A DNA stretch of 64,000 bases, from assembly GCF_029369745.1 (NCBI RefSeq), contig NZ_CP120210.1:7316001-7380000 (forward strand), given 5' to 3'. Of the stretch, positions 1 to 64,000 are shown in pieces. Numbering within the stretch: position 1 is the stretch's first letter; the number at the start of each line of letters is the position of its first letter. The DNA is from Amycolatopsis sp. QT-25 (GTDB taxonomy: Bacteria > Actinomycetota > Actinomycetes > Mycobacteriales > Pseudonocardiaceae). The position numbers and the translations under genes are program-made. The notes under the pieces were generated by a model that ran no database searches, was not told where the DNA came from, and saw nothing but the letters and a program-made list of their open reading frames with translations.

Positions 1-5
1 AGGCG

Positions 6-1337
6 ATGGGCCCGAAGCCGCCCGACGACTCGACGGTCAACTTCGTCCTCGACCTCGCGCTGCGCATCGGCGAGGTCCAGATGTCGAGCGGCGCCGGCGC
101 CTCCGACGTCACCGCGACGATCATCGCGCTGACCTCCGCCCTCGGGCTGCCGCATTGCGAGGTCGACGTGATCTTCACGTCGATCACGGTGACCTGCCAC
201 CGCGGCACCGACATGGCGCCGGTGACGGCGCTGCGGGTGGTCCGGTCGCGCGGTCTCGACTACACGCGGCTCACCCAGACGGAGACGCTGGTCCGCCGGA
301 TCGTCCGCGGCAACATCGGCGCCGAAGAGGCCCAGCAGGCACTTCAGCGGATCACGACCGCGCCGCATCCGTACCCCCGCTGGGTGGCCACGGCCGCCTG
401 GGGCGGGCTGGCCGCGTTCATCACCCTGATCCTTGGCGGCAGCATCGACGTCGCACTGGTCGCGCTGGTGATCAGCGCGGTCATCGACCGGCTCGGGCGC
501 CTGCTGAACCGCTTCGCGCTCCCCTTCTTCTTCCAGCAGGTGATCGGTGGTCTGGTCGCGACGCTGTCCGCGATGGCGATAGTCAGCAGCGATCTGCTCA
601 CCACGGACAAACCCACGCTGGTCGTCGCCGCGGCCGTCACCGTGCTGCTGTCCGGTCTTTCCACGGTTTCCGCCGTGCAGGACGCCATCACCGGCTATTA
701 CGTCACGGCGGCCGGGCGCACGATGGAAACCGCGTTGATGAGTGCCGGGCTGATCGCGGGGGTGGTGCTCGCGCTGAAGATCGCGCTGCTGCTCGGCCTG
801 CCGCTGACGCCGCTGCCCGAGGTCGTCTCCTCGACGCCCCAGCAACTTCCGATCATCGTCGTCGGCAGCATCGGCGCGTCCGCCTGCTTCGCGCTCGCCT
901 CGTATTCGACGCTGCGCGCGATGATCGTCGCGGGTGCGGCGGGCGCCATCGGTGGCGCGGTGTACGGCGCCTTGATGCTGACCGACTTCCAGGCCGTCAG
1001 CTCCTCCGCCATCGCCGCCACGCTGGTCGGTTTCTGCGGTGGCGTACTTGCCAGGCGGCTCAAGGTGACGCCGCTCGTGGTGGCTGTGTCCGGCATCACG
1101 CCCCTCCTCCCCGGCCTCTCCACCTATCGTGGTCTATACCAATTGGGCGTCGAACCCGGCGGGAACATCTCGACGCTGATGACCGCGGTCGCGATCGGGC
1201 TTGCCCTGGCCGCGGGCGTGGTACTCGGCGAATACCTCGCACAACCGGTGCGGACGGGGCTCGGCAGGCTGGAACGCAAGTTCGCCGGGCCGCGGATGGC
1301 GGGTCCGCTGGAACCCGCCGAACGACGCTTGGAGTGA
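6..1337 (+). CDS. ThrE-family threonine/serine exporter (5' end near window edge)
   Basis: The product looks like a threonine/serine exporter of the ThrE (DUF1212) family: an N-terminal soluble domain of about 120 residues with the family signature region ([17 protein letters not shown], residues 24-40), followed by a membrane domain of roughly ten hydrophobic segments from residue 130 to 415. Such proteins export small hydroxy amino acids across the cytoplasmic membrane. At 443 residues it is slightly shorter than the Corynebacterium protein (about 490). The ATG lies five bases from the window edge, so no ribosome binding site can be judged and the true start may lie upstream. otsA follows after 82 bases on the same strand. 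Confidence 0.8.
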
Positions 1338-1419
1338 TCGCTCGCCGAGAAGGCCGCGGTCTCCTCACGCGATAGGGTTTCCGCTTAGGGCAGCGACCCG
1401 CGAACCGAGGGAGCGGCTG

Positions 1420-2862
1420 GTGGACGAAGTGACGGGCAGAACGGCCTCCGCGGAGTTCGTGGTGGTGGCGAACAGGCTTCCGGTGGACCTCGAACGGACC
1501 GCCGACGGGAGCAGGCGTTGGACGGCGAGCCCCGGCGGGTTGGTGTCGGCGCTCGAACCGTTCCTGCGCTCCCGCAAGGGCGCCTGGGTCGGTTGGCCCG
1601 GCGTGCCCGACGTCGAGGTGGAGGAGTTCGACGACGACGGTTTGGTCCTCCATCCGGTCTCCCTGACGTCGGACGACGTCCGCGACTATTACGAAGGCTT
1701 CTCCAACGCGACGCTTTGGCCGCTGTACCACGACGTGGTGGCCAGGCCGGTGTTCGACCGGAGCTGGTGGGAGTCCTACGTCCGGGTGAACCGGCGCTTC
1801 GCCGAGGCGAGCGCGAAGGTCGCCGCCGAGGGCGCGACCGTGTGGATCCAGGACTACCAGTTGCAGCTGGTCCCGGCGATGCTCCGCGAACTCCGGCCCG
1901 ACCTGCGGATCGGCTTCTTCCTGCACATCCCGTTTCCCCCGGTCGAGTTGTTCATGCAGATGCCGTGGCGGACCGAGATCGTCCGCGGCCTGGTCGGGGC
2001 CGACCTCGTCGGCTTCCACCGGCCGGGTGGCGCGCAGAACTTCCTCTGGCTGGCGCGGCAGCTCGCCGGTCTCGAGTCCAGCCGCGGCGCGGTCGGCATC
2101 CGCACCCGCCCCGGCCTGATGCAGGTCGGCGACCGCACGGTGCGGGTCGGCGCGTTCCCGATCTCCATCGACGCCATCGGCCTCGACAAACTCGCCAAGA
2201 CCAAGGGCGTCGCCGAACGCGCCGCCCAGGTGCGCCGCGATCTGGGCAATCCGAAGACGGTTTTGCTCGGCGTCGACAGGCTCGACTACACGAAGGGCAT
2301 CGACCTGCGGTTGCAGGCGTTCCACGAGCTGCTGCACGAAGGCCGCGTCCGGCCGGAGGACGTCACGTTCGTCCAACTGGCCACGCCGAGCCGCGAGCGT
2401 GTCGAGCACTACCAGCGGATGCGCGGCGACATCGAGCAGATGGTCGGACGGATCAACGGCGAATTCGCCCGCGTGGGTCATCCGGTCGTGCACTATCTGC
2501 ATCAGTCCGTGAACCGGACGGAGCTGGCCGCGTTCTTCTCGGCGGCCGACGTCATGGTGGTCACTCCCCTGCGTGACGGGATGAACCTCGTCTGCAAGGA
2601 GTACGTCGCCTGCCGCCACGACCTGGGCGGCGCGCTCGTGCTTTCGGAGTTCGCCGGCGCCGCGGCGGAGCTGACCAGTGCGCTCCTGGTCAACCCCCAT
2701 GACCTGGACGGGGTGAAGAACGCCTTGGAGACTGCCATTACGCTCGACCCCGCAGAGGGACGCCGCCGTATGCGCGCCATGCGTCGTCAGGTCCTCACGC
2801 ACGATGTCGACCGCTGGGCGCGTTCGTTCCTCCAAGCGCTCGGTGCCGAACCGGCCGACTAG
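1420..2862 (+). CDS. otsA: Trehalose-6-phosphate synthase OtsA
   Basis: This GT20 glycosyltransferase joins a nucleotide-activated glucose to glucose-6-phosphate to give trehalose-6-phosphate in the cytoplasm. Family motifs are intact: VVVANRLPV near the N-terminus, [42 protein letters not shown] and the C-terminal [15 protein letters not shown] chose the GTG at 1420 because a purine-rich GAGGGAG lies just upstream and it places the conserved N-terminal strand close to the start; GTG 1429 is a second in-frame option and longer versions would run back into the exporter gene. The product is 480 residues, normal for OtsA. The trehalose phosphatase fusion gene starts 52 bases downstream, so synthesis and dephosphorylation are encoded together. 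Confidence 0.95.
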
Positions 2863-2914
2863 GCAGTATTCGTACAACCGCCCCTCCCCCCGCATAGTTC
2901 CCGAGGAGAAATCG

Positions 2915-5443
2915 TTGACCGCCGAGGCACTGCCCGCCGAGTTGCGGCGCGCGATTGTCCAGGTCGCGCGGACCCCGCGGCTGCTGGTCGCCTGCGACTA
3001 CGACGGCACGCTGGCCCCGATCACGGCCAACCCGGACGAAGCCCGGCCGCTGCCCGAATCGGTGGGCGCGCTCAGGTCGCTGGCCGGCCTGCACGAGACG
3101 ACCACCGCGGTCATCTCCGGCCGCGCGCTGCGCGATCTCGCCACCCTGTCCCGTCTTCCGGCCGAGGTGAACCTGGTCGGCAGCCACGGATCCGAGTTCG
3201 ACATCGGCTTCATCCACGCGCTCGACGACAAGGCCCGTGAGCTCCACAGGCGGCTCGAGGCCGAGCTGGAGAACCTGGTGCTCGACGTGCCCGGGGTGTC
3301 GCTCGAAGTCAAGCCCGCGAGCATCGCGGTGCACGTCCGCCGCGCCGAGCACGAGGCGGGCCGCCGGGTCCTGCGCGACGTCCACACCGGCCCCTCGCAG
3401 TGGGAGGGCGTGTCCACGACCGACGGCAAGGAGGTCGTCGAGCTCGCGGTCGTCCAGACGGACAAGGGCCGCGCGCTGGACACCCTGCGTCACCAGGTCG
3501 GCGCGACGGCGGCGGTCTTCCTCGGCGACGACGTCACCGACGAGAAGGCGTTCGCCCGGATCTCCGGCCCGGACCTCGGTGTGAAGGTCGGCGACGGGGA
3601 AAGCCTCGCGCAATACCGCGTCCCGGACACCGTCGACGTCGCGATGGCGCTCGCGTTCCTTCTCGAAGAGCGGCGCAACTGGCTCTACGGCGAGCAGGCA
3701 CCGCCGATCGAGCGGCTTTCCATGCTGGCCAACGAACGGTCGGTCGCGCTGGTCACGCCGGACGCCCGGCTGACCTGGCTGTGCCACCCCGGCCCCGACG
3801 CGCCCGCGATCTTCGCGGATCTCCTCGGTGGCGCCGGCGCCGGTCACTTCTCGATCAAACCGCACCGCAACGGCCTGCCGCTCGGACAGCGCTACCTGCC
3901 GAACACGATGACGGTCGAGACCCGCTGGTCGCGGCTGCTCGTCACCGACTACCTCGAACCGGAGAGCCCCGCGCACCGCACGGATCTCGTCCGGGTGGTC
4001 TCCGGCGAGGCGGCGGCGGAGATCGTGTTCGCGCCGCGTCCCGAATTCGGTGGCGTGCCGGTGAAACTGGTCGCCAACGAGGACGGGATCCTGGTGCAGG
4101 GCACCTCGGAACCGTTCGCGCTGCGTTCGCCGGGTGTGGCGTGGGAGATCACCTCCGACGGGATGAACGACACCGCCACGGCACTCGTCACGCCCTCCCC
4201 GGAGAGCCCGGTGGTGCTCGAACTCCGGTGCGGCACGTCGGATCTCGGCGCGCACGAACTGTCCGAAGTGGAGCGACGGTCGCGGGCGGGCGACTACTGG
4301 AGCACCTGGGCGCAGACGCTCAAACTGCCCAGTGTCCAGACCGAACTCGTCGGCCGCTCGGCGCTGACCCTGCGCGGCCTGGTCAACACCGATACCGGCG
4401 GTGTGCTCGCGGCGGCGACGTCCTCACTGCCGGAGGAGATCGGCGGCGTCCGCAACTGGGACTACCGCTACTGCTGGATCCGCGACGCGGCCATGACCGT
4501 GCGCGAACTGGTCCACCTCGGCTCGACCGACGAGGCCGAAGGCTACCTCCGCTGGCTGCACGGTGTGCTGTCCACTTTGGCCGGTCCGGAACGGCTGCAC
4601 CCGCTGTACACCTTGGCGGGCAGCGTGATCGGCGCCGAAGCGGTCATCGAATCGCTGCCGGGCTACGCCGGTTCGCGGCCGGTCCGCGTCGGCAACCTGG
4701 CGAATCACCAGGTCCAGCTGGACGTGTTCGGCCCGGTCGTCGAACTCGTGCAGACGCTGGCGGAGGCGCGCGGCGAACTCCGCGACGAGGACTGGCAGAT
4801 GGTGCGCGCGATGGCCGAGGCCGTCACGCGGCGCTGGAACGAGCCGGACCACGGCATCTGGGAGGAGCGGCACGTGCCGCGCCACCGGGTGTACTCGCGG
4901 GTGATGTGCTGGGTGACCATCGACAGGGCGATCAAGCTGGGCGAGGTGTACGGCCGGGTGGTGCCGGGCGCGTGGCCTTCGCTGCGGGACGAGATCGCCT
5001 CGGACGTGCTGGACAAGGGCTGGAACGAAGAGGTCCAGGCCTTCACCACCGCATACGACGGCACAGACCTGGACGCCGCTTCGCTGTTCGTCGGGCTGAC
5101 CGGGCTGCTCGATCCGGCCGACCCGCGCTTCCAGTCCACGGTGACCGCGATCGAGGCGGAACTGCGCAGTGGGTCCACTGTGTACCGTTACCGCCGCGAC
5201 GACGGCCTTCCCGGCGGCGAGGGCGGTTTCCACATCTGCGCGGCCTGGCTCATCGAGGCGTACCTGCTCACCGGGCGGCGCACCGAGGCCGAGGAGCTGT
5301 TCACGCAGATCGTCGACGCCGCGGGCCCCACCGGCCTGCTGCCCGAGCAGTTCGACCCGATCGCGGAACGCTCGCTGGGCAACCACCCGCAGGCGTACTC
5401 GCACATCGGGCTGATCCGCTGCGCGAACCTGCTTTCCCGCTGA
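2915..5443 (+). CDS. otsB: OtsB trehalose phosphatase fused to a GH15 glucoamylase/trehalase-like domain
   Basis: Residues 1-250 form a HAD-type trehalose-6-phosphate phosphatase with motif I DYDGTLAPI (nucleophile Asp28, acid Asp30) and motif III GDDVTDEKAF near residue 204. From about residue 255 to the end is a full GH15 domain: NWDYRYCWIRDA near residue 514, HQVQLDVFGPVVE, a VYSRVMCWVTIDRAIKLG segment, and LLPEQFDP near residue 808. The start is TTG 2915, preceded by GAGGAGAA at correct spacing. Actinobacterial GH15 relatives include phosphate-dependent trehalases, so one polypeptide may make trehalose and hydrolyse it or a related glucoside; the GH15 substrate is inference. Product 842 residues, directly after otsA. 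Confidence 0.93.
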   Translation: MTAEALPAELRRAIVQVARTPRLLVACDYDGTLAPITANPDEARPLPESVGALRSLAGLHETTTAVISGRALRDLATLSRLPAEVNLVGSHGSEFDIGFIHALDDKARELHRRLEAELENLVLDVPGVSLEVKPASIAVHVRRAEHEAGRRVLRDVHTGPSQWEGVSTTDGKEVVELAVVQTDKGRALDTLRHQVGATAAVFLGDDVTDEKAFARISGPDLGVKVGDGESLAQYRVPDTVDVAMALAFLLEERRNWLYGEQAPPIERLSMLANERSVALVTPDARLTWLCHPGPDAPAIFADLLGGAGAGHFSIKPHRNGLPLGQRYLPNTMTVETRWSRLLVTDYLEPESPAHRTDLVRVVSGEAAAEIVFAPRPEFGGVPVKLVANEDGILVQGTSEPFALRSPGVAWEITSDGMNDTATALVTPSPESPVVLELRCGTSDLGAHELSEVERRSRAGDYWSTWAQTLKLPSVQTELVGRSALTLRGLVNTDTGGVLAAATSSLPEEIGGVRNWDYRYCWIRDAAMTVRELVHLGSTDEAEGYLRWLHGVLSTLAGPERLHPLYTLAGSVIGAEAVIESLPGYAGSRPVRVGNLANHQVQLDVFGPVVELVQTLAEARGELRDEDWQMVRAMAEAVTRRWNEPDHGIWEERHVPRHRVYSRVMCWVTIDRAIKLGEVYGRVVPGAWPSLRDEIASDVLDKGWNEEVQAFTTAYDGTDLDAASLFVGLTGLLDPADPRFQSTVTAIEAELRSGSTVYRYRRDDGLPGGEGGFHICAAWLIEAYLLTGRRTEAEELFTQIVDAAGPTGLLPEQFDPIAERSLGNHPQAYSHIGLIRCANLLSR

Positions 5444-5456
5444 CCGACCCACGCAA

Positions 5457-5510
5457 TTCGGCACCTGCTTGCGCTAGTTGCACACGCAAGAACCGCAAGC
5501 AGGTGCCGAA
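5457..5510. terminator. Hairpin between convergent otsB and moaD-like genes
   Basis: Perfect 17-bp inverted repeat, arm TTCGGCACCTGCTTGCG at 5457-5473 and its complement at 5494-5510, loop 20 nt. It sits between two converging genes and would serve both as a bidirectional terminator. There is no U-tract, which is usual in actinobacteria. The core CACCTGCTTGCG recurs in the hairpin at 8015-8066. Confidence 0.75.
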
Positions 5511-5519
5511 TGGCGGGGT

Positions 5520-5792
5520 TCAGCCGCCGGCGACGGACGGGATGATCTGGACCTCCTTCGCGTCGGCGAGGGAGGTCTTGGCGCCGTCGAGCCGACGGCA
5601 TTCCTCACCGTCCACGTAGAAGTTCACGTAGCGACGCAGCGCGCCGGTCTCGTCGCGCAGACGGCGTTCCAGCCCCGGGTGCTCGACGCCGAGCGAGTCC
5701 AAGACCGCGTCGAGCGTCGGCGCGTCGACCTCCAGCGTGCCCGCGCCACCCGCGAGCGGCCGCAGCATCGCGGGCAGCAGGACCCGGACCAC
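5520..5792 (-). CDS. MoaD/ThiS-type ubiquitin-like sulfur carrier protein
   Basis: A 90-residue beta-grasp protein of the MoaD/ThiS group. The chain ends in VAGG, the diglycine tail that is adenylated and thiocarboxylated in sulfur carriers of molybdopterin, thiamine or cysteine synthesis. The start is a GTG that follows the TAG stop of the upstream sialidase-fold gene without a gap (TAGGTG), so the two are translationally coupled; an AGGTGG just upstream serves as ribosome binding site. No E1-like or cofactor gene is nearby, so its acceptor is unknown. The coupling suggests a dedicated link with the neighbour rather than a role in general molybdopterin synthesis (inference). Confidence 0.85.
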   Translation of the reverse strand: MVRVLLPAMLRPLAGGAGTLEVDAPTLDAVLDSLGVEHPGLERRLRDETGALRRYVNFYVDGEECRRLDGAKTSLADAKEVQIIPSVAGG

Positions 5793-6845
5793 CTAGACCA
5801 CCTGGGCCCGCACGCACAGCACGTCCGGCAGATGCGCGGCCACCTGGCGCCAGGTGCCGCCTTCGTCGGGACTGGCCCACACTTCACCGGACCGAGTGCC
5901 GAAGTAGACACCACCCCGCGCGTCGACGCACATCCCGTCGCGCAGCACACCCGCGTAGAAACCCTTGTCCGGCAAGCCGTTCCCGAGTCCCGTCCAGGTC
6001 TCGCCCGCGTCCTCGCTGCGGTAGACGCGGCAGCGGCCCCCCGGCGGGAAGCGGAGTACGTCGGCCACCAAAGGGAAGTTGTAGACGGTGTCCGGTTCGG
6101 ACGGATGCACGACCATGGCGAAGCCGAAGTCGTTCGGCAGACCGTCGGCGATGGATTTCCACGTCTTCGCGTCGTCGTCGCTGCGGTAGACACCGCCGTG
6201 GTTCTGCAGGAAGAACCGCTCGGGGCGCGAGGGATGCATCGCGACCTTGTGCACGCACTGCCCGAATTCGGGCTCCTCACCGGGCAGGAATCCCGCGCTG
6301 ATCCCGCGGTTGGCCGCCGTCCAGCTCTTGCCGCCGTCCTCGGTGCGATAGACCCCGCCCGTCGACATGGCGACGGTGATCCGGCCGGGGTCCACGGGAT
6401 GCGGCAGGATCGTGTGGATCATCTGGCCACCACCACCGGGAGTCCAGTGTGGACGGTGCTCGTGGTCCCACAGGCCGCGGACGAGCTCGAAGGTTTCGCC
6501 GCCGTCTTCGGACCGGAACAGCGCGGACGGTTCGACACCCGCGTAGACGACGTCACCGGCGACGACGATCTGCCAGATGCCTTCGAGCGCCGTCTCCGTG
6601 TCCCCGGGGAAGGCCACCGGGGCGTGCTCGGGTTCGGACCAGGTCTCGCCGAAGTCGCCGGACGTCGCGATCGTGGGGCCGAAGTGTTCGTTGACCGCGG
6701 CGGCGTAGACCTTGGACGGTGTCAGCGCCACGGCCCGCACGGCCTCCATCGGGAACTTCGGTGTGGACAGTTCCCAGCTCTCCCTGTCCTCGCTGCGGGC
6801 GAGGAACAGGCCTTTCCTGGTGCCGATCCCCAGCTGGAACTCCAC
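5793..6845 (-). CDS. BNR/Asp-box beta-propeller protein (sialidase/sortilin fold)
   Basis: A 350-residue protein with at least five Asp-box repeats of the S-x-D-x-G-x-T-W type (FRSEDGGETF, YRTEDGGKSW, YRSDDDAKTW, YRSEDAGETW, SPDEGGTW), which predicts a sialidase-like beta-propeller. There is no signal peptide or membrane segment, so it is probably cytoplasmic, and I see no clear catalytic sialidase set; calling it a neuraminidase would overreach. The GTG start at 6845 has GAGGAGG seven bases upstream; the longer frame to 6890 has no such site. It is the first gene of a two-gene unit with the MoaD-like protein. Function unknown. Confidence 0.85.
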   Translation of the reverse strand: MEFQLGIGTRKGLFLARSEDRESWELSTPKFPMEAVRAVALTPSKVYAAAVNEHFGPTIATSGDFGETWSEPEHAPVAFPGDTETALEGIWQIVVAGDVVYAGVEPSALFRSEDGGETFELVRGLWDHEHRPHWTPGGGGQMIHTILPHPVDPGRITVAMSTGGVYRTEDGGKSWTAANRGISAGFLPGEEPEFGQCVHKVAMHPSRPERFFLQNHGGVYRSDDDAKTWKSIADGLPNDFGFAMVVHPSEPDTVYNFPLVADVLRFPPGGRCRVYRSEDAGETWTGLGNGLPDKGFYAGVLRDGMCVDARGGVYFGTRSGEVWASPDEGGTWRQVAAHLPDVLCVRAQVV

Positions 6846-7010
6846 GACGCCGCCTCCTCGGTAGGTGCTGTGACTCAGGTCACCTCGCACCGTACTACCA
6901 GAAGCGCGCGCAGGCGTCGCGCCGGCTGCTGTCCAAGGGGTCGTGGCCTTCGCCTTCTCGGGGAACGAAAGTCACAGACGAGCAGCCGGCGCGACGGGTT
7001 TCGGGAGCGG

Positions 7011-7967
7011 TCAGCTGCCGTTGATCAGGCGCAGGGCCAGATCGGGACTGAACTGGCCGGCTTCGACGTTCGGCGCGATCCCGCACTTGCCGTCGGAGTC
7101 ACCGGGCACCTTGACCCACAGCAGCATCTCGGCACCGCCGCCGGTCTGCGAGGTCGCCCCGAGCTTGCGCCCGGCCGGGTTGCACCACTCGGAGCCCAGC
7201 GGGCCGTTGCCGTTGCGGCTCGTGTCGATCACGAACGGCTTGGTGTAGCCGTACTTGCTCGACAGCGCGGCGCTGACGGCCTTGCCGTAGTTCGCCGAAT
7301 CGGTGGTGGTCTTGTAGTTCGACACGTTGATCGCGAGACCGCGGATCGACTTCACGCCGACGGCGTTGAGCCGGTCGGCCATGGTCGCGGCCGGAATCCA
7401 GGTCGAGTTGCCGCCGTCCATGTACGCCCAGGTGTTCGGGGCCTTCGTGGCGAACTGCTCCGCTGCGTACTTGAGCAGGTCGAAGCGGGTCTGGCGCTCA
7501 CCGGCCGGCAGGCAGTCGACCTGCGCGAGCGCGTCCGGCTCGATGACGACGACCGCGGGCTTGCCGCCGATGCCGGCGGCGAAGTTCGAGATCCAGGTGC
7601 GGTACGCCTCCGGGCTGCCCGCGCCGCCACCGGAGTGACCACCGCAGTCACGGCCGGGAATGTTGTAGGCGACCAGGATCGGCAGCTTGTCCGCGACGTC
7701 GGCGGCGTAGGTGTAGGTGTCGACGGCGGTCTTGACGTTCCCGCTCCAGTTGCCGAACCAGCGCGCGCCCGCCTTGGTGGCGATGGCGGCCTTGATCTTG
7801 TCGGCGGTGCTGCCCGGATGGTTCTTCACCCAGACGGCGGGGTTGGAGTTCGGGTCGACGTAGAAGCCGTTGGTCTTCTCAAGGGGGTTGCCGTCTGCGG
7901 CCTGAGCCGGCGCGGCGATGAGGGCCAGCAACGAAGCGGCCAGCAAACCGAGCGTCTTGATGCGCAT
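7011..7967 (-). CDS. Secreted GH6 cellulase (endoglucanase)
   Basis: Secreted beta-1,4-glucanase of glycoside hydrolase family 6. The ATG start gives a classical signal peptide (MRIKTLGLLAASLLALIAAP, cleavage after AQA near residue 24). GH6 hallmarks follow in order: LVAYNIPGRDCGGHSGG with the proposed acid Asp, VVVIEPDALAQVDCLP, a WAYMDGGNSTW segment, FVIDTSRNGNG, and the C-terminal EMLLWVKVPGDSDGKC. At 318 residues it is a bare catalytic domain without a cellulose-binding module. Cys pairs fit the family disulfides. It is probably monocistronic: a hairpin lies just upstream and the C39-like gene upstream has its own signal. Confidence 0.93.
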   Translation of the reverse strand: MRIKTLGLLAASLLALIAAPAQAADGNPLEKTNGFYVDPNSNPAVWVKNHPGSTADKIKAAIATKAGARWFGNWSGNVKTAVDTYTYAADVADKLPILVAYNIPGRDCGGHSGGGAGSPEAYRTWISNFAAGIGGKPAVVVIEPDALAQVDCLPAGERQTRFDLLKYAAEQFATKAPNTWAYMDGGNSTWIPAATMADRLNAVGVKSIRGLAINVSNYKTTTDSANYGKAVSAALSSKYGYTKPFVIDTSRNGNGPLGSEWCNPAGRKLGATSQTGGGAEMLLWVKVPGDSDGKCGIAPNVEAGQFSPDLALRLINGS

Positions 7968-8014
7968 AGACGCCAGCTTCGAGCTTTCCCGTACAAGATT
8001 CGTACAAACGCACG

Positions 8015-8066
8015 CCATTGGACACCTGCTTGCGGTGCGCGAGCATCGCAAGCAGGTGCCCAATGG
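8015..8066. terminator. Hairpin after the C39-like gene
   Basis: Inverted repeat with 20-nt arms, CCATTGGACACCTGCTTGCG at 8015-8034 and 8047-8066, with one G-U-compatible mismatch and a 12-nt loop. It is directly downstream of the C39-like gene on the minus strand, so terminator is the likely role. The stem core is the same as in the hairpin at 5457-5510. Confidence 0.7.
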
Positions 8067-8076
8067 CGAAAAGGGG

Positions 8077-8742
8077 TCAGGCCGAGTAGCCCTTCGGCGG
8101 GATCAGGGTGGCGAGCTGGTTGAAGGTGAGCCAGTAGATCTGGTTGCCGCCGAAGTTGGCCGGGTCGGCGATCTTCACCGTCATGTTGCCGCTGTTGTAG
8201 CCGATGATCGTGAAGTAGTGGTAGATCGTGTAGTTCGGGTAACCCGGCGGGTGGTTGTCCGCCGGGGCGACGATGTTCGCGACGAGCGCGTAGCCCCTGT
8301 CGACGTCCAGCACGATGTCGCGCCACAGGAGATCGCGCTGCGCCTGGGTCGGCGGGTCGTTCGGCATCTCCTTGGTCTCGTACCAGCCACCGGCGACGTG
8401 GTTGTTGAGCACGCGGGTGACCTGGCCGATCCAGTCGGTGCCGTTGGTGGTGGTCGGCAGCTCGTTCGCGAGCTGCTGCTGGCTCGGCGGGTTGCCGTTC
8501 TTCGCCGAGATGGCGATCCGGGTGGCGGCCGGGCCGCACCAGTACCCGGTCTGCTGGATCTGGTACTGGATGTTGAGCTCCGCGGCCGCCTTGACCCCTT
8601 CGACCTTGGCGGGCGGCGCCATCGACTGCACGAAGTCGGGCGCGGGTACGACGTTCTCACTTTGAGCGACGGCCACCGCCGGAGCGGTGATCAGTGCGGA
8701 CACCGCGAGCGCGGCGACGACCGCGGTCCTGAGTCGACGCAT
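8077..8742 (-). CDS. Secreted C39-like (papain-fold) peptidase-family protein
   Basis: A 221-residue secreted protein: signal peptide in residues 1-26 (ends AVAVAQ), then a C39-like domain. The likely catalytic Cys is in GYWCGPAATRIAI, the His in IYHYFTIIGYN, and the Asp in KIADPANFGG near the end, the order expected for this fold. Stand-alone secreted relatives are common in actinobacteria and have no assigned substrate; unlike bacteriocin-processing C39 domains it is not attached to a transporter. The start ATG is supported by the position of the signal sequence. It runs toward the hairpin at 8015-8066. Confidence 0.85.
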   Translation of the reverse strand: MRRLRTAVVAALAVSALITAPAVAVAQSENVVPAPDFVQSMAPPAKVEGVKAAAELNIQYQIQQTGYWCGPAATRIAISAKNGNPPSQQQLANELPTTTNGTDWIGQVTRVLNNHVAGGWYETKEMPNDPPTQAQRDLLWRDIVLDVDRGYALVANIVAPADNHPPGYPNYTIYHYFTIIGYNSGNMTVKIADPANFGGNQIYWLTFNQLATLIPPKGYSA

Positions 8743-8939
8743 GACAATCCTTCCCCAGTTTCCCGTTTGAACGGTGAATAGTGAACAGGATCGCCGGTCA
8801 CATTGCTTTTGTCTGCGGCCTCACCTGCGCCGCCCCTGATCGGCCCACGACGAAAGTAGGGTCGAATGAACGTTCGGGGGCTCATCGGGCAATAGCGACC
8901 GTGCAGGTGAGGAGAAACGTCCTCCGGTCTTCCCAGGAT

Positions 8940-9204
8940 CTCGGCGCGCCGCGAGTGGCGCTGTGCCAAGCACTCGCGAGGATGCCCGGCGTCGCCGTGG
9001 AGAGCGTGGCAACTCCCGGTGGACGGCCCGCGGTGTCCTTCACGGTCGCGTTGCCGGACCGGCCCCGCACTTTCGTCGTCGACAGCGCGACGGCGGCCGT
9101 CGTCGGGAACCGCGCCGTCCGGCCCAGCGGCCAGGACGAGGGCTGGCCGGGGCTGACCCTGTTCGACGACGATCTCGGTGGTGGTCCCCGAGCCTCGCTA
9201 GCGC
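8940..9204 (+). pseudogene. Possible gene remnant between the C39-like gene and radA
   Basis: Frame-1-of-3 translation of this stretch reads like a protein C-terminal half (ALARMPGVAVESVATPGG, then TFVVDSATAAVVGNRAV), with a helix followed by beta-strand pattern reminiscent of the C-terminal domain of CU044_5270-type proteins. There is no convincing start or ribosome binding site, and this frame continues without a stop into antisense radA, so the natural end has been lost; a TAG in another frame at 9199 may mark the former end. The rest of the 455-base gap from 8743 holds only the presumed C39 promoter. The resemblance is from memory of the family and is weak. Confidence 0.35.
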
Positions 9205-10556
9205 GCGTGCTTGGCGGCGTTGAGCGCGCTTCCGACGTCCGAGACCTCCAGCACCCGGATTCCCGGCGGGATCTTGCCGGAGTCCGGCGGCACCAGGGCG
9301 TGGGTGAAGCCGAGCCGGGCGGCCTCCGCGAGCCGCCGCCCGACGCTCGGCACCCGCCGGACCTCGCCCGACAACCCGACCTCGCCCATCGCGACGAGTT
9401 GGGGCGAGAGCGGGGTGTCCCTCGCCGAGGAGATCAGGGCCAGCACCACCGCGAGGTCGATCCCGGGTTCGGTGATCTTCATGCCGCCGACCGTCGCCAC
9501 GTAGACGTCCTTGTCGCCGACCTTGACGTTCGCCCGTTTCTCGACCACGGCCAGCACCATCGCGACCCGTGCCGAATCGAGACCGCTCACCGCGCGCCGC
9601 GGCTGCGGTGACTGGGTCGCCGACACCAGCGCCTGCACCTCGCCCAGCAGCGGCCGCTTGCCCTCCATCGTCACCGTGACCGCGGTGCCCGCGACCGGCT
9701 CCGCCGTGTGGCTGAGGAACAACCCCGACGGGTCGGGCACGCCGACGATGCCTTCCTCGACCAGTTCGAAGCAGCCGATCTCGTCGGCGGCGCCGAACCG
9801 GTTCTTGATCCCGCGCAGCATCCGCAGTGTCGAATGCTTGTCGCCCTCGAACTGCAGGACGACGTCGACCAGGTGCTCCAGCACGCGCGGCCCGGCGACC
9901 GAACCGTCCTTCGTGACGTGACCGACCAGCACGATCGGCAGCCCGCGCTCCTTGGCGAGCGCGACCAGCCCGGCGGTGACCGCGCGGACCTGCGTGACCC
10001 CGCCCGGCGCGCCCTCCACCTGAGGCGAGGCCATGGTCTGGACCGAGTCGACGATGAGCACCCCCGGCTTGACCGCGTCGACGTGGCCGAGGATCGCGGA
10101 GAGATCGCTTTCGGCCGCGAGGAACATCTCGTCGTGGACGTTGCCGGTGCGCTCGGCACGCAGGCGCACCTGCCCGGCCGACTCCTCACCGGTGACGTAC
10201 AGCGCGCGGCCCGCGGTGGCCGCCCATTGGTAGGCGACCTCCAGCAGCAGGGTCGACTTGCCGACACCGGGCTCGCCGGCGAGCAGGATCACCGCGCCCG
10301 GCACGAATCCGCCGCCGAGCACGCGATCCAGTTCGGAGACGCCGGTGGGCCTGGCCCGTGCCGTCTCGACGTCGACCTCGCCGATCGGACGCGCCGGGGC
10401 ACTGGGCGCGCCCGCCGCGACCCTGGCTATCGCGGGGCGGGCGTCGCCGCGTTCTTCGAGCGTTCCCCACGCCTGGCATTCCGGGCAACGCCCGACCCAC
10501 TTCGGCGCCTCGTACCCGCATTCGCCGCAGCGGTAGGTACTGCCTTTCTTGACCAC
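9198..10556 (-). CDS. radA: DNA repair protein RadA
   Basis: RadA is a RecA-like ATPase that drives branch migration during recombinational repair. All expected parts are present in 452 residues: N-terminal C4 zinc finger (Cys10, 13, 24, 27), Walker A GEPGVGKSTLLLE, Walker B ILIVDSVQT-type strand, the RadA-specific KNRFG motif, and a C-terminal Lon-like domain. The start is GTG 10556 immediately before KKGSTYRCGECG. It lies downstream of the lpqE-like gene on the same strand, separated by a hairpin. In mycobacteria disA follows radA; here a possible remnant and the convergent C39 region follow instead. Confidence 0.97.
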   Translation of the reverse strand: MVKKGSTYRCGECGYEAPKWVGRCPECQAWGTLEERGDARPAIARVAAGAPSAPARPIGEVDVETARARPTGVSELDRVLGGGFVPGAVILLAGEPGVGKSTLLLEVAYQWAATAGRALYVTGEESAGQVRLRAERTGNVHDEMFLAAESDLSAILGHVDAVKPGVLIVDSVQTMASPQVEGAPGGVTQVRAVTAGLVALAKERGLPIVLVGHVTKDGSVAGPRVLEHLVDVVLQFEGDKHSTLRMLRGIKNRFGAADEIGCFELVEEGIVGVPDPSGLFLSHTAEPVAGTAVTVTMEGKRPLLGEVQALVSATQSPQPRRAVSGLDSARVAMVLAVVEKRANVKVGDKDVYVATVGGMKITEPGIDLAVVLALISSARDTPLSPQLVAMGEVGLSGEVRRVPSVGRRLAEAARLGFTHALVPPDSGKIPPGIRVLEVSDVGSALNAAKHAR

Positions 10557-10610
10557 CCCGCGAGGCTAGCGGCCCCCACCGACAAACCCCGGCAACGACG
10601 CAAGCACCCG

Positions 10611-10685
10611 AAGGCCCCCTTCCTGTACTCGATCCGATACCGCGCGCGCCGGCGGGGGCATGGATGGAGCGAGGAAGGGGGCCTT
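10611..10685. terminator. Hairpin between lpqE-like gene and radA
   Basis: Perfect 14-bp arms AAGGCCCCCTTCCT (10611-10624) and its complement (10672-10685) around a 47-nt loop that is itself GC-rich. It lies 20 bases past the lpqE-like stop, so it probably terminates that transcript and would separate it from radA. It belongs to the AAGGSSCCTT hairpin family seen at four more gene ends in the window. Confidence 0.65.
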
Positions 10686-10704
10686 CAGGTACTTCTGGAA
10701 AACT

Positions 10705-11436
10705 TCAGTGCCCGCCGCCCTTGGCTTCCTTCTCGGGCGCGGGTGCCCGGCTGCCCGGGTGCGACGGCGCCGCGACCGGCAGGTCCAGCGTGACCGGACC
10801 GGAGTTCTTGAAGACGAAGGTGACCTTGATCGTCTGGCCCGCCCACACCGGCTGCTTCAGCCCCTGCAGCACGATCGTGGCCTTGCCCACCTGATCCGGC
10901 GCGTTGGTCGTCTCCGGGCCCGCGGACGGGGTGACCGTCCCGGCGGCACTCGACGACGGGGCCCCGGACTGACTGCTCGACGGGGCACCCGAGGACGACG
11001 GCGCGCCGGAAGACGGCGGGGCGCTCGTCGGAGCGACCTCCTTGGCCGACTCGGCCGGTTCGGCCGCGGTGCCGCCTTCGGGCGGGCCGATCACGAGCGC
11101 GTGGCTCGAGACGACGACCTTGGCCCCGGTGATCTTGGCGTCACCCGTGGCGGCTTCGGAGGACACCGAGACGAGCTCGTCGTCCTGCTTGCCCTGGTTC
11201 ACGATGGTCAGCGTCAGCGGCACGGCGGCACCGGCCGGGTACGCCTGCCCCTCGGCGGGGAACTGGAGCGCGGCGTTCCGCAGCACCAGGTCCTTCGCCT
11301 GCGCGTACGTCCCGTTGACCGCGGGCTGCTGCGAGTCGGTCTGGGTGATCTGACCAGCACCGCAGCCGGCGAGCACGAGCGCGGCGCCGAGCGCCAGCAC
11401 ACCTGCGCCGAACACGCGACGATTCTGCAGCCTCAC
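10705..11436 (-). CDS. LpqE-like lipoprotein
   Basis: A 243-residue exported lipoprotein. The signal sequence ends in the lipobox LVLAGC, predicting lipid attachment at Cys and anchoring on the outer face of the membrane. Two beta-rich segments (about residues 55-110 and 190-225, e.g. PAGAAVPLTLTIVNQG and AGQTIKVTFVFKNSG) flank a long low-complexity Ser/Pro/Ala/Gly linker. Position next to radA and opposite carD matches LpqE of mycobacteria, whose function is not firmly known. I chose GTG 11436 because GAAGGA lies at the right distance and it puts the positively charged residues just before the hydrophobic core. Confidence 0.8.
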   Translation of the reverse strand: MRLQNRRVFGAGVLALGAALVLAGCGAGQITQTDSQQPAVNGTYAQAKDLVLRNAALQFPAEGQAYPAGAAVPLTLTIVNQGKQDDELVSVSSEAATGDAKITGAKVVVSSHALVIGPPEGGTAAEPAESAKEVAPTSAPPSSGAPSSSGAPSSSQSGAPSSSAAGTVTPSAGPETTNAPDQVGKATIVLQGLKQPVWAGQTIKVTFVFKNSGPVTLDLPVAAPSHPGSRAPAPEKEAKGGGH

Positions 11437-11697
11437 GTCGGAGTCCTTCCATCTCACGGCCTCTTCACCGCGAAGACTAGCCGGGCGGCTTCGCGACCGG
11501 AGAACCCGGTGCGTGTTGACACGCCACCAATGCGGTGACGTGCCCAAGATCAACCGTCCACAAAGGATTTGGAAATCGTTCGCTTCTCACCAGCGTGAGC
11601 ATGGGCGAATTGGATTTGTCAACCCCCGGGCGGACCACCGTCAGGCCGCTGACCTGCGACGACGATCGCGGGCCGCTAGGTGGGCCTCGTCGGCACG
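11437..11697. other. Intergenic region between divergent lpqE-like gene and carD
   Basis: About 300 bases with lower GC than the flanks in its middle (around 11,555-11,625). It must hold the promoters of both divergent genes. Apart from the extended -10 for carD listed separately, I see no clear operator or RNA element. Confidence 0.5.
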
Positions 11698-11706
11698 TGC
11701 TAAGAT
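11698..11706 (+). promoter_or_regulatory. Candidate extended -10 promoter element of carD
   Basis: TGCTAAGAT fits an extended -10 (TGn-TAAGAT), 28 bases before the carD ATG. No good -35 hexamer is visible 17 bases upstream, which is compatible with an extended -10 promoter. The carD ribosome binding site (AAAGGGG) follows. Confidence 0.5.
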
Positions 11707-11733
11707 GAATTCAGCGAAAGGGGCAGAGGACAC

Positions 11734-12225
11734 ATGGTTTTCAAGGTCGGAGAGACCGTCGTCTACCCGCACCACGGTGCCGCACTCATCGAAGCCATCG
11801 AGACCCGCGTGATCAAGGGCGAGGAGAAGAAGTACCTCGTCCTCAAAGTCGCGCAAGGGGATCTTACGGTTCGCGTGCCCGCTGACAACGCCGAGATCGT
11901 CGGTGTTCGTGATGTCGTCGGGCAAGAAGGACTGGACAAGGTTTTCGACGTTCTGCGTGCTCCGCACACCGAAGAGCCCACGAACTGGTCTCGTCGGTAC
12001 AAGGCCAACCTCGAGAAGCTCGCCTCCGGCGATGTGAACAAGGTGGCCGAAGTGGTGCGCGACCTCTGGCGGCGAGAGAAGGACCGCGGACTTTCAGCCG
12101 GCGAGAAGCGCATGCTGGCGAAGGCGCGGCAAATTCTGGTCAGCGAGCTGGCGCTCGCGGAGGGCACCGACGAGGACAAGGCTGAAGTCCTCCTCGACGA
12201 AGTTCTGGAAACCGCGGCAGTCTGA
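11734..12225 (+). CDS. carD: RNA polymerase-binding transcription regulator CarD
   Basis: CarD binds the RNA polymerase beta subunit and stabilises open promoter complexes, chiefly at rRNA and housekeeping promoters. The 163-residue product has the N-terminal CarD/TRCF interaction domain ([20 protein letters not shown]) and the C-terminal helical DNA-binding domain with the conserved tryptophan in [20 protein letters not shown]. The ATG is preceded by AAAGGGG. It is the first gene of a co-directional block with ispD-like and ispF, as in mycobacteria and other actinobacteria. Confidence 0.97.
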
Positions 12226-12284
12226 ACCGGCGGGTGTCCCACGCCAGGTGAGGCTGCGAGGGATACCTCTACGATCGCGCACAT

Positions 12285-12932
12285 ATGAGCACCGTCCATA
12301 TGAACACGATCGTGTTCGTCACTGTCGTCAGACACCATGCCTCCGACGCGGAGCTCGCTCTCGCGCCGGTCGATGGTGAGGCGTTACTCACGCACACCGT
12401 GCGGGGGCTGCTCGCGCTGCCGGATCTCGATCTGGTGGTCGTGGCGGCCCCCGAGCGGTGTGCTGATTCGTTTTCGGCCGCTTTGAGCGGCTTCGAGAAG
12501 CGTTGCCGGATAGTACCCGGCTCGTCGCTCAAGCATGCTTTCGACACCGTCGAAAACGAAATCTTCGGAAACCCCGTCTTTCTCGTGCACGACGCTTTGC
12601 GTGCGTTCACTCCCGCGGACACCGTCCGTGCCGTCGTGGACGCGGTCCGTGCCGGTTCGCCATGCGTGGTCCCCGTACTTCCGATGGCGGACACCGTGAA
12701 GGTGACCGACGCGGCGAAGGTGATCACCGCCACGGCGGATCGCGCATCCCTGCGCACGGCCCAAACCCCGCTCGGCTTCACACGTGAGACTTTTCTCTCG
12801 TATGTCGACAAGCCGTCTCTCGAGGGCGCCCACACCGTCGCCGGACATCCCGACGCGATGCGCGTCACCAACGGGTTCGAACTGAAACTGGCCGAAGCGA
12901 TCGCGGTGGCCGGGAAAGAGGAAATCCTGTGA
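12285..12932 (+). CDS. ispD: IspD-like cytidylyltransferase lacking the CTP-binding signature
   Basis: Position between carD and ispF and the C-terminal half ([42 protein letters not shown]) identify an IspD homologue, the enzyme that makes CDP-methylerythritol from CTP in the non-mevalonate pathway. The N-terminus is odd: the glycine-rich AAGxGxR...PK loop that binds CTP in active IspD is replaced by [20 protein letters not shown], and the following TDDA-type acidic stretch is also absent. No frame change explains this, since both flanks are in one frame. ATG 12285 and ATG 12300 are both possible; neither has a strong ribosome binding site. The stop overlaps ispF by four bases. Activity is doubtful. 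Confidence 0.75.
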
Positions 12933-13399
12933 GGATCGGCAACGGCGTCGACGTCCACCCCGTCGAGGCGGGCCGCGAATGCTGGATCGCCGGGCTGCGC
13001 TGGCCCGGTGTCGACGGCTGCGCGGGGCATTCCGACGGTGACGTCGCGGCGCACGCGTTGTGCGACGCGCTGCTGTCCGCCGCCGGGCTCGGTGATCTCG
13101 GCGCGGTGTTCGGCACCGGCGATCCGCGGTGGGCGGGCAAGCACGGTGTCGAGTTCCTCGCGGAGGCTCGGCGCCTGGTCGAAGCGGGCGGCTGGACCGT
13201 CGGGAACGCGACCGTCCAGATCGTGGGCAACGCGCCACGCGTCGGGAAGCGCCGCGAAGAGGCGCAGAAGGTGTTGAGCGAGGCCGTCGGCGGGCCGGTG
13301 AGCGTCTCCGGCACGACGACCGACGGACTCGGCCTGACCGGACGCGGTGAGGGCATCGCGGCGTTCGCGACGGCACTGCTCCTGCCCTCGCAGGAATAG
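12929..13399 (+). CDS. ispF: 2-C-methyl-D-erythritol 2,4-cyclodiphosphate synthase IspF
   Basis: IspF cyclises CDP-methylerythritol 2-phosphate with loss of CMP in isoprenoid synthesis. Metal-binding DVH (Asp8, His10) and His34 in [15 protein letters not shown], and the C-terminal [17 protein letters not shown] are intact in 156 residues, the normal size. The GTG start overlaps the ispD-like stop in GTGA, so the two are translationally coupled. Because the upstream IspD-like protein lacks key residues while IspF looks normal, the pathway presumably uses another cytidylyltransferase gene (inference). Confidence 0.95.
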
Positions 13400-13427
13400 C
13401 CGCCACCGGGAACCGGTTCGGGCTGTC

Positions 13428-13823
13428 ATGGCAGTCACACTTCCCGAACCGGTCCGTGAACTGGTGAACGGCAATAACTTCGCGACCGTGGCCACGCTGG
13501 ACGCCGACGGCGGTCCGCAGACCTCGGTCATCTGGGTGGGCCTCGACGACGGCGAGCTGATCTTCAGCGCCACCGAAGACAGGCTGAAGGTGCGAAACCT
13601 CCGTCGCGACCCTCGCGCGAGCGTGTCGATCACCGACGCGGAGAACCCGTACCGGCACACGCAACTGCGCGGCACGGTCACGATCACTCCGGACCCGGAG
13701 AAGACGCTGCCGAAGGTGCTCAGCCACAAGTACCTCGGCCAGGACCCGCCACCCGAAGGCGACGAGGTCGAACGGGTGATCGTCCGCCTCCGGGTGGAAC
13801 GGATCGCCGGGAACGTCCGGTGA
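13428..13823 (+). CDS. PPOX-class F420-dependent oxidoreductase (copy 1)
   Basis: A 131-residue split-barrel flavin/F420-binding protein of the pyridoxamine-phosphate-oxidase class (NNFATVATLDADGGPQTSVI, LKVRNLRRDPRASVSITD, and the LSHKYLG segment near the C-terminus). Such proteins in actinobacteria reduce diverse substrates with F420H2 or bind flavins; the substrate is not predictable. The ATG at 13428 starts immediately before the domain; 28 bases separate it from ispF. A paralogue follows 22 bases downstream. Confidence 0.85.
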   Translation: MAVTLPEPVRELVNGNNFATVATLDADGGPQTSVIWVGLDDGELIFSATEDRLKVRNLRRDPRASVSITDAENPYRHTQLRGTVTITPDPEKTLPKVLSHKYLGQDPPPEGDEVERVIVRLRVERIAGNVR

Positions 13824-13845
13824 CCGGGCCGATTAGGATTCGGAC

Positions 13846-14241
13846 ATGGGTGTGACCTTCAACGACGCGACCAAGAAGCTCCTCGACGGCAACAACTTCC
13901 CGGTGCTGGCGACCATCAACGCCGACGGCTCCGCGCAGACGTCCGTGCTGTGGGCGAAGCGGGACGGCGACACGGTGGTCTTCGCGACCGTCCGCGGCCG
14001 TCTCAAGGAGCGGAACATGGCCAGGGACCCGCGCGTGTCCGTCTCCGTCTTCGATCAGGAAAACCCGTACGACTACGTCGAGATCCGCGGGACCGTGGAG
14101 ATGACCGACGAAGGCGGGCGCGAGCTGATCAACGAGCTCTCGCACAAGTACCTCGGCGAGGACTACCCGGAGGAGCCGGCGGACGTCGTCCGCGTGCTGG
14201 TCCGGATCACGCCCACCAGGATCACCGGCAACGCCGCCTGA
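13846..14241 (+). CDS. PPOX-class F420-dependent oxidoreductase (copy 2)
   Basis: Tandem paralogue of the preceding gene, also 131 residues and collinear throughout (LLDGNNFPVLATINADGSAQ, LKERNMARDPRVSVSVFD, LSHKYLGEDYP). Roughly half the residues are the same by eye, so the duplication is old and the copies probably differ in substrate. The ATG follows the first copy after 22 bases and the pair probably shares a transcript with ispF. A strong palindrome at 14252 ends the unit. Confidence 0.85.
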   Translation: MGVTFNDATKKLLDGNNFPVLATINADGSAQTSVLWAKRDGDTVVFATVRGRLKERNMARDPRVSVSVFDQENPYDYVEIRGTVEMTDEGGRELINELSHKYLGEDYPEEPADVVRVLVRITPTRITGNAA

Positions 14242-14251
14242 AGCTGAGCTG

Positions 14252-14292
14252 AAAGGCCCCTTCATCGCAAAATTTGCGATGAAGGGGCCTTT
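14252..14292. terminator. Strong palindromic terminator after the PPOX pair
   Basis: Perfect 20-bp arms AAAGGCCCCTTCATCGCAAA (14252-14271) and complement (14273-14292) with essentially no loop. It begins 11 bases after the second PPOX stop. It closes the carD-to-PPOX block before the HAD gene and is a member of the AAGGSSCCTT hairpin family. Confidence 0.85.
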
Positions 14293-14347
14293 CCTGTCAC
14301 ACGCGAGGGGCGGCGAGGACCCCACGATCGTGGCTAATGTGGGGCCC

Positions 14348-15034
14348 GTGACCTTTCGCGCTGTGTTGTTCGACTTCTCCGGCACGGTCTTCCGGCTCGA
14401 ACAGGACGAGACCTGGCTCGCCGACCTCACCGACCACGAGGGCCAGAGCCTGGACATCGAGGCCCAGACCGAGCTGATGCGCCGGATGACCGCGCCGGTC
14501 GGCCAGGTCGTCGAGCTCGACGACGAGCACCTTCACGCCTGGAACCACCGCGACCGCGACCCGGTGCTGCACCGGAAGGTGTACCTCGAGGTGCTCAAGC
14601 AGTCCGGGGTACCGCACGCCGACCAGGCCGTCGCGCTCTACACCCGGCTGATCGATCCCACCCAGTGGACGCCGTACCCGGACACCGAAGCCGTCCTCAA
14701 GGGCGTCTCCGGCAAGGGCGTGAAGCTCGGGGTGCTGAGCAACATCGCCTTCGACATCCGGCCCGCGTTCGGCCGCCGGGGCTGGGACGCCTACGTCGAC
14801 GAGTTCGTCCTGTCGTTCGAGGTCGGAGCGGTGAAGCCGGAGCCGGAGATCTTCCGCGCGGCCGTGGAGCGGCTCGGCGTCGACCCCGCGGAAACGCTCA
14901 TGGTCGGCGACAGCGAGGAGGCCGACGGCGCCGCCCGCGAGATCGGCTGCGCGTTCGCGCTGGTGGAGCCCCTGCCGACGACCGAGCGGCCGGACGCCCT
15001 GCTCACCATCATGCGTACCCATAACGTGCTGTAA
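14348..15034 (+). CDS. HAD-family hydrolase
   Basis: A 228-residue haloacid dehalogenase-like hydrolase with a C1 cap. Motif I is FDFSGTVF: the nucleophilic Asp is present but the usual second Asp is Ser, as in some dehalogenase- or phosphonatase-like members, so a standard phosphatase mechanism is not certain. Motif II is GVLSNIAFD, and motif III/IV is KPEPEIF...[17 protein letters not shown]. The start is uncertain: GTG 14348 and GTG 14339 are both directly ahead of the first strand and neither has a clear ribosome binding site. The cysS start follows 46 bases later. Confidence 0.82.
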
Positions 15035-15080
15035 TACGGTCACTGCGACACCGCTCACGCCGACCCCGTACCCTTTCGGG

Positions 15081-16472
15081 GTGGCACTTCACCTCTATGA
15101 CACCGCGACCCGGAGCGTGCGGGAATTCCATCCCGCCCGTAGCGGAACGGCGTCCATGTACGTGTGTGGTGCCACCGTGCAGGGGGTCCCCCATATCGGC
15201 CACGTCCGCGGCGCGCTGAACTACGACGTCCTGCGCCGCTGGCTCGTCCACAATGGACTCGACGTGCTGATGGTCCGCAACGTCACCGACATCGACGACA
15301 AGATCCTCACCAAGGCCGCGGCGGCGGATCGTCCCTGGTGGGAGTGGGCGGCCACGCACGAGCGCGCCTTCGAATCGGCGTACGAGTCGCTGGGCTGCCT
15401 GCCGCCCTCGATCGCCCCTCGGGCGACAGGGCACGTCACGCAGATGGTCGAGCTGATGCAGCGGCTGATCGACGGCGGGCACGCCTACGCCGCGGGCGGC
15501 GACGTGTACTTCTCGGTCAAGGCGTTCGACGGCTACGGCGATCTGTCCGGCCAGAAGCTCGACGAGGTCCAGCAGGGCGAAAGCCTCGGCGAGGGCAAGC
15601 GCGACTCGCGCGACTTCACGTTGTGGAAGGCCGCGAAGCCGGGTGAGCCGTCGTGGCCGACGCCGTGGGGCCCCGGCCGTCCCGGCTGGCACCTCGAATG
15701 CTCGGCGATGGCGACGGCGTATCTCGGCGCGGAGTTCGACATCCACGGCGGCGGCGTCGACCTGGTGTTCCCGCACCACGAGAACGAACGCGCGCAGTCC
15801 AACGCGGCGGGCGACGGGTTCGCGCGGTTCTGGCTGCACAACGCCTGGGTGACCATGTCCGGCGAAAAGATGTCGAAGTCGCTGGGCAACACGGTGTCGA
15901 TTCCGGCGATGCTCGAGGACTACCGGGCCCCCGAACTGCGGTACTACCTGGTCCAGCCGCACTACCGCTCCACGATCGAGTACTCCGACGGGGCACTCGG
16001 CGAGGCCGCGCAGGGCTACCGGCGGATCGAGCAGTTCCTCCGCCGCACGGCGGGCATCGCCGGTGCGGTCCACCTCGGCGAGGTGCCGGTCGAGTTCGCC
16101 GCCGCGCTCGACGACGATCTGGCCACTCCGCAGGCCTTCGCAGTGCTGCACAACACGGTCCGCGACGGTAACGCGGCACTCGACGCGGCCGACAATTCCC
16201 AGGCACTCGAAATCGCCGCCTCCGTGCGCGCGATGACCGACGTGCTCGGCCTCGACCCGCTCTCCGCGCGCTGGTCCGAGGCGGGCGGCAACGAAACGCC
16301 CACCCGGCAGGCGCTGTCCGAACTCGTGGAAGGGCTGCTCGCCGAACGGCAGCAGGCCCGCGCCGAGAAGGACTTCGCCCGTGCGGACGCCGCGCGTGAC
16401 CGCCTCCAGCAGGCGGGCATCGTGGTGGAAGACACCCCGAACGGTCCACAGTGGACCGTCAAGGACGGCTGA
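15081..16472 (+). CDS. cysS: Cysteinyl-tRNA synthetase
   Basis: Class I aminoacyl-tRNA synthetase that charges tRNA-Cys. HIGH-type motif (VPHIGHVRG), zinc-binding Cys in [10 protein letters not shown], the [13 protein letters not shown] and [16 protein letters not shown] segments and KMSKS are all present; the 463-residue length and C-terminal anticodon-binding helices fit CysS rather than MshC, which lacks the normal C-terminus and differs in the active site. The start is GTG 15081. In mycobacteria cysS1 occupies the same place between ispF and rlmB. Confidence 0.96.
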
Positions 16473-16507
16473 CACTTACTCGGTTTCTAGCTCAAGGATT
16501 CTCACTG

Positions 16508-17464
16508 ATGGCAGGCAACTCCCGGCGCCAGGGCGCTATTCGCAAGCCCGGCACGAAGAAGGGTCAGGTCGTCGGCTCCGGCGGCCAGCGCCGGAAGGGC
16601 CTCGAAGGCAAGGGCCCGACGCCCAAGGCCGAGGACCGGCCAGGGCACAAGGCGTACCGGATGGCCAACGCGCGTGACCGCAAGGACCAGGCGCGGCAGA
16701 AGAAGGCCGACAAGCCGGAGCTGATCGCCGGGCGCAACCCGGTCGTCGAGGCGCTGCGCGCCGACGTGCCCGCCACCGCGCTGTACGTCGCGATCAACAT
16801 CGAGATCGACGACCGCGTCAACGAGGCCGTCCGGCTCGCCGGCGACAAGGGCATCTCCATCCTGGAGATCCCGCGCGAGGAACTGGACCGCAAGACCAAC
16901 CGGGCCATGCACCAGGGCCTCGGCCTCCAGGTCCCGCCGTTCGTGTACGCCGACCCGCGCGACCTGATGGCGGTCGCGAAGGACTCGGGGCAGACCCCGC
17001 TGTTCGTCGCGCTCGACGGCGTCACCGACCCGCGCAACCTCGGCGCGGTGATCCGCTCGGCCGCCGCGTTCGGCGCGCAGGGTGTCCTCCTGCCGGAGCG
17101 GCGCAGCGCGGGAATGACCGCGGTCGCGTGGCGGACCTCCGCCGGCACCGCCGCCAAGCTGCCGATCGCCGTCGCCACCAACCTGACCCGTCAGCTGAAG
17201 GCGTGGAAGGACGACGGCCTGATGGTCGTCGGCCTCGACGCGGACGGCTCGGTCGACATCGACGAACTGGACCTCGCGGCGGACCCGCTGGTCATCGTGC
17301 TCGGCTCGGAAGGCCGCGGCCTCTCCCGGCTGGTGCGTGAGACCTGCGACGCGACCGTGTCGATCCCGATGGCCGCCGGTGTCGAGTCGCTCAACGCGTC
17401 GGTCGCGGCCGGGGTGCTGCTGGCCGAGGTGGCGCGCCGCCGCCGTCTCGCGGGACGTGTCTGA
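16508..17464 (+). CDS. rlmB: 23S rRNA (guanosine-2'-O-)-methyltransferase RlmB-type
   Basis: SpoU/TrmH-family methyltransferase, 318 residues, predicted to methylate the 2'-OH of a guanosine in the 23S rRNA P-loop. A basic actinobacterial N-terminal extension (about 75 residues rich in Lys/Arg/Gly) precedes the substrate-binding domain and the knotted SAM-binding domain with [34 protein letters not shown] and the [15 protein letters not shown] knot motif. ATG 16508 begins the basic tail. It lies 35 bases after cysS on the same strand, a conserved pairing in actinobacteria. Confidence 0.93.
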
Positions 17465-17550
17465 CCCCGTAGTTCTTCGACACGGTGCGGGGGCCGCAGG
17501 CTAGGGTCACCAGCGGATAACGCGTAACCGCCCTGGGGGACCCCGCACCG

Positions 17551-18984
17551 ATGTCGTTCATTTCACCGCTGTTCCTGTGGTACTTCATGCCGGCGGTCCT
17601 GCTCGCCGTGCTGGTGTGCCCGCGCGGCTGGCGGAACGGCATCGTCGCGGTCGGCAGCCTGATCTTCTACGCCACCGGCGCCGGGCCGTACACGCTGGTG
17701 TTGATCGGCTGCATGGTGGTCAACTTCCTGGCCGGGCCCGCGCTGGAGCCGAACGCGTGGGACCTGCAGAACAAACGGCGCAAGCGGCTGCTGCTGGGGG
17801 TCGTCGGCCTCAACGTCGGCATGCTGCTGATCTGGAAGTACGCGGGGTTCGCGACGCAGCAGATCGCGGCCGTGACGCACTGGTTCGGCGGCGGTTTCCC
17901 GGTGGCCGACCTGGTCATCCCGATCGGTATCTCGTTCTACACCTTCCACCACATCTCGTACGTGGTGGACATCTACCGCGGTGAACGCCGCGCCCTGCGC
18001 AACCCGGTGTCGTTCGCCGCGTACATCGCGATGTTCCCGCAGCTGGTGGCCGGGCCGATCGTGCGGTACCGCGAGATCGCCGACCAGCTGCCGCAGCAGC
18101 GGTCGCACCGCCTCGACGACATCGCCGCCGGTTTCCCGCGGTTCGCGCTCGGCCTGTGCAAGAAGACGATCATCGCGGACTCGCTCGGCCCGATGGTGGA
18201 CGCCTGCTTCGACACGCAGGCGGATCAGATGACCTTCGCGATCGCCTGGCTCGGCGCGATCGGATACACGCTTCAGCTGTTCTTCGACTTCTCCGGGTAC
18301 TCCGACATGGCGATCGGACTCGGCCGCATGCTCGGCTTCCGGCTCCCGGAGAACTTCGCGCGACCGTACTCGTCGGTGACCATCACCGAGTTCTGGCGGC
18401 GGTGGCACATGTCGCTGTCCCGCTGGTTCCGTGACTACGTCTACATCCCGCTGGGCGGCAACCGCGCCGGCGCCGGGCACACGTACCGGAACCTGTGCGT
18501 CGTGTTCGTGCTGACCGGCTTCTGGCACGGCGCGCAGTGGACGTTCCTCATCTGGGGCGTCTACCACGGCGCGCTGCTGATCGTGGAACGCGCTTTCGGC
18601 TACGACGTCACCCCGAAGACCCAGGCGGCCCGCGTCGGCCGCCGCACGCTGACGCTCGTGCTCGTGGTGTTCGGCTGGGTGTTCTTCCGCGCCAAGGACC
18701 TGCCGCACGCGCTCGGCATGATCGGGCACATGGTGCTGCCGGACTTCACCGGCCTCACCGACGTCGTCGAGAGCGCGGTGACCAACCAGCGGCTGCTGAT
18801 CCTGCTGTGCGCGCTCGCGATCGTCTTCCTGCCCGCGCATCCGGTGACCGGACCGCTGCTGGAGTCCTCGCGAAGCCGCCCGGCCACCGCGCTGCGGATC
18901 GGCGTGATGACCGTGGGGCTGGTGTACGCGGCCATCCTGATCGCGACCGGCACGTTCAGCCCGTTCCTCTACTACCAGTTCTGA
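17551..18984 (+). CDS. MBOAT-family O-acyltransferase (AlgI-like)
   Basis: A 477-residue multi-pass membrane O-acyltransferase with the AlgI/DltB pattern: PIGISFYTFHHISYVVD, FPQLVAGPIVRY, FFDFSGYSDMAIGLGRMLG, TEFWRRWHMSLSRWFRDYVY and the catalytic His region LTGFWHGAQWTFLIWGVYHG. Such proteins move acyl (usually acetyl) groups across the membrane for polysaccharide or wall-polymer O-acylation. The natural partner is an SGNH/AlgX-type transferase; the gene at 29,186 is the only candidate in the window, about 10 kb away. ATG 17551 is the only sensible start. Two small genes of unknown relation follow closely. Confidence 0.92.
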   Translation: MSFISPLFLWYFMPAVLLAVLVCPRGWRNGIVAVGSLIFYATGAGPYTLVLIGCMVVNFLAGPALEPNAWDLQNKRRKRLLLGVVGLNVGMLLIWKYAGFATQQIAAVTHWFGGGFPVADLVIPIGISFYTFHHISYVVDIYRGERRALRNPVSFAAYIAMFPQLVAGPIVRYREIADQLPQQRSHRLDDIAAGFPRFALGLCKKTIIADSLGPMVDACFDTQADQMTFAIAWLGAIGYTLQLFFDFSGYSDMAIGLGRMLGFRLPENFARPYSSVTITEFWRRWHMSLSRWFRDYVYIPLGGNRAGAGHTYRNLCVVFVLTGFWHGAQWTFLIWGVYHGALLIVERAFGYDVTPKTQAARVGRRTLTLVLVVFGWVFFRAKDLPHALGMIGHMVLPDFTGLTDVVESAVTNQRLLILLCALAIVFLPAHPVTGPLLESSRSRPATALRIGVMTVGLVYAAILIATGTFSPFLYYQF

Positions 18985-18996
18985 GGGAGCCCGAGG

Positions 18997-19350
18997 ATGA
19001 CCGAACCGATCGATCCGGCGAAGCTGCCGGGTGTGATCCCGTACGTCGACAACCACGACGGCCCTCGCCGGCTGCTCACCGTCGAGCTACGCCCGTTCCC
19101 TTCCTCCTCCGTCCCGTACGTGCCTCTCGTGAGCATCGACGGCAGACAGTTCGTGGTCTCCTGGGGTGCGGTCACCTTCGAGATCCCGGCCGACCGGAAC
19201 GTCCACGTCAGCGCGCGTCTGCACACCAACTACGGGTCGCAGGCCGCCGCGACGCCGTTCGCCTCGATCGTCCTGGCGCCGCATCCGGAGCCGGTCCGGC
19301 TGGCCACGCAGTTCACCGGCCAGGGTGGTTCGATCCTCCCGGTCGGTTAG
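18997..19350 (+). CDS. Small conserved-looking protein of unknown function
   Basis: A 117-residue soluble protein without signal peptide or membrane segment. The sequence is beta-rich (LTVELRPFPSSSVPYVPL, FVVSWGAVTFEIPADRNVHV) and ends in GGSILPVG, suggesting a small beta-sandwich. I do not recognise the family. It starts 12 bases after the MBOAT gene, with GAGCCCGAGG before the ATG, and ends nine bases before the HIT gene, so all three are likely co-transcribed. Codon use resembles its neighbours. Confidence 0.75.
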   Translation: MTEPIDPAKLPGVIPYVDNHDGPRRLLTVELRPFPSSSVPYVPLVSIDGRQFVVSWGAVTFEIPADRNVHVSARLHTNYGSQAAATPFASIVLAPHPEPVRLATQFTGQGGSILPVG

Positions 19351-19359
19351 CTTGGGCTC

Positions 19360-19842
19360 ATGACCGACGGCTGGCAGCGGGACCGGATCGGCTCGGCGCT
19401 GCGCGGGGAGAACCCGACCGTGTTGCGGCGGCTCGACGCGGGCTTCGCGGTGGTCGGCGATACGCAGTTCCTCCCGGGTTACTGCGTCCTGCTGACCGAT
19501 TCCCCGGCCGTCGGCAGGCTGACCGAGCTGCCGCGGCCACGACGGCTGGAGTTCCTGGCGGATATGGAGTTGCTCGGCGAAGCCGTCGAGAACGTTTGCG
19601 CGCGAAGGGATTCCGGCTTCCGGAGGGTGAATCTGGAGATCCTCGGCAACACGGATCCGTTCCTGCACGCGCACGTCTGGCCGCGCTACGACTGGGAACC
19701 GGCCGACGCGGTCAAGCGTCCGGTCTGGCTCTATCCGCGGGAGAACTGGGCGGTGGCCTCGCTGGGGCCTGAGCACTACTCACTGCGTTCCGAGCTGGTC
19801 GTGGAGATCGACAGGCTGCGGGCCGCGTCGAGCACCAGCTGA
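19360..19842 (+). CDS. HIT-like hydrolase
   Basis: A 160-residue member of the histidine triad superfamily by its pattern GYCVLLTDSP ... FRRVNLEILGNTDPFLHAHVWPRYDWE, where LHAHVWPRY stands in for the HxHxHxx triad; the third His is replaced by Trp/Pro context, so it may be a divergent nucleotide hydrolase or transferase. Diadenosine polyphosphate hydrolysis is the usual annotation and is only inference here. The 3' end overlaps the convergent alpha/beta hydrolase gene by 67 bases. Confidence 0.78.
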   Translation: MTDGWQRDRIGSALRGENPTVLRRLDAGFAVVGDTQFLPGYCVLLTDSPAVGRLTELPRPRRLEFLADMELLGEAVENVCARRDSGFRRVNLEILGNTDPFLHAHVWPRYDWEPADAVKRPVWLYPRENWAVASLGPEHYSLRSELVVEIDRLRAASSTS

Positions 19843-20489
19843 GCGAATTCCTTGCCGCGCACCATCGGCAGGTAGTGCCCCGCCTTGGGGACGTTGATCA
19901 GCCTGCCGTCGGCGCAGGCGTCCAGGAAGCGGTGTTCGTGGCGGCGGAAGTGGTCGCGTGAGCCGTTGATCAGCCATGTCGGTCCCGGATATGTCTTCAG
20001 TTCCGCGAGCACGTCGAAGTCGGCGAGAGCCTCGACGACGTCCGGGATCACTTCGGTCGCGATGCCGCCGCCGATCACGGCTTCGGCGAGTTTCGGCGGC
20101 AGGACGCCCCGGAACTGCCATCGGCTCAGCCGTTCGCCCTGGTCCGGCAGCCGCATGAGCAAGCGGTGCGCCACGCGGAACGGTGTCTCCAGTGTCCGGC
20201 CGGGCAGGTGGGTCGAGCCCGCGACGACCAGCCCGGCGACCCGCTCCGGATGCCTTGCCGCCGCGGCGATCGCGACGAAACCACCGAGGGAATGCCCGAC
20301 GACCAGAGCGGGTTCGTCGAGGCCTTCGACGACCGCGTCCGCTGCCGCGGCCAAGGTGAACCGCTCGCCCCGGCGGGTGCCGTGCCCCGGCAGGTCGACC
20401 GCTCTCGCGGGAAGCGTGGCGCGGTGCAGCTGCTCGGACCAAGCGGCGCCGCTGAGCCGGATGCCGTGGACGAAGACGAGGGGAACCAT
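19776..20489 (-). CDS. Alpha/beta hydrolase under TetR control
   Basis: A 237-residue alpha/beta hydrolase: oxyanion region FVHGIRLSGAAW, nucleophile elbow GHSLGGF, acid in WLINGSRDHF, and catalytic His in KAGHYLPM. Cytoplasmic, no signal peptide; substrate unknown. ATG 20489 has an ideal AGGAGG seven bases upstream. Its promoter region is shared with the divergent TetR gene and contains a large inverted repeat, so it is probably the repressor's main target. The C-terminal tail overlaps the convergent HIT gene by 67 bases. Confidence 0.93.
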   Translation of the reverse strand: MVPLVFVHGIRLSGAAWSEQLHRATLPARAVDLPGHGTRRGERFTLAAAADAVVEGLDEPALVVGHSLGGFVAIAAAARHPERVAGLVVAGSTHLPGRTLETPFRVAHRLLMRLPDQGERLSRWQFRGVLPPKLAEAVIGGGIATEVIPDVVEALADFDVLAELKTYPGPTWLINGSRDHFRRHEHRFLDACADGRLINVPKAGHYLPMVRGKEFAQLVLDAARSLSISTTSSERSE

Positions 20490-20508
20490 GACGAACCTCC
20501 TGAAAACA

Positions 20509-20562
20509 ACGCACCGTTGCGTTGCAAAGTACGGGTTATCGCAGTACAACGCAACGGTGCGT
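20509..20562. promoter_or_regulatory. TetR operator: two 16-bp inverted sites
   Basis: ACGCACCGTTGCGTTG (20509-20524) and its exact complement (20547-20562), separated by 22 bp, lie in the 87-bp gap between the divergent hydrolase and TetR genes. Each arm is also nearly palindromic on its own (ACGCAmCGkTGCGT), so each can be a dimer site. Binding here would cover both promoters and give joint repression plus autoregulation. Confidence 0.85.
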
Positions 20563-20576
20563 CGTATTCTTCTCCG

Positions 20577-21149
20577 GTGAGTACCCGGAACGGCCCCCGC
20601 AAGGCCGAGGCGATCTTCGCCGCCACCCTCGCCCTGCTGGCCGAGCACGGTTACGACAAGCTCGCCATCGAGGCCGTCGCCGCCCGGTCCGGCGTCAACA
20701 AGACGACGTTGTACCGATGGTGGCCCTCGAAGGACGCGCTCCTGGCCGCCGCGCTGCGCGATTCGGGTCTGTTCGCCATCGACGTTCCCGACACCGGCAG
20801 CTTCCGCGGCGATCTCCTCGCCGTGGCCACACGAATTCACCGGCTGCTGACCGCGGAGGACACCGCCCCGGTCGTCACGGCGGCGCTGACGGCAGGCCCT
20901 CGCCGTCCGGAACTCGGTGACGTGTCGCGGAGTTTCTTCGCCGACCGCATGGCGCGCGAAGAGCCGATCTTCACCCGCGCCGCCGCGAGAGGCGAACTGC
21001 GCGCCGGCGTCGACCCGGTCCTGGTGATGGATCTCCTCGCGGGGGCGATCTGGTTCCGGCTGTTGCTGCGCGGCGGCGATGCCGGTCCGGGATTTCTCGA
21101 AGAGGCCGTCGACACGGTACTGGGCGGCGCCGCGGGAGAATCGCGCTGA
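20577..21149 (+). CDS. TetR-family transcriptional repressor
   Basis: A 190-residue TetR regulator. The N-terminal HTH (IFAATLALLAEHGYDKLAIE, AVAARSGVNKTTLYRWWPSK) is typical, followed by an all-helical ligand-binding domain with the C-terminal form common in actinobacterial drug-response repressors. GTG 20577 is the start closest to the HTH. It is transcribed away from the alpha/beta hydrolase and the shared operator strongly suggests a self-contained regulator-enzyme pair. The downstream transglutaminase remnant originally overlapped its stop codon. Confidence 0.93.
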   Translation: MSTRNGPRKAEAIFAATLALLAEHGYDKLAIEAVAARSGVNKTTLYRWWPSKDALLAAALRDSGLFAIDVPDTGSFRGDLLAVATRIHRLLTAEDTAPVVTAALTAGPRRPELGDVSRSFFADRMAREEPIFTRAAARGELRAGVDPVLVMDLLAGAIWFRLLLRGGDAGPGFLEEAVDTVLGGAAGESR

Positions 21150-21740
21150 AGATCGAATCCGAGCGGCTCGAAAACTTGTCTCGCCGCCGACGCGGTGGTC
21201 GAGCACGACCATCGGCTGATCCGCGAAACGGCTGACAGGCGGTCACCGACCGGCGGCACCGAAGCCGACGTGATTCGTTCGATGTTTCACTTCGTGCGCG
21301 AAGAGATAGCCCATACGGTGGACACGGCCGATCCCCGCGTCACCCTGATGGCCTCCGAGGTGCCGCGCGAGCGGGCCGGGCTCTGCTACGCGAAGGCCCA
21401 CCTGCTGGCCGCTTTGCTTCGCAGCCAAGGCGTTCCGGCCGGGTTCTGCTCTCGGCGAACCGGTTTCCCGCACGGGCTCAACGGCGTGGATCTCGCCGGC
21501 CTGGGCCGGTGGATCCGGCTCGGCCCCAGAGGCGACAGAAAGGGCGCGGACGCGCGCTTTCCTTTGCGGCGAGCAAATCGCCGGGAAGACGAGCGGTTCG
21601 CGCGGACACTGGACCCCGACCGAGGCAGGATCGATTTCCCCACGGTGTACACCACCCCGTCTTCGGCCGTCGCCGAAATTCCGTCCTCGGCGAAGCCCGG
21701 ATCCGCCTGGTACGAAGGAATCCTTCCGCACGCTCCGTGA
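21146..21740 (+). pseudogene. Transglutaminase-like gene, decayed (frameshift, active-site loss)
   Basis: The family start is recognisable: a GGGAGAA ribosome binding site (21134-21140), then CTG AAG ATC GAA ... reading (L)KIESERLEN, where the start codon is CTG and overlaps the TetR stop. At 21,176-21,179 one extra base shifts the frame; the expected continuation LAADAVVEHDHRLIRETAD is found in the other frame and stays open to 21740. The catalytic Cys region RAGLCYAKAHLLAALLRSQG and the PHGLNGV His region remain, but the third catalytic residue region reads RLGPRGD where family members have RLDARGN, so Asp is lost. Three lesions together make a pseudogene likely; an error in the sequence at the frameshift is the alternative. 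Confidence 0.8.
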
Positions 21741-21834
21741 GTGGTTTTTCCGTGATCCGGCGAAACCTCCGATGCGAAACCGGTATTGCCGAGCGTCACC
21801 TTCCTTGTTGGTGTCTTTCCCCCGAATTTCTTAT

Positions 21835-21862
21835 TTCGACATTGTCACCAGGCGCGTAGAGT
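21835..21862 (+). promoter_or_regulatory. Candidate promoter of the two-TM/cupin/HD cassette
   Basis: TTCGAC (21835-21840) and TAGAGT (21857-21862) with a 16-bp spacer fit a sigma-70-type promoter in a markedly AT-richer stretch (21,741-21,930) that separates the decayed transglutaminase from the next gene. Confidence 0.4.
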
Positions 21863-21931
21863 AACTCCCCGCGCTCGAACAGATACGCAATGCGTTCGTC
21901 CGTTCGAGTGCTGATCGAGGAGGTGACCCCC

Positions 21932-22936
21932 GTGCCCGCGGAAGCCAACCGGCTCCGCCGTACCACGTTGCAAGAGATCTTCTGGACCAGGACGAGCCTG
22001 CTGCTCACCGTACTGGTCGTCGTCGCGGGCCTCAGCCTGTGGATCTCCAGCATGATGGATCCCGGCGCCGGTAAAACGTTGCTCACGTCCCTGGGCACCG
22101 GCACCCTGATCTCCGCGGTGGTCGGCTTCGGCCAGACCTTGATCACCGCCACCGCGTCACAACGCGCGATGGTGACCCCGGTGATCGAGGAGAGCCGCCG
22201 CGCGCTGGAAGCACTCAGCGCCGAATACCGTTCGCTCAACAAGGAATTCTTCCCCACCCACGTCTTCGAGGCGACCACCGATCCGGATCCGTTGTTCAAC
22301 CGGGTGATGACCGAAGACCTCGACGTGACCAGGCACTACTTCTTCCGCGGGTTTTCCGGCAGGCACGCCGCGGCCCGATTGCTGTTGTCCCGCACGGAAA
22401 GGGAGCTGCGCGTGGTCATCGCCGACCCGCGTGACGAGGGAGCGATCAGCGGCAGGGCGCGTTATCTCCTGCGCAGTGAAGAAGCGGGCATGGATTACGA
22501 GACGATCCAAAAGCGGCTCGACGACGAGATCAGCATCGGCCTGGTCGGGCTGTTCCTGGCTCGCAGCCGTTGCTCACTGGTGGACATCACCGTCGTCGCC
22601 GACCCGCCACTGGACCGGCTCGAAGTCTTCGACGAGAGCGTTTGGGTGACCCTGTACAGCGACATCCGCGGCGCGACCACGCTCTATCCGCGAACACTGC
22701 GGTTCAGCGAGGGTTCCTTCCTGTACAACAAGGAACGCTCCGAGTTCCTGCGGGTGTCCCAATCCCGGTCCGGACGGCATTTCCGCATCTCCACCACGAC
22801 GACGAGGGCGGATTTCCTCGCCCTGTACGAGAAGATCACCGGATCTCCCCTGTCCGAAGAGAACTTGCACGAACTGGAAGGGAAATTCCACGCCTTCCGG
22901 AAGGAGTTCACCACCCTCGCCGAGTTGAACCCCTGA
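21932..22936 (+). CDS. Two-TM membrane protein with large cytoplasmic domain, unknown function
   Basis: A 334-residue protein with two N-terminal hydrophobic segments (about residues 18-40, SLLLTVLVVVAGLSLWIS, and 51-72, SLGTGTLISAVVGFGQTLI), then a coiled segment and a soluble alpha/beta domain (ELRVVIADPRDEGAISGRAR, CSLVDITVVADPPLDRLEVF). The domain layout resembles two-TM signalling or effector proteins, with a phospholipase-D-like or receptor-like tail, but I cannot name a family. The start is GTG 21932 with a perfect GAGGAGGTGA (21917-21926). It heads a three-gene cassette with the cupin-like and HD genes (gaps of 40 and 66 bases). The preceding region is AT-rich, hinting at acquisition. 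Confidence 0.8.
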   Translation: MPAEANRLRRTTLQEIFWTRTSLLLTVLVVVAGLSLWISSMMDPGAGKTLLTSLGTGTLISAVVGFGQTLITATASQRAMVTPVIEESRRALEALSAEYRSLNKEFFPTHVFEATTDPDPLFNRVMTEDLDVTRHYFFRGFSGRHAAARLLLSRTERELRVVIADPRDEGAISGRARYLLRSEEAGMDYETIQKRLDDEISIGLVGLFLARSRCSLVDITVVADPPLDRLEVFDESVWVTLYSDIRGATTLYPRTLRFSEGSFLYNKERSEFLRVSQSRSGRHFRISTTTTRADFLALYEKITGSPLSEENLHELEGKFHAFRKEFTTLAELNP

Positions 22937-22976
22937 CGACTCGGCGTCGCAGAGCACTAGATTTGAGGAGCTGAAG

Positions 22977-23615
22977 TTGCTCACTCGCTTGTCCCCCCTC
23001 ACCCAGCTCTCCGCACTGCTCCGAACCACGGATCTGCCCCTCGCGCAGCATTGGCAGATCGTCGACGAGATCTTCCGCGACTGGACGTCGAGACCAGAGC
23101 TGCGCGACGATCTGCGGCGGCACTTGGGTTCGCTGAGTCCGGACGAGGCGAGCGCGGTGCTCGCGCGGTCGCGGGAGACCACCACCCATTTCGCCTGGTG
23201 CCTGCTCGACTGCCCGAACGACCCTTTCTCGGTCTGGCTCCACGAGTACAAGGCGCCGGAGGACTGGCGTGCGGGGTATGCCGATTCCGTGCACAACCAC
23301 AGATATCACTTCTGCACCACGCTCCTCCGGGGCAACTATGTCCACGAACGCTATTCGACCCTGCGTGACCAACTTTCCGGATTGATCACATCGGTTCGGT
23401 TACGACGTAGCACGCTGTGTCAGGCGGGGTCGGTAGGCGTCATGTACGCGGACGAGTTCCATCGGATTCCCGAAGCCACCAAAGGGACTATGACGTTTCT
23501 GGTGAAATCACGCCCGGTGAGCGAATTCAGCCTTTCCTATGACCCGAAGACCGGTACAGGGCATCGTCACGTTCCGGTCGAGGTCCGATTGGGGGACCTC
23601 GCCGACCGCCTCTGA
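22977..23615 (+). CDS. Cupin-like protein, possible metal-dependent dioxygenase
   Basis: A 212-residue soluble protein. The central part reads like a cupin barrel with metal ligands: SVHNHRYHFCTTLLRGNYVHE (His-x-His and downstream acidic/His residues) and a second motif VGVMYADEFHRIPEATKG, as in cysteine-dioxygenase-type cupins. The N-terminal 90 residues are helical. The TTG start at 22977 is preceded by GAGGAG six bases upstream. Substrate and metal are unknown. It is the middle gene of the cassette that begins with the two-TM protein. Confidence 0.75.
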   Translation: MLTRLSPLTQLSALLRTTDLPLAQHWQIVDEIFRDWTSRPELRDDLRRHLGSLSPDEASAVLARSRETTTHFAWCLLDCPNDPFSVWLHEYKAPEDWRAGYADSVHNHRYHFCTTLLRGNYVHERYSTLRDQLSGLITSVRLRRSTLCQAGSVGVMYADEFHRIPEATKGTMTFLVKSRPVSEFSLSYDPKTGTGHRHVPVEVRLGDLADRL

Positions 23616-23681
23616 CTACACACCGCCGCCGAAGGCGCTTACCCTTGCTCCACCCGTCTGTAAACGGGATCGGAGAGGTGT

Positions 23682-24401
23682 ATGCGCGCGCGAAAGAGCA
23701 CGATTCCTTCCCAGACCATCGACGCCGTCGAACATCGCGTCCGGCGACTGTGCTGGCGTTATGCCGACAAACTGCAGTTCCACGGCTGGCATCACGTGAG
23801 TTTCGTCCGGGCCAAGGCCGCCGGGTTCGCCGACCACAACGGGGCGGATCGCACCGTCGTCGAAGTGGCGGCGCTGGTGCACGATGTGAACTACATCGTG
23901 CTCCGCAACTCCCCCGCGGCCGCCGGGCGAGACCTCCGGCTGGACATCCTGCGGGAATGCGGTGTCGAGGAGACCGTGGCCCGATGGGTCGACGAGATCG
24001 TCGACGAGGCCGAGATGGCGACCAGGGGCCGGCACATCTCGCTGGAGGCCCAGGCGTTGAGCGACGCCGACACGCTGTTCAAGGCGCTGCCGGTGACGCC
24101 GGTCGTCCTCGCTCACCGCTATCTGCGGGAGAACGGGTTGAGCCTGCGGGAGCTGGCGCACAAGATCGTCGGCGAACAACGCGACGTCCACGACAGCGGC
24201 TACTACTTCTACAACCCGAAGGCCGCGGAGAACTACTCGCGCTGGGCGCTGGCGAATCTTCAGTTGTGGCAGTGCATCAAGGAGGCCGTCGACGATCCGA
24301 CCGTCGTCGAGCTTCTCGACGCGGTGCATGCCGTAGACACCACTGCCACCACTGTCACCACAGCCGCCACGGAATACGAGGCCGAGCCCGCTGCTTCCTG
24401 A
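23682..24401 (+). CDS. HD-domain phosphohydrolase
   Basis: A 239-residue HD-superfamily protein. The metal-binding set is visible: His in FHGWHHVSFV (around residues 37-38), HD at 67-68 in ALVHDVNY, and a distal Asp in LSDADTLFKA (residues 128-130). It is mostly helical and soluble, with a low-complexity Thr/Ala tail (TTATTVTTAATEYE). HD proteins hydrolyse nucleotides or cyclic and linear signalling phosphates; the substrate is not evident. It closes the cassette with the two-TM and cupin-like genes; the gap from the cupin gene is 66 bases. Confidence 0.85.
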   Translation: MRARKSTIPSQTIDAVEHRVRRLCWRYADKLQFHGWHHVSFVRAKAAGFADHNGADRTVVEVAALVHDVNYIVLRNSPAAAGRDLRLDILRECGVEETVARWVDEIVDEAEMATRGRHISLEAQALSDADTLFKALPVTPVVLAHRYLRENGLSLRELAHKIVGEQRDVHDSGYYFYNPKAAENYSRWALANLQLWQCIKEAVDDPTVVELLDAVHAVDTTATTVTTAATEYEAEPAAS

Positions 24402-24480
24402 TGTCGCGTGAGCCCGCTTGGTTCGTCATCCGCCGGCGAAAGACGGGTTCCGCGTGATCGGAGACGTGACCCGGGTGCCG

Positions 24481-25131
24481 TCAGCGCTGGCCGTAACCGC
24501 GGAGTTTCTCCACGACGTGCTCGATCTCGGCGGGCGGGAGCAGATTCGGCGTTCCCGCCGCTCGGGCCGTGAGCCAGACCTGGCAGACCCACTCGAGCTG
24601 CCGCGCCCGGCTGTAGGCGGAACCGAGACTGTCGCCGAAGGTGGTGGTGCCGTGGTTCGCCAGCAGACAGCCTCGGCGGCCGTCCAAGGCCTCCAGCATG
24701 GCCTTGGCGAGTTCCTCGGTGCCGTACGTCGCGTAGGGCGCGACGCGGGCTGTCGGGCCGATCGCGGCGAGCATGTAGTGGATCGGCGGCACCTCGGCGA
24801 CGAGGGTGGAGACGGCCGTGGCGTGCACGGAATGCGTGTGCACCACGGCGGACACCGGTTCGCCGTCCGGATCAGCGGCCTGCCGGTACACGGTGAGGTG
24901 CATCGGCAGTTCGCTGGTCGGTCCGAGCGCACCGTCGACGACGGCACCGTCCAAGCCGACCACCGGCACGTCTTCCGGCCGCAGCCCGGCGTAGTCGACG
25001 CCTGTCGGGGTCACCGCGATCAGCTCGCCCTGCCTCGCGGAGACGTTCCCGGAGGTGCCGACCACGAGTCCGTCGGCGGCCATCCGGCGGGCGAACTCGC
25101 AGACCGCCGCGCGTTCTTCGGCCAGGATCAT
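24481..25131 (-). CDS. Class II aldolase/adducin-family protein (fuculose-phosphate aldolase type)
   Basis: A 216-residue zinc-dependent class II aldolase-like enzyme. Conserved blocks are GTSGNVSAR (phosphate loop), TPTGVDY, TSELPMHL with the catalytic Glu, the zinc ligands in VVHTHSVHAT, and LLANHGTTTFG with the third His. Substrates of this family include L-fuculose-1-phosphate, L-ribulose-5-phosphate and methylthioribulose-1-phosphate; the choice cannot be made from sequence alone. ATG 25131 is chosen, TTG 25137 is possible. It lies 49 bases downstream of the DivIVA-domain gene on the same strand. Confidence 0.88.
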   Translation of the reverse strand: MILAEERAAVCEFARRMAADGLVVGTSGNVSARQGELIAVTPTGVDYAGLRPEDVPVVGLDGAVVDGALGPTSELPMHLTVYRQAADPDGEPVSAVVHTHSVHATAVSTLVAEVPPIHYMLAAIGPTARVAPYATYGTEELAKAMLEALDGRRGCLLANHGTTTFGDSLGSAYSRARQLEWVCQVWLTARAAGTPNLLPPAEIEHVVEKLRGYGQR

Positions 25132-25180
25132 CGGCAAGGGGCGGCGTCGGTGCGGGTGGTCGTCCTATGGCGTCGCACGA

Positions 25181-26152
25181 TCAGGAAGGGCGTGGGCCGG
25201 TGGGCTTGGCGGGGGCCGGCTTCCGCGTGGCCCCCGGTTTGGTCGCTTCCGGTTCGGCGGCTTCGGCGTCGGGGGCCGGCGACAGCAGCCGGATGGCCTC
25301 CTGGACGGCGACGTCCGTGGCGGAAAGCCGTTCGGCGACCTTCGACCGGAGGTCCAGCGAGAGCTTCCGCGCCTGCTGAGCCTCGGCCTGCTGGGTCTTC
25401 GCGTCGGTGAGAGCCTCCGCGACCTGCTCCTGCTTCGCGGCGATGTCCTCCGCCGAAGTCTTCTCCGCCTTGCTGATCTTCTCCGCCGAGACCCGCTCGG
25501 CTTCGGCACGCTTTTCCGCCGACACCCGGTCGGCCTCCGCGATCTTGTCCGTGGACGCCTTCTCCGCCTCCGCGCGACGAGCCGCCGAAGCCTCTTCGGC
25601 CTTCTTGTCCGCCGCGGCGCGGGTGCGAACGCTTTCCAGGTCGAGCTCCTTGCGCTTCTGCGCCGCCTCGGAGTTCAGCCGTTCGATCTCGGCCTTGGCG
25701 TCCGCGAGCAGCTTTTCGCGCTCCGCCTGCGCGTCCTTGGCCGCCTTGTCACTCGCGCGCTGGGTCTCGTGGGCGTACTTGTCCGCTTCGGCCCGGGTCG
25801 ACTTCGCGTCGGCTTCCGCGGCGGCCTTGAGATCGGCGATCTCCTCCTCGGCGAGCTGCATCATCATGCGGACGCGTTCGGCCATCGCGCCGGCGCCGGA
25901 CGGGCTCGAGCTCATCCGCACGAGCGCGGCCTTGGTCTCGTCCAGTTCCTTCTGCGCGTGGCCGAGTGCCTTGGTGAGTTCGGCGGCGGTCGCCACGGCC
26001 TCGTCGCGGTTGCGCGAGAGCTTCTTGAGTTCGGTCGACAGTTCGGCGAGCCGCTCGTCGACCTGTCGCTTGTCGTAGCCACGCACGGAGCCCGCGAATT
26101 GGGACGATTTCGCTGAGGGCGCCTGAGGCGCCGTCTTCTCAGGAGCGACCAT
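25181..26152 (-). CDS. DivIVA-domain coiled-coil protein
   Basis: A 323-residue protein with an N-terminal DivIVA-type segment (FAGSVRGYDKRQVDERLAEL near residues 20-40) and an uninterrupted Ala/Glu/Lys/Arg-rich coiled coil to about residue 290, followed by a Pro/Ala/Lys tail (PGATRKPAPAKPTGPRPS). Such proteins organise polar growth or cytoskeletal scaffolds in actinobacteria. It is not the essential Wag31, which sits in the division cluster, but a paralogue in the style of Scy/FilP or the so-called cellulose-binding proteins. The ATG at 26152 gives the MVAPEKTAP start; no membrane segment. Confidence 0.85.
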   Translation of the reverse strand: MVAPEKTAPQAPSAKSSQFAGSVRGYDKRQVDERLAELSTELKKLSRNRDEAVATAAELTKALGHAQKELDETKAALVRMSSSPSGAGAMAERVRMMMQLAEEEIADLKAAAEADAKSTRAEADKYAHETQRASDKAAKDAQAEREKLLADAKAEIERLNSEAAQKRKELDLESVRTRAAADKKAEEASAARRAEAEKASTDKIAEADRVSAEKRAEAERVSAEKISKAEKTSAEDIAAKQEQVAEALTDAKTQQAEAQQARKLSLDLRSKVAERLSATDVAVQEAIRLLSPAPDAEAAEPEATKPGATRKPAPAKPTGPRPS

Positions 26153-26278
26153 GGCGGCCACCTTAATGAGCGGGCACCCGTCGAGTAGTACCGCCAAACG
26201 GCTGCACTCGGCGGGTGACGGGGCGATCACCTGGCATCCCGCGTTGTCGACAGGTCGTAAGCAGGGAGGCCCGGCGGC

Positions 26279-26542
26279 GTGCGGTATCAGGAGATGAAGA
26301 AGGCGGCGGCCGAGAAGGCGATCGCGTATCTGCCCGAAACGGTGAGACGCGTGGAGAGCTACGCCACTGACGCGCTCGACGTCCGCAACACCATCGTCAC
26401 GAGGATGCGGCAGCTGACCCCGCTCGAGTTCGAAGGGATCCTCCGGCCCGCCTTCCAGCAGGACGAAGGGAAGTTGATCGCGGTCGGCGCGGTGATCGGC
26501 GGGCTCGTGGGTGAACTTCAGGTCCTGCTACTCCTCCAGTGA
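26279..26542 (+). pseudogene. C-terminal remnant of a DUF445 gene
   Basis: An 87-codon fragment nearly identical in pattern to the last 87 residues of the two full DUF445 genes that follow (RYQEMKKAAAEKAIAYLPET ... LIAVGAVIGGLVGELQVLLL). The N-terminal 320 residues are missing, and homology fades just upstream of 26,279. GGGAGG at 26264-26269 precedes a GTG, so a short protein might still be made. It is best explained as the leftover of a deletion or unequal recombination in a tandem array. Confidence 0.85.
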
Positions 26543-26590
26543 GGACAGGCGGCTAAGTTCCCCTCAAGCGAGACGCGGGAGGGGCTTCGA

Positions 26591-27817
26591 GTGGACGCCG
26601 TCATCGCCGACCTCGGCGAGCACTGGCCGGTGTACGTCACCATGCCGTTCATCGCGGCACTGATCGGTTACGTCACCAAACGCGTCGCCATCGAGATGAT
26701 GTTCAAGCCCCTGGAGTTCGTCGGGATCAAGCCGGTCCTCGGCTGGCAGGGGGTGCTGCCGGCGAACGCCGAGCGGATGGCGGCCACCGCCACCGAGATG
26801 CTGACGAGCAACCTCGTCGATCCGAAGGAGATCTTCGCCAGACTCGACCCGGCTCAGGTGGCGAAGGAGATCGAACAGCCGCTGCTCCGCGTCGTCGAGG
26901 ACGTCACCCGCGAGGTGATGGAGCAGTACCAGCCGCGGCTGTGGGAAGTGCTGCCGAACAGCGCCCAGCAGCTACTGCTCAAACGCGTGCAGGCCGAGGC
27001 ACCGCGCGCGATCACGAAGATCATGGGCGAGCTCGCCGGGAACATCGACGACGTACTCGACCTCAAGCACATGGTCGTGACGAACCTCGTGCGCGACAAG
27101 GCCTTGCTCAACCGGCTGATCCGCGACATCTCGCGGCCGGAGATGCGGTTCATCGCGCGGTCGGGGATCGTGTTCGGGTTCTCCCTCGGCTGTGTCCAGC
27201 TGCTCGTCTGGGCGCTGACGAAGTCGCCGATCGTGCTGCCGCTGTTCGGGATCGCCATCGGCTGGTTCACCGACTGGATCGCCCTGAAGATGATCTTCCT
27301 CCCGCGTGCGCCGAAACGGTTCTTCGGCCTCTACACCTGGCAAGGCGTGTTCCAGAAACGCAAGGACCAGGTCGCCGCCGACTACGGCGACATGATCGCC
27401 CGCGAGATCATCACCATCCCGAACCTGCTCGAAGCCGTGTTGAGCGGGCCGAAGTCGGACAAGCTGTTCACGATGATCACCCGCGAGGTGCAGCGGACCG
27501 TCGACGCGCAGGCGAGTGTCGTGAAGCCATTCGTCGCGATGGCCGTCGGCAGCAGGCGCTTCCAGGAGATGAAGCAGACGGCGGCGGCGAAGGCGGCGGC
27601 ACGGATCCCGGAGACGATCCGGCACGCCGAGAGCTACGCGGTCGACGCGCTCGACGTCCGGAACACCATTGTGGACAGAATGCGGCGGCTGAACCCGCTG
27701 GAGTTCGAGCAGTTGCTGCGCCCGGCGTTCCGGCAGGACGAGTGGAAGCTGATCGCGGTCGGCGCGGTGATCGGTGGCCTCGTCGGTGAACTCCAGGTGC
27801 TCCTGCTGCTCCACTGA
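26591..27817 (+). CDS. DUF445 family membrane protein (copy 1)
   Basis: A 408-residue DUF445 (YheB/YjiN-like) protein: an N-terminal membrane segment (VYVTMPFIAALIGYVTKRVA), the motif IEMMFKPLEFVG, a second membrane hairpin near residues 195-235 (FGFSLGCVQLLVWALT, LFGIAIGWFTDWIALKMIF), a long helical region and a C-terminal hydrophobic tail (LIAVGAVIGGLVGELQVLLL). The function of the family is unknown. GTG 26591 has GGAGGGG upstream. It starts 48 bases after the remnant and is followed by a full-length paralogue. Confidence 0.9.
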   Translation: MDAVIADLGEHWPVYVTMPFIAALIGYVTKRVAIEMMFKPLEFVGIKPVLGWQGVLPANAERMAATATEMLTSNLVDPKEIFARLDPAQVAKEIEQPLLRVVEDVTREVMEQYQPRLWEVLPNSAQQLLLKRVQAEAPRAITKIMGELAGNIDDVLDLKHMVVTNLVRDKALLNRLIRDISRPEMRFIARSGIVFGFSLGCVQLLVWALTKSPIVLPLFGIAIGWFTDWIALKMIFLPRAPKRFFGLYTWQGVFQKRKDQVAADYGDMIAREIITIPNLLEAVLSGPKSDKLFTMITREVQRTVDAQASVVKPFVAMAVGSRRFQEMKQTAAAKAAARIPETIRHAESYAVDALDVRNTIVDRMRRLNPLEFEQLLRPAFRQDEWKLIAVGAVIGGLVGELQVLLLLH

Positions 27818-27861
27818 CGTGTACCGGATACCGTTTCCCATCCCACGAGCGAGGAGGTCGG

Positions 27862-29085
27862 ATGGACACCGTCCTGGACGACCTCGCCCGCCACTGGTGG
27901 CTGTACGCGGCGATCCCGTTCGTCGCCGCGCTGATCGGCTACGTCACCAAACGCGTCGCCATCGAGATGATGTTCAAACCCCTGGAGTTCGTCGGGATCA
28001 AACCGTTCCTCGGCTGGCAGGGCGTGGTGCCGAAACACGGCGGGCGGATGGCCGCCGTCGCGACCGGGTTGCTGACGTCGAACCTGCTGGACGTCAAAGA
28101 GGTCTTCCGCCGGATCGATCCGGCGATCATCACGCGCGAGATCGAGCAGCCGCTCCTGCGGGCCGTGGACGAAGTCACCCGCGAAGTGCTCGAAAAGCAC
28201 CATCCCAGGCTCTGGGAGGTCATGCCGACGATGGCGCAGGAGCTGCTGATCAAGCAGGTCCAGTCGGCGACGCCGCGGCTGGTGCGCGAGTTCATGGAAG
28301 AGCTGACCGCGCACCTCGACGAGGTGCTCGACTTCCAGCACATGACCGTGCAGCGGCTCACCAGGGACAAGAAGCTGCTCGTCCGGCTGATCCGCGAGAC
28401 GTCGCGGCCGGAGATGGCGTTCATCGCACGCACGGGGAGCTACTTCGGCTTCGGGCTCGGCATCGTCCAGGCGTTCGTCTGGGCGCTGACGAAGGAGCCG
28501 TGGGTACTGCCGATCTTCGGTGGTTGCATCGGGCTGTTCACCGACTGGCTGGCGATCAAGCTGATCTTCGTGCCGCGCGAGCCGGTACGCGTCGGCAGGC
28601 TGGTCCTGCAGGGCAAGTTCCAGCGGCGGCGGGCCGAGGTGGCGCATCAGTACGGCGAGATCATCGCGCACGAGATCCTCACCGTGCCGAACCTGCTCGA
28701 CGCCGTCCTGCGCGGGCCGCGGTCGGACCGGCTGTACGCGCTGGTGGAACGGCTCGTGGCGCGGGCCGTCGACCGGCAGGTGAGCGTCGCGAAACCGATG
28801 GTCACGATGGCCGTCGGCGGGCAGCGGCTGAACGAGATCACCCAGGCGGCCGCGCGGAAGGCGCTGGAGCGGCTCCCGCCGACGATCCGCCACGCCGAGG
28901 GCTACCTGACCGAGGCGATGGACGTCGCGAAGATCGTCGAGCGGCGGATGCTCGGGCTGACGCCGCTGGAGTTCGAGGGGCTGCTGAGGCCGGCGTTCCG
29001 GCAGGACGAGTGGAAGCTCATCGCGGTCGGCGGGCTCATCGGCTTCCTGGTCGGTGAGCTGCAGGTCCTCCTGATGCTCCACTGA
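27862..29085 (+). CDS. DUF445 family membrane protein (copy 2)
   Basis: Second full-length DUF445 protein, 407 residues, collinear with copy 1 and identical to it over several blocks (ALIGYVTKRVAIEMMFKPLE, EGLLRPAF-type tail). The ATG has GAGGAGG upstream. Two nearly identical stretches around 26,660-26,750 and 27,930-28,020 offer recombination sites, which fits the remnant lying just upstream. The products may form homo- or hetero-oligomers in the membrane; this is inference. Confidence 0.9.
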   Translation: MDTVLDDLARHWWLYAAIPFVAALIGYVTKRVAIEMMFKPLEFVGIKPFLGWQGVVPKHGGRMAAVATGLLTSNLLDVKEVFRRIDPAIITREIEQPLLRAVDEVTREVLEKHHPRLWEVMPTMAQELLIKQVQSATPRLVREFMEELTAHLDEVLDFQHMTVQRLTRDKKLLVRLIRETSRPEMAFIARTGSYFGFGLGIVQAFVWALTKEPWVLPIFGGCIGLFTDWLAIKLIFVPREPVRVGRLVLQGKFQRRRAEVAHQYGEIIAHEILTVPNLLDAVLRGPRSDRLYALVERLVARAVDRQVSVAKPMVTMAVGGQRLNEITQAAARKALERLPPTIRHAEGYLTEAMDVAKIVERRMLGLTPLEFEGLLRPAFRQDEWKLIAVGGLIGFLVGELQVLLMLH

Positions 29086-29185
29086 TTCGACTGACGCCAC
29101 TGACGCCGGATCGCGTTTAGCCCGCTGAACGCGCTTTGCGGGTGGTTCTCACCTGCGGGAGACACGGGATGATTACGGTGGAGGG

Positions 29186-30499
29186 GTGGCGTCCGAACCC
29201 CAGCAGCTGCCAGCCGTCCACGAGGCGTGGCTTCCGCGTGAGCACGCGTTGCACCGTCCCCGCCACGGTGGCAGGCAGCTGACCGCGCTGATCAGCGCGC
29301 TCCTGTTCTTCACCACCCCCGCGCTGCTGTGGGTGTCCGGCGTGCGGCCGGGCGAGATCGAGAACCACAAGCTCGCGAGTTTCCCCGGCCTCGACAAGGG
29401 CTGGGGATTCTTCACCGACCTGCCGACCTGGGCCATCGACCAGCTGTCGTTCCGGCCGGGCGCGATCGCCGCCGCGGACGCGATCAGCCGCGGTGTCTTC
29501 GGCGAGGGCGCCCCGCTCGACCAGCCGCCACCGCGGCAGCGGGCAGGCCCGATCCCCGCCCCGCCGGCGCCGACGCCGTCCAAGACCGCGCCCACGCAGG
29601 GACCGACGCCGAACGTCGCGTCCGGCTATCGCCGCGTGGTGCAGGGCCGCGACGGCTGGCTGTACTACGGCTACGACGCGGACGCGAAATGCGATCCGTC
29701 CCGTCCGCTGACCGAGACGATCGCCAGGATCAACGAGTTGCGGCGCGCGGTCGAGCGGTCCGGGAGGCGGTTCGAGCTCGTCGTCGCGCCGGACAAGTCG
29801 ACGATGGTCCCGCAGTTCCTGCCCGAGACCTATCCCGGCAAGGACTGCTCGCGGTCGGCCGAGGCGGCCACCTGGCACCGGATGCTGAAGGACGCGCGCG
29901 CGATCGACCTGCGGCCCGAGCTGCGCGCGTCCGAGGGCCGGGTGCAGCGTCCGGTGTACCCGCCGAACGACACGCACTGGGCGGACGAGGGTGCGCTGGT
30001 GATGACCCGCGCCATCGCGAACGCGATCAAGCCGGGTGTCACGCGGACCTGGGTCAGCGTTCCCGTCGGCCAGTACGACACCGTGGCCGATCTGCCCCCG
30101 CTGATCAGCAAGCAGGGCACGAAGACGAACACGCTGTACAGCCTCCGCCCGGACGGTGTCGTCGAGCGGGCTGGTGAGCCGAACGGCGACATCGACCGGC
30201 CGGTGTACCGCACGGCGAGTCCGCTGATCGGGACCGTGGACGACAAGATCCTGATCTACGGCGACTCGTTCACGAAAGCGTCTTCTCGGTATCTCTCCGG
30301 CGCATTCACGAATTTGACGATGCTGGCGCACTTCACCCAGAAGACGTCGCGCGCCGAAGCCGTCGACGCTTTCGTGAACGCGAACGTGGTGGTCGTCGAG
30401 GCCGTGGAGCGAAGCGTGGCCGGCGGTCAGCTCGCGTTCATCGACCCCGGTTTCCTCGAACCGGTCAAGAAGGCCTTGGCCGAACACCCGATCCGCTAG
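29186..30499 (+). CDS. AlgX/AlgJ-like SGNH O-acetyltransferase-family protein
   Basis: A 437-residue membrane-anchored protein: one N-terminal membrane segment (about residues 32-52, LTALISALLFFTTPALLWVS), a Pro-rich linker at 118-150 (PPPRQRAGPIPAPPAPTP), then an AlgX/SGNH-type domain outside the cell. The signature pair is NDTHWADEGA and LIYGDSFTKAS, matching the DxxH-W and GDS motifs of alginate-acetylation proteins. It probably transfers acetyl groups delivered by an MBOAT protein, the candidate being at 17,551. The start is GTG 29186. Confidence 0.87.
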   Translation: MASEPQQLPAVHEAWLPREHALHRPRHGGRQLTALISALLFFTTPALLWVSGVRPGEIENHKLASFPGLDKGWGFFTDLPTWAIDQLSFRPGAIAAADAISRGVFGEGAPLDQPPPRQRAGPIPAPPAPTPSKTAPTQGPTPNVASGYRRVVQGRDGWLYYGYDADAKCDPSRPLTETIARINELRRAVERSGRRFELVVAPDKSTMVPQFLPETYPGKDCSRSAEAATWHRMLKDARAIDLRPELRASEGRVQRPVYPPNDTHWADEGALVMTRAIANAIKPGVTRTWVSVPVGQYDTVADLPPLISKQGTKTNTLYSLRPDGVVERAGEPNGDIDRPVYRTASPLIGTVDDKILIYGDSFTKASSRYLSGAFTNLTMLAHFTQKTSRAEAVDAFVNANVVVVEAVERSVAGGQLAFIDPGFLEPVKKALAEHPIR

Positions 30500-30588
30500 G
30501 GCTCTGGGTCGGAAGTGGCAGGCGAGGCGTGCTTTCCGTGCAGCTCGGTGCAGCTCGTGAGTGGCGAAGAGGCCACGTATTCGCTTAC

Positions 30589-31518
30589 TTACGCGGGTGT
30601 CGACGATGGAGGAATCGGGACGTCGAGTGTCCCGATTCCTCCATCGCCGGGGGCGTTCGGGGCTCGGTGTTCGACGCGGAACCGCGAGCTCCTGCCGCGC
30701 AGCCACGCGATGAGACGGCAGACCAGGTAGATCACGAACGAGATGGCCGTGACGAACGCGCTCACCGGTTTCCCCGGCGCGAGCGAGAGGATGATCCCGC
30801 CGAGTGCCGCGATCTCCGCGAAGACGATCGACAGCACCGTCGCCTTCCACGGGCTCGCCGTGACCCGCGCGGCCGCCGCGGCCGGGGTCACCATCAGCGA
30901 GACCACGAGCAGCGCGCCGACGATCTGCACGCCGAGGGCGCTCGAAATCCCGACCAGCACCGCGAAGATCAGCGACAACAGCCGCACCGGCACACCACGC
31001 GCCGTCGCGACCGCCGGATCGACCGTGGCGAACAGCAGCGGCCGGTAGATCACCGCGAGCACCACCAGGACGACGACCGAGGCACCGACGAGCAGGTTCA
31101 GGTTGGTCGAGTCGATGGTGATGATCTGGCCGACGAGGATGCCGAACTTGTTGGCGCTGCGGCCGTCGTAGAACGACAGAAGCAGCACGCCCATGCCGAG
31201 GCCGAAGGCCAGGATCACACCGATCACGGAGTCGCGTTCGGACTCGCGGCCGCCGAGGAGCCCGATCAGCAGGGCGGCGAGGACCGCGCCCGCGAGACCG
31301 CCGAGTTCGACGCCGACACCCAGCAGCAGGGCACCCGCCGCGCCGGTGAAGGCCAGTTCGGCGGTGCCGTGCACGGCGAACGACATCCGGCGCATGACCA
31401 CCAGCGGGCCCAGCACCCCCGCGACCAGGCCGAGGACGGCGGCCGCGAGCAAGGCCGTCCGCACGAAGTCGAGACCGAGAAGTTCGCCGGTCAGGGCGAA
31501 GTCGAACATCTTGTCCAC
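30589..31518 (-). CDS. znuB: Zinc/manganese ABC transporter permease ZnuB-type
   Basis: A 309-residue ABC-3 family permease with eight or nine membrane segments (ALLAAAVLGLVAGVLGPLVV, VHGTAELAFTGAAGALLLGV, GILVGQIITIDSTN, IYRPLLFATVDPAVATARGV). It forms the membrane channel of the znuABC metal importer. GTG 31518 lies four bases after the znuC stop; ATG 31509 is an in-frame alternative. The last 35 codons encode a polar tail and contain an 18-bp inverted repeat, so the terminator appears embedded in the coding end. Confidence 0.92.
   Translation of the reverse strand: MDKMFDFALTGELLGLDFVRTALLAAAVLGLVAGVLGPLVVMRRMSFAVHGTAELAFTGAAGALLLGVGVELGGLAGAVLAALLIGLLGGRESERDSVIGVILAFGLGMGVLLLSFYDGRSANKFGILVGQIITIDSTNLNLLVGASVVVLVVLAVIYRPLLFATVDPAVATARGVPVRLLSLIFAVLVGISSALGVQIVGALLVVSLMVTPAAAAARVTASPWKATVLSIVFAEIAALGGIILSLAPGKPVSAFVTAISFVIYLVCRLIAWLRGRSSRFRVEHRAPNAPGDGGIGTLDVPIPPSSTPA
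30604..30646. terminator. Inverted repeat inside the 3' end of znuB
   Basis: Perfect 18-bp arms CGATGGAGGAATCGGGAC (30604-30621) and complement (30629-30646), 7-nt loop. It lies within the last codons of znuB and between two convergent genes, so it likely terminates both transcripts while being translated on one side. Confidence 0.7.
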
Positions 31519-31522
31519 GGTG

Positions 31523-32356
31523 CTAGCCGGCCCGTTCGTCGATGTGGTGGGGTTCGTCCTCGCACAGCGCGCTTTGCGCCCCCGCCACGTGGATCTGCCC
31601 GCCGACCTTGAGCACCTCGATCCGCGTGCCGTACAGCTCGGACAGCGTCTCCGAGTTCATCACCTCGTCCGGCTTGCCGATCCGGAACTGGCCGTTCACC
31701 AGATAGAGCACCCTGTCCACATAGGACAGGATCGGGTTGATCTCGTGGGTGACGAACAGGACGGCGGTGTCCGCCGATCGCCGTCGCTCGTCGATCAGCT
31801 CGCTGACCGCGCGCTGGTGCGCGAGGTCGAGGGAGAGCAGCGGCTCGTCGCACAGCAGGACCTCGGGGTCGCCGACCAGCGACTGCGCGACGCGGAGCCG
31901 CTGCTGCTCGCCACCGGAAAGCCGCCCCACCGGCTGCTTCGCGTACGCCTGGGCGCCGACGGACTCGATGGCCCTCGACACCAGTTGACGTCGTTTCGAA
32001 AGCCCGAAGAGGCCGGTGCCCCACCGGTGCCCGTCCAGGCCGAGGCCGACCAGGTCCACCCCGCGCATCGTCAGGCCCTCGTCGAGGGCGCGCTGCTGCG
32101 GGATGTAGCCGATCCGCCGGTTCGTCCCGCCGGGGCGCCGCCCCGCGATCTCGACCGTGCCCTCGGGCAGCCCCTGCTGGCCGAGCAGGACCTTGAGCAG
32201 GCTGCTCTTCCCGGAGCCGTTCGGCCCGAGGATCGCGAGGAACTCACCGGGCTCGACGTCCAGGTCGAGCCCGGACCAGAGGGTCCTGGAGCCGAACGCG
32301 AGGCTCGCCCCGCGGACATGGACCGCGGGGCGCGCCCCGGCAGGTACGGAAGTCAC
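31523..32356 (-). CDS. znuC: Zinc/manganese ABC transporter ATP-binding protein ZnuC-type
   Basis: A 277-residue ABC ATPase: Walker A GPNGSGKSSLLK, signature LSGGEQQRLRVAQSL, Walker B VLLCDEPLLSLD, and H-loop VLFVTHEINP. It powers metal import through ZnuB. The GTG start at 32356 shares a base with the TAG stop of znuA (TAGTG), so the genes are translationally coupled; longer frames into znuA can be excluded because ABC homology begins at AVHVRGASLAFG. A basic insertion of uncertain role precedes the signature. Confidence 0.93.
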   Translation of the reverse strand: MTSVPAGARPAVHVRGASLAFGSRTLWSGLDLDVEPGEFLAILGPNGSGKSSLLKVLLGQQGLPEGTVEIAGRRPGGTNRRIGYIPQQRALDEGLTMRGVDLVGLGLDGHRWGTGLFGLSKRRQLVSRAIESVGAQAYAKQPVGRLSGGEQQRLRVAQSLVGDPEVLLCDEPLLSLDLAHQRAVSELIDERRRSADTAVLFVTHEINPILSYVDRVLYLVNGQFRIGKPDEVMNSETLSELYGTRIEVLKVGGQIHVAGAQSALCEDEPHHIDERAG

Positions 32357-33297
32357 TACTTCAGTGCTCCCGCCAGCGAGTCCACTTCCTTGGTCATCCA
32401 TGCAATGTAGTCGGTCACACCCTGCGGAAGCGTTTCGGTGACGTCGACGACCGCGATCCCGGCGTTCTTGGCGTCACCGACGACCTGCTGGGTGACCGGG
32501 GTGGTGGTCTGCGCGTTGTTGACCAACGCCTTGACCTGCTTGGCCGAGATCAGCTGCTTGACCTCGTTGAGCGCGGCGGCGGGCACGTCCTGCTCCGCTT
32601 CCACGGCCTCGGCGAAGGCGGGCGGGGTCGCGTCCGTGACCTTCGCGCTTTCGAGCAGGTAGTGCGCCACGGGCTCAGTCGCGACGACGTTGACACTCGC
32701 GCCGTTCGAGCCGCCCAGGCCGGAAACCTTCTTCAGCAGCTCCTGGGTCTTGCCCTTGAACGCGGTCGCGTTGGCGGTGAAGGCGTCCTTCGAGGCGGGC
32801 TGGATCTCGCCGAGCTTCGCGGCGACCTGGTCGGCGATCTTCTCGACGCCGGGCAGGCTGTACCAGACGTGCTCGTTCTCGTCGCCGGTCGCGGCGATGT
32901 CGACGGCGACCAGTTTCTGCGCGCCGGCGGCCTGGTCGGCGAGCTTCGAGAAGAAGTCGTCGTAGCCGCCACCGTTGGACAGCGTCAGCTTCGCGTTCTT
33001 CGCGGCGATGGCGTCACTCGCGGTGGTCTCGTAGGAGTGCGGGTCGGCCGAGGGGTCGTGGATGATCGAGGTGACCTCGACCTTGTCGCCGCCGACGGCG
33101 GTCACGACGCTGCCCCAGACGTCGGTCGAAGCGACGACCTTGATCTTCTCGCCACCGCCCGGGTTCGCGGCGGACGCGTTCTGCGAACCGGAGCCCGTCG
33201 ACGGCTTGTCGCTCGACGCGCAAGCCGTCGCGCCGAGCGCGAGGACGGCCAGGGCCGACACGGCCGCGAAAACACTTTTGGTACGGCGGGAATTCAT
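32356..33297 (-). CDS. znuA: Zinc/manganese ABC transporter substrate-binding lipoprotein ZnuA-type
   Basis: A 313-residue solute-binding protein of the cluster A-I metal-binding type. The signal sequence ends with a lipobox (LGATAC, Cys26), so it is membrane-tethered outside. Metal ligand candidates are His in DPSADPHSYETT, His in DENEHVWYSLP and His in ATEPVAHYLLES, the order used in Zn/Mn binding proteins; there is no long His-rich loop. It is the first gene of znuABC and has a Zur-like box 50 bases upstream of its ATG, pointing to zinc as substrate. Confidence 0.92.
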   Translation of the reverse strand: MNSRRTKSVFAAVSALAVLALGATACASSDKPSTGSGSQNASAANPGGGEKIKVVASTDVWGSVVTAVGGDKVEVTSIIHDPSADPHSYETTASDAIAAKNAKLTLSNGGGYDDFFSKLADQAAGAQKLVAVDIAATGDENEHVWYSLPGVEKIADQVAAKLGEIQPASKDAFTANATAFKGKTQELLKKVSGLGGSNGASVNVVATEPVAHYLLESAKVTDATPPAFAEAVEAEQDVPAAALNEVKQLISAKQVKALVNNAQTTTPVTQQVVGDAKNAGIAVVDVTETLPQGVTDYIAWMTKEVDSLAGALK

Positions 33298-33346
33298 TTA
33301 CTGCACTCCTGCGGATGCCCAGGCCAGTGTCACCGACGCCAGGTAA

Positions 33347-33361
33347 TGGAAACCGTTGTCA
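33347..33361. promoter_or_regulatory. Zur-like box upstream of znuA
   Basis: TGGAAACCGTTGTCA is a 15-bp imperfect palindrome with the TGnnAAnnnTTnTCA form of Fur-family Zur sites. It lies 50-64 bases upstream of the znuA ATG, where a repressor would block the promoter. The assignment rests on consensus form and gene context. Confidence 0.6.
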
Positions 33362-33478
33362 GATTCAACTGTACCCCATTCGGTTGACCGGGCCCGCCGC
33401 GCTGGTAGGCGCTGTACCCAGGGTCACTCTGAATCGAGACCTGCCACACGTCGGGTGATGCTTCTGCAAAACGTTCTG

Positions 33479-33491
33479 AACCGTTACGGTT
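33479..33491. promoter_or_regulatory. Palindrome before the LacI-family gene, possible auto-operator
   Basis: AACCGTTACGGTT is a perfect 13-bp palindrome ending five bases before the LacI-family ATG; a second small palindrome AACGTT lies ten bases upstream. Placement over the start region would suit autorepression. Confidence 0.4.
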
Positions 33492-33496
33492 TGCGG

Positions 33497-34597
33497 ATGG
33501 GCCGTCCTATCCGCACCAGGAGGCAGGCGACACTGGCGTCGTTGGCCGCAGAGCTCGGTGTGTCGAGGACCACCGTCTCGAACGCCTACAACCGACCGGA
33601 CCAGCTGTCCCCTGAGCTGCGCCGACGCGTCCTCGAGACCGCGCGGCGCCTCGGTTACCCGGGCCCCGATCCGGTGGCCCGTTCGCTGCGGACGCGCAAA
33701 GCCGGCGCCGTGGGTCTTTTGCTCACCGAGAACCTCTCCTACGCCTTCCGCGACCCCGCCGCCATCGGCGTGCTCGAGGGGCTCGCGCTGGCCTGCGAGG
33801 ACGCGGGCGTCGGCCTGCACCTGGTCCCGGCCAGCCCCGGCCGCGAGGACGTCGCGGCCGTGCACCGCGCCGGCGTCGACGGTTTCGTCGTCTATTCGGT
33901 CCCCGACGACGACCCGCATCTGGGTGCGGTACTGGAGCGCCCGGTGCCGACGGTGATCGTCGATCAGCCGCGTGTGGACGGTGTCGACCGGGTCGGCCCC
34001 GACGACGCGGCCGCGGTCACCGCGATGGCCGAACACCTCATCTCCCTGGGACACCGGCAGATCGGCGTGCTGTGCATGCGGCTCGCCCGCGAGCGCAACG
34101 ACGACTTCGTCTCCATCCAGCGGCAGAGCGCCGCGCATTTCCACGTCCAGCGGATCCGACTGGAGGCGCTGGCCACCGCGTTCTCCGCGGCCGGGGTCGA
34201 CTGGGCGACGGTGCCGGTGGTCGAGCGCTTCGACCACACCGTCGATGACGGCGCCTCGGCCGCACGGCAGCTTCTCGACGCGTATCCGCAGGTCACCGCC
34301 GTGATCTGCACCTCGGACATCCTCGCGCTCGGGGCGCTGGCCGAGGCGGAACGCCGGGGACTGCGGGTGCCGCAGGATCTGACGGTCACCGGTTTCGACG
34401 GCATCACCGAGGCCGAGCGTTCCGGGCTCACCACCGTCCACCAGCCGGTGCTCGAAAAGGGCAAGGCGGCGGGCAAGCTGCTGCTCAGCTCGGCCGACCG
34501 GGTCGGGCCCAAGGTGATCACCCTGGCCACGGAACTGCGGGTCGGCCGTACGTCGGCACCGCCGCGGACGGCCGAAGAGCGCTGGTTCGGACCGTGA
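33497..34597 (+). CDS. LacI-family transcriptional regulator
   Basis: A 366-residue LacI/GalR regulator. The HTH is near the start (RQATLASLAAELGVSRTTVS, with hinge helix PVARSLRTRKAG), followed by a periplasmic-binding-like effector domain (VGLLLTENLSYAF, VDGFVVYSVPDDD, ITEAERSGLTTVHQP). ATG 33497 puts the HTH at the N-terminus; upstream frames are non-coding. The effector is unknown. Carbonic anhydrase and mutY follow with almost no gaps, so the regulator probably shares their transcript rather than controlling a sugar operon here. Confidence 0.9.
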   Translation: MGRPIRTRRQATLASLAAELGVSRTTVSNAYNRPDQLSPELRRRVLETARRLGYPGPDPVARSLRTRKAGAVGLLLTENLSYAFRDPAAIGVLEGLALACEDAGVGLHLVPASPGREDVAAVHRAGVDGFVVYSVPDDDPHLGAVLERPVPTVIVDQPRVDGVDRVGPDDAAAVTAMAEHLISLGHRQIGVLCMRLARERNDDFVSIQRQSAAHFHVQRIRLEALATAFSAAGVDWATVPVVERFDHTVDDGASAARQLLDAYPQVTAVICTSDILALGALAEAERRGLRVPQDLTVTGFDGITEAERSGLTTVHQPVLEKGKAAGKLLLSSADRVGPKVITLATELRVGRTSAPPRTAEERWFGP

Positions 34598-34598
34598 C

Positions 34599-35150
34599 GT
34601 GAGCCCCGAGGTGCCGGTGTCCTCCGGCCCGTCCGGTCCCCCTGGGCCGGTGACCTCCATCGACGTACTGCTCAAGCGCAATCGAGACCTGGGCGATGTC
34701 ACCCCCGGTGACCGTTCTTCCCCGAGGCCCTCGCTTCAGGTGACGATCCTGACCTGCATGGACGCCCGGATCCGGGTGTTCGAGATCTTCGGCCTGGTCC
34801 AGGGCGAGTCGCACATCCTGCGCAACGCGGGCGGCGTCGTCACCGACGACACGATCCGTTCGCTCGCGCTGAGCCAGCGGAAACTGGGCACCCGCGAGGT
34901 GCTGATCGTCCAGCACACCGACTGCGGTCTGTCCATGGTCACCGAAGACGATTTCAAGGACGAACTCGAAGCCGCCAGCGGACTCCGGCCGACCTGGTCG
35001 GTCGAGGCGTTCCGCGCGGTCGAGGACAGCGTGCGCCGGTCACTGCAGCGCGTCCGGCGCAGCGACTTCCTGCCGCACACCGGCCACGTGCGAGGCTTCG
35101 TCTACGACGTGAAGCTGGGCCGCCTGACCGAGGTCGGACAAGGGTTTTAA
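34599..35150 (+). CDS. Beta-class carbonic anhydrase (short type)
   Basis: Zinc enzyme that interconverts CO2 and bicarbonate. Zinc ligands are Cys53 in TCMDAR, His106 and Cys109 in QHTDCG, with the Asp55-Arg57 dyad; VVTDDTIRSLALSQ and the C-terminal GFVYDVKLGRLTEV match the short mycobacterial type (about 163 residues). With GTG 34599, one base after the LacI stop, the product has 183 residues; GTG 34650 would give a length closer to relatives and is plausible. A carbonic anhydrase beside mutY is also the mycobacterial order. Confidence 0.92.
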   Translation: MSPEVPVSSGPSGPPGPVTSIDVLLKRNRDLGDVTPGDRSSPRPSLQVTILTCMDARIRVFEIFGLVQGESHILRNAGGVVTDDTIRSLALSQRKLGTREVLIVQHTDCGLSMVTEDDFKDELEAASGLRPTWSVEAFRAVEDSVRRSLQRVRRSDFLPHTGHVRGFVYDVKLGRLTEVGQGF

Positions 35151-35159
35151 GCTGGTTCC

Positions 35160-36035
35160 GTGGGCGTCGACGCGGATGTGCTGACCGAATGGTTCGACGA
35201 AGTGGGGCGCGATCTGCCCTGGCGGGAACCGGATTGCACCGCCTGGGGGGTGCTCGTCAGCGAGATCATGTTGCAGCAGACGCCGGTCGCGCGCGTCCAG
35301 CCGATCTGGCTCGAGTGGATGGCGCGCTGGCCGGTGCCGTCGGCGCTGGCGGCGTCGTCGCAGGGCGAGGTCGTGCGTGCCTGGGGCAAGCTCGGCTACC
35401 CGCGTCGCGCGTTGCGGCTGCACGCCGCCGCGGCCGTCATCGCCGCCGAACACGGCGACGTCGTTCCGTCCGATGTGGACACTCTGCTCGCGTTGCCGGG
35501 GATCGGCGCGTACACCGCGCGTGCGGTCGCGGCCTTCGCCTACGGCAAGCGGGCGCCGGTGGTGGACACGAACGTCCGGCGCGTGGTGGCCAGGGCGGTG
35601 CACGGCGCGGGTGACGCCGGGCCGCCGTCGAACACCCGTGACATGGCCGACGTGGAGGCGCTGCTGCCGCCGGAGGACGCGCCGGCCGCGAAACTTTCGG
35701 CGGCGCTGATGGAACTCGGCGCGCTCGTCTGCACCGCGCGGTCACCGCGATGCGCGGACTGCCCCCTCTACGAAGACTGCGCCTGGCAGCACGCGGGCAG
35801 ACCCGCCTACGCCGGACCCGCGAAACAGGTCCAGAAGTTCGCCGGGACCGATCGCCAGGTGCGCGGGCTGCTGCTCGACGTCCTGCGCGGAAGCGAAGGC
35901 CCGGTCGAGAAGGCACGGCTCGATCTCGTGTGGAGTGAATCCGGGCAGCGCGACCGCTGCCTCGACTCCCTGCTGGTCGACGGCCTGCTCGAACAGACCA
36001 GGGATGGCCTGTTCGCCCTCCCCGGCGAGCACTAA
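35160..36035 (+). CDS. mutY: A/G-specific adenine glycosylase MutY
   Basis: MutY removes adenine mispaired with 8-oxoguanine. In 291 residues it has the catalytic Glu35 in SEIMLQQT, the helix-hairpin-helix LPGIGAYTARAVAAFAYG, the catalytic Asp in VVDTNVRRVVAR, and the 4Fe-4S motif C-x6-C-x2-C-x5-C in CTARSPRCADCPLYEDC. The C-terminal MutT-like domain is short, as in other actinobacteria. The GTG start lies nine bases after the carbonic anhydrase stop. Confidence 0.96.
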   Translation: MGVDADVLTEWFDEVGRDLPWREPDCTAWGVLVSEIMLQQTPVARVQPIWLEWMARWPVPSALAASSQGEVVRAWGKLGYPRRALRLHAAAAVIAAEHGDVVPSDVDTLLALPGIGAYTARAVAAFAYGKRAPVVDTNVRRVVARAVHGAGDAGPPSNTRDMADVEALLPPEDAPAAKLSAALMELGALVCTARSPRCADCPLYEDCAWQHAGRPAYAGPAKQVQKFAGTDRQVRGLLLDVLRGSEGPVEKARLDLVWSESGQRDRCLDSLLVDGLLEQTRDGLFALPGEH

Positions 36036-36123
36036 CACGTTACGACAAAAGCTGGTCAATGGTTGTCATCGGCGCGCCGGCGGGTTACTTTTCCGGCCAA
36101 CGCGCATGATGGGAGTTTCGCCC

Positions 36124-37086
36124 GTGGCCGACTTCGACCGACGTACCGCGCTCAAGGGCGGCTTGACGGTGAGTGCCGTCGGGCTACTGGGAACAGCGAC
36201 GATTTCCGCCGCCGACGCGGCGTCCGGGGTGCCGGAACCGAAGATCCACGGCACGGCCGCGTGGGGCGCACGGCCGCCGAACGGCGCGATCGAGGTGCAG
36301 AACCACAAGCCGACGTACATCGTCGTGCACCACACGGTCGAGCCGGGGAACGTCACCGACTACACGCTCGAACACGCCTTCTGGGCGTCGCGGGCCATCC
36401 AGAATTTCCACATGGACACCCGTGGCTGGATCGACACCGGCCAGCAGTTCACGAACAGCCGCGGCGGGCACATCACCGAAGGGCGGCATCGCAGCCTGGA
36501 GATCCTGCGTGGCGGAACCCGGCATGTGCTGGGCGCGAACGTGGGCAACAACAACAGCACCTGCATCGGGATCGAGAACGAGGGCCTCTACAGCAAAGAG
36601 GACGTCACGCCGGCACTCTGGAACTCGCTGGTGAAGCTGGTCGCGTACATCGCCTCCCGGTACGGGATCTCGCCGGAGTTCATCAAGGGACACCGCGACT
36701 TCAACTCGACCGAATGCCCGGGAACCGTGTTGTACGACCGGCTGCCGGCGCTGCGCACCGAGGTCGGGAAGCTGCTGGGCGCCTCGACGCCCAAGGTGGG
36801 CCCGCCGGAGTGGCCGCTGCTCAAACCCGGTGACAGCGGGCCACGCGTGCGGACGGCTCAGGAACTCCTGCGGGCCCGCGGTTTCGCCGTACCCGTCGAC
36901 GGCCTGTTCGGACAGTCCACAAAGGACGCGGTCGCCGCGGTGGCGGCGCGGCACGGGCTGGAGCGGGACACCTGCGGCGCGACCGCGGCGACCGACGAGA
37001 CCGGCTTCCTCGGCTCCGACGTCTGGCCGCTCATCGTCGGGTCCGGCACCGATCCGCGGGCGCTGAAAGCACGACTCGCCGGCTGA
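36124..37086 (+). CDS. Tat-exported N-acetylmuramoyl-L-alanine amidase with peptidoglycan-binding domain
   Basis: A 320-residue cell-wall amidase. The N-terminus carries a twin-arginine signal (DRRTALKGG followed by a hydrophobic stretch and ADAASG). The Amidase_2 domain has zinc ligands in VVHHTVEPG and GHRDFNSTECPG; a C-terminal PG_binding_1 repeat follows (PGDSGPRVRTAQELLRARGF, VDGLFGQSTKDAV). It cleaves the stem peptide from muramic acid in peptidoglycan. GTG 36124 has GGGAG eight bases upstream; ATG 36106 and 36109 are alternatives. Its last 56 bases overlap the convergent MFS gene. Confidence 0.88.
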   Translation: MADFDRRTALKGGLTVSAVGLLGTATISAADAASGVPEPKIHGTAAWGARPPNGAIEVQNHKPTYIVVHHTVEPGNVTDYTLEHAFWASRAIQNFHMDTRGWIDTGQQFTNSRGGHITEGRHRSLEILRGGTRHVLGANVGNNNSTCIGIENEGLYSKEDVTPALWNSLVKLVAYIASRYGISPEFIKGHRDFNSTECPGTVLYDRLPALRTEVGKLLGASTPKVGPPEWPLLKPGDSGPRVRTAQELLRARGFAVPVDGLFGQSTKDAVAAVAARHGLERDTCGATAATDETGFLGSDVWPLIVGSGTDPRALKARLAG

Positions 37087-38194
37087 ACAACAGCGGCGAC
37101 AGGACGATCAAGGCGGCACACCAGGGAAGCAGGTCCGTTCCCAGCGGCAGCAACAAGCCGCCGATGAGCGCTCCCCCGGCGACGGCGCCGTTCCAGGCCG
37201 CGATCGTGAGCGACTGGGCGGCGTCGGCCGTGGGGCCCGCGAGCAGGGCGGTGACGGCCTGGAAAGCGGTCGGCGCGCCGCCGAACCCCAGGCCCCACAG
37301 CCCCGCGGCGGCCAGCACCAGACCGTGGACCCCGTCGCTCACCCCCAGTAGCACGATGGCGGTGGCGGTCACGGCGGTGCAGGTCAGCAGCACGGCGCGA
37401 GGACGGCCGTCGAGCGCGGAGCCGACCGCGACCAGCCCGCCCACCGCGGCACAACCGAACACCAGCAGGGCCGCGGCAGGCAACGTCGCCGCGCCGAGCC
37501 CGGCGAGCACCGGCCCGATGTAGGTGTAGGCCACGTTGTGCCCCAACGAGAACAGCGCCACCGTCGCCAGCACGGGCCGCATCCCCGGCAACCGTGACGC
37601 GGCCAGCGGCCGGGTGGTAGCCACCGGATCCGAGGACCCGGTGGCTACGGCGGGCACCGCGACGAGCACCCACCCCAGCAGCGGAACGGTGATCAACGCC
37701 ATCGCGGCGAACGCCCAGCGCCAGTCGGCCAGTTCACCGAGCGCGGTACCGGCGGGCACGCCGAGGGCGAAGCCGATCGGGGTGCCGGACATCGCCACGG
37801 CCAGCGCGCGCCCGGTGCGTCCCGGCGGGGCGAGCCGCATCGCGTAACCGGCGACGAGGGACCACATCACCCCGGTCAGCGCCCCGGAGACCACCCGCGT
37901 GGCCAGGATCAGCGGGTACGACGACGACACGGCGATCACCAGATTGGTGATCAGGAAGCCGGTGATCAGCGCCAGAAGCAGCCGTTTGCGCGGCACACGC
38001 AGCGTCGCGCCGGTGAGCGGGATGGCGGTGAGCGCGGTGGTGATTGCATAGACCGTCACCAGCTGGCCGGTGGCCGACGGGGACACCCCCAGCTCCGCGG
38101 ACATGCCCAGCAGCAACCCGGCGGGCAGCACTTCGGTGAGGCAGCCGAGGAAGACCGTCGTCGTCAGCGCGAGCAGCGCGGGGAGGGGCGGCAT
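37031..38194 (-). CDS. MFS exporter (Cmx/AraJ-like)
   Basis: A 387-residue 12-TM major facilitator of the drug:proton antiporter-1 type, with the motif-A-like loop GATLRVPRKRLLLALITGF and motif C-like APPGRTGRALAVAMSGTPIG ... GVPAGTALGE. The closest look-alikes are chloramphenicol and arabinose exporters; the substrate is unknown. The ATG at 38194 begins directly with the first membrane helix. Its C-terminal tail (after LLFSRRVVLS) overlaps the amidase 3' end, which suggests that the tail is not constrained. Confidence 0.88.
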   Translation of the reverse strand: MPPLPALLALTTTVFLGCLTEVLPAGLLLGMSAELGVSPSATGQLVTVYAITTALTAIPLTGATLRVPRKRLLLALITGFLITNLVIAVSSSYPLILATRVVSGALTGVMWSLVAGYAMRLAPPGRTGRALAVAMSGTPIGFALGVPAGTALGELADWRWAFAAMALITVPLLGWVLVAVPAVATGSSDPVATTRPLAASRLPGMRPVLATVALFSLGHNVAYTYIGPVLAGLGAATLPAAALLVFGCAAVGGLVAVGSALDGRPRAVLLTCTAVTATAIVLLGVSDGVHGLVLAAAGLWGLGFGGAPTAFQAVTALLAGPTADAAQSLTIAAWNGAVAGGALIGGLLLPLGTDLLPWCAALIVLSPLLFSRRVVLSAPADRCRTRR

Positions 38195-38362
38195 GCCCCG
38201 ACGATCGCTTGCCCGGCGTCGCGCGGGGTAGTCCCTGGCGGGTATGCCGCCGCGTTATCGGCCGGGGATAACCCCACGGCATGACCGGCTGACAGTGCCG
38301 CGCGCGGCACGGACGGACGCACGATGACCGGGCATCCTCCCCCGTAGAGAGAAGGCTCGTTC

Positions 38363-39805
38363 ATGACCGTGCGGATTCGGTGGCAGGAGCCATTGTGCAC
38401 CGCGTTGCTCGCCACCACGATGATCGGCGCCTGCCCGGCTTCGGTGGCGGCCCAGCCGGAACCCGGCAGCGACGGGTACGTGCACGTCTCACCCGACGGC
38501 ACCGTCCTCGGCCCCGATCCTTACTACCCGAAGGACGGCAACGGCGGTTACGACGTCGACAAGTACTCCCTCGCGTTGGACTACGCGCCGTACGCGATGC
38601 TGTTGAGCGGCAAAGCGACGATCACCGCGACGGCGACCCAGGACCTGAACCGGTTCGACCTCGACCTGCGCGGGCTCACCGTACGATCGGTCACCGTCGA
38701 CGGCGTGGCCGCCGCGTTCCGCCGGGCGGGCGAACACGAACTCGTGATCACCCCGCGGACCCCGCTGGCCGCGGGCAAGCGGTTCACCGTCGTGGTCGAC
38801 TACGGCGGGCGCCCGGAGCCGATCGCCACGGCACGCGGCCGGGTCGGCTGGCTGGCCGCCTACGGCGATTCCGCCGTGGCCACCGGGCAGCCGCGTTCGG
38901 CGATGACCTGGTTCCCCGTCAACGGCACCGAAGTCGACAAGGCCACCTTGCACGTCTCCGTCACCGTTCTGGAGGAATTCTCCGTGCTGGGCAACGGTTC
39001 CCCGGTCTCGGACGTCCCCGCGGGCGCGGGACGGCACACCGTCACCTGGGCGGAGGACTCCGCCCTCGCACCGAGTACGGCGATGCTCGGCATCGGGCGC
39101 TGGGAGGTCGAGAGGATCACGCTTCCCGGTGGCCGGACCGCGATCAACGCCTACCATCCGTGCGCGACGGGCAAGCGCGAACTCGGCGGCAAGCTGCCCG
39201 AGGTGCTGGAATTCCTCACCGGGAAGTTCGGCGACTACCCGCAGTCGGCGGCGGGCGGGCTGTTCCTCGACCGTTCCCTCGGCTACACGCACGGCGCCCA
39301 GACCCGGCCGGTGTACGGCCGCGCGGCCACCATCGCCGACCTGGTGTACGCCACCGCGTACCAGTGGTGGGGGGCCGGTGTGAGCGGCAAGATGTGGCGC
39401 GACGCGCTGATGCCCGAAGCCATCGCGCAGTACGCGGTGTGGCTGTGGGACGAGAGCGAGAACGGGGTCGACCTCGACCGGCGGTACCGCGAGCTGGTGG
39501 CCGGGGTGAGCGGTGACGCGGGCTTCTGGGCACCCGAACTCACCGATCCCGGCAAGGGCACCGAATTCGCGCCCACCACCAAAGCGGTGCTGATGGTGCA
39601 CGCGCTCCGGCGGCTCATCGGCGACGACGCGTTCTTCCAGATCTTGGCGGGATTCCCGATGATCAACCCGCAGGGAAATCAGGACTGGCACGACTTCGAG
39701 CTCTACGTCTCCGCGATGACGCAGCTCGACCTCGGCGAGTTCAACCGGGCGTGGCTGCACAGCACGGTGCGGCCGCCGGACGACCTCCTCTTTCCCGGGC
39801 ACTGA
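38363..39805 (+). CDS. Secreted M1 peptidase homologue with destroyed zinc site (pseudoenzyme)
   Basis: A 480-residue secreted paralogue of the two M1 proteins at 45,857 and 55,005, sharing the DPYYPKDGNGGYDVDKY start and overall fold. The signal peptide ends near ASVAAQ. The zinc motif HExxH is replaced by YATAY (residues 329-333), the substrate-anchoring Glu of the GxMEN-like motif is replaced (YTHGAQ against FSLETQ in the paralogue), and the catalytic Tyr region reads FAPTTKAV against FRGVYDKG. The downstream Glu ligand (PEAIAQYAVW) remains. All sites changed without frameshift or stop, so the protein is under selection for another role, such as binding peptide or regulating its paralogues (inference). 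RBS AGAGAAGG. Confidence 0.9.
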   Translation: MTVRIRWQEPLCTALLATTMIGACPASVAAQPEPGSDGYVHVSPDGTVLGPDPYYPKDGNGGYDVDKYSLALDYAPYAMLLSGKATITATATQDLNRFDLDLRGLTVRSVTVDGVAAAFRRAGEHELVITPRTPLAAGKRFTVVVDYGGRPEPIATARGRVGWLAAYGDSAVATGQPRSAMTWFPVNGTEVDKATLHVSVTVLEEFSVLGNGSPVSDVPAGAGRHTVTWAEDSALAPSTAMLGIGRWEVERITLPGGRTAINAYHPCATGKRELGGKLPEVLEFLTGKFGDYPQSAAGGLFLDRSLGYTHGAQTRPVYGRAATIADLVYATAYQWWGAGVSGKMWRDALMPEAIAQYAVWLWDESENGVDLDRRYRELVAGVSGDAGFWAPELTDPGKGTEFAPTTKAVLMVHALRRLIGDDAFFQILAGFPMINPQGNQDWHDFELYVSAMTQLDLGEFNRAWLHSTVRPPDDLLFPGH

Positions 39806-39819
39806 CGGACCTCGTGAGT

Positions 39820-39856
39820 GCACGAGTACCTGAAGGTCCCCTTCAGGTACTCGTGC
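39820..39856. terminator. Hairpin after the M1 pseudoenzyme gene
   Basis: Perfect 17-bp arms GCACGAGTACCTGAAGG (39820-39836) and complement (39840-39856) with a 3-nt loop, beginning 15 bases after the stop codon. Strong terminator candidate; contains the AAGG/CCTT core shared with other hairpins in the window. Confidence 0.85.
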
Positions 39857-39915
39857 GGGCAAAGACACTGGCACCTGAGCCGCCGCACCGATGCGGCGAA
39901 TTCGGGTGATCGACC

Positions 39916-40034
39916 GGACGTCACGCGTGATCAGGTGGACGTCACGCGTGACTGGATGGACGGCACACGCGCGGCCGGGATCCGCCGGGAGTCGTCCGCC
40001 TGAACACGCGTGTCGTCCGTCCAATCACACGAGA
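39916..40034. repeat. 21-bp repeat array, three direct and two inverted units
   Basis: Units beginning GGACG start at 39916, 39937 and 39958, exactly 21 bp apart, with TCACGCGTGA as core in the first two. Inverted units beginning CGTCC start at 39993 and 40014, again 21 bp apart, with cores CACGCGTG and CACACGAG. The array lies between the hairpin at 39,820 and the 3' end of the LysR gene, in non-coding DNA, and has the same design as the array at 58,969-59,222. Confidence 0.75.
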
Positions 40035-40074
40035 CCGCCGTCCACGCACCGGCAGTCCGTACCCAGGACCGTCC

Positions 40075-41055
40075 TCACCACTCACGGGTCCTGTCCAGGT
40101 ACGCCGCATAGACCGGCGCCGTCTTCGCCTCGGCCCAGTACGCCTCGACCACCGCGGAGATCAGCTCCGCCCGCCGCCCCGCCACGAAGGTCTCCTTGTT
40201 CCAGGCGAGCACATGCCTGCGCGGCAACACGTTCCCGCGCAGCGGCCGGGTCACCAGGCCTTGGTTCCGCGGATCGCAGATCGGCTGCGAAAGCCCGATC
40301 GCGCCGGACCGCACCACCAGCAACGCCACCTGCTGCGAAGTCACCTGATGGGCGACCGACGGGCTGAACCCGTGCCGCACGCAGGTTTCCACGAAATACC
40401 TGGTGAACGTGGCCGCCGATGAGTCGGACACCATCACCCAGGCTTCGTCCCGCAGCGCCCGCAGGTCGATCGTCTCCTCGCCCGCGAGCGGATGGTCTTC
40501 CGGCAGCAGGACGAAGGTCGGCTCGGTCGCCACCACCGCGGTGTCCACGTTCGCGGGGATTTCGAGCTCGTAACCCGGATAGTCCTTGACCAGCCCCACT
40601 TCCGCACGCCGCTGGGCCAGCAGAGGCAGCAGCCGTCCGGGGTGGTCGTCGTGGACGACCTGCACCTCGGAGATCTCCGGCCACAGCCCGGTCACCAACG
40701 ACGGCAGACGCGCCACCAGCGCGCTCGCCACCGCCGCCACCCGGACGACGCCGGGCGGGCCGCTGGGACAGACGCGCTGCTCGAGGTCTTCGAGCAGTTT
40801 GTCCAGCTGTGGCAGCAAAGCGGCGGTGCGGCGTAACAGCAGTTCGCCCATCGGCGTCGGTGTCACCCGGCCTTCGCGCCGCTCGAACAGCTGATAGCCC
40901 AGCATGTTCTCCAGCCGCTTGAGTTGCGCGGAAACCGCGGGCTGGGTGACACCGAGAGCGATCGCGGCACGGGAAAGGCTGCCCGTGTCCGCGATCGCCC
41001 GGATCACCCGCAGGTGGTGGACATCCAGCTGTACGACGTCGAACTCCTTTGTCAC
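40075..41055 (-). CDS. LysR-family regulator of the cyclodipeptide synthase operon
   Basis: A 326-residue LysR regulator: N-terminal winged HTH (LRVIRAIADTGSLSRAAIAL, GVTQPAVSAQLKRLENMLG) and a type-2 periplasmic-binding-like effector domain. The GTG start at 41055 overlaps the permease stop in GTGA, so it is the third coupled gene of the cyclodipeptide synthase operon. Its C-terminal end (RRHVLAWNKETF ... VEAYWAEAKTAPVYAAYL) resembles that of the divergent LysR at 43,221, so the two are relatives, perhaps sensing related ligands. Confidence 0.9.
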   Translation of the reverse strand: MTKEFDVVQLDVHHLRVIRAIADTGSLSRAAIALGVTQPAVSAQLKRLENMLGYQLFERREGRVTPTPMGELLLRRTAALLPQLDKLLEDLEQRVCPSGPPGVVRVAAVASALVARLPSLVTGLWPEISEVQVVHDDHPGRLLPLLAQRRAEVGLVKDYPGYELEIPANVDTAVVATEPTFVLLPEDHPLAGEETIDLRALRDEAWVMVSDSSAATFTRYFVETCVRHGFSPSVAHQVTSQQVALLVVRSGAIGLSQPICDPRNQGLVTRPLRGNVLPRRHVLAWNKETFVAGRRAELISAVVEAYWAEAKTAPVYAAYLDRTREW

Positions 41056-42371
41056 GAACGGGTTTTCGACCCGCCGAAAGAAGTCATGGCCGAGGGAAGC
41101 ACCGCGGACGCGGTTCGTCTGCCGAGCAGAATATACAGCAGAAAAGCACCGAAAACGGAATTCACCGTCGGGATTCCCCACGGCAGCCAGCTGCCCACCG
41201 CGGCCCCGGCCACCCAGCAGATCAGCCCGGCGGGAACCCAGGACGGGCAGGTCGAAGGCAGTGCTCCGGACGCGCGGCCGGCTTCCAGTTCCGGTTTCCA
41301 GCGCCGGACCACGTAGTACTCGGCGATCACCACCCCCGCCACCGGTGGTGTGAGCACGCCGACCCAGGTCAGGAAGGCGGTGAAATGGTCGAGGATGCCG
41401 ATCGCGGAGAGCACCGTGCCGAGACCGCCGAGCAGCAGCGTCGCCGTGGTGCGGTCCAGCCGCCGGGACAGCAGCACCTGCACGGCGTTCACCAGCCCGA
41501 GCGAGGACGAGTAGAGGTTCCAGTCGTTGATCTTCAGGATCGCGGTGACCAGGATCAGCGTGCCGAGCACCCCCGACGACGAGGTGATGATCCCGACCAC
41601 GTCGGCGCTTTTCGCCGCGTGCGCGAGCAACACCCCGATCAGGCCGATCAGGTACTGGCCGAGGGTGACGCTGACCAGGGTCTGCTTCACCACGTCGGAC
41701 GCGGTCCGGTTGAACCGGGTCATGTCCGGGGTCATGATCGCGCCCATGATGAACGCGCCCGCCACCAGCGTGGTGCCCTGCGCCAGCGACATCGACGGCC
41801 CCGGCGGCGGTTCGGACATCAGCGCGGGCAGCGAATGGTCGTCGAGGGCGGTGATGATCGAAAAGCCCGCCAGCGCGAGGAAAGCGGGCACCGTGAGATA
41901 CGCCGTCCAGGCCATCGCGTGGAAGCCGACCACGACGATCGCGGTCACCAGCGCGCCGCCGGCGAGCGCCCACACCCACACCGGCGGGCCGCCCATCAAC
42001 GCGTGCAGACCGTGGGCGAACACGTCGTTCTGCACGCCGAACCAGCCCGCCAGGCTCACCGTCATCAGCAGCCCGACCAGCGAAGAACCGCCGGTGCCGA
42101 AGCCCGCCCAGCGCGCGAGCACCGACGTCGAAAGTCCTTCCCGGGTGCCCGCGACGCCCATCAGGATGGTGATGATCTCCAGCAGTACCGAACCGATCGT
42201 GATGGCCAGCACCGCGTCCCGGAAGGTCATGCCGAAGCCGAGCACCGCGCCGAGCAGGAACTGGTGGAACGAGGACACCTGCCCGAACCGTTGCAGGGCG
42301 ACGGAAATCCAGGAGTAGCGGCGTTCGGTGGGCACCCGGCGCAGCGAGAAGTCGTCGTGGTCCACGATCAC
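41052..42371 (-). CDS. NCS1-family permease (cytosine/purine permease-like)
   Basis: A 439-residue permease with about twelve membrane segments and the NCS1 look: SSFHQFLLGAVLGFGMTFRD at TM1, GWFGVQNDVFAHGL, the loop TPDMTRFNRTASD and AEYYVVRRWKPEL near the end. NCS1 proteins carry nucleobases, allantoin, hydantoins or thiamine; a cyclic dipeptide is a diketopiperazine, a small cyclic diamide of comparable shape, so uptake or release of the synthase product is a reasonable but untested idea. The GTG start overlaps the synthase stop in GTGA (GTG 42365 is an alternative), and the stop overlaps the LysR start. Confidence 0.87.
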   Translation of the reverse strand: MIVDHDDFSLRRVPTERRYSWISVALQRFGQVSSFHQFLLGAVLGFGMTFRDAVLAITIGSVLLEIITILMGVAGTREGLSTSVLARWAGFGTGGSSLVGLLMTVSLAGWFGVQNDVFAHGLHALMGGPPVWVWALAGGALVTAIVVVGFHAMAWTAYLTVPAFLALAGFSIITALDDHSLPALMSEPPPGPSMSLAQGTTLVAGAFIMGAIMTPDMTRFNRTASDVVKQTLVSVTLGQYLIGLIGVLLAHAAKSADVVGIITSSSGVLGTLILVTAILKINDWNLYSSSLGLVNAVQVLLSRRLDRTTATLLLGGLGTVLSAIGILDHFTAFLTWVGVLTPPVAGVVIAEYYVVRRWKPELEAGRASGALPSTCPSWVPAGLICWVAGAAVGSWLPWGIPTVNSVFGAFLLYILLGRRTASAVLPSAMTSFGGSKTRS

Positions 42372-43054
42372 TCCACCCGTTCCGGGACGGCTTGTTCGAG
42401 GACGGCGAAACCCTGGCCGGGCAGTGGCCGCCAGGAGAGTTCGCCGCGGTAGAGCCGTTCGAGGAACGGGACCCGCTGGTGGTAGGCGAACACGGAACTG
42501 CCGACCCCGGCCACGGCGACGGTGCCGACGAACATCGGCAATTCGGCGAGGAAATACCGGACGGCGCTGCGCAGCTGGTCGTGCGTGGGGTGTTCGCCTT
42601 CGGGCAGCCGCCGGTCCAGCACCCAGCCCGTGGCGCCGAGGCACTGCCGGGCGAATTCCGGGTCGGTGGCGAACCGCCGGTGCGCCTCGGAAAGCAGGCC
42701 CAGATACGCGGGATCGGTTTCGAGCACCGCGGTGTCCAGGATCAGGGGGTGCGGATCCGACGGGCAGACCTGCTGCAGCGCGCGGACGATCTTGTTGCGC
42801 GTGTAATTGCCCTGCCGCTGCGCCTTCTGCGCGGCGCGCACCGGGTCGTAGCCGAGTGCTTCGAGGGTGAACGCGGACGGCCCGTCCGGGACGAAGAAAT
42901 GAAAACTCCCGAAGGCGGACCCGGCCCAGCGGGCGAGATCGGCGATACGATCGACGGTGAAATAGCTGTTGAAGGGGCTGACGCCGAGGCAAACGTGCTC
43001 GGCCCGCGCCAGCGGATCGGCGCAATGCTCGGTGAGCGGCAGTGGTCGCGGCAA
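42368..43054 (-). CDS. Cyclodipeptide synthase (tRNA-dependent, NYH type)
   Basis: Cyclodipeptide synthases take two aminoacyl-tRNAs and make a cyclic dipeptide through an aminoacyl-enzyme on a Ser. In this 228-residue protein every reference residue of AlbC is found at a constant offset of 11: catalytic Ser26 (AlbC 37) and Asn29 (40) in LGVSPFNSYF, Tyr167 (178) and Glu171 (182) in RYFLAELP, and Tyr191-His192 (202-203) in FAYHQRVP. The Asn/Tyr-His set marks the NYH subfamily. A basic tRNA-contacting helix (RAAQKAQRQGNYTRNK) is present. TTG 43054 has AGGAG six bases upstream. First gene of a coupled operon with an NCS1 permease and LysR; no oxidase or P450 is adjacent. Confidence 0.93.
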   Translation of the reverse strand: MPRPLPLTEHCADPLARAEHVCLGVSPFNSYFTVDRIADLARWAGSAFGSFHFFVPDGPSAFTLEALGYDPVRAAQKAQRQGNYTRNKIVRALQQVCPSDPHPLILDTAVLETDPAYLGLLSEAHRRFATDPEFARQCLGATGWVLDRRLPEGEHPTHDQLRSAVRYFLAELPMFVGTVAVAGVGSSVFAYHQRVPFLERLYRGELSWRPLPGQGFAVLEQAVPERVE

Positions 43055-43118
43055 GACGGCTCCTGAATCGCGTGATATACGGGAGAAGAGGCGTCGACCG
43101 AACGTAACCGTGGCCCGA

Positions 43119-43135
43119 TGGCACGGGTATTGCCA
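43119..43135. promoter_or_regulatory. LysR-type dyad between the synthase operon and divergent LysR gene
   Basis: TGGCACGGGTATTGCCA is a 5-7-5 inverted repeat with the T-N11-A form of LysR recognition sites. It lies 65 bases upstream of the synthase TTG and 86 bases upstream of the divergent LysR ATG, where one regulator could control both. Confidence 0.55.
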
Positions 43136-43220
43136 CTGAATGTTGTCACCGGATTATGAGAAACGGCCGCTCTCGACTTTCGGAGGTGCCGGGCGCGAAC
43201 GGGCCGCGGTATACGAAGTC

Positions 43221-44174
43221 ATGGAGATTCAGGTTCGGCATCTTCGCGTGCTTTGTGAGATCGCTGCCCACGGCAGTCTGAACCGTGCCGCCGCCGGACT
43301 GGGGCTCGGGCAGCCCGCGCTCAGCCACCAGTTGCGCCGGATCGAGCGAATGGTCGGCGGCTCGCTGTTCCACCGCGACCAGCACGGGGTGCGGCCCACC
43401 GAACTCGGCGCCCTGATCCTGCGGAGGGCACGGGCGATCGTGCTCACCTTCGACGAGCTGGAGCACGACTTCCACCGGCAGGAGCCCGAGACCGGCGAAT
43501 CGATCAGGATCGGCTGGAACGACAGCGCCATCACGGGTTCGCTGCTCGGCGGGCTGCGCGACCTGCGGCCGGGTGAGCCGTTCCGCACCCGCGCGGACAC
43601 CTCGCGCACCCGGTTGCTCGCGCAGGTCGCGAACCGGGGCATCGACCTCGCCCTGATCATGATCTGCGGAAGGCGCGGCCTCCCGGTGCCGCCGGAGGTG
43701 CGGACCATGACCTTGGTCGAGGAGCCGTCGTTCGTCGCGCTCCCCGCCGAACACCCGCTCGCCGACGAAGAGGAGATCGAACTCGCCGAACTGGCCGGGG
43801 AGGACTGGATCGTGTCGAGCGGCGGCGACGGTTGTCGCGTGGTGTTCCGCGAGATGTGCCTCGCGCACGGTTTCGACCCGCGGATCACCCACGACGTCGA
43901 CATCGACACCGCACGGGAGGACCTGGTCAGCGGCGGCCACGGTGTCGGGCTGGTCCAGCCGACCCGGCCGTCGTCGGACGGCTTGGCCATCCGTCCGCTG
44001 GCGGGCGCGCCGATGTACGTGCGGCACGTGCTCGCCTGGCGGGAGGACGGCCCGTGCGCGCCCGGCGTCCCGGAACTCGCCACCGAGGCGACCGCCGGAT
44101 ACTGGCGGCTCGCCGAGCGGACGGCGCCGTACCGCACCTGGCTGCACCGCCACGGCAGGCCGGCCGCCGGATAA
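43221..44174 (+). CDS. LysR-family regulator, divergent from the cyclodipeptide synthase operon
   Basis: A 317-residue LysR regulator: HTH in LRVLCEIAAHGSLNRAAAGL and GLGQPALSHQLRRIERMVGG, linker helix with ILRRARAIVLTFDELEHDF, and effector domain. ATG 43221 puts the HTH at the N-terminus. The C-terminus (YVRHVLAWREDGPCAPGVPE ... GYWRLAERTAPYRTWL) is similar to the LysR at 40,075. By the usual LysR logic it should control the divergent operon whose promoter it faces. The rhodanese gene follows on the same strand after 91 bases. Confidence 0.9.
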   Translation: MEIQVRHLRVLCEIAAHGSLNRAAAGLGLGQPALSHQLRRIERMVGGSLFHRDQHGVRPTELGALILRRARAIVLTFDELEHDFHRQEPETGESIRIGWNDSAITGSLLGGLRDLRPGEPFRTRADTSRTRLLAQVANRGIDLALIMICGRRGLPVPPEVRTMTLVEEPSFVALPAEHPLADEEEIELAELAGEDWIVSSGGDGCRVVFREMCLAHGFDPRITHDVDIDTAREDLVSGGHGVGLVQPTRPSSDGLAIRPLAGAPMYVRHVLAWREDGPCAPGVPELATEATAGYWRLAERTAPYRTWLHRHGRPAAG

Positions 44175-44265
44175 CCCTTCGACATGCCGAGGCGGCACTA
44201 GAGCGTGTCCCGGCGGTCGGCCGACGATGGGAATCGTCCATCACGGCCTGCGGAAAAGGGGCACC

Positions 44266-44616
44266 ATGCTGCCGTTGATCACTCGTACGGAACTGCGCTC
44301 CGGACTGGAGACCGGCTCGGTGATCGTGGTCGACACGATGCCGGTCGCCTATTTCGAAAAGGAGCATCTTCCCGAAGCCCGCAACATTCCGGGATTCCCG
44401 TACGAACAGGCGGCCGAATTCACCGACCGCCTGGCACCGGCGGTGCTTCCGGACAAAACGGCCGCGATCGTCGTCTATTGCGCGAACACGCCGTGCCGCA
44501 ACAGTGAATTCGTCGGACGGCGCCTGCTGGAACTCGGGTACACGAACGTCCGCAAGTACCGCGAAGGCATCGAAGACTGGGTGGCGAACGGTTTGCCGAC
44601 CACGTCTTCGTCCTGA
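44266..44616 (+). CDS. Rhodanese-like domain protein
   Basis: A single-domain rhodanese of 116 residues: VIVVDTMPVAYFEKEHLPEA, active-site loop VYCANTPCRNSE with the persulfide-carrying Cys expected at the first or second Cys, and the C-terminal KYREGIEDWVANGLP. Cytoplasmic. The ATG has AAAGGGG upstream. Rhodanese next to a secreted thioredoxin suggests sulfur or redox handling, but the partner is not identifiable. The thioredoxin gene begins 28 bases downstream, so they are probably co-transcribed. Confidence 0.9.
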   Translation: MLPLITRTELRSGLETGSVIVVDTMPVAYFEKEHLPEARNIPGFPYEQAAEFTDRLAPAVLPDKTAAIVVYCANTPCRNSEFVGRRLLELGYTNVRKYREGIEDWVANGLPTTSSS

Positions 44617-44644
44617 GTGGACTCTCACCGCCAAGGAGATCGTC

Positions 44645-45079
44645 TTGTCCAAACTCAAACGATTCGTCTGTGTGCTGGCCGGCGTGCTGGCACTCGTCAC
44701 CGGCTTCGGCACCGGCGTGGCTTCCGCCGCGCCGACGGCCGAGAACGTGCTGACGGTGACTTCGGCCAACTACGCCGAGGTCATGAACATCTCGCGGCAG
44801 AAGCTGGTCATCATGGACTTCGGCGCGACCTGGTGCCCGCCGTGCCGCCAGATGAAGCCGGTGATCGAACGGCTCGCCGGTGAATACGGCGGCCGGTTCC
44901 TGCTGGGCGAGGTCGACGTCGACCGGAGCCCGGAGCTGTCCAGCCGGTACGACGTCCGCTATCTCCCGACGCTGGTCGGCGTCCGCAACGCCGCCGAACT
45001 GCCGTCCTCGCGCAACATCGGTTACCCGGGTGAAGCGCGGTTGCGCGCTTGGATCGACGCTCAGCTGGCGAAGGGCTGA
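44645..45079 (+). CDS. Secreted thioredoxin-fold protein
   Basis: A 144-residue exported thioredoxin. The TTG start has AAGGAG at ideal spacing; a signal peptide (LKRFVCVLAGVLALVTGF, cleavage after VASA) precedes a classical thioredoxin fold with WCPPC near residues 63-67, the cis-Pro loop YLPTLVGV, and the helix ARLRAWIDAQLA. WCPPC rather than WCGPC is common in extracytoplasmic resA/TlpA-like and Trx proteins. It probably keeps or repairs thiols outside the membrane. The 3' end overlaps the convergent hydrolase by 19 bases. Confidence 0.9.
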   Translation: MSKLKRFVCVLAGVLALVTGFGTGVASAAPTAENVLTVTSANYAEVMNISRQKLVIMDFGATWCPPCRQMKPVIERLAGEYGGRFLLGEVDVDRSPELSSRYDVRYLPTLVGVRNAAELPSSRNIGYPGEARLRAWIDAQLAKG

Positions 45080-45843
45080 CCGATGACGTCGGAGAGGAAC
45101 GCTTCGACGGCACCGAGGTAGGTCTCCGGCGCTTCGTCGTGCACCACGTGCCCGGCGCCTTGGACGACGGTGTGGCGTCCGAGGCCGCCGGGCACGCGGG
45201 CGGCCAGCTCGGCCTGCTGGCCATGTGGCATCGCGGTCCGTTCGCCTTCGATCGCGAGGAGCGGGCAGTTCACGCGCTCGACGAACGCCCAGAAATCGCG
45301 CCGTCCCCATTCCGCCGCGATCTCGTACAGGTGCGAAAGGGACGCGATCAGGTGGTAGCCGTCTTCACGTTCCTCGACGCATTCGATGAAGTAGTCACCG
45401 GTTTCGCCGAAGAACTCGCGCACGTGGGCCAGCGAGCGGAACGGGACCGGCCACGACTCGAAGTACCCGCGCCAGGTGTCCACGGTCCGGCCACGCTGAT
45501 CCGGCGCGAAATCCTCGCAGACCACGGCGCGGACGAGGTCGGGATGCATCGCCGCGGTGACCCAGGCGTGCAGGCCGCCCATCGAATGCCCGATCAGGAC
45601 GGCGGGCTCGTCGAAGGTCCGCAGCACCGCCGCGACGTCGTCGGCGAACCGCTCGGTGCGCCAGGGCCCGCCACGCGGCCCGCGGCCGTGACCACGCGCG
45701 TCGAGGCCGTGGACACGCCCGTACGGTTCGAGCCTTCGCGCGACCCGCCACCACGTCGTCGCCCTGCCCATGAGCCCGTGCAGAAGGACGATCGGCGGCC
45801 CGTCGCCGCCGAAAGTGATCAACCCGTCGCGCTGGATCACCAC
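45061..45843 (-). CDS. Alpha/beta hydrolase (position of mycobacterial Rv3591c)
   Basis: A 260-residue alpha/beta hydrolase: oxyanion loop VLLHGLMGRATTWW, nucleophile GHSMGGLHAW, acid in LLAIEGERTAMP, and His in GAGHVVHDEAP. It sits beside mhuD as the Rv3591c hydrolase does in mycobacteria. I take GTG 45843 because GGAGGGGAG lies just upstream; GTG 45840 is equivalent, and ATG 45858 would overlap the start codon of the divergent M1 gene and has no ribosome binding site. Substrate unknown. Confidence 0.9.
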   Translation of the reverse strand: MVIQRDGLITFGGDGPPIVLLHGLMGRATTWWRVARRLEPYGRVHGLDARGHGRGPRGGPWRTERFADDVAAVLRTFDEPAVLIGHSMGGLHAWVTAAMHPDLVRAVVCEDFAPDQRGRTVDTWRGYFESWPVPFRSLAHVREFFGETGDYFIECVEEREDGYHLIASLSHLYEIAAEWGRRDFWAFVERVNCPLLAIEGERTAMPHGQQAELAARVPGGLGRHTVVQGAGHVVHDEAPETYLGAVEAFLSDVIGQPFAS

Positions 45844-45856
45844 TAAGCTCCCCTCC

Positions 45857-47302
45857 ATGCGCAGCCGTGTCCCCGCCGCCGGTCTGGTCCTGGGGGTCGT
45901 CTGCGCCCTGATTATCGGCTGCACCGCCGACCCTCCTCCGGCCGCGCCCCCACCGCCGCCGCCGATGAACCCGGCTCCCGGCGCTTCGGGCGCGGGCGAC
46001 CCGTACTACCCGATGGACGGCAACGGCGGTTACGACGCGGCCGAATACCAGGTCGGGATCACTTACGATCCCGCGAAAGGGCGGCTCGACGGCGACACCA
46101 CGGTGATCGCGAAAGCGACCCAGGACCTCAATCGGTACAACTTGGACTTACGCGGCTTGACGGTCCAATCCGTCGAAGTGGAGGGTGAACCGGCGAAGTT
46201 CGCCCGCGAGGGCCAATTCGAACTGGTGGTCACCCCCGCCGAGCCGATCCGGGACGGGACCACCTTCCGCACGAGGATCGTCTACGGCGGCGACCCGTCG
46301 GCGACCCCCAAGGCGGGCGGCAGCGAGAACGGCTGGCGGAAGTCGCAGGACGGCGGCGCGTTCATCGTCGGCGAGCCGCATTCGGCGTCGTTCTGGTATC
46401 CCGTCAACGAGACCCCGCGCGACAAGGCGATGTTCACCCTCACCGCGCGAGTGCCGGACGGCTGGACCGTCATCTCGAACGGGCGCGAGATCCAGAAGAC
46501 CGCGGCGAACGGCTGGAGCACGACGTCGTGGCAGGAACGCACGCCCGTGGCGACCTACCTGACCACGGTGGCGATCGACAGGTTCACCGTCGACCGGATG
46601 GCGCTCCCGGACGGGACGCCGGTGGTCAACGCGTACGCGCCGGGCGCCGAGGACCGGCGAGACACCGGCAGGCGGCTGCCGGAGATCATCGGCTTCCTGA
46701 GCTCGAAGTTCGGCCCGTACCCGGTGGACGCGGCGGGCGGCATCTACCTCGACGAGGACATCCATTTCTCCCTGGAAACCCAGACCAGGCCCACCTACGC
46801 GAAATGGGCCGGCCTGATCACCGTGGTGCACGAAACCGCACACCAATGGTTCGGCGATTCGGTGACGCTGACTTCGTGGTCCGACATCTGCCTCAACGAA
46901 TGCCTCGCCTCGTACGCGCAATGGCTGTGGCAGGAATCGCGAGACAACGAGAACCTGGACGACCGCTACCGCGCCGCCCTCGAGATCATGCGCGGCAGCA
47001 AGGACTTCTGGACGCCGAAACTGGTCGGCATGGGAGCCGGGCAGGAGTTCCGCGGCGTCTACGACAAGGGCATCCTGGCCATCCACGCGCTGCGGCGGAA
47101 GATCGGCGAAGGAGCGTTCGCGCGGCTGCTGAAGGAGTGGCCGGCGGCGCACCGGAACGCCAACGCGACCTGGGCGGATTTCGAAGCGTTCACGATCAAG
47201 CTCTCCGAGCAGGACCTGCGGCCCTTCTTCGACGCCTGGTTCCACGGCACGGCGATCCCGCCGGACGCCGAACTGCTGCCGGGCACCCTACACCGCAATT
47301 AG
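45857..47302 (+). CDS. M1-family metallopeptidase, lipoprotein form
   Basis: A 481-residue M1 (gluzincin) peptidase anchored as a lipoprotein: signal sequence with lipobox (LIIGC), then a Pro-rich spacer. The zinc site is complete: HETAH at 325-329 and Glu348 in LNECLASYAQWLW, giving HExxH-x18-E. The amino-terminal recognition motif is FSLETQ instead of the usual GAMEN, so it may be an endo- or unusual aminopeptidase. The catalytic Tyr is in RGVYDKGIL. The ATG is only 13 bases from the divergent hydrolase start, so promoter space is nearly absent and transcription likely begins inside the hydrolase gene. Confidence 0.92.
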   Translation: MRSRVPAAGLVLGVVCALIIGCTADPPPAAPPPPPPMNPAPGASGAGDPYYPMDGNGGYDAAEYQVGITYDPAKGRLDGDTTVIAKATQDLNRYNLDLRGLTVQSVEVEGEPAKFAREGQFELVVTPAEPIRDGTTFRTRIVYGGDPSATPKAGGSENGWRKSQDGGAFIVGEPHSASFWYPVNETPRDKAMFTLTARVPDGWTVISNGREIQKTAANGWSTTSWQERTPVATYLTTVAIDRFTVDRMALPDGTPVVNAYAPGAEDRRDTGRRLPEIIGFLSSKFGPYPVDAAGGIYLDEDIHFSLETQTRPTYAKWAGLITVVHETAHQWFGDSVTLTSWSDICLNECLASYAQWLWQESRDNENLDDRYRAALEIMRGSKDFWTPKLVGMGAGQEFRGVYDKGILAIHALRRKIGEGAFARLLKEWPAAHRNANATWADFEAFTIKLSEQDLRPFFDAWFHGTAIPPDAELLPGTLHRN

Positions 47303-47426
47303 TCACCTACTTGCGGCACGGAGAGTCACCTTCGTGCGGTTCTTCCGGTCGACGGGCGCAGCGTCGGCTGGGAAGATCCCCCGCATCACATCGCGGTGTT
47401 GAAGAGTTTCGTCGTAGGCTGGCGGC

Positions 47427-47735
47427 ATGGCTGTCGTGAAGATCAACGCGATCGAAGTACCCGAAGGCGCGGGCCCCGAGCTGGAGAAGCGGTTCGCCGC
47501 GCGGCTGCACGCCGTCGACAATCAGCCCGGCTTCCTCGGCTTCGAGCTGCTCCGCCCGGTCTCCGGCGAGTCGCGCTACTTCGTCTACACCAAGTGGGAG
47601 TCCGAAGAGGCGTACCAGGCGTGGGCGTCCGGCCCGGCGCGTGAGGCGCACGCGGGCGAGCGCGCGAAGCCGGTTTCCAGCGGCGCGAACCTGCTGGAAT
47701 TCGAGGTCGTCCAGGCTTCGAAGCCGGGTGAGTGA
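47427..47735 (+). CDS. mhuD: Heme-degrading monooxygenase MhuD-type
   Basis: A 102-residue ABM-fold protein that closely follows mycobacterial MhuD: VVKINAIEVPEGAGPELEKR at the start, and the functional Asn7, Trp66 and His75 (axial heme ligand) at the same numbers. MhuD opens heme to mycobilins and frees iron without releasing CO. The ATG start is unambiguous. The SIR2 gene overlaps its 3' end by eight bases. Mycobacterial synteny (hydrolase then mhuD) is kept. I see no iron box in front of it. Confidence 0.93.
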   Translation: MAVVKINAIEVPEGAGPELEKRFAARLHAVDNQPGFLGFELLRPVSGESRYFVYTKWESEEAYQAWASGPAREAHAGERAKPVSSGANLLEFEVVQASKPGE

Positions 47736-48543
47736 GCTCGAACGAGCCGCGGAACTGATCGACGGCGCCGGCGCGTTGCTCGTCTGCGCCGGCGCCGGGA
47801 TGGGTGTCGACTCCGGCCTGCCCGATTTCCGGGGTGACGAGGGTTTCTGGACGGCGTATCCGCCGTACGAGCGGCTGGGCATCAGTTTCGTCGAACTCGC
47901 CGACCCGCGGCATTTCGCCGAAGATCCCGAACTGGCCTGGGGTTTCTACGGGCACCGGCTCGCGCTGTACCGCGGCACCGTCCCGCACGACGGCTTCGGC
48001 CTCCTGTTGTCCTGGGGAGCACGCAAACCCGGTGGCACGCGCGCCTTCACGTCCAATGTGGACGGACAGTTCCAGAAGGCGGGCTACCCGCACGTCGCCG
48101 AAGCGCACGGGTCCATCCACCACCTCCAGTGCCTTGCCGCGTGCACCGGGGAGAGCTGGCCCGCCGACGACATCGACGTCCTGATCGACGAGGACACGAT
48201 GCGCGCGGTGGCGCCGTTGCCGTCCTGTCCGCGCTGCGGCGGCCTTGCCCGGCCCAACATCCTGATGTTCGGCGACCACGACTGGCTCGGCCGGCGCAGC
48301 CAAGCCCAGCTCGACGAGCTGACCGCGTGGCGTCGCACGCAACGCGACCTCGTGGTGGTGGAACTCGGCGCCGGACAGGCGGTACCGACGGTGCGGCGCT
48401 ATGCGGAACTGGCCAGCGCCGCGAGCGGTGCCCTGGTCCGGATCAACCCACGCGAGCCGCAGGTCCGGCATGGCCGTGGCGTTTCACTGGCGAGCAACGG
48501 CCTCGAAACGCTCAGGGCACTGGACGCGCTGCTCGCCTCGTGA
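47728..48543 (+). CDS. SIR2-family NAD-dependent protein deacylase
   Basis: A 271-residue sirtuin: NAD-binding GAGMGVDSGLPDFRG, FTSNVDGQFQKAG, catalytic His in EAHGSIHHLQC, and a zinc-binding set (Cys in HHLQCLAAC and SCPRCGG). It removes acyl groups from lysines or ADP-ribosylates proteins, using NAD. The phenylalanine-to-valine type change in GAGMGVDSG is found in a distinct actinobacterial group, so class is uncertain. The GTG start overlaps the mhuD stop by eight bases, giving translational coupling; this pairing suggests a role tied to heme or iron metabolism only by proximity. Confidence 0.9.
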   Translation: MSELERAAELIDGAGALLVCAGAGMGVDSGLPDFRGDEGFWTAYPPYERLGISFVELADPRHFAEDPELAWGFYGHRLALYRGTVPHDGFGLLLSWGARKPGGTRAFTSNVDGQFQKAGYPHVAEAHGSIHHLQCLAACTGESWPADDIDVLIDEDTMRAVAPLPSCPRCGGLARPNILMFGDHDWLGRRSQAQLDELTAWRRTQRDLVVVELGAGQAVPTVRRYAELASAASGALVRINPREPQVRHGRGVSLASNGLETLRALDALLAS

Positions 48544-48579
48544 GCGGTAAGAACGAGTACAGGAAGACCCCCTTCCTTG

Positions 48580-48618
48580 CGCCCCGGTACAGGAAGGGCG
48601 CCTTCCTGTACCGGGGCG
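48580..48618. terminator. Bidirectional hairpin between SIR2 and EEP genes
   Basis: Perfect 18-bp arms CGCCCCGGTACAGGAAGG (48580-48597) and complement (48601-48618) with a 3-nt loop. A second, imperfect copy of the left half (GTACAGGAAGACCCCC) lies at 48558-48573. It separates two convergent genes and belongs to the AAGGSSCCTT family. Confidence 0.85.
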
Positions 48619-48624
48619 AGCGGG

Positions 48625-49650
48625 TCACTTCCCGGGCAGTACGACCTCGGCGTAGACGGCGTCGTGGTCGCTGCCGGGCGTCTCCAGCACCTTGAAATCC
48701 GCGATGGCCGTCCGCTTGTCCGCCAGCACGTGGTCGATCGGCACCGGCGGCACCATCCCGTTGGTCCAGGTGCCCCGCAACCCTCTCCCCAGCTGATCGG
48801 CCGCGTCCACGTAGCCCCTGGTCAGCAGCTCGCGGAAGAGCGCGTGGTCGAGGCCGGCGTTGAAGTCGCCCGCCAGGATCCGGATGTCGTGCTCGGCGTC
48901 GGCGTAGGGCAGATCCTTGGCCTCGTCGACCCAGGCGTGTCTGTCCCACATCGGCGCCGCCGGATGGACCGCGACGACCTCGATCCGCACGCCGTCGCCG
49001 AGGTCCACGCTCGCGCTGGGCTGCTTGTCGTCCGAATCACCGCTCAGTTTCAGCGGCGTGAGCGGGTACTTCGACACCAGCCCGGAGCCGTACGCCCACT
49101 CGGCCGGGTGCAGCACGCGGTACGGCAGGAGGTCGAACAACCCGGCCCGTGCGAGCCCGGTGACCGACTCGGGTGTCAGCTCGGTCAAGCTCAGGACGTC
49201 GACCTGGTGTTCCTTCACGTAGCCGACGATTCTCGCCGGATCCTCCTGGCCACCGAGCAGGTTCGACGCCAGTACGCGGACGTGCTTCCCGCCGAGGGCC
49301 TTCTGTTCGTTCGCGAAGGCGCGAGGCAGCACCATCGACGCGATCGTGCAGGTCAGCACCAGCGCGACGGCCGCGGTCCACCAGCGGCGGGCCACCAGCG
49401 CGAGGATGCCGAGCACCAGCGTCGCGAGGCCGGCGTACGGCGTCAGCGCGAGCGCCGCGATCGTGTAGGTGTTGCCGTCGTAGCCCACCAGCCGCAGCGC
49501 CGTCAGCACCGCGAACGGCACGATCGCCGCGATGAGCAGCCCGCCGGCCAGCTTCCGCCCGGCACCCAGGCCCGCCGGTCGGACCACCCGTTCTTCGATC
49601 ACCATGACGTCGAGTATGCCGATCACCGGCACGGTGACGGCGGTCTCCAC
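48625..49650 (-). CDS. Membrane-anchored endonuclease/exonuclease/phosphatase-family protein
   Basis: A 341-residue protein with three N-terminal membrane segments (about residues 30-105: GLLIAAIVPFAVLTALRL, AGLATLVLGILALVA, AAVALVLTCTIASMVL) and a C-terminal EEP domain outside the cell: VRVLASNLLGG, DVLSLTELTPES, AGDFNAGLDH, and the terminal PGSDHDAVYAEV, with the metal- and phosphate-binding residues present. The relatives are secreted nucleases or phosphodiesterases; substrate unknown. GTG 49650 has GGAGGTG upstream; ATG 49605 is an alternative without a ribosome binding site. Confidence 0.87.
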   Translation of the reverse strand: METAVTVPVIGILDVMVIEERVVRPAGLGAGRKLAGGLLIAAIVPFAVLTALRLVGYDGNTYTIAALALTPYAGLATLVLGILALVARRWWTAAVALVLTCTIASMVLPRAFANEQKALGGKHVRVLASNLLGGQEDPARIVGYVKEHQVDVLSLTELTPESVTGLARAGLFDLLPYRVLHPAEWAYGSGLVSKYPLTPLKLSGDSDDKQPSASVDLGDGVRIEVVAVHPAAPMWDRHAWVDEAKDLPYADAEHDIRILAGDFNAGLDHALFRELLTRGYVDAADQLGRGLRGTWTNGMVPPVPIDHVLADKRTAIADFKVLETPGSDHDAVYAEVVLPGK

Positions 49651-49680
49651 AACACCTCCACAACCTCCTCACGCGGCCTC

Positions 49681-49748
49681 TACCAGCGCCTATCAGTCCG
49701 TGTCAGGTGCTGTCAGCAGCTGCCAGCGCGCTGTGCGCGGTCTGCCAG
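49681..49748 (+). promoter_or_regulatory. 10-bp-spaced direct repeats upstream of the ABC exporter operon
   Basis: TACCAG, TATCAG, TGTCAG, TGTCAG and TGCCAG start at 49681, 49691, 49701, 49711 and 49721, exactly ten bases apart; a further TGCCAG lies at 49743. One site per helical turn is the design of OmpR/SARP-type operators. The array ends about 50 bases before the ABC ATPase start. Confidence 0.6.
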
Positions 49749-49796
49749 GTACGGCGTGCACCTTCGTCCACGGGGCGAGATCCACAGGAGGAAACG

Positions 49797-50774
49797 ATGA
49801 CGCACGCGATCAGGGCCGAGGGCCTGGTCAAGCACTATGGGGAGACGAAGGCGCTCGACGGGGTCGATCTGGAGGTCCCGGCGGGCAAGGTGGTCGGGGT
49901 GCTGGGGCCGAACGGCGCGGGGAAGACGACCGCCGTCCGGATCCTGGCCACCTTGATCCGGCCGGACCGCGGCCACGCGAGTGTCTTCGGGTACGACGTC
50001 GTCAAGAACCCGATGGCGGTCCGGAGCATGATCGGGCTGACCGGGCAATACGCGTCGGTCGACGAGGACCTTTCCGGTACGGAGAACCTCGTCTTGATCG
50101 GCAGGCTGCTGGAGTTCTCGAGGGCGGACGCGAAGAAGCGCGCGGCCGAACTGCTGGAACGGTTCGAGCTGACCGGCGCCGCCGGGCGGGCGATCAAGAC
50201 CTACTCGGGCGGGATGCGGCGGCGGCTCGACCTCGCCGCGAGCCTGGTCGGCCGGCCCAAGGTGCTGTATCTGGACGAGCCCACCACCGGACTCGACCCG
50301 CACGCCCGCAACGAGGTCTGGGCCGTGGTCCGGACGCTGGTCGCGGACGGCACGACGGTGCTGCTCACCACGCAGTACCTGGAGGAGGCCGACCAGCTGG
50401 CCGACACGATCACCGTGTTCGACCACGGGCAGGTCGTGGCGAACGGGCGGGCCGACGAGCTCAAGCGGCGGACCGGTGGCCAGACGCTGCAGGTCCGGCC
50501 GAGCGCGCTCGCCGATCTCGACGCCGTCGAGCGCATCCTGGCCGGGCTCACCGGGACCCGGCCGAACCGGGACGACGACACCGGGCTGCTCACCGCGCCC
50601 GTCGCCGACCCCGTCCTGCTGTCCACCTTGGTCCGCAAGCTGGACGAAGCCGGGATCACCGCGGACGAGCTGGCGCTGCGGCTGCCCAGCCTCGACGAGG
50701 TGTTCCTCGCGCTGACCGGCAAGAGGACCGCAGAGTCCACAAAGGACACGACTCCGGAAGGGAGCCTGGTATGA
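49797..50774 (+). CDS. ABC exporter ATP-binding protein (DrrA type)
   Basis: A 325-residue ATPase of the daunorubicin-resistance/ABC-2 group: Walker A GPNGAGKTTAVR, Q-loop GQYASVDEDL, signature YSGGMRRRLDLA, Walker B VLYLDEPTTGLD, H-loop LLTTQYLEEAD, and the DrrA-type C-terminal regulatory domain (LPSLDEVFLALTGKR). With the next gene it forms a two-component drug or lipid exporter. The ATG has GGAGGA upstream. A 10-bp direct-repeat array in its promoter and a large SARP regulator gene across the operon point to specific regulation. Confidence 0.94.
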   Translation: MTHAIRAEGLVKHYGETKALDGVDLEVPAGKVVGVLGPNGAGKTTAVRILATLIRPDRGHASVFGYDVVKNPMAVRSMIGLTGQYASVDEDLSGTENLVLIGRLLEFSRADAKKRAAELLERFELTGAAGRAIKTYSGGMRRRLDLAASLVGRPKVLYLDEPTTGLDPHARNEVWAVVRTLVADGTTVLLTTQYLEEADQLADTITVFDHGQVVANGRADELKRRTGGQTLQVRPSALADLDAVERILAGLTGTRPNRDDDTGLLTAPVADPVLLSTLVRKLDEAGITADELALRLPSLDEVFLALTGKRTAESTKDTTPEGSLV

Positions 50775-51571
50775 CGACCATCGCCATCCCCGCACCACCA
50801 CGGCGCGTTGCGCCGTCGAGCAGCGTGCGGCACGGGCTTTCCCTTGCCTGGCGCGGTGTTCTGAAGATCCGCAAGAACCCGGAACAGCTGGCCGACGTCA
50901 CCATCGCGCCGATCATCTTCCTGGTCATGTTCGTCTACCTGTTCGGCGGCGCGCTCGCCCCGAGCATCGACGACTACCTCCAGATGATCGTGCCCGGCAT
51001 CATGGTGTTCAACATCCTGCAGGCCAGCATGACCGTCGGGGTCCAGCTGAACACCGACGTCACCAAGGGCGTGTTCGACCGGTTCCGGGCCATGCCGATC
51101 GCGCGGTCCGCGCCGCTGATCGGCGCCGTACTGGCCGACATCGTGCGGTACCTGGTGTGCATCGCCGTGCTGATGGTCGTCGCGACGATCATGGGCTACC
51201 GGATCCAGACCGGACCGGCCGAGTTCGCGCTGGCGATCGTGCTCGTCATCGCGTTCGCGCTGGCGTTCTGCTGGGCTTCGGTGTTCGTCGGAATGCTGGT
51301 GAAGAGCCCCGGCGCGGTGCAGGGCCTGATGTTCGTGGTGCTGATGCCGCTGACCTTCGGCAGCAACGTGTTCGTGGGGACGAGCACCATGCCCGGCTGG
51401 CTGAAGGCGTGGGCCGACATCAGCCCGGTGACGCAGATGTCCGACGTGCTGCGCGGGCTGATGAACGGCGGTCCGGTGGCCGGTCCGCTGACCGGGGCGC
51501 TGATCTGGATGGCGGCCGCGCTCGCGGTCTTCTTCCCGCTCGCCACATGGGCTTACCGGAAGCGCGTCTGA
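50771..51571 (+). CDS. ABC-2 exporter permease (DrrB type)
   Basis: A 266-residue ABC-2 permease with six membrane segments (VTIAPIIFLVMFVYLFGGAL, YLQMIVPGIMVFNILQASM, VRYLVCIAVLMVVATIMGY, LAIVLVIAFALAFCWASVFV, GLMFVVLMPLTFGSNVFV, GALIWMAAALAVFFPLATW). The ATG overlaps the ATPase stop (ATGA), so the pair is translationally coupled. Substrate unknown; DrrAB relatives pump anthracyclines or other hydrophobic compounds. A hairpin between it and the convergent SARP gene ends the transcript. Confidence 0.93.
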   Translation: MTTIAIPAPPRRVAPSSSVRHGLSLAWRGVLKIRKNPEQLADVTIAPIIFLVMFVYLFGGALAPSIDDYLQMIVPGIMVFNILQASMTVGVQLNTDVTKGVFDRFRAMPIARSAPLIGAVLADIVRYLVCIAVLMVVATIMGYRIQTGPAEFALAIVLVIAFALAFCWASVFVGMLVKSPGAVQGLMFVVLMPLTFGSNVFVGTSTMPGWLKAWADISPVTQMSDVLRGLMNGGPVAGPLTGALIWMAAALAVFFPLATWAYRKRV

Positions 51572-51594
51572 CGGGGGTCAGGGGGAACGCGCGT

Positions 51595-51632
51595 GAAGGG
51601 CTCCTTGCCTCCGTCGAGGTGAGGAGCCCTTC
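51595..51632. terminator. Hairpin between ABC permease and SARP genes
   Basis: 11-bp arms GAAGGGCTCCT (51595-51605) and complement (51622-51632), loop 16 nt, lying between two convergent stop codons. Another member of the AAGGSSCCTT family. Confidence 0.7.
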
Positions 51633-51633
51633 T

Positions 51634-54600
51634 TCATGCGCTCACTTCCTGCCGGATCCAGGCCACCAGGTCCGGACGCGACAGGCCGGCGTCCTGCACG
51701 AGGAGTTCTTCGTAGCGCTCCTCGCCGAAGTGTCGCTTGAGGTCTTCGATCAGCTTCCGGATGCCGGGTTCCCCGAGGTCCTGCCTGCCGCGCAGCAGCT
51801 TCGCCGCGCCGAGCAGCCGGACAGCCGCCTCAGGCCTGCCTTGCCGGAACCGGATCAGGCCGCAGACCTCGACGATCCGTCCCAGATCGGGCATGTCGCC
51901 GCGTTCCGCGGTGGACTGCACGACGATCGCGGCACCGCGCTCGGCCCCGGCCAGATCTTCGGCGGCCAGTGCGATCTCCGTGTCGATGTACCCGCCGTAC
52001 TCGTCGCCGAACATGCCCGGCATCGGCACCGTCGCCATCAGCTCCCGGAACCGGGCGCCGACCGCGCGCGCCTCGTCGACGCGCCCGGCGCGGCAGAGCA
52101 GATCGGCCTTCCCCACCAGCACCATCACCGCGAGCTGGTCGTTGCCCGTGTCGATCGCGTAGCGCTCCGCGTCACGCATCTCGCGCATCGCCGTCTCGAG
52201 GTCACCGGCCCGCGCGTACTCCGTCGCGAGCCGCCAGCGCTGCTGGATCACGTCGTCCTGCGAACCCAGTTCGAGCGCGAGGGCGAGCCCTTGCCGGTAC
52301 AGCGCGAGCGCGGCGTCGTGATCGCCCGACATCGAGATGTCGCTCGCCTTCATGCCCACGGCCATCGCGGTGCCCCAGCGATCACCCACGGCCGTGAACC
52401 CTTCGTAGGCCTTGTCCCTGGCCCTGTCCGCGCCCTCGGGGTCGCCGTCGTCGGCGAGGACGAAACTCCGCGCCCACGACCCCGCCGCCCTGGCCCACGG
52501 GTCCGGGCTCGACAGCGCCCTCTCGACTTCGCGATGCGCGAGTTCCTTGTTCTGGCTGAAGAACGCCAGCATCGGCAGGCCGATGGCCAGCCCGGCGAAC
52601 CGGCTGTGCGCGTTCGTCCGCACGCAGTCGTCGACGAGCATCCGCACGGCTTCGGGGTCGCCGATCCCGGGCACCATCGAGGTGATCTCGCCCATCGCCC
52701 GGAACGCGGCCGCGAAGTCCTCGTCGAGCCGGTCGCCGAAACCGAGCACTTCGGCGACGAAGGACTCGACCCGGTCGCTGTCGCCCTTGACCAGCCAGTA
52801 CCAGAAGGTGTTGCCCAACAGGCGCGTCGCCATGTCCGCGTCGCCCGCGTCGATGGCCTGACGAAGCGCCGTCACGATATTGCCGTGCTCCGCGTCGTAG
52901 CGTGAGATGGCGACGAGCTGATCCGCCGTCCGCAGCATCGGCTCCAGCCGCTCGGCGAGCCGGGCGTAGTACTGGTGATAAGCCTCCGTGAGCTGTGCTC
53001 GCTCTTCGGCCTCGTCGAGCCGTTCCGCCGCGTACGCCCGGATGGTCTCCAGCATGCGGTACCGCGGCTCACCGTGGTCACCGGCGACGGCGTCCACAAT
53101 GGACTTTTCGACGAGCGAGCCCAGGACGTACAGGACGTCTTCGGCGGCCAGGCCGTCTCCGGCGCAGACACCTTCGACCGCTTCGACCTCGGCGCCGGCC
53201 CCGAAGACCGAAAGCCGCCTGGCGAGCACGCGCTCGGCGTCGTCGAGCAGATCCCAGCTCCACTCGACGACGGCCCGCAACGTGCGCTGCCTCGGCAACG
53301 CCGTCCGGCTGCCCGAGGTCAGCAGGCGGAACCGGTCGTCGAGCCGCTGCGAGATCTGCGCGACGGTCATCGACCGCAGCCGCGCGGCGGCCAGTTCCAG
53401 TGCCAGCGGCATGCCGTCGAGCCGACGGCAGATCTGCGCGACGTCGTCCACGGTGGACTCGTCGAGCAGGAAATCCGGGCGCACGGCCACCGCCCTGTCG
53501 ACGAACAGCCGGATCGCGCCCGCCTCGGCCGCCTGCGGGACGGTCGGCGTCCCCTCCGGGACGGAGAGCGGGCCGAGCGGGCACAGCGTCTCGCCGTCGA
53601 TGGCCAGCGCCTCGCGGCTCGTCGCGAGGATGCGCAGTGTCGGCACGCGGCGCAGCAGGGTGTTCGCCAGCTCCGCGGCCGCGTCGACCAGATGCTCGCA
53701 GTTGTCCAGTACGAGCACCGATTCGCCGGCCCCGAGCGTCTCCACGGCCCTGGCCAGCGCGTCCACCGGGCGCCGCATCGGCTCGCCACCGTGCGAAAGG
53801 CCGAGATCCCACAGCTCCAGCGCGGCGAACACCGCGCCGGGAAGGTCGCCGGGGTCGCGGACGCCGGCGAGCGGCACGAACCAGACGCGTCCGCGCGCGT
53901 GCGCCGGATGCCGGGTCGCGACCTCGGTGGCCAGCCGCGTCTTCCCGGCGCCGCCGGACCCGACGAGGGTCACCAGCCGCGCACCCGCGAGGAGCTCGGC
54001 GACCAGTTTGAGCTCGTCGTCGCGGCCGACGAAACTGGTCAGCCGCACCGGCAGATGATCGGCGGCCGCGGGCGGCGGGCCGAGCTCACCGCGCAACGCG
54101 GCGAGATGGATCTCCTGGAGTTCGGCCGACGGATCGACCCCGAGCTGATCGGCCAGCGCCGCGCGGACCTCCTCGTAGCCGGCGAGGGCGTCGGACAGCC
54201 GGTCCGCCGCGCACAACGCCCGGATCCACAGCCCGGCGAGCCGTTCCCGCAGCGGGTTCCGCGCGGCCGCCTCCTTCAGCTCCGCCAGCACCCGGCCGTG
54301 CCCACCGAGCCGGATCTCCGCTTCGAAGCGATCTTCGGCGGCTTCGAGGCGCAGGTCTTCCAACCGGGTCGCCGGTGCTTGCGCGAAAGGGGCATCGAGC
54401 ACGTCGGACAGCGCCGTCCCACGCCAGAGGCCGAGCGCTTCGGCGAGGACCGCGGCCGCACCGGCGTCCCGGCCCGCCGCCAGCTCCGCGCGGCCCTCGG
54501 CGGCCGACCGCTCGAAACGGAACACGTCGACGTCCTCGCGGGCGACGTCCAGCCGGTAACCGCCGGGCCCGGAGTCGAGGGCGACACCCTCGACTCGCAG

Positions 54601-54819
54601 CACCTTGCGCAACCGCGAGACCAGGGACTGCAACGCGTTCGCCGCGTCGGCGGGCGGCTCCGCGCCCCAGAGACCGTCGATGAGGGCTGTCGCCGGGACC
54701 GCGCGGCCGGCGTCCAGCGCGAGCCTGGCCAAGAGCATGCGGAGGCGGGCACCGCCGATGTCGACCGGGGTGCCGTCACCGGCCTCCGCTCCGACCGGGC
54801 CCAGCAGCGTCACACGCAC
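51634..54819 (-). CDS. AfsR/SARP-type regulator with BTAD and ATPase domains
   Basis: A 1061-residue transcription regulator of the AfsR design. Residues about 1-90: OmpR/SARP winged helix (LRMLLARLALDAGRAVPATA, LIDGLWGAEPP, SLVSRLRKVL). Residues 95-245: BTAD. Residues 270-560: NB-ARC-like ATPase with Walker A GSGGAGKTRLATEV and Walker B SVLVLDNCEHL. The rest is a TPR-like helical array. Such proteins activate secondary-metabolite or transporter genes by binding direct repeats. Starts GTG 54819 and 54813 are equally possible. It converges on the ABC exporter operon, whose upstream direct repeats make it a candidate target. Confidence 0.9.
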   Translation of the reverse strand: MRVTLLGPVGAEAGDGTPVDIGGARLRMLLARLALDAGRAVPATALIDGLWGAEPPADAANALQSLVSRLRKVLRVEGVALDSGPGGYRLDVAREDVDVFRFERSAAEGRAELAAGRDAGAAAVLAEALGLWRGTALSDVLDAPFAQAPATRLEDLRLEAAEDRFEAEIRLGGHGRVLAELKEAAARNPLRERLAGLWIRALCAADRLSDALAGYEEVRAALADQLGVDPSAELQEIHLAALRGELGPPPAAADHLPVRLTSFVGRDDELKLVAELLAGARLVTLVGSGGAGKTRLATEVATRHPAHARGRVWFVPLAGVRDPGDLPGAVFAALELWDLGLSHGGEPMRRPVDALARAVETLGAGESVLVLDNCEHLVDAAAELANTLLRRVPTLRILATSREALAIDGETLCPLGPLSVPEGTPTVPQAAEAGAIRLFVDRAVAVRPDFLLDESTVDDVAQICRRLDGMPLALELAAARLRSMTVAQISQRLDDRFRLLTSGSRTALPRQRTLRAVVEWSWDLLDDAERVLARRLSVFGAGAEVEAVEGVCAGDGLAAEDVLYVLGSLVEKSIVDAVAGDHGEPRYRMLETIRAYAAERLDEAEERAQLTEAYHQYYARLAERLEPMLRTADQLVAISRYDAEHGNIVTALRQAIDAGDADMATRLLGNTFWYWLVKGDSDRVESFVAEVLGFGDRLDEDFAAAFRAMGEITSMVPGIGDPEAVRMLVDDCVRTNAHSRFAGLAIGLPMLAFFSQNKELAHREVERALSSPDPWARAAGSWARSFVLADDGDPEGADRARDKAYEGFTAVGDRWGTAMAVGMKASDISMSGDHDAALALYRQGLALALELGSQDDVIQQRWRLATEYARAGDLETAMREMRDAERYAIDTGNDQLAVMVLVGKADLLCRAGRVDEARAVGARFRELMATVPMPGMFGDEYGGYIDTEIALAAEDLAGAERGAAIVVQSTAERGDMPDLGRIVEVCGLIRFRQGRPEAAVRLLGAAKLLRGRQDLGEPGIRKLIEDLKRHFGEERYEELLVQDAGLSRPDLVAWIRQEVSA

Positions 54820-54951
54820 GCCCCCAGCTTTCCAGAACCGGCGAACGGACAGCCCCACCGGCTGTGGCGCGCTGTCGAGCTGCCGGACTCCGATCAGCGA
54901 CGAAAGTGGGAATTATCCGGGCACGAGGGATCTTTCCGGGCGGACGGCCGT

Positions 54952-54975
54952 GGTCACGGCGCTACGTTCGTGACC
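54952..54975. promoter_or_regulatory. Dyad upstream of the third M1 gene
   Basis: GGTCACG (54952-54958) and CGTGACC (54969-54975) form a 7-10-7 inverted repeat 30 bases before the M1 ATG and in the intergenic region shared with the divergent SARP gene. Could be a regulator site; no regulator can be named. Confidence 0.35.
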
Positions 54976-55004
54976 AAGTCACAGCCGATCGACTGGGAGC
55001 GTGC

Positions 55005-56420
55005 ATGAGGTACCGGAGTGCGGCCGTCATCGCCACCGTTCTGGCCGCGAGTGTCTTCGGCGGCGGGACCGCCCTCGCCGGCACCGGGAAACCCGGTGCC
55101 GACGGCGCGGGCGACAGCTACTACCCGCAGGACGGCAACGGCGGCTACGACGTCGGCGACTACCACCTGGAAATCGGCTACGAGCCGGCCACCAAGCAGC
55201 TCACCGGTCTTCAGCGGATCACCGGCCGGGCCACGCAGGCGCTGAGCTCGTTCAACCTCGACCTGCACGGACTGACCGTCGACTCGGTCGAGGTCGACGG
55301 GCGGACGGCGGCCTTCACCCGCACCGGTGACCACGAACTCGTGATCACCCCGGCGCGTTCGCTGCGGAACCACGAGCGGTTCACCGCCGAGATCGCCTAC
55401 CACGGTGTCCCGCAGCCGATCGAGGATCCGTCGCTGGGTGAGAACGGCTGGCAGTACGCGAAATCCGGCGGCGCGTTCGTCGCGGGCGAGCCGAAGTCCG
55501 CGACCACCTGGTACCCGGTCAACGACACCCCGCGGGACAAGGCGACCTTCCATCTCGCGGTCACCGTGCCCTCGGAATGGGGTGTCGTCTCGAACGGCCG
55601 CGAGCGCGGGCAGTTCACCTCGGGGAGGAACACGACCTACGTCTGGGCCGAAGAGACCCCGGCCGTGCCGTACCTGACGACGGTCGCGATCGACAAATGG
55701 GAGGTCGAGCGGACGAAGCTGTCCGACGGCACCCCGGTCGTCAACGCCTACGCCCCCGGCGCCCCCGCGGCGACGAAGCAGGCCGAGGCGCGGCTGCCGG
55801 AGATCATCGACTTCCTGGCGTCGAAGTTCGGGCGATACCCGGTGGACGCGGCAGGCGGCATCTTCCTCGCCGAGCCGATCGGCTTCTCGCTGGAGACGCT
55901 GAGCAGGCCGATCTACTCGGGCGCGGCGGGCAACGTCCCGACGATCGTGCACGAGAACGCCCACCAGTGGTGGGGCGACTCGGTCGCCGTCGACAAGTGG
56001 AAGGACGTCTGCCTCAACGAATGCTTCGCCTCGTACGCGGAATGGCTTTGGTCCGAGGCGAAGTCGGGACAGGACCTCAAGGCGCGCTACCTGACCGCCG
56101 TGCAGAAGGCGACGGACCGGTTCTGGGCCGGGAAGCTGTACGACATGGGGCCCGGCAACGAGTTCACGTACGTCTACTCGAAGGGCCCGGTGGCACTGCA
56201 CGCGCTCAAGAACCACATCGGCGCGGCGGCGTTCGACCGCATCCTCAAGACGTGGCCCGCCCTCCACCGCGACGGCAACGCGAGCCTGCCCGAGTTCCAG
56301 AAGTTCGCCGAACGCGTCGCGCACAAGAACCTTCAGGACTTCTTCGACGCGTGGTTCTACGGTGCCACCAAACCGGCGCCCGAGTTCCTCTACCCCGGGG
56401 ACCTCAAGCCGGCTGCCTGA
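55005..56420 (+). CDS. M1-family metallopeptidase, secreted
   Basis: A 471-residue secreted M1 peptidase: signal peptide (AVIATVLAASVFGGGTALAG), the shared DSYYPQDGNGGYDVGDYHLE start of the mature protein, zinc site HENAH at 316-320 and Glu339 in LNECFASYAEWLW (HExxH-x18-E), Tyr in TYVYSKGPVAL, and FSLETL in place of GAMEN. It is a paralogue of the lipoprotein at 45,857 and the inactive protein at 38,363, with nearly the same architecture. GGGAG lies upstream of ATG 55005. It stands alone between the SARP gene and pcp (26-base gap). Confidence 0.93.
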   Translation: MRYRSAAVIATVLAASVFGGGTALAGTGKPGADGAGDSYYPQDGNGGYDVGDYHLEIGYEPATKQLTGLQRITGRATQALSSFNLDLHGLTVDSVEVDGRTAAFTRTGDHELVITPARSLRNHERFTAEIAYHGVPQPIEDPSLGENGWQYAKSGGAFVAGEPKSATTWYPVNDTPRDKATFHLAVTVPSEWGVVSNGRERGQFTSGRNTTYVWAEETPAVPYLTTVAIDKWEVERTKLSDGTPVVNAYAPGAPAATKQAEARLPEIIDFLASKFGRYPVDAAGGIFLAEPIGFSLETLSRPIYSGAAGNVPTIVHENAHQWWGDSVAVDKWKDVCLNECFASYAEWLWSEAKSGQDLKARYLTAVQKATDRFWAGKLYDMGPGNEFTYVYSKGPVALHALKNHIGAAAFDRILKTWPALHRDGNASLPEFQKFAERVAHKNLQDFFDAWFYGATKPAPEFLYPGDLKPAA

Positions 56421-56446
56421 CCGTCGTCACGCGTTAGGGTGAGGGC

Positions 56447-57082
56447 ATGACGTCAGTGCTCCTCACCGGTTTCGAACCGTTCGGCGGTGAGCGGGTGAAC
56501 CCGTCGTGGCAGGCGGTTTCCCTGCTCACCGGCCGGCGGCACGACGCCGTGGCCGTCGAACTGCCGTGCGTGTTCTCGCGGTCACTGGTCACTCTGCGTG
56601 ACGCGATCGACGAGTACCGGCCGGAACTGGTGGTCTGCGTCGGACAGGCGGGCGGCCGTTCCGGCGTCACCCCGGAACGCGTCGCGATCAACCTGATCGA
56701 CGCCCGCATCCCGGACAACGCGGGCTCACAACCCGTCGACGTCCCGGTGATCCCCGGCGGGCCCAACGCCTACTTCACCACTCTTCCGGTGAAGGCGTGC
56801 GTCGCGGGGATCGAGCACGCGGGACTTCCCGCTTCGGTCTCGCACACCGCCGGGACGTACGTGTGCAATCAGGTCTTCTACGGGCTGATGCACTTGCTGG
56901 ACAACGACTTTCCCGGCGTGCGCGGTGGTTTCGTGCACGTGCCCTACACGCCGGAGCAGGCCGCGCGGACGACCGCGCCCAGCCTGGCCGTGCACCGCGC
57001 GGCGGAAGCGCTGGAGATCATCGTCGACACCGCGCTTTCGGTGACCGAGGATCTTTCGACCCCCGCGGGCACCCTGCACTGA
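56447..57082 (+). CDS. pcp: Pyrrolidone-carboxylate peptidase
   Basis: Cysteine peptidase that removes N-terminal pyroglutamate from peptides. The triad is Glu77 (PERVAIN), Cys140 (AGTYVCNQVFY) and His164 (GFVHVPY), each four positions before the usual numbering. Its 211-residue length is normal and it is cytoplasmic. It follows the secreted M1 peptidase by 26 bases, so the two could handle peptides in sequence. The stop abuts the stop of the convergent Hsp70-like gene in the palindrome TGATCA, leaving no space between genes. Confidence 0.95.
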   Translation: MTSVLLTGFEPFGGERVNPSWQAVSLLTGRRHDAVAVELPCVFSRSLVTLRDAIDEYRPELVVCVGQAGGRSGVTPERVAINLIDARIPDNAGSQPVDVPVIPGGPNAYFTTLPVKACVAGIEHAGLPASVSHTAGTYVCNQVFYGLMHLLDNDFPGVRGGFVHVPYTPEQAARTTAPSLAVHRAAEALEIIVDTALSVTEDLSTPAGTLH

Positions 57083-58927
57083 TCAGGGCTTGAGCTGCGC
57101 GGTGAAGAACTCGACCATCTCCGCGGTCGTCCGCGCTGTGCCGTCGCTGCGGGTCGAGACGAGCATCGCACTCAACGGCGCGTCTTCGGCCCCGAAGAGC
57201 ACGATGCCGCTTCGCGCGCCTACGCCCGCCACGTAGCGCCCCCGGAGCCCACCGGCCGCCCAGGTGCCCTCCACGGGTTTGCCCTTGCTCATCCGCTGCC
57301 GGACACCGTCTTCCAGACCGGCCATCGCGACGCCCTGGTAATAGTTGATCGCGTTCGACGCCTTGTCGCCGGTGAACACACAGGTGACCGCCGCCGCGGC
57401 CCCCACCGTGGCGGCCGCGTCCGGCGCCTCCCGGCAGTCGTCCTTCTGCGGGACGATCGCGGCGATCCGGCGGAGGCAGTCCGTGAACCCCTGGGCGTCC
57501 TTCGTCCCCGGATGGTCGCAGCTCACCGGTTTCGCCGGGGCCGATGCGGCGACCGGCTCTTCCTCGCCGCCGGTGAGCAAAACGATCGTCGTCACGATCG
57601 CCGCGAGGGCGAGGACGCCGTACGTCGTGGGCTTCCGCCAGCTCCGGCCCGGCAGGGGCGGGGGTGGCGTCCAGCGTGGCGGCTGCGGGCGGCGCGGCTG
57701 TTGCTGCGCGGGCTGTTGTCGGCCAGGCTGCTGCTGCGCGGGCTGTTGTCGGCCAGGCTGCTGCTGCGCGGGCTGTTGTTGCCAGGATTGCTGCCGCAGG
57801 GGTTGCCGCTGCCGCGCCGGCGGCGCGACCGGCGCGAAGGCGGGCACGGTCAGCTGGGCATCTTCGTCGCCCATGTGCACGTGGTGCAGCCCGAACGCGA
57901 CCGCGGTCTCCGGCTGATCCTGCGTGGTGGGCGCGATCCCGAGCTGATTCGCCAGCAGACTCGCCAGCAACGGCATCCGGCTCGGCCCGCCGACGAGGTA
58001 GACGCCGCCGAGCCGGTCCGGGGACAGCCCGGCACGACGGATCGTGGTGGCCAGGAGTTCGGCGCTGCGCAGGAAACTCGGGCGGACGAGCGCCTCCAGC
58101 TCCGTCCGCGTCACCCGCACGTCGTCGAACGGCTCCGGCATCGGAATCTCGGTCTGCTGGTGCCGGGACAGGCTTTCCTTGGCGTCCCGGACATCCTGCA
58201 GCAACGACCGGCGCGTCCGGCGGTCGCTCACCGACTGCGGACGCAGGATCCGTTGCCACCGCGCGGGTTCGGAATGCGACACCTCACGGCCGATGTGCAC
58301 CAGCAGTGCCTGGTCGATGTCGAGACTGCCGAGATCGGACAGGCCGTCCTCGGCGAGCACCGCGAATCCCTGGGCGCTGACACCGACGACCGCGCAGTCG
58401 AAGGTGCCTGCCCCGAGGTCGTACACCGCGATCGGACCGGGCGGCCGCTGACCGTGGTCGAAAGAGGCGTAATGCGCGGCGGCGGCGACCGGCTCGGGAA
58501 TGAGCACCGTCGTACCGAAACCGGCTTTGAGCGCGGCGTCGCGGAGGATCTGCTTGCGATCCGGGCCCCAGCCCGCGGGATGCGAGACGCGCACCTGCGC
58601 GGGCGGGCGCTGAAGAAGCAGCTCGGCCTCCTCGCCGACCCGGCGCAGGACCGCGGCGAAGGCGTCGGCCATGGGCAGCGTGACGTCACCGAGCTGGAGA
58701 GCGCCCTCGTCGATGCGCCGCTTCGGGTTCGCCTCGAACCGGCTCGGATCCAGCCGGGCCCGGCGTTCGGCGTCACGACCGACGAAAACGGTGTTGTCCC
58801 TGTCGACGTAGATCGCGGACGACATCGTCACCGACCCGTCGATCTCGACGACCTGCGTCCCCCTGCCGTGGATCGAAAGCACCCCCACCGTACTGGAGGT
58901 ACCGAAATCGATCGCCAGAACGTCCAC
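57083..58927 (-). CDS. Membrane-anchored Hsp70-like protein with repeat linker
   Basis: A 614-residue protein. Residues 1-370 form an actin/Hsp70 ATPase: phosphate-1 DVLAIDFGTSSTVGVLS, phosphate-2 GPIAVYDLGAGTFDCAVVG, and GGVYLVGGPSRMPLLASLL. Then comes a Gln/Pro/Arg/Ala linker with near-perfect 10-residue repeats (QQPAQQQPGR), a single membrane segment near 428-447 (YGVLALAAIVTTIVLLTGG) and an extracytoplasmic domain with three Cys. No substrate-binding domain of DnaK is present. GTG 58927 has GGAGGGGG upstream; ATG 58954 is possible. Upstream codons stay open only because the 21-bp array is a multiple of three. A stress or wall-sensing role is inference. Confidence 0.88.
   Translation of the reverse strand: MDVLAIDFGTSSTVGVLSIHGRGTQVVEIDGSVTMSSAIYVDRDNTVFVGRDAERRARLDPSRFEANPKRRIDEGALQLGDVTLPMADAFAAVLRRVGEEAELLLQRPPAQVRVSHPAGWGPDRKQILRDAALKAGFGTTVLIPEPVAAAAHYASFDHGQRPPGPIAVYDLGAGTFDCAVVGVSAQGFAVLAEDGLSDLGSLDIDQALLVHIGREVSHSEPARWQRILRPQSVSDRRTRRSLLQDVRDAKESLSRHQQTEIPMPEPFDDVRVTRTELEALVRPSFLRSAELLATTIRRAGLSPDRLGGVYLVGGPSRMPLLASLLANQLGIAPTTQDQPETAVAFGLHHVHMGDEDAQLTVPAFAPVAPPARQRQPLRQQSWQQQPAQQQPGRQQPAQQQPGRQQPAQQQPRRPQPPRWTPPPPLPGRSWRKPTTYGVLALAAIVTTIVLLTGGEEEPVAASAPAKPVSCDHPGTKDAQGFTDCLRRIAAIVPQKDDCREAPDAAATVGAAAAVTCVFTGDKASNAINYYQGVAMAGLEDGVRQRMSKGKPVEGTWAAGGLRGRYVAGVGARSGIVLFGAEDAPLSAMLVSTRSDGTARTTAEMVEFFTAQLKP
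57701..57780. repeat. 30-bp tandem repeat in the Hsp70-like linker
   Basis: Two almost identical 30-bp copies (57721-57750 and 57751-57780) and a partial one before (57701-57720) encode the QQPAQQQPGR decapeptide repeats. The unit is a multiple of three, so copy number can vary without breaking the frame. Confidence 0.85.
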
Positions 58928-58968
58928 CTGACCCCCTCCCGGACCCGAGGGCATCGTCTCACGCCCCC

Positions 58969-59222
58969 GATCACGCGAGTCCCGCCCCCGATCACGCGAG
59001 TGCGCCTCCCGATCACGTGAGTGCGCCGTCTGATCACGCGAGTGCGCCGTCTGATCACGTGAGTGCGCCATCCACGCACGCAAGCTCTCTGTGCGGAAAG
59101 GGCGCACTCGCGTGACTGAACACGGAACTCGCGTGATCAGACAGCGCACTCGCGTGCTTGAACGGCCAACTCGCGTGATCAGACAGCGCACTCGCGTGAT
59201 TGGACACGGAACTCACGTGATC
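58969..59222. repeat. 21-bp repeat array, five direct plus six inverted units
   Basis: GATCACGCGAGT or GATCACGTGAGT starts at 58969, 58990, 59011, 59032 and 59053. The complementary form ACTCGCGTGATC (with small variants) starts at 59106, 59127, 59148, 59169, 59190 and 59211. Every step is exactly 21 bp. The halves face each other around a 41-base centre, so a single strand could fold on itself. It fills the 363-base gap between the clpC terminator and the Hsp70-like gene. The 21-bp step equals two helical turns, placing all cores on one DNA face. Core family shared with 39,916-40,034. Confidence 0.9.
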
Positions 59223-59237
59223 GGGAAGCCGAAACGC

Positions 59238-59276
59238 GGAAGTGCCCGCCGCGGCAAACCCGCGACGGGCACTTCC
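59238..59276. terminator. Terminator of clpC
   Basis: 17-bp arms GGAAGTGCCCGCCGCGG (59238-59254) and 59260-59276 with one wobble position and a 5-nt loop, starting 15 bases after the clpC stop on the minus strand. Confidence 0.85.
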
Positions 59277-59290
59277 GGGACCGAGGGGGC

Positions 59291-61849
<2,559 letters not shown>

Positions 61850-62161
61850 GTGCACTCCCTCGACTGCTGCGACGGCGGCCCGTTTCCATCGTGCTTTCAC
61901 CGCGATGGATTCAGCACCGTGAGACCACTCTAGTAGCCATGCGGTCGCGCTGGCGTACCACTACGGCTGATTGCGGCCCGTTCGCGCCCCGGCCGTTCTC
62001 CGGCCGTGCGCGCTTTCATCTTCCGGTTGCCCTGCACCTTTACCTCAAGCACAACGTGCGGACACGCGTCGGGATTCCACCGGAAGGGCGTTGTCCGCTG
62101 AGCGCGAACACGGGTCCGCCCGGTGGATGGACACCCGTCCGGAGTAGTCACGGATCCCAGG
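61850..62161. other. Intergenic region between divergent clpC and FhuF-type genes
   Basis: About 345 bases with clpC and the reductase gene reading away from each other. Apart from the iron box at its right end and the clpC ribosome binding site, no repeat or operator was clear; the stretch 61,985-62,025 is GC-rich with a CCGG-rich inverted tendency. Confidence 0.5.
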
Positions 62162-62180
62162 TAAGGTAAGGCGTACCTAA
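62162..62180. promoter_or_regulatory. Iron box (IdeR/DmdR1 type) before the FhuF-like gene
   Basis: TAAGGTAAGGCGTACCTAA matches the actinobacterial iron-box consensus (TTAGGTTAGGCTAACCTAA) at 15 of 19 positions by eye and lies 15 bases before the GTG start. Iron-bound regulator would repress the gene. Confidence 0.8.
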
Positions 62181-62195
62181 TGACGGGAGGCCGGT

Positions 62196-63122
62196 GTGTC
62201 TCGACACTACGCTGTCGCGTCCCCAGCGGACGGGCTCAGGGCCTCCCTCTCCAGGATGCCCGAGGACGCCAGGCTCCGCGGAGACGTGCCGGACGGTGAG
62301 CCGGACTGGGTCCGCTGCGGCGACCTGCTCGGCGAACCGGCCCGTCTCGTGCGCTGGCGGGAGCGCCTTGCCCGCTGGCTGGCCGAGACGTATCCGGCGG
62401 CGCCCGGGATCCCCGATCGTGTCCCGGCGAGCTGGATCCTGTCCTGGTACCTGCACGTCCCGGCCTTCGCCGGTGCGCTGCTGCTGCACCACGAACGCCG
62501 TGTCCCGTCGCTGGCGCCGTCCGCGCTGGCGTTCCGGATCGGCGCGGACCGGCCCCATCCCGACTCGGTCGCCGTCCTCGGCGCCGGATTTCACTGCCTC
62601 CCGGCCGATCCGGGCTCGGCGCTTCCGGGGGCGGTCGTCGTCCCGGACGAGCGGACGCTGGCGACCGTTTTGCGAGGCCGGTTCGTCGCGCACGCGAGCC
62701 GGTTCATCGACGTCTACGGGCCGCTGACGAGGCTCGGGCGGCATCAGCTGTGGGCGGCCGCCACGGACGCGCTCGACAACGCGCTGTGGTCGGCGGGACG
62801 GCTGGGCGGGACCCCGGAGGCCGAGGGCGCCGGGGTCGCGGACGCCGCGTTGGTCCTCGAATCGCGGTTCCCGCCGCTCACGTCGGCGTCGAAGGTGACA
62901 CCGGCTTCGGGAGCCGACGGCCGCCGCGAGTGGACGAGAAACCGCGAAAGCTGCTGTTTCTCCTATCTGCTGCCCGCGGAACCGGAATGCGGCGGCTGTC
63001 CGCGAATCCGTCAAGGGGTCCAGGCGGGATTCCGGCCCGTCGCGCCCAACGCGCGTTCGAACGTCGTCGCGTCTTCCGCGACGATCACTTCGTCGCCGTA
63101 CACCTTCATCGCCCGCGCCTGA
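62196..63122 (+). CDS. FhuF-type siderophore-iron reductase
   Basis: A 308-residue protein with the FhuF 2Fe-2S motif near residue 252: CC-x10-C-x2-C in ESCCFSYLLPAEPECGGC. FhuF-type proteins reduce ferric siderophores inside the cell. The GTG has GGGAGG upstream and sits immediately after an iron box, so it should be induced by iron starvation. The last 112 bases overlap the convergent DinB-like gene, and the C-terminal 40 residues lie in that overlap; the functional part ends before it. No siderophore synthesis or uptake gene is adjacent. Confidence 0.9.
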   Translation: MSRHYAVASPADGLRASLSRMPEDARLRGDVPDGEPDWVRCGDLLGEPARLVRWRERLARWLAETYPAAPGIPDRVPASWILSWYLHVPAFAGALLLHHERRVPSLAPSALAFRIGADRPHPDSVAVLGAGFHCLPADPGSALPGAVVVPDERTLATVLRGRFVAHASRFIDVYGPLTRLGRHQLWAAATDALDNALWSAGRLGGTPEAEGAGVADAALVLESRFPPLTSASKVTPASGADGRREWTRNRESCCFSYLLPAEPECGGCPRIRQGVQAGFRPVAPNARSNVVASSATITSSPYTFIARA

Positions 63123-63592
63123 GCACCGATCTCCAGCGCGATGGCGTACACGGCGTCGGCGACTTCGGGGAGGACGGCGAACTCCGCGCCGGTCGCCTTG
63201 GTGAGGTCCCAGCCGTGGAAGACGAACTCGTCCAGCACCATGCAACCCGCCATCGACGCGGGCATCGGCCGGCCGCCGAAGGTGGTCTGGCCCTGCCACG
63301 CCTCAGCAGTGCCGAAGACGTCCACGAGCCGCGCGGTCTGCTTCTCGAGGTCACCGAGCCATTCGTCGCCGACGAGCCCCGCCTCCGCCTCACCGGAGGA
63401 CATCTCCGGGGGCGGCGCCTTGAGGCCGGCGGCTTCGAGCCAGGGGCCCCAGTGGAGAAGGTGGTTCAGCAGGGCGCGGACGTCGTATTCGGCGCACGGG
63501 GTGCGGGCGGCGAAGTCGGACTCGCCGATCTCGCGCAGGATTCCGACGAATTCCTCGGCGGCGGGGACGATCAGGGTGGCGTGTTCGGACAT
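63011..63592 (-). CDS. DinB/TIGR03086-family metal-binding protein
   Basis: A 193-residue helical protein of the TIGR03086 group, related to mycothiol-dependent maleylpyruvate isomerase. His metal ligands are in ALLNHLLHWGPWL and DEFVFHGWDLTKATG; CAEYDVRALLNHL and MPASMAGCMVLDEFVFHG are typical. The partner thiol is presumably mycothiol and the substrate is unknown. ATG 63592. The 3' end overlaps the reductase gene by 112 bases. A regulator gene is divergent 66 bases away. Confidence 0.88.
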   Translation of the reverse strand: MSEHATLIVPAAEEFVGILREIGESDFAARTPCAEYDVRALLNHLLHWGPWLEAAGLKAPPPEMSSGEAEAGLVGDEWLGDLEKQTARLVDVFGTAEAWQGQTTFGGRPMPASMAGCMVLDEFVFHGWDLTKATGAEFAVLPEVADAVYAIALEIGAQARAMKVYGDEVIVAEDATTFERALGATGRNPAWTP

Positions 63593-63658
63593 GGGGGCAT
63601 GAGTTCACGGAACCCCGCGCACCGTCTTGAAGAAACGCGACAGGGCTAGGTTGGGTGG

Positions 63659-64000
63659 GTGAGCGGGCACCGGATCCCGGCGGGGATCGTCGACGCGCGG
63701 CAGGCGAAGTTCGACCTCGTCCGCCATCGGCCCGCTCCGGCGCTGCGCCCGTTCGTCGACCACCACTGGGTGCTGCGCTGGGATCTGGGCGGCGGTCCGC
63801 CCCACGAACAGGTGGTACTGCCCAATCTCGCGGTGCACGTCACGTTCTTCCGCGACGCGGAAGGCGCGTTCGGACCGGCGAAACGGCCTTTCCGCTACAC
63901 CGTCGCCGGCCGGGACCGAGGTATCGGCGTGCGATTCCGGCCAGGGGCTTTCCGGGCATTCCTCACCGGCCCGGTCACGATGATCTCCGGCGGTTCCGTT
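63659..64000 (+). CDS. AraC-type regulator, N-terminal part (cut by window edge)
   Basis: GTG 63659 opens a frame without stop to the window end, 114 codons. It begins VSGHRIPAGIVDARQ and continues with the DUF6597-like ligand domain seen at the front of AraC-type regulators (RPFVDHHWVLRWDLGG, VVLPNLAVHVTFF, VGRDRGIGVRFRPGAF-like region). The DNA-binding domain would lie beyond 64,000. It is divergent from the DinB-like gene, the usual relation of a regulator to its target. Confidence 0.75.
   Translation, partial: MSGHRIPAGIVDARQAKFDLVRHRPAPALRPFVDHHWVLRWDLGGGPPHEQVVLPNLAVHVTFFRDAEGAFGPAKRPFRYTVAGRDRGIGVRFRPGAFRAFLTGPVTMISGGSV

What the first reader, a model, noticed from the sequence alone, without database searches (positions are those of the whole stretch)
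2915..5443. Trehalose phosphatase fused to a GH15 hydrolase
One 842-residue chain carries a complete OtsB active site and a complete GH15 domain, next to otsA. If the GH15 part is a trehalase, synthesis and breakdown are physically joined, possibly to tune trehalose turnover; if it acts on glucosides or glucosylglycerates, the fusion is a different pathway branch.
Basis: partly seen in the sequence, partly recalled or inferred. Interest (0 to 1): 0.5.

Follow-up and report, generated by a model that had tools for sequence, protein, structure and literature searches.

The report
Trehalose-phosphate phosphatase fused to trehalase-like hydrolase
In many soil actinomycetes the enzyme that finishes making the protective sugar trehalose is built as one chain with a second enzyme that probably splits trehalose again, and relatives that broke one half but kept the other suggest that each half does its own job.

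Summary
Window 2915-5443 encodes one 842-residue chain: OtsB-type phosphatase (about 1-250), TREH_N domain (251-462) and GH15 barrel (475-837), 52 bp behind otsA, both active sites complete. It is the only OtsB and only TREH_N protein found in the 8.0-Mb genome. It is not a one-off: it is usual in the window's family and occurs in other actinomycetes and in MAGs labelled as four further phyla. Its GH15 halves form one clade, apart from orthologues of the assayed mycobacterial trehalase.

Decay patterns separate the halves. In 10 of 71 fusions (Arthrobacter; Nocardiopsis plus one Glycomyces) the phosphatase site is destroyed while both GH15 glutamates stay; all 10 genomes have another OtsB near otsA. 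Three of four free-standing clade members sit in genomes where no OtsA or OtsB was found. One MAG shows the reverse. So the OtsB half is most likely the cell's T6P phosphatase, and GH15 is selected separately.

Trehalase activity is the best guess (about 0.65), not shown. The broken OtsB half in Arthrobacter is still under purifying selection, suggesting a non-catalytic role. My literature searches showed no paper on the fusion.

The parts
1420..2862 (+). otsA, trehalose-6-phosphate synthase (GT20), GTG start, the only GT20 gene found in the genome
   Evidence: one PF00982 match in the genome, 506 bits, cut-off 32.5; NCBIfam PRK14501 546 bits and TIGR02400 537 bits, both below their equivalog cut-offs of 634 and 564.85
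2903..2908 (+). GAGGAG ribosome-binding site in front of the TTG start
   Evidence: read from the sequence
2915..5443 (+). OtsB-TREH_N-GH15 fusion gene, 842 aa
2915..3664 (+). OtsB half, residues 1-250, HAD-type trehalose-6-phosphate phosphatase; the only PF02358 match in the genome
   Evidence: Pfam 27-217, TIGR00685 above cut-off, genome search, matches solved T6P phosphatases
2996..3004 (+). codons 28-30 (D-Y-D), HAD nucleophile and acid/base aspartates
   Evidence: alignment column table; roles assigned by recalled motif
3665..4300 (+). TREH_N (trehalase-like N-terminal) domain, residues 251-462; the only one found in the genome
   Evidence: Pfam PF19291 347 bits, genome search
4337..5425 (+). 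GH15 catalytic (alpha/alpha)6 barrel, residues 475-837
   Evidence: Pfam PF00723; model aligns to GH15 structures, Z 37-39
4862..4864 (+). codon for E650, GH15 general acid by motif
   Evidence: kept in 69 of 71 fusion loci, the other two not reaching it; role by recalled motif
5345..5347 (+). codon for E811, GH15 general base by motif
   Evidence: kept in 67 of 71 fusion loci; A in L138, not reached in L135, L136 and L141; role by recalled motif

Best explanation
This is a bifunctional cytoplasmic enzyme of the OtsA pathway. The N-terminal OtsB half removes phosphate from the trehalose 6-phosphate that OtsA makes, and is this cell's T6P phosphatase. The C-terminal TREH_N-GH15 half hydrolyses an alpha-glucoside by inversion, most likely trehalose, to two glucoses. 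Making both halves from one message next to otsA couples the capacity for synthesis to the capacity for turnover, so there must be a switch that keeps the hydrolase quiet while trehalose is wanted. Shown here by sequence: the architecture, both complete sites, the sole-OtsB status, and the decay patterns. Inferred: the phosphatase role (strong) and the trehalase substrate (moderate). Speculative: the switch.
For: Both catalytic sets are complete, and OtsA and OtsB were each found once in the genome. Of 71 named loci with an OtsB half, 60 keep all eight HAD residues checked, one (L111) differs at T32 only, and 10 have a destroyed phosphatase site. All 10 of those genomes hold a second free-standing OtsB 0.1-4.3 kb from otsA. 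Of 39 searched genomes with an intact OtsB half, 8 have a free-standing second OtsB (Fisher p 5e-6 without correction for kinship; only two independent losses). Of four free-standing GH15 members inside the fusion clade, three lie in genomes with 0 OtsA and 0 OtsB matches (G462, G398, G634). Both GH15 glutamates stay in all 10 phosphatase-dead fusions. In one MAG (L138), where the fusion is the only OtsB found, the GH15 base and other site residues are lost instead. For the substrate: TREH_N domain; archaeal trehalases as best NCBIfam hits; fusion to OtsB and, in 35 of 79 named loci, otsA upstream on the same strand, including 8 of the 10 from outside Actinomycetota or unassigned; no GH37 trehalase match in this genome.
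Against: The GH15 clade is split from the orthologues of the assayed mycobacterial trehalase by a long supported branch (100/99), so function is not carried over by orthology. The TreH1/TreH2 scores are far below cut-off, and the TreH1 model gave 327-377 bits to all six TREH_N-GH15 proteins tested, so it does not discriminate. GH15 persists in genomes where no OtsA was found, so its substrate need not come from this pathway. Mycobacteroides chelonae has both the fusion and a mycobacterial-type trehalase gene. The nearest solved GH15 structures are a glucoamylase, a dextran dextrinase, a glucodextranase and an isomaltose glucohydrolase, none a trehalase. The genome also has a GH65 gene that could degrade trehalose. 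Against the sole-phosphatase pattern: 8 of 39 genomes keep an intact fused OtsB beside a free one, and the fourth free-standing clade member (L146, Lentzea) lies in a genome that also has otsA and an 858-aa OtsB frame.
Confidence: 0.62

Rival explanations
1. The OtsB half is the T6P phosphatase, but the GH15 half hydrolyses another alpha-glucoside (for example short alpha-glucans, isomaltose-like disaccharides or a glucosylated compatible solute). The fusion then joins two steps of wider glucose-storage metabolism.
For: The nearest solved GH15 folds are not trehalases. The clade is apart from the known mycobacterial trehalase. GH15 is kept in three genomes where no OtsA was found.
Against: TREH_N domain at high score; fusion to OtsB and, in 35 of 79 loci, otsA upstream, across several phylum labels, would be odd for an unrelated substrate.
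Confidence: 0.25
2. The fused OtsB domain also, or mainly, regulates the hydrolase: it senses T6P (or serves as scaffold) and sets GH15 activity, and it persists as a pseudophosphatase in Arthrobacter and Nocardiopsis for that reason.
For: The dead Arthrobacter OtsB half evolves under strong purifying selection, dN/dS 0.05-0.12 in five pairs, near its GH15 half at 0.04-0.10. Nocardiopsis keeps a cap-less HAD core in frame.
Against: dS is high (up to 2.7) in the more distant Arthrobacter pairs. In six Nocardiopsis/Glycomyces pairs the OtsB value is 0.12-0.53, in four of them above the 0.04-0.22 range of ten live pairs, which looks like relaxed constraint. Constraint could be purely for folding. 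No ligand data.
Confidence: 0.2
3. The GH15 half is a passenger: both halves are ordinary stand-alone enzymes joined once by chance, with no coupling.
For: Each half can decay or be lost while the other stays, which shows that they are separable.
Against: The join is kept across 71 named loci with several phylum labels, and none of the four free-standing clade members showed an OtsB gene among the neighbours looked at.
Confidence: 0.2

Closest known systems
OtsB / OtsB2, trehalose-6-phosphate phosphatase (TIGR00685; PDB 5gvx, 6upb)
   Same: HAD motifs, fold match and score above the curated cut-off
   Different: no fused glycosidase in OtsB2; OtsB2 has an N-terminal accessory domain instead (PMC11046441 passage)
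GH15 trehalase of mycobacteria, MSMEG_4535 / Rv2402 type
   Same: TREH_N plus GH15, same catalytic glutamates
   Different: free-standing, in a separate clade, only a partial TREH_N match at 52-59 bits in three orthologues; ATP-sensitive and assayed in phosphate (PMC5371599 passages)
Archaeal trehalases TreH1/TreH2 (NF041084, NF041085)
   Same: best NCBIfam matches of the GH15 half, over nearly the full profile
   Different: scores far below the equivalog cut-offs; free-standing (recalled); I had no archaeal sequences for the tree
M. tuberculosis OtsB1 (Rv2006)
   Same: an OtsB-type domain in one long chain (1327 aa, PMC11046441 passage) with a trehalose-related glycoside hydrolase (recalled)
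   Different: its hydrolase domain is GH65 (recalled); no T6P phosphatase activity and no obvious mutant phenotype reported (same passage)
TPS-TPP fusions (Thermoproteus TPSP, PRK14501 type)
   Same: fusion inside the trehalose pathway
   Different: they join two synthetic steps; here a synthetic step is joined to a hydrolase (start of abstract of PMC3634074)

Membership tests
OtsB trehalose-6-phosphate phosphatase | HAD motifs I-IV complete (DxDGT, S, K, GDDxTD) | tested here: met
   D28, D30, T32, S68, K184, D205, D206, D209
OtsB trehalose-6-phosphate phosphatase | score above curated cut-off of TIGR00685 | tested here: met
   123 versus 68 bits
OtsB trehalose-6-phosphate phosphatase | phosphatase activity on T6P | not testable with these tools
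   needs protein
GH15 glycoside hydrolase | (alpha/alpha)6 barrel of GH15 type | tested here: met
   Pfam; model aligns to 1lf6, 9ju0, 1ug9, 5z3c at Z 37-39, rmsd 2.5-3.7
GH15 glycoside hydrolase | paired catalytic glutamates | tested here: met
   E650 and E811
GH15 alpha,alpha-trehalase TreH1/TreH2 equivalogs | score above curated cut-off | tested here: not met
   327 of 820 and 262 of 1000 bits
GH15 alpha,alpha-trehalase, mycobacterial type | in the same clade as MSMEG_4535 orthologues | tested here: not met
   separate clade, 100/99; orthologues identified by sulfate-transporter neighbours (that synteny is recalled) and by the opening bases
GH15 alpha,alpha-trehalase | hydrolysis of trehalose | not testable with these tools
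   needs protein
TREH_N domain proteins (PF19291) | score above gathering cut-off | tested here: met
   347 versus 23.1 bits
OtsB1 (Rv2006) type | GH65 domain fused to OtsB (recalled feature) | tested here: not met
   the hydrolase is GH15, no GH65 match in the chain

The most novel reading that the evidence does not exclude
The OtsB half is both enzyme and switch: T6P bound there shuts or opens the trehalase, so flux through OtsA decides directly whether trehalose is kept or burned. In Arthrobacter and Nocardiopsis a free OtsB took over catalysis and the fused copy became a pure sensor (a pseudophosphatase) riding on the trehalase.
Probability: 0.15. Interest if true: 0.65.

Novelty: new variant of a known kind. 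Interest (0 to 1): 0.42.

Why it matters
In Mycobacterium tuberculosis OtsB2 is essential because T6P is toxic (PMC5148154, abstract and passages). In Mycobacteroides chelonae and in several Rhodococcus and Nocardia genomes the only OtsB match found was this fusion, so the enzyme that clears T6P there is probably also a trehalase. The decay patterns (phosphatase destroyed in 10 genomes, all with another OtsB; OtsB half absent in three genomes without OtsA; hydrolase decayed once with the phosphatase kept) give a ready comparative set for testing how a cell avoids a futile cycle when synthesis and breakdown sit on one chain.

Tried and rejected
Sequencing or frame artefact: rejected, because the same frame is open in relatives at 72-97% identity (list cut) and in named loci.

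GH15 half dead: rejected for the window protein by sequence.

Orthologue of the mycobacterial trehalase: rejected. The identification of the MSMEG_4535 orthologues rests on recalled synteny and on the forward primer, which fits the start of the gene with 2 of 20 mismatches in L184 and 5 of 20 in L185; it does not fit L186, and the reverse primer fits none of the three near the gene end (5-6 mismatches). L186 is placed by the tree alone.

Using TreH1 scores to decide the substrate: led nowhere. Neighbours of free-standing clade members: mostly uninformative. One ROK-type kinase follows the gene in G398, with all NCBIfam scores below cut-off. A MalK/UgpC-type ATPase lies about 2 kb beyond the Lentzea copy, and an MFS protein lies near L139.

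Claim that the fusion is the only way to degrade trehalose in this genome: dropped, because one GH65 gene is present (GH65 in 16 of 25 genomes searched). I did not search for TreS, TreY or TreZ.

I had no archaeal trehalase sequences, so the tree lacks them. The paper on archaeal GH15 trehalases (PMC4495195) is not held.

Rows dropped: the tree used 69 GH15 halves, a hand-picked part of those fetched; A2 used 44 of 48 non-redundant loci (of 79) plus the window. Genomes G634, G641, G642 and G643 (free-standing GH15 only), G625 (motif of its OtsB frame not read) and G656 (contig-edge fragment, no OtsA or OtsB match) were left out of the live/dead count. The longer second OtsB frames of Nocardia and Rhodococcus (1086-1454 aa), probably OtsB1-like, were not counted as free-standing and their second domain was not tested. 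In G640 the counted second OtsB lies in a 539-aa frame. Among the 71 fusions, L135 and L136 end at a contig end before the GH15 base; in L141 (Acidobacteria MAG) the frame stops early inside GH15, cause not examined.

Full report
WHAT IS THERE. The finding is correct at its coordinates. Window 2915-5443 is one open frame of 842 aa with a TTG start and GAGGAG six bases before it. otsA (1420-2862) lies 52 bp upstream on the same strand. All key HAD residues (D28, D30, T32, S68, K184, D205, D206, D209) and the two GH15 glutamates E650 and E811 are present (their roles are assigned from recalled motifs). An AlphaFold2 model with 45 sequences has mean pLDDT 90.5 and pTM 0.75. Its N-terminal part matches solved T6P phosphatases. 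Residues 262-842 match bacterial glucoamylase, dextran dextrinase and glucodextranase at Z 37-39, and residues 472-842 match isomaltose glucohydrolase at Z 37.5-37.6.

IN THE GENOME. The window lies in a single 8.0-Mb contig. PF02358 (OtsB) and PF00982 (OtsA) match once each, at this locus. TREH_N matches once, in this gene. PF01204 (GH37 trehalase) does not match (6 of 25 genomes in that call have short weak matches). A second GH15 gene encodes a protein without TREH_N, and one GH65 gene is present.

DISTRIBUTION. In 200 same-family genomes (own included), 197 have a match to the GH15 half. In 173 the best match has E 1e-189 or better; in 24 it is weaker (1e-106 to 2e-46; genera g3, g5, g42 and one genome each of g17 and g37) and 3 have none. 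All listed rows (72-97% identity, list cut) lie in frames of 834 aa or more. In a phylum-wide draw of 396 genomes, a match over both halves is listed in 5 besides the window (two candidates scored per genome). A scan of named genomes gave 79 loci, 71 with an OtsB half in frame: Amycolatopsis, Saccharopolyspora, Actinokineospora, Prauserella, Nocardia, Rhodococcus, Mycobacteroides, Williamsia, Micromonospora, Hamadaea, Arthrobacter, Nocardiopsis, one Glycomyces, one Streptomyces, Acidimicrobiia, and MAGs labelled Planctomycetota, Deltaproteobacteria, Acidobacteria and Chloroflexota. otsA lies upstream on the same strand in 35 of the 79 loci, which hold at most 4 kb of flank. Of 10 loci from outside Actinomycetota or unassigned, 8 have it; the other two (L078, L144) begin at a contig end.

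TREE. In a tree of 69 GH15 halves, 38 rows (34 fusions and 4 free-standing) form one group on a 100/99 branch of length 0.55. The orthologues of MSMEG_4535 lie on the other side. They were identified by a sulfate transporter beside the gene (that this is the neighbourhood of Rv2402 is recalled) and by the opening bases against the published forward primer (limits told under Tried and rejected). The free-standing rows L041, L042, L139 and L146 lie inside the fusion group, which reads as loss of the OtsB half; some inner supports are modest. The root is a midpoint, and archaeal trehalases are missing.

DECAY AS A NATURAL EXPERIMENT. Of the 71 fusions, 60 keep all eight HAD residues checked and one (L111) differs at T32 only. 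In four Arthrobacter loci, motif I reads NYGG instead of DYDG and motif IV loses an Asp. In five Nocardiopsis loci and one Glycomyces locus, about 75 residues of the phosphatase (the cap, by position) are gone and GDDVTDE has become GGGDGEE or GGGEGEE. Both GH15 glutamates are intact in all ten. All ten genomes hold a second, free-standing OtsB close to otsA (0.1-0.3 kb in Arthrobacter, 2.7-4.3 kb in the others). Among 39 searched genomes whose fused OtsB is intact, 8 have a free-standing second OtsB, so a second copy does not always lead to decay. Fisher's test gives 5e-6, but only two independent losses stand behind the ten. Of the four free-standing clade members, three lie in genomes with no OtsA and no OtsB match (G462 and G398, 98% and 97% complete, and G634); the fourth, L146 of Lentzea, lies in a genome with otsA and an 858-aa OtsB frame beside it. 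The mirror case is one MAG, L138: HAD residues intact and its only OtsB match, but E811 is A, W521 is R and PQAYSH reads PSAAAH. Together these say that the OtsB half is tied to the OtsA pathway and that the GH15 half has a use of its own.

A LEFT-OVER ROLE FOR THE BROKEN HALF. Between Arthrobacter species the dead OtsB half has dN/dS 0.05-0.12 over five pairs, against 0.04-0.10 for GH15 (dS 0.5-2.7, high in the more distant pairs). Six Nocardiopsis/Glycomyces pairs give 0.12-0.53, four of them above the 0.04-0.22 seen in ten pairs with a live OtsB half. So the domain is clearly constrained in Arthrobacter (for folding, scaffolding or ligand sensing) and seems partly relaxed in Nocardiopsis.

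MECHANISM. I take the protein to be the T6P phosphatase of this cell, joined to a hydrolase that most likely splits trehalose. T6P build-up is toxic in M. tuberculosis (PMC5148154, abstract and passages), which would explain why the OtsB half was only seen lost with a backup or without OtsA. The mycobacterial GH15 trehalase is inactive and ATP-sensitive in dormant cells (PMC5371599, abstract and passages), so a trehalase beside a trehalose pathway can be kept quiet. Whether phosphate released by the OtsB half helps the hydrolase is an open idea; a phosphate requirement of the mycobacterial enzyme is recalled, and here I saw only that it is assayed in phosphate buffer.

NOVELTY. In searches of the open-access library, no title, abstract start or passage that I saw describes an OtsB-GH15 fusion; listings 18 and 40 were cut (20 of 38 and 15 of 21 shown), and most listed papers were not opened. 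The passages I read of a survey of TPS/TPP evolution (PMC1769515) do not mention it. Database annotators probably know the architecture (recalled, not tested). The closest parallel is OtsB1 of M. tuberculosis, without known function (PMC11046441 passage). I rate it a new variant of a known kind.

Noticed in passing
L075, L076, L114, L125 (Arthrobacter): OtsB half of the fusion has lost its catalytic aspartates yet stays under purifying selection, a likely pseudophosphatase domain.
   Followed up: partly
L119, L122, L123, L131, L133, L137: OtsB half reduced to a cap-less HAD core of about 176 residues; the Glycomyces fuscus gene (L123) is very close to the Nocardiopsis ones, suggesting transfer or a mislabelled genome.
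   Followed up: partly
L138:4022-6544: Acidimicrobiales MAG with intact OtsB and a decayed GH15 site, the reverse case.
   Followed up: partly
L141:3926-6121: In an Acidobacteria MAG the fusion frame stops early inside GH15; break or sequencing error not examined.
   Followed up: no
G016, G055, G068, G086, G108, G125: Some same-family genomes carry two fusion-type genes at about 73-75% identity to the window's GH15 half.
   Followed up: no
Nocardia and Rhodococcus genomes G606, G607, G609-G612, G615, G617: A second, very long OtsB-containing frame (1086-1454 aa), probably of OtsB1 type, coexists with the fusion.
   Followed up: no
window 5520-6890, minus strand: A ThiS/MoaD-like protein (90 aa) directly follows a BNR-repeat protein (365 aa), stop to start touching, just downstream of the fusion gene.
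   Followed up: no
window 7011-8742, minus strand: A GH6 cellulase-like protein and a C39-like peptidase lie side by side.
   Followed up: no
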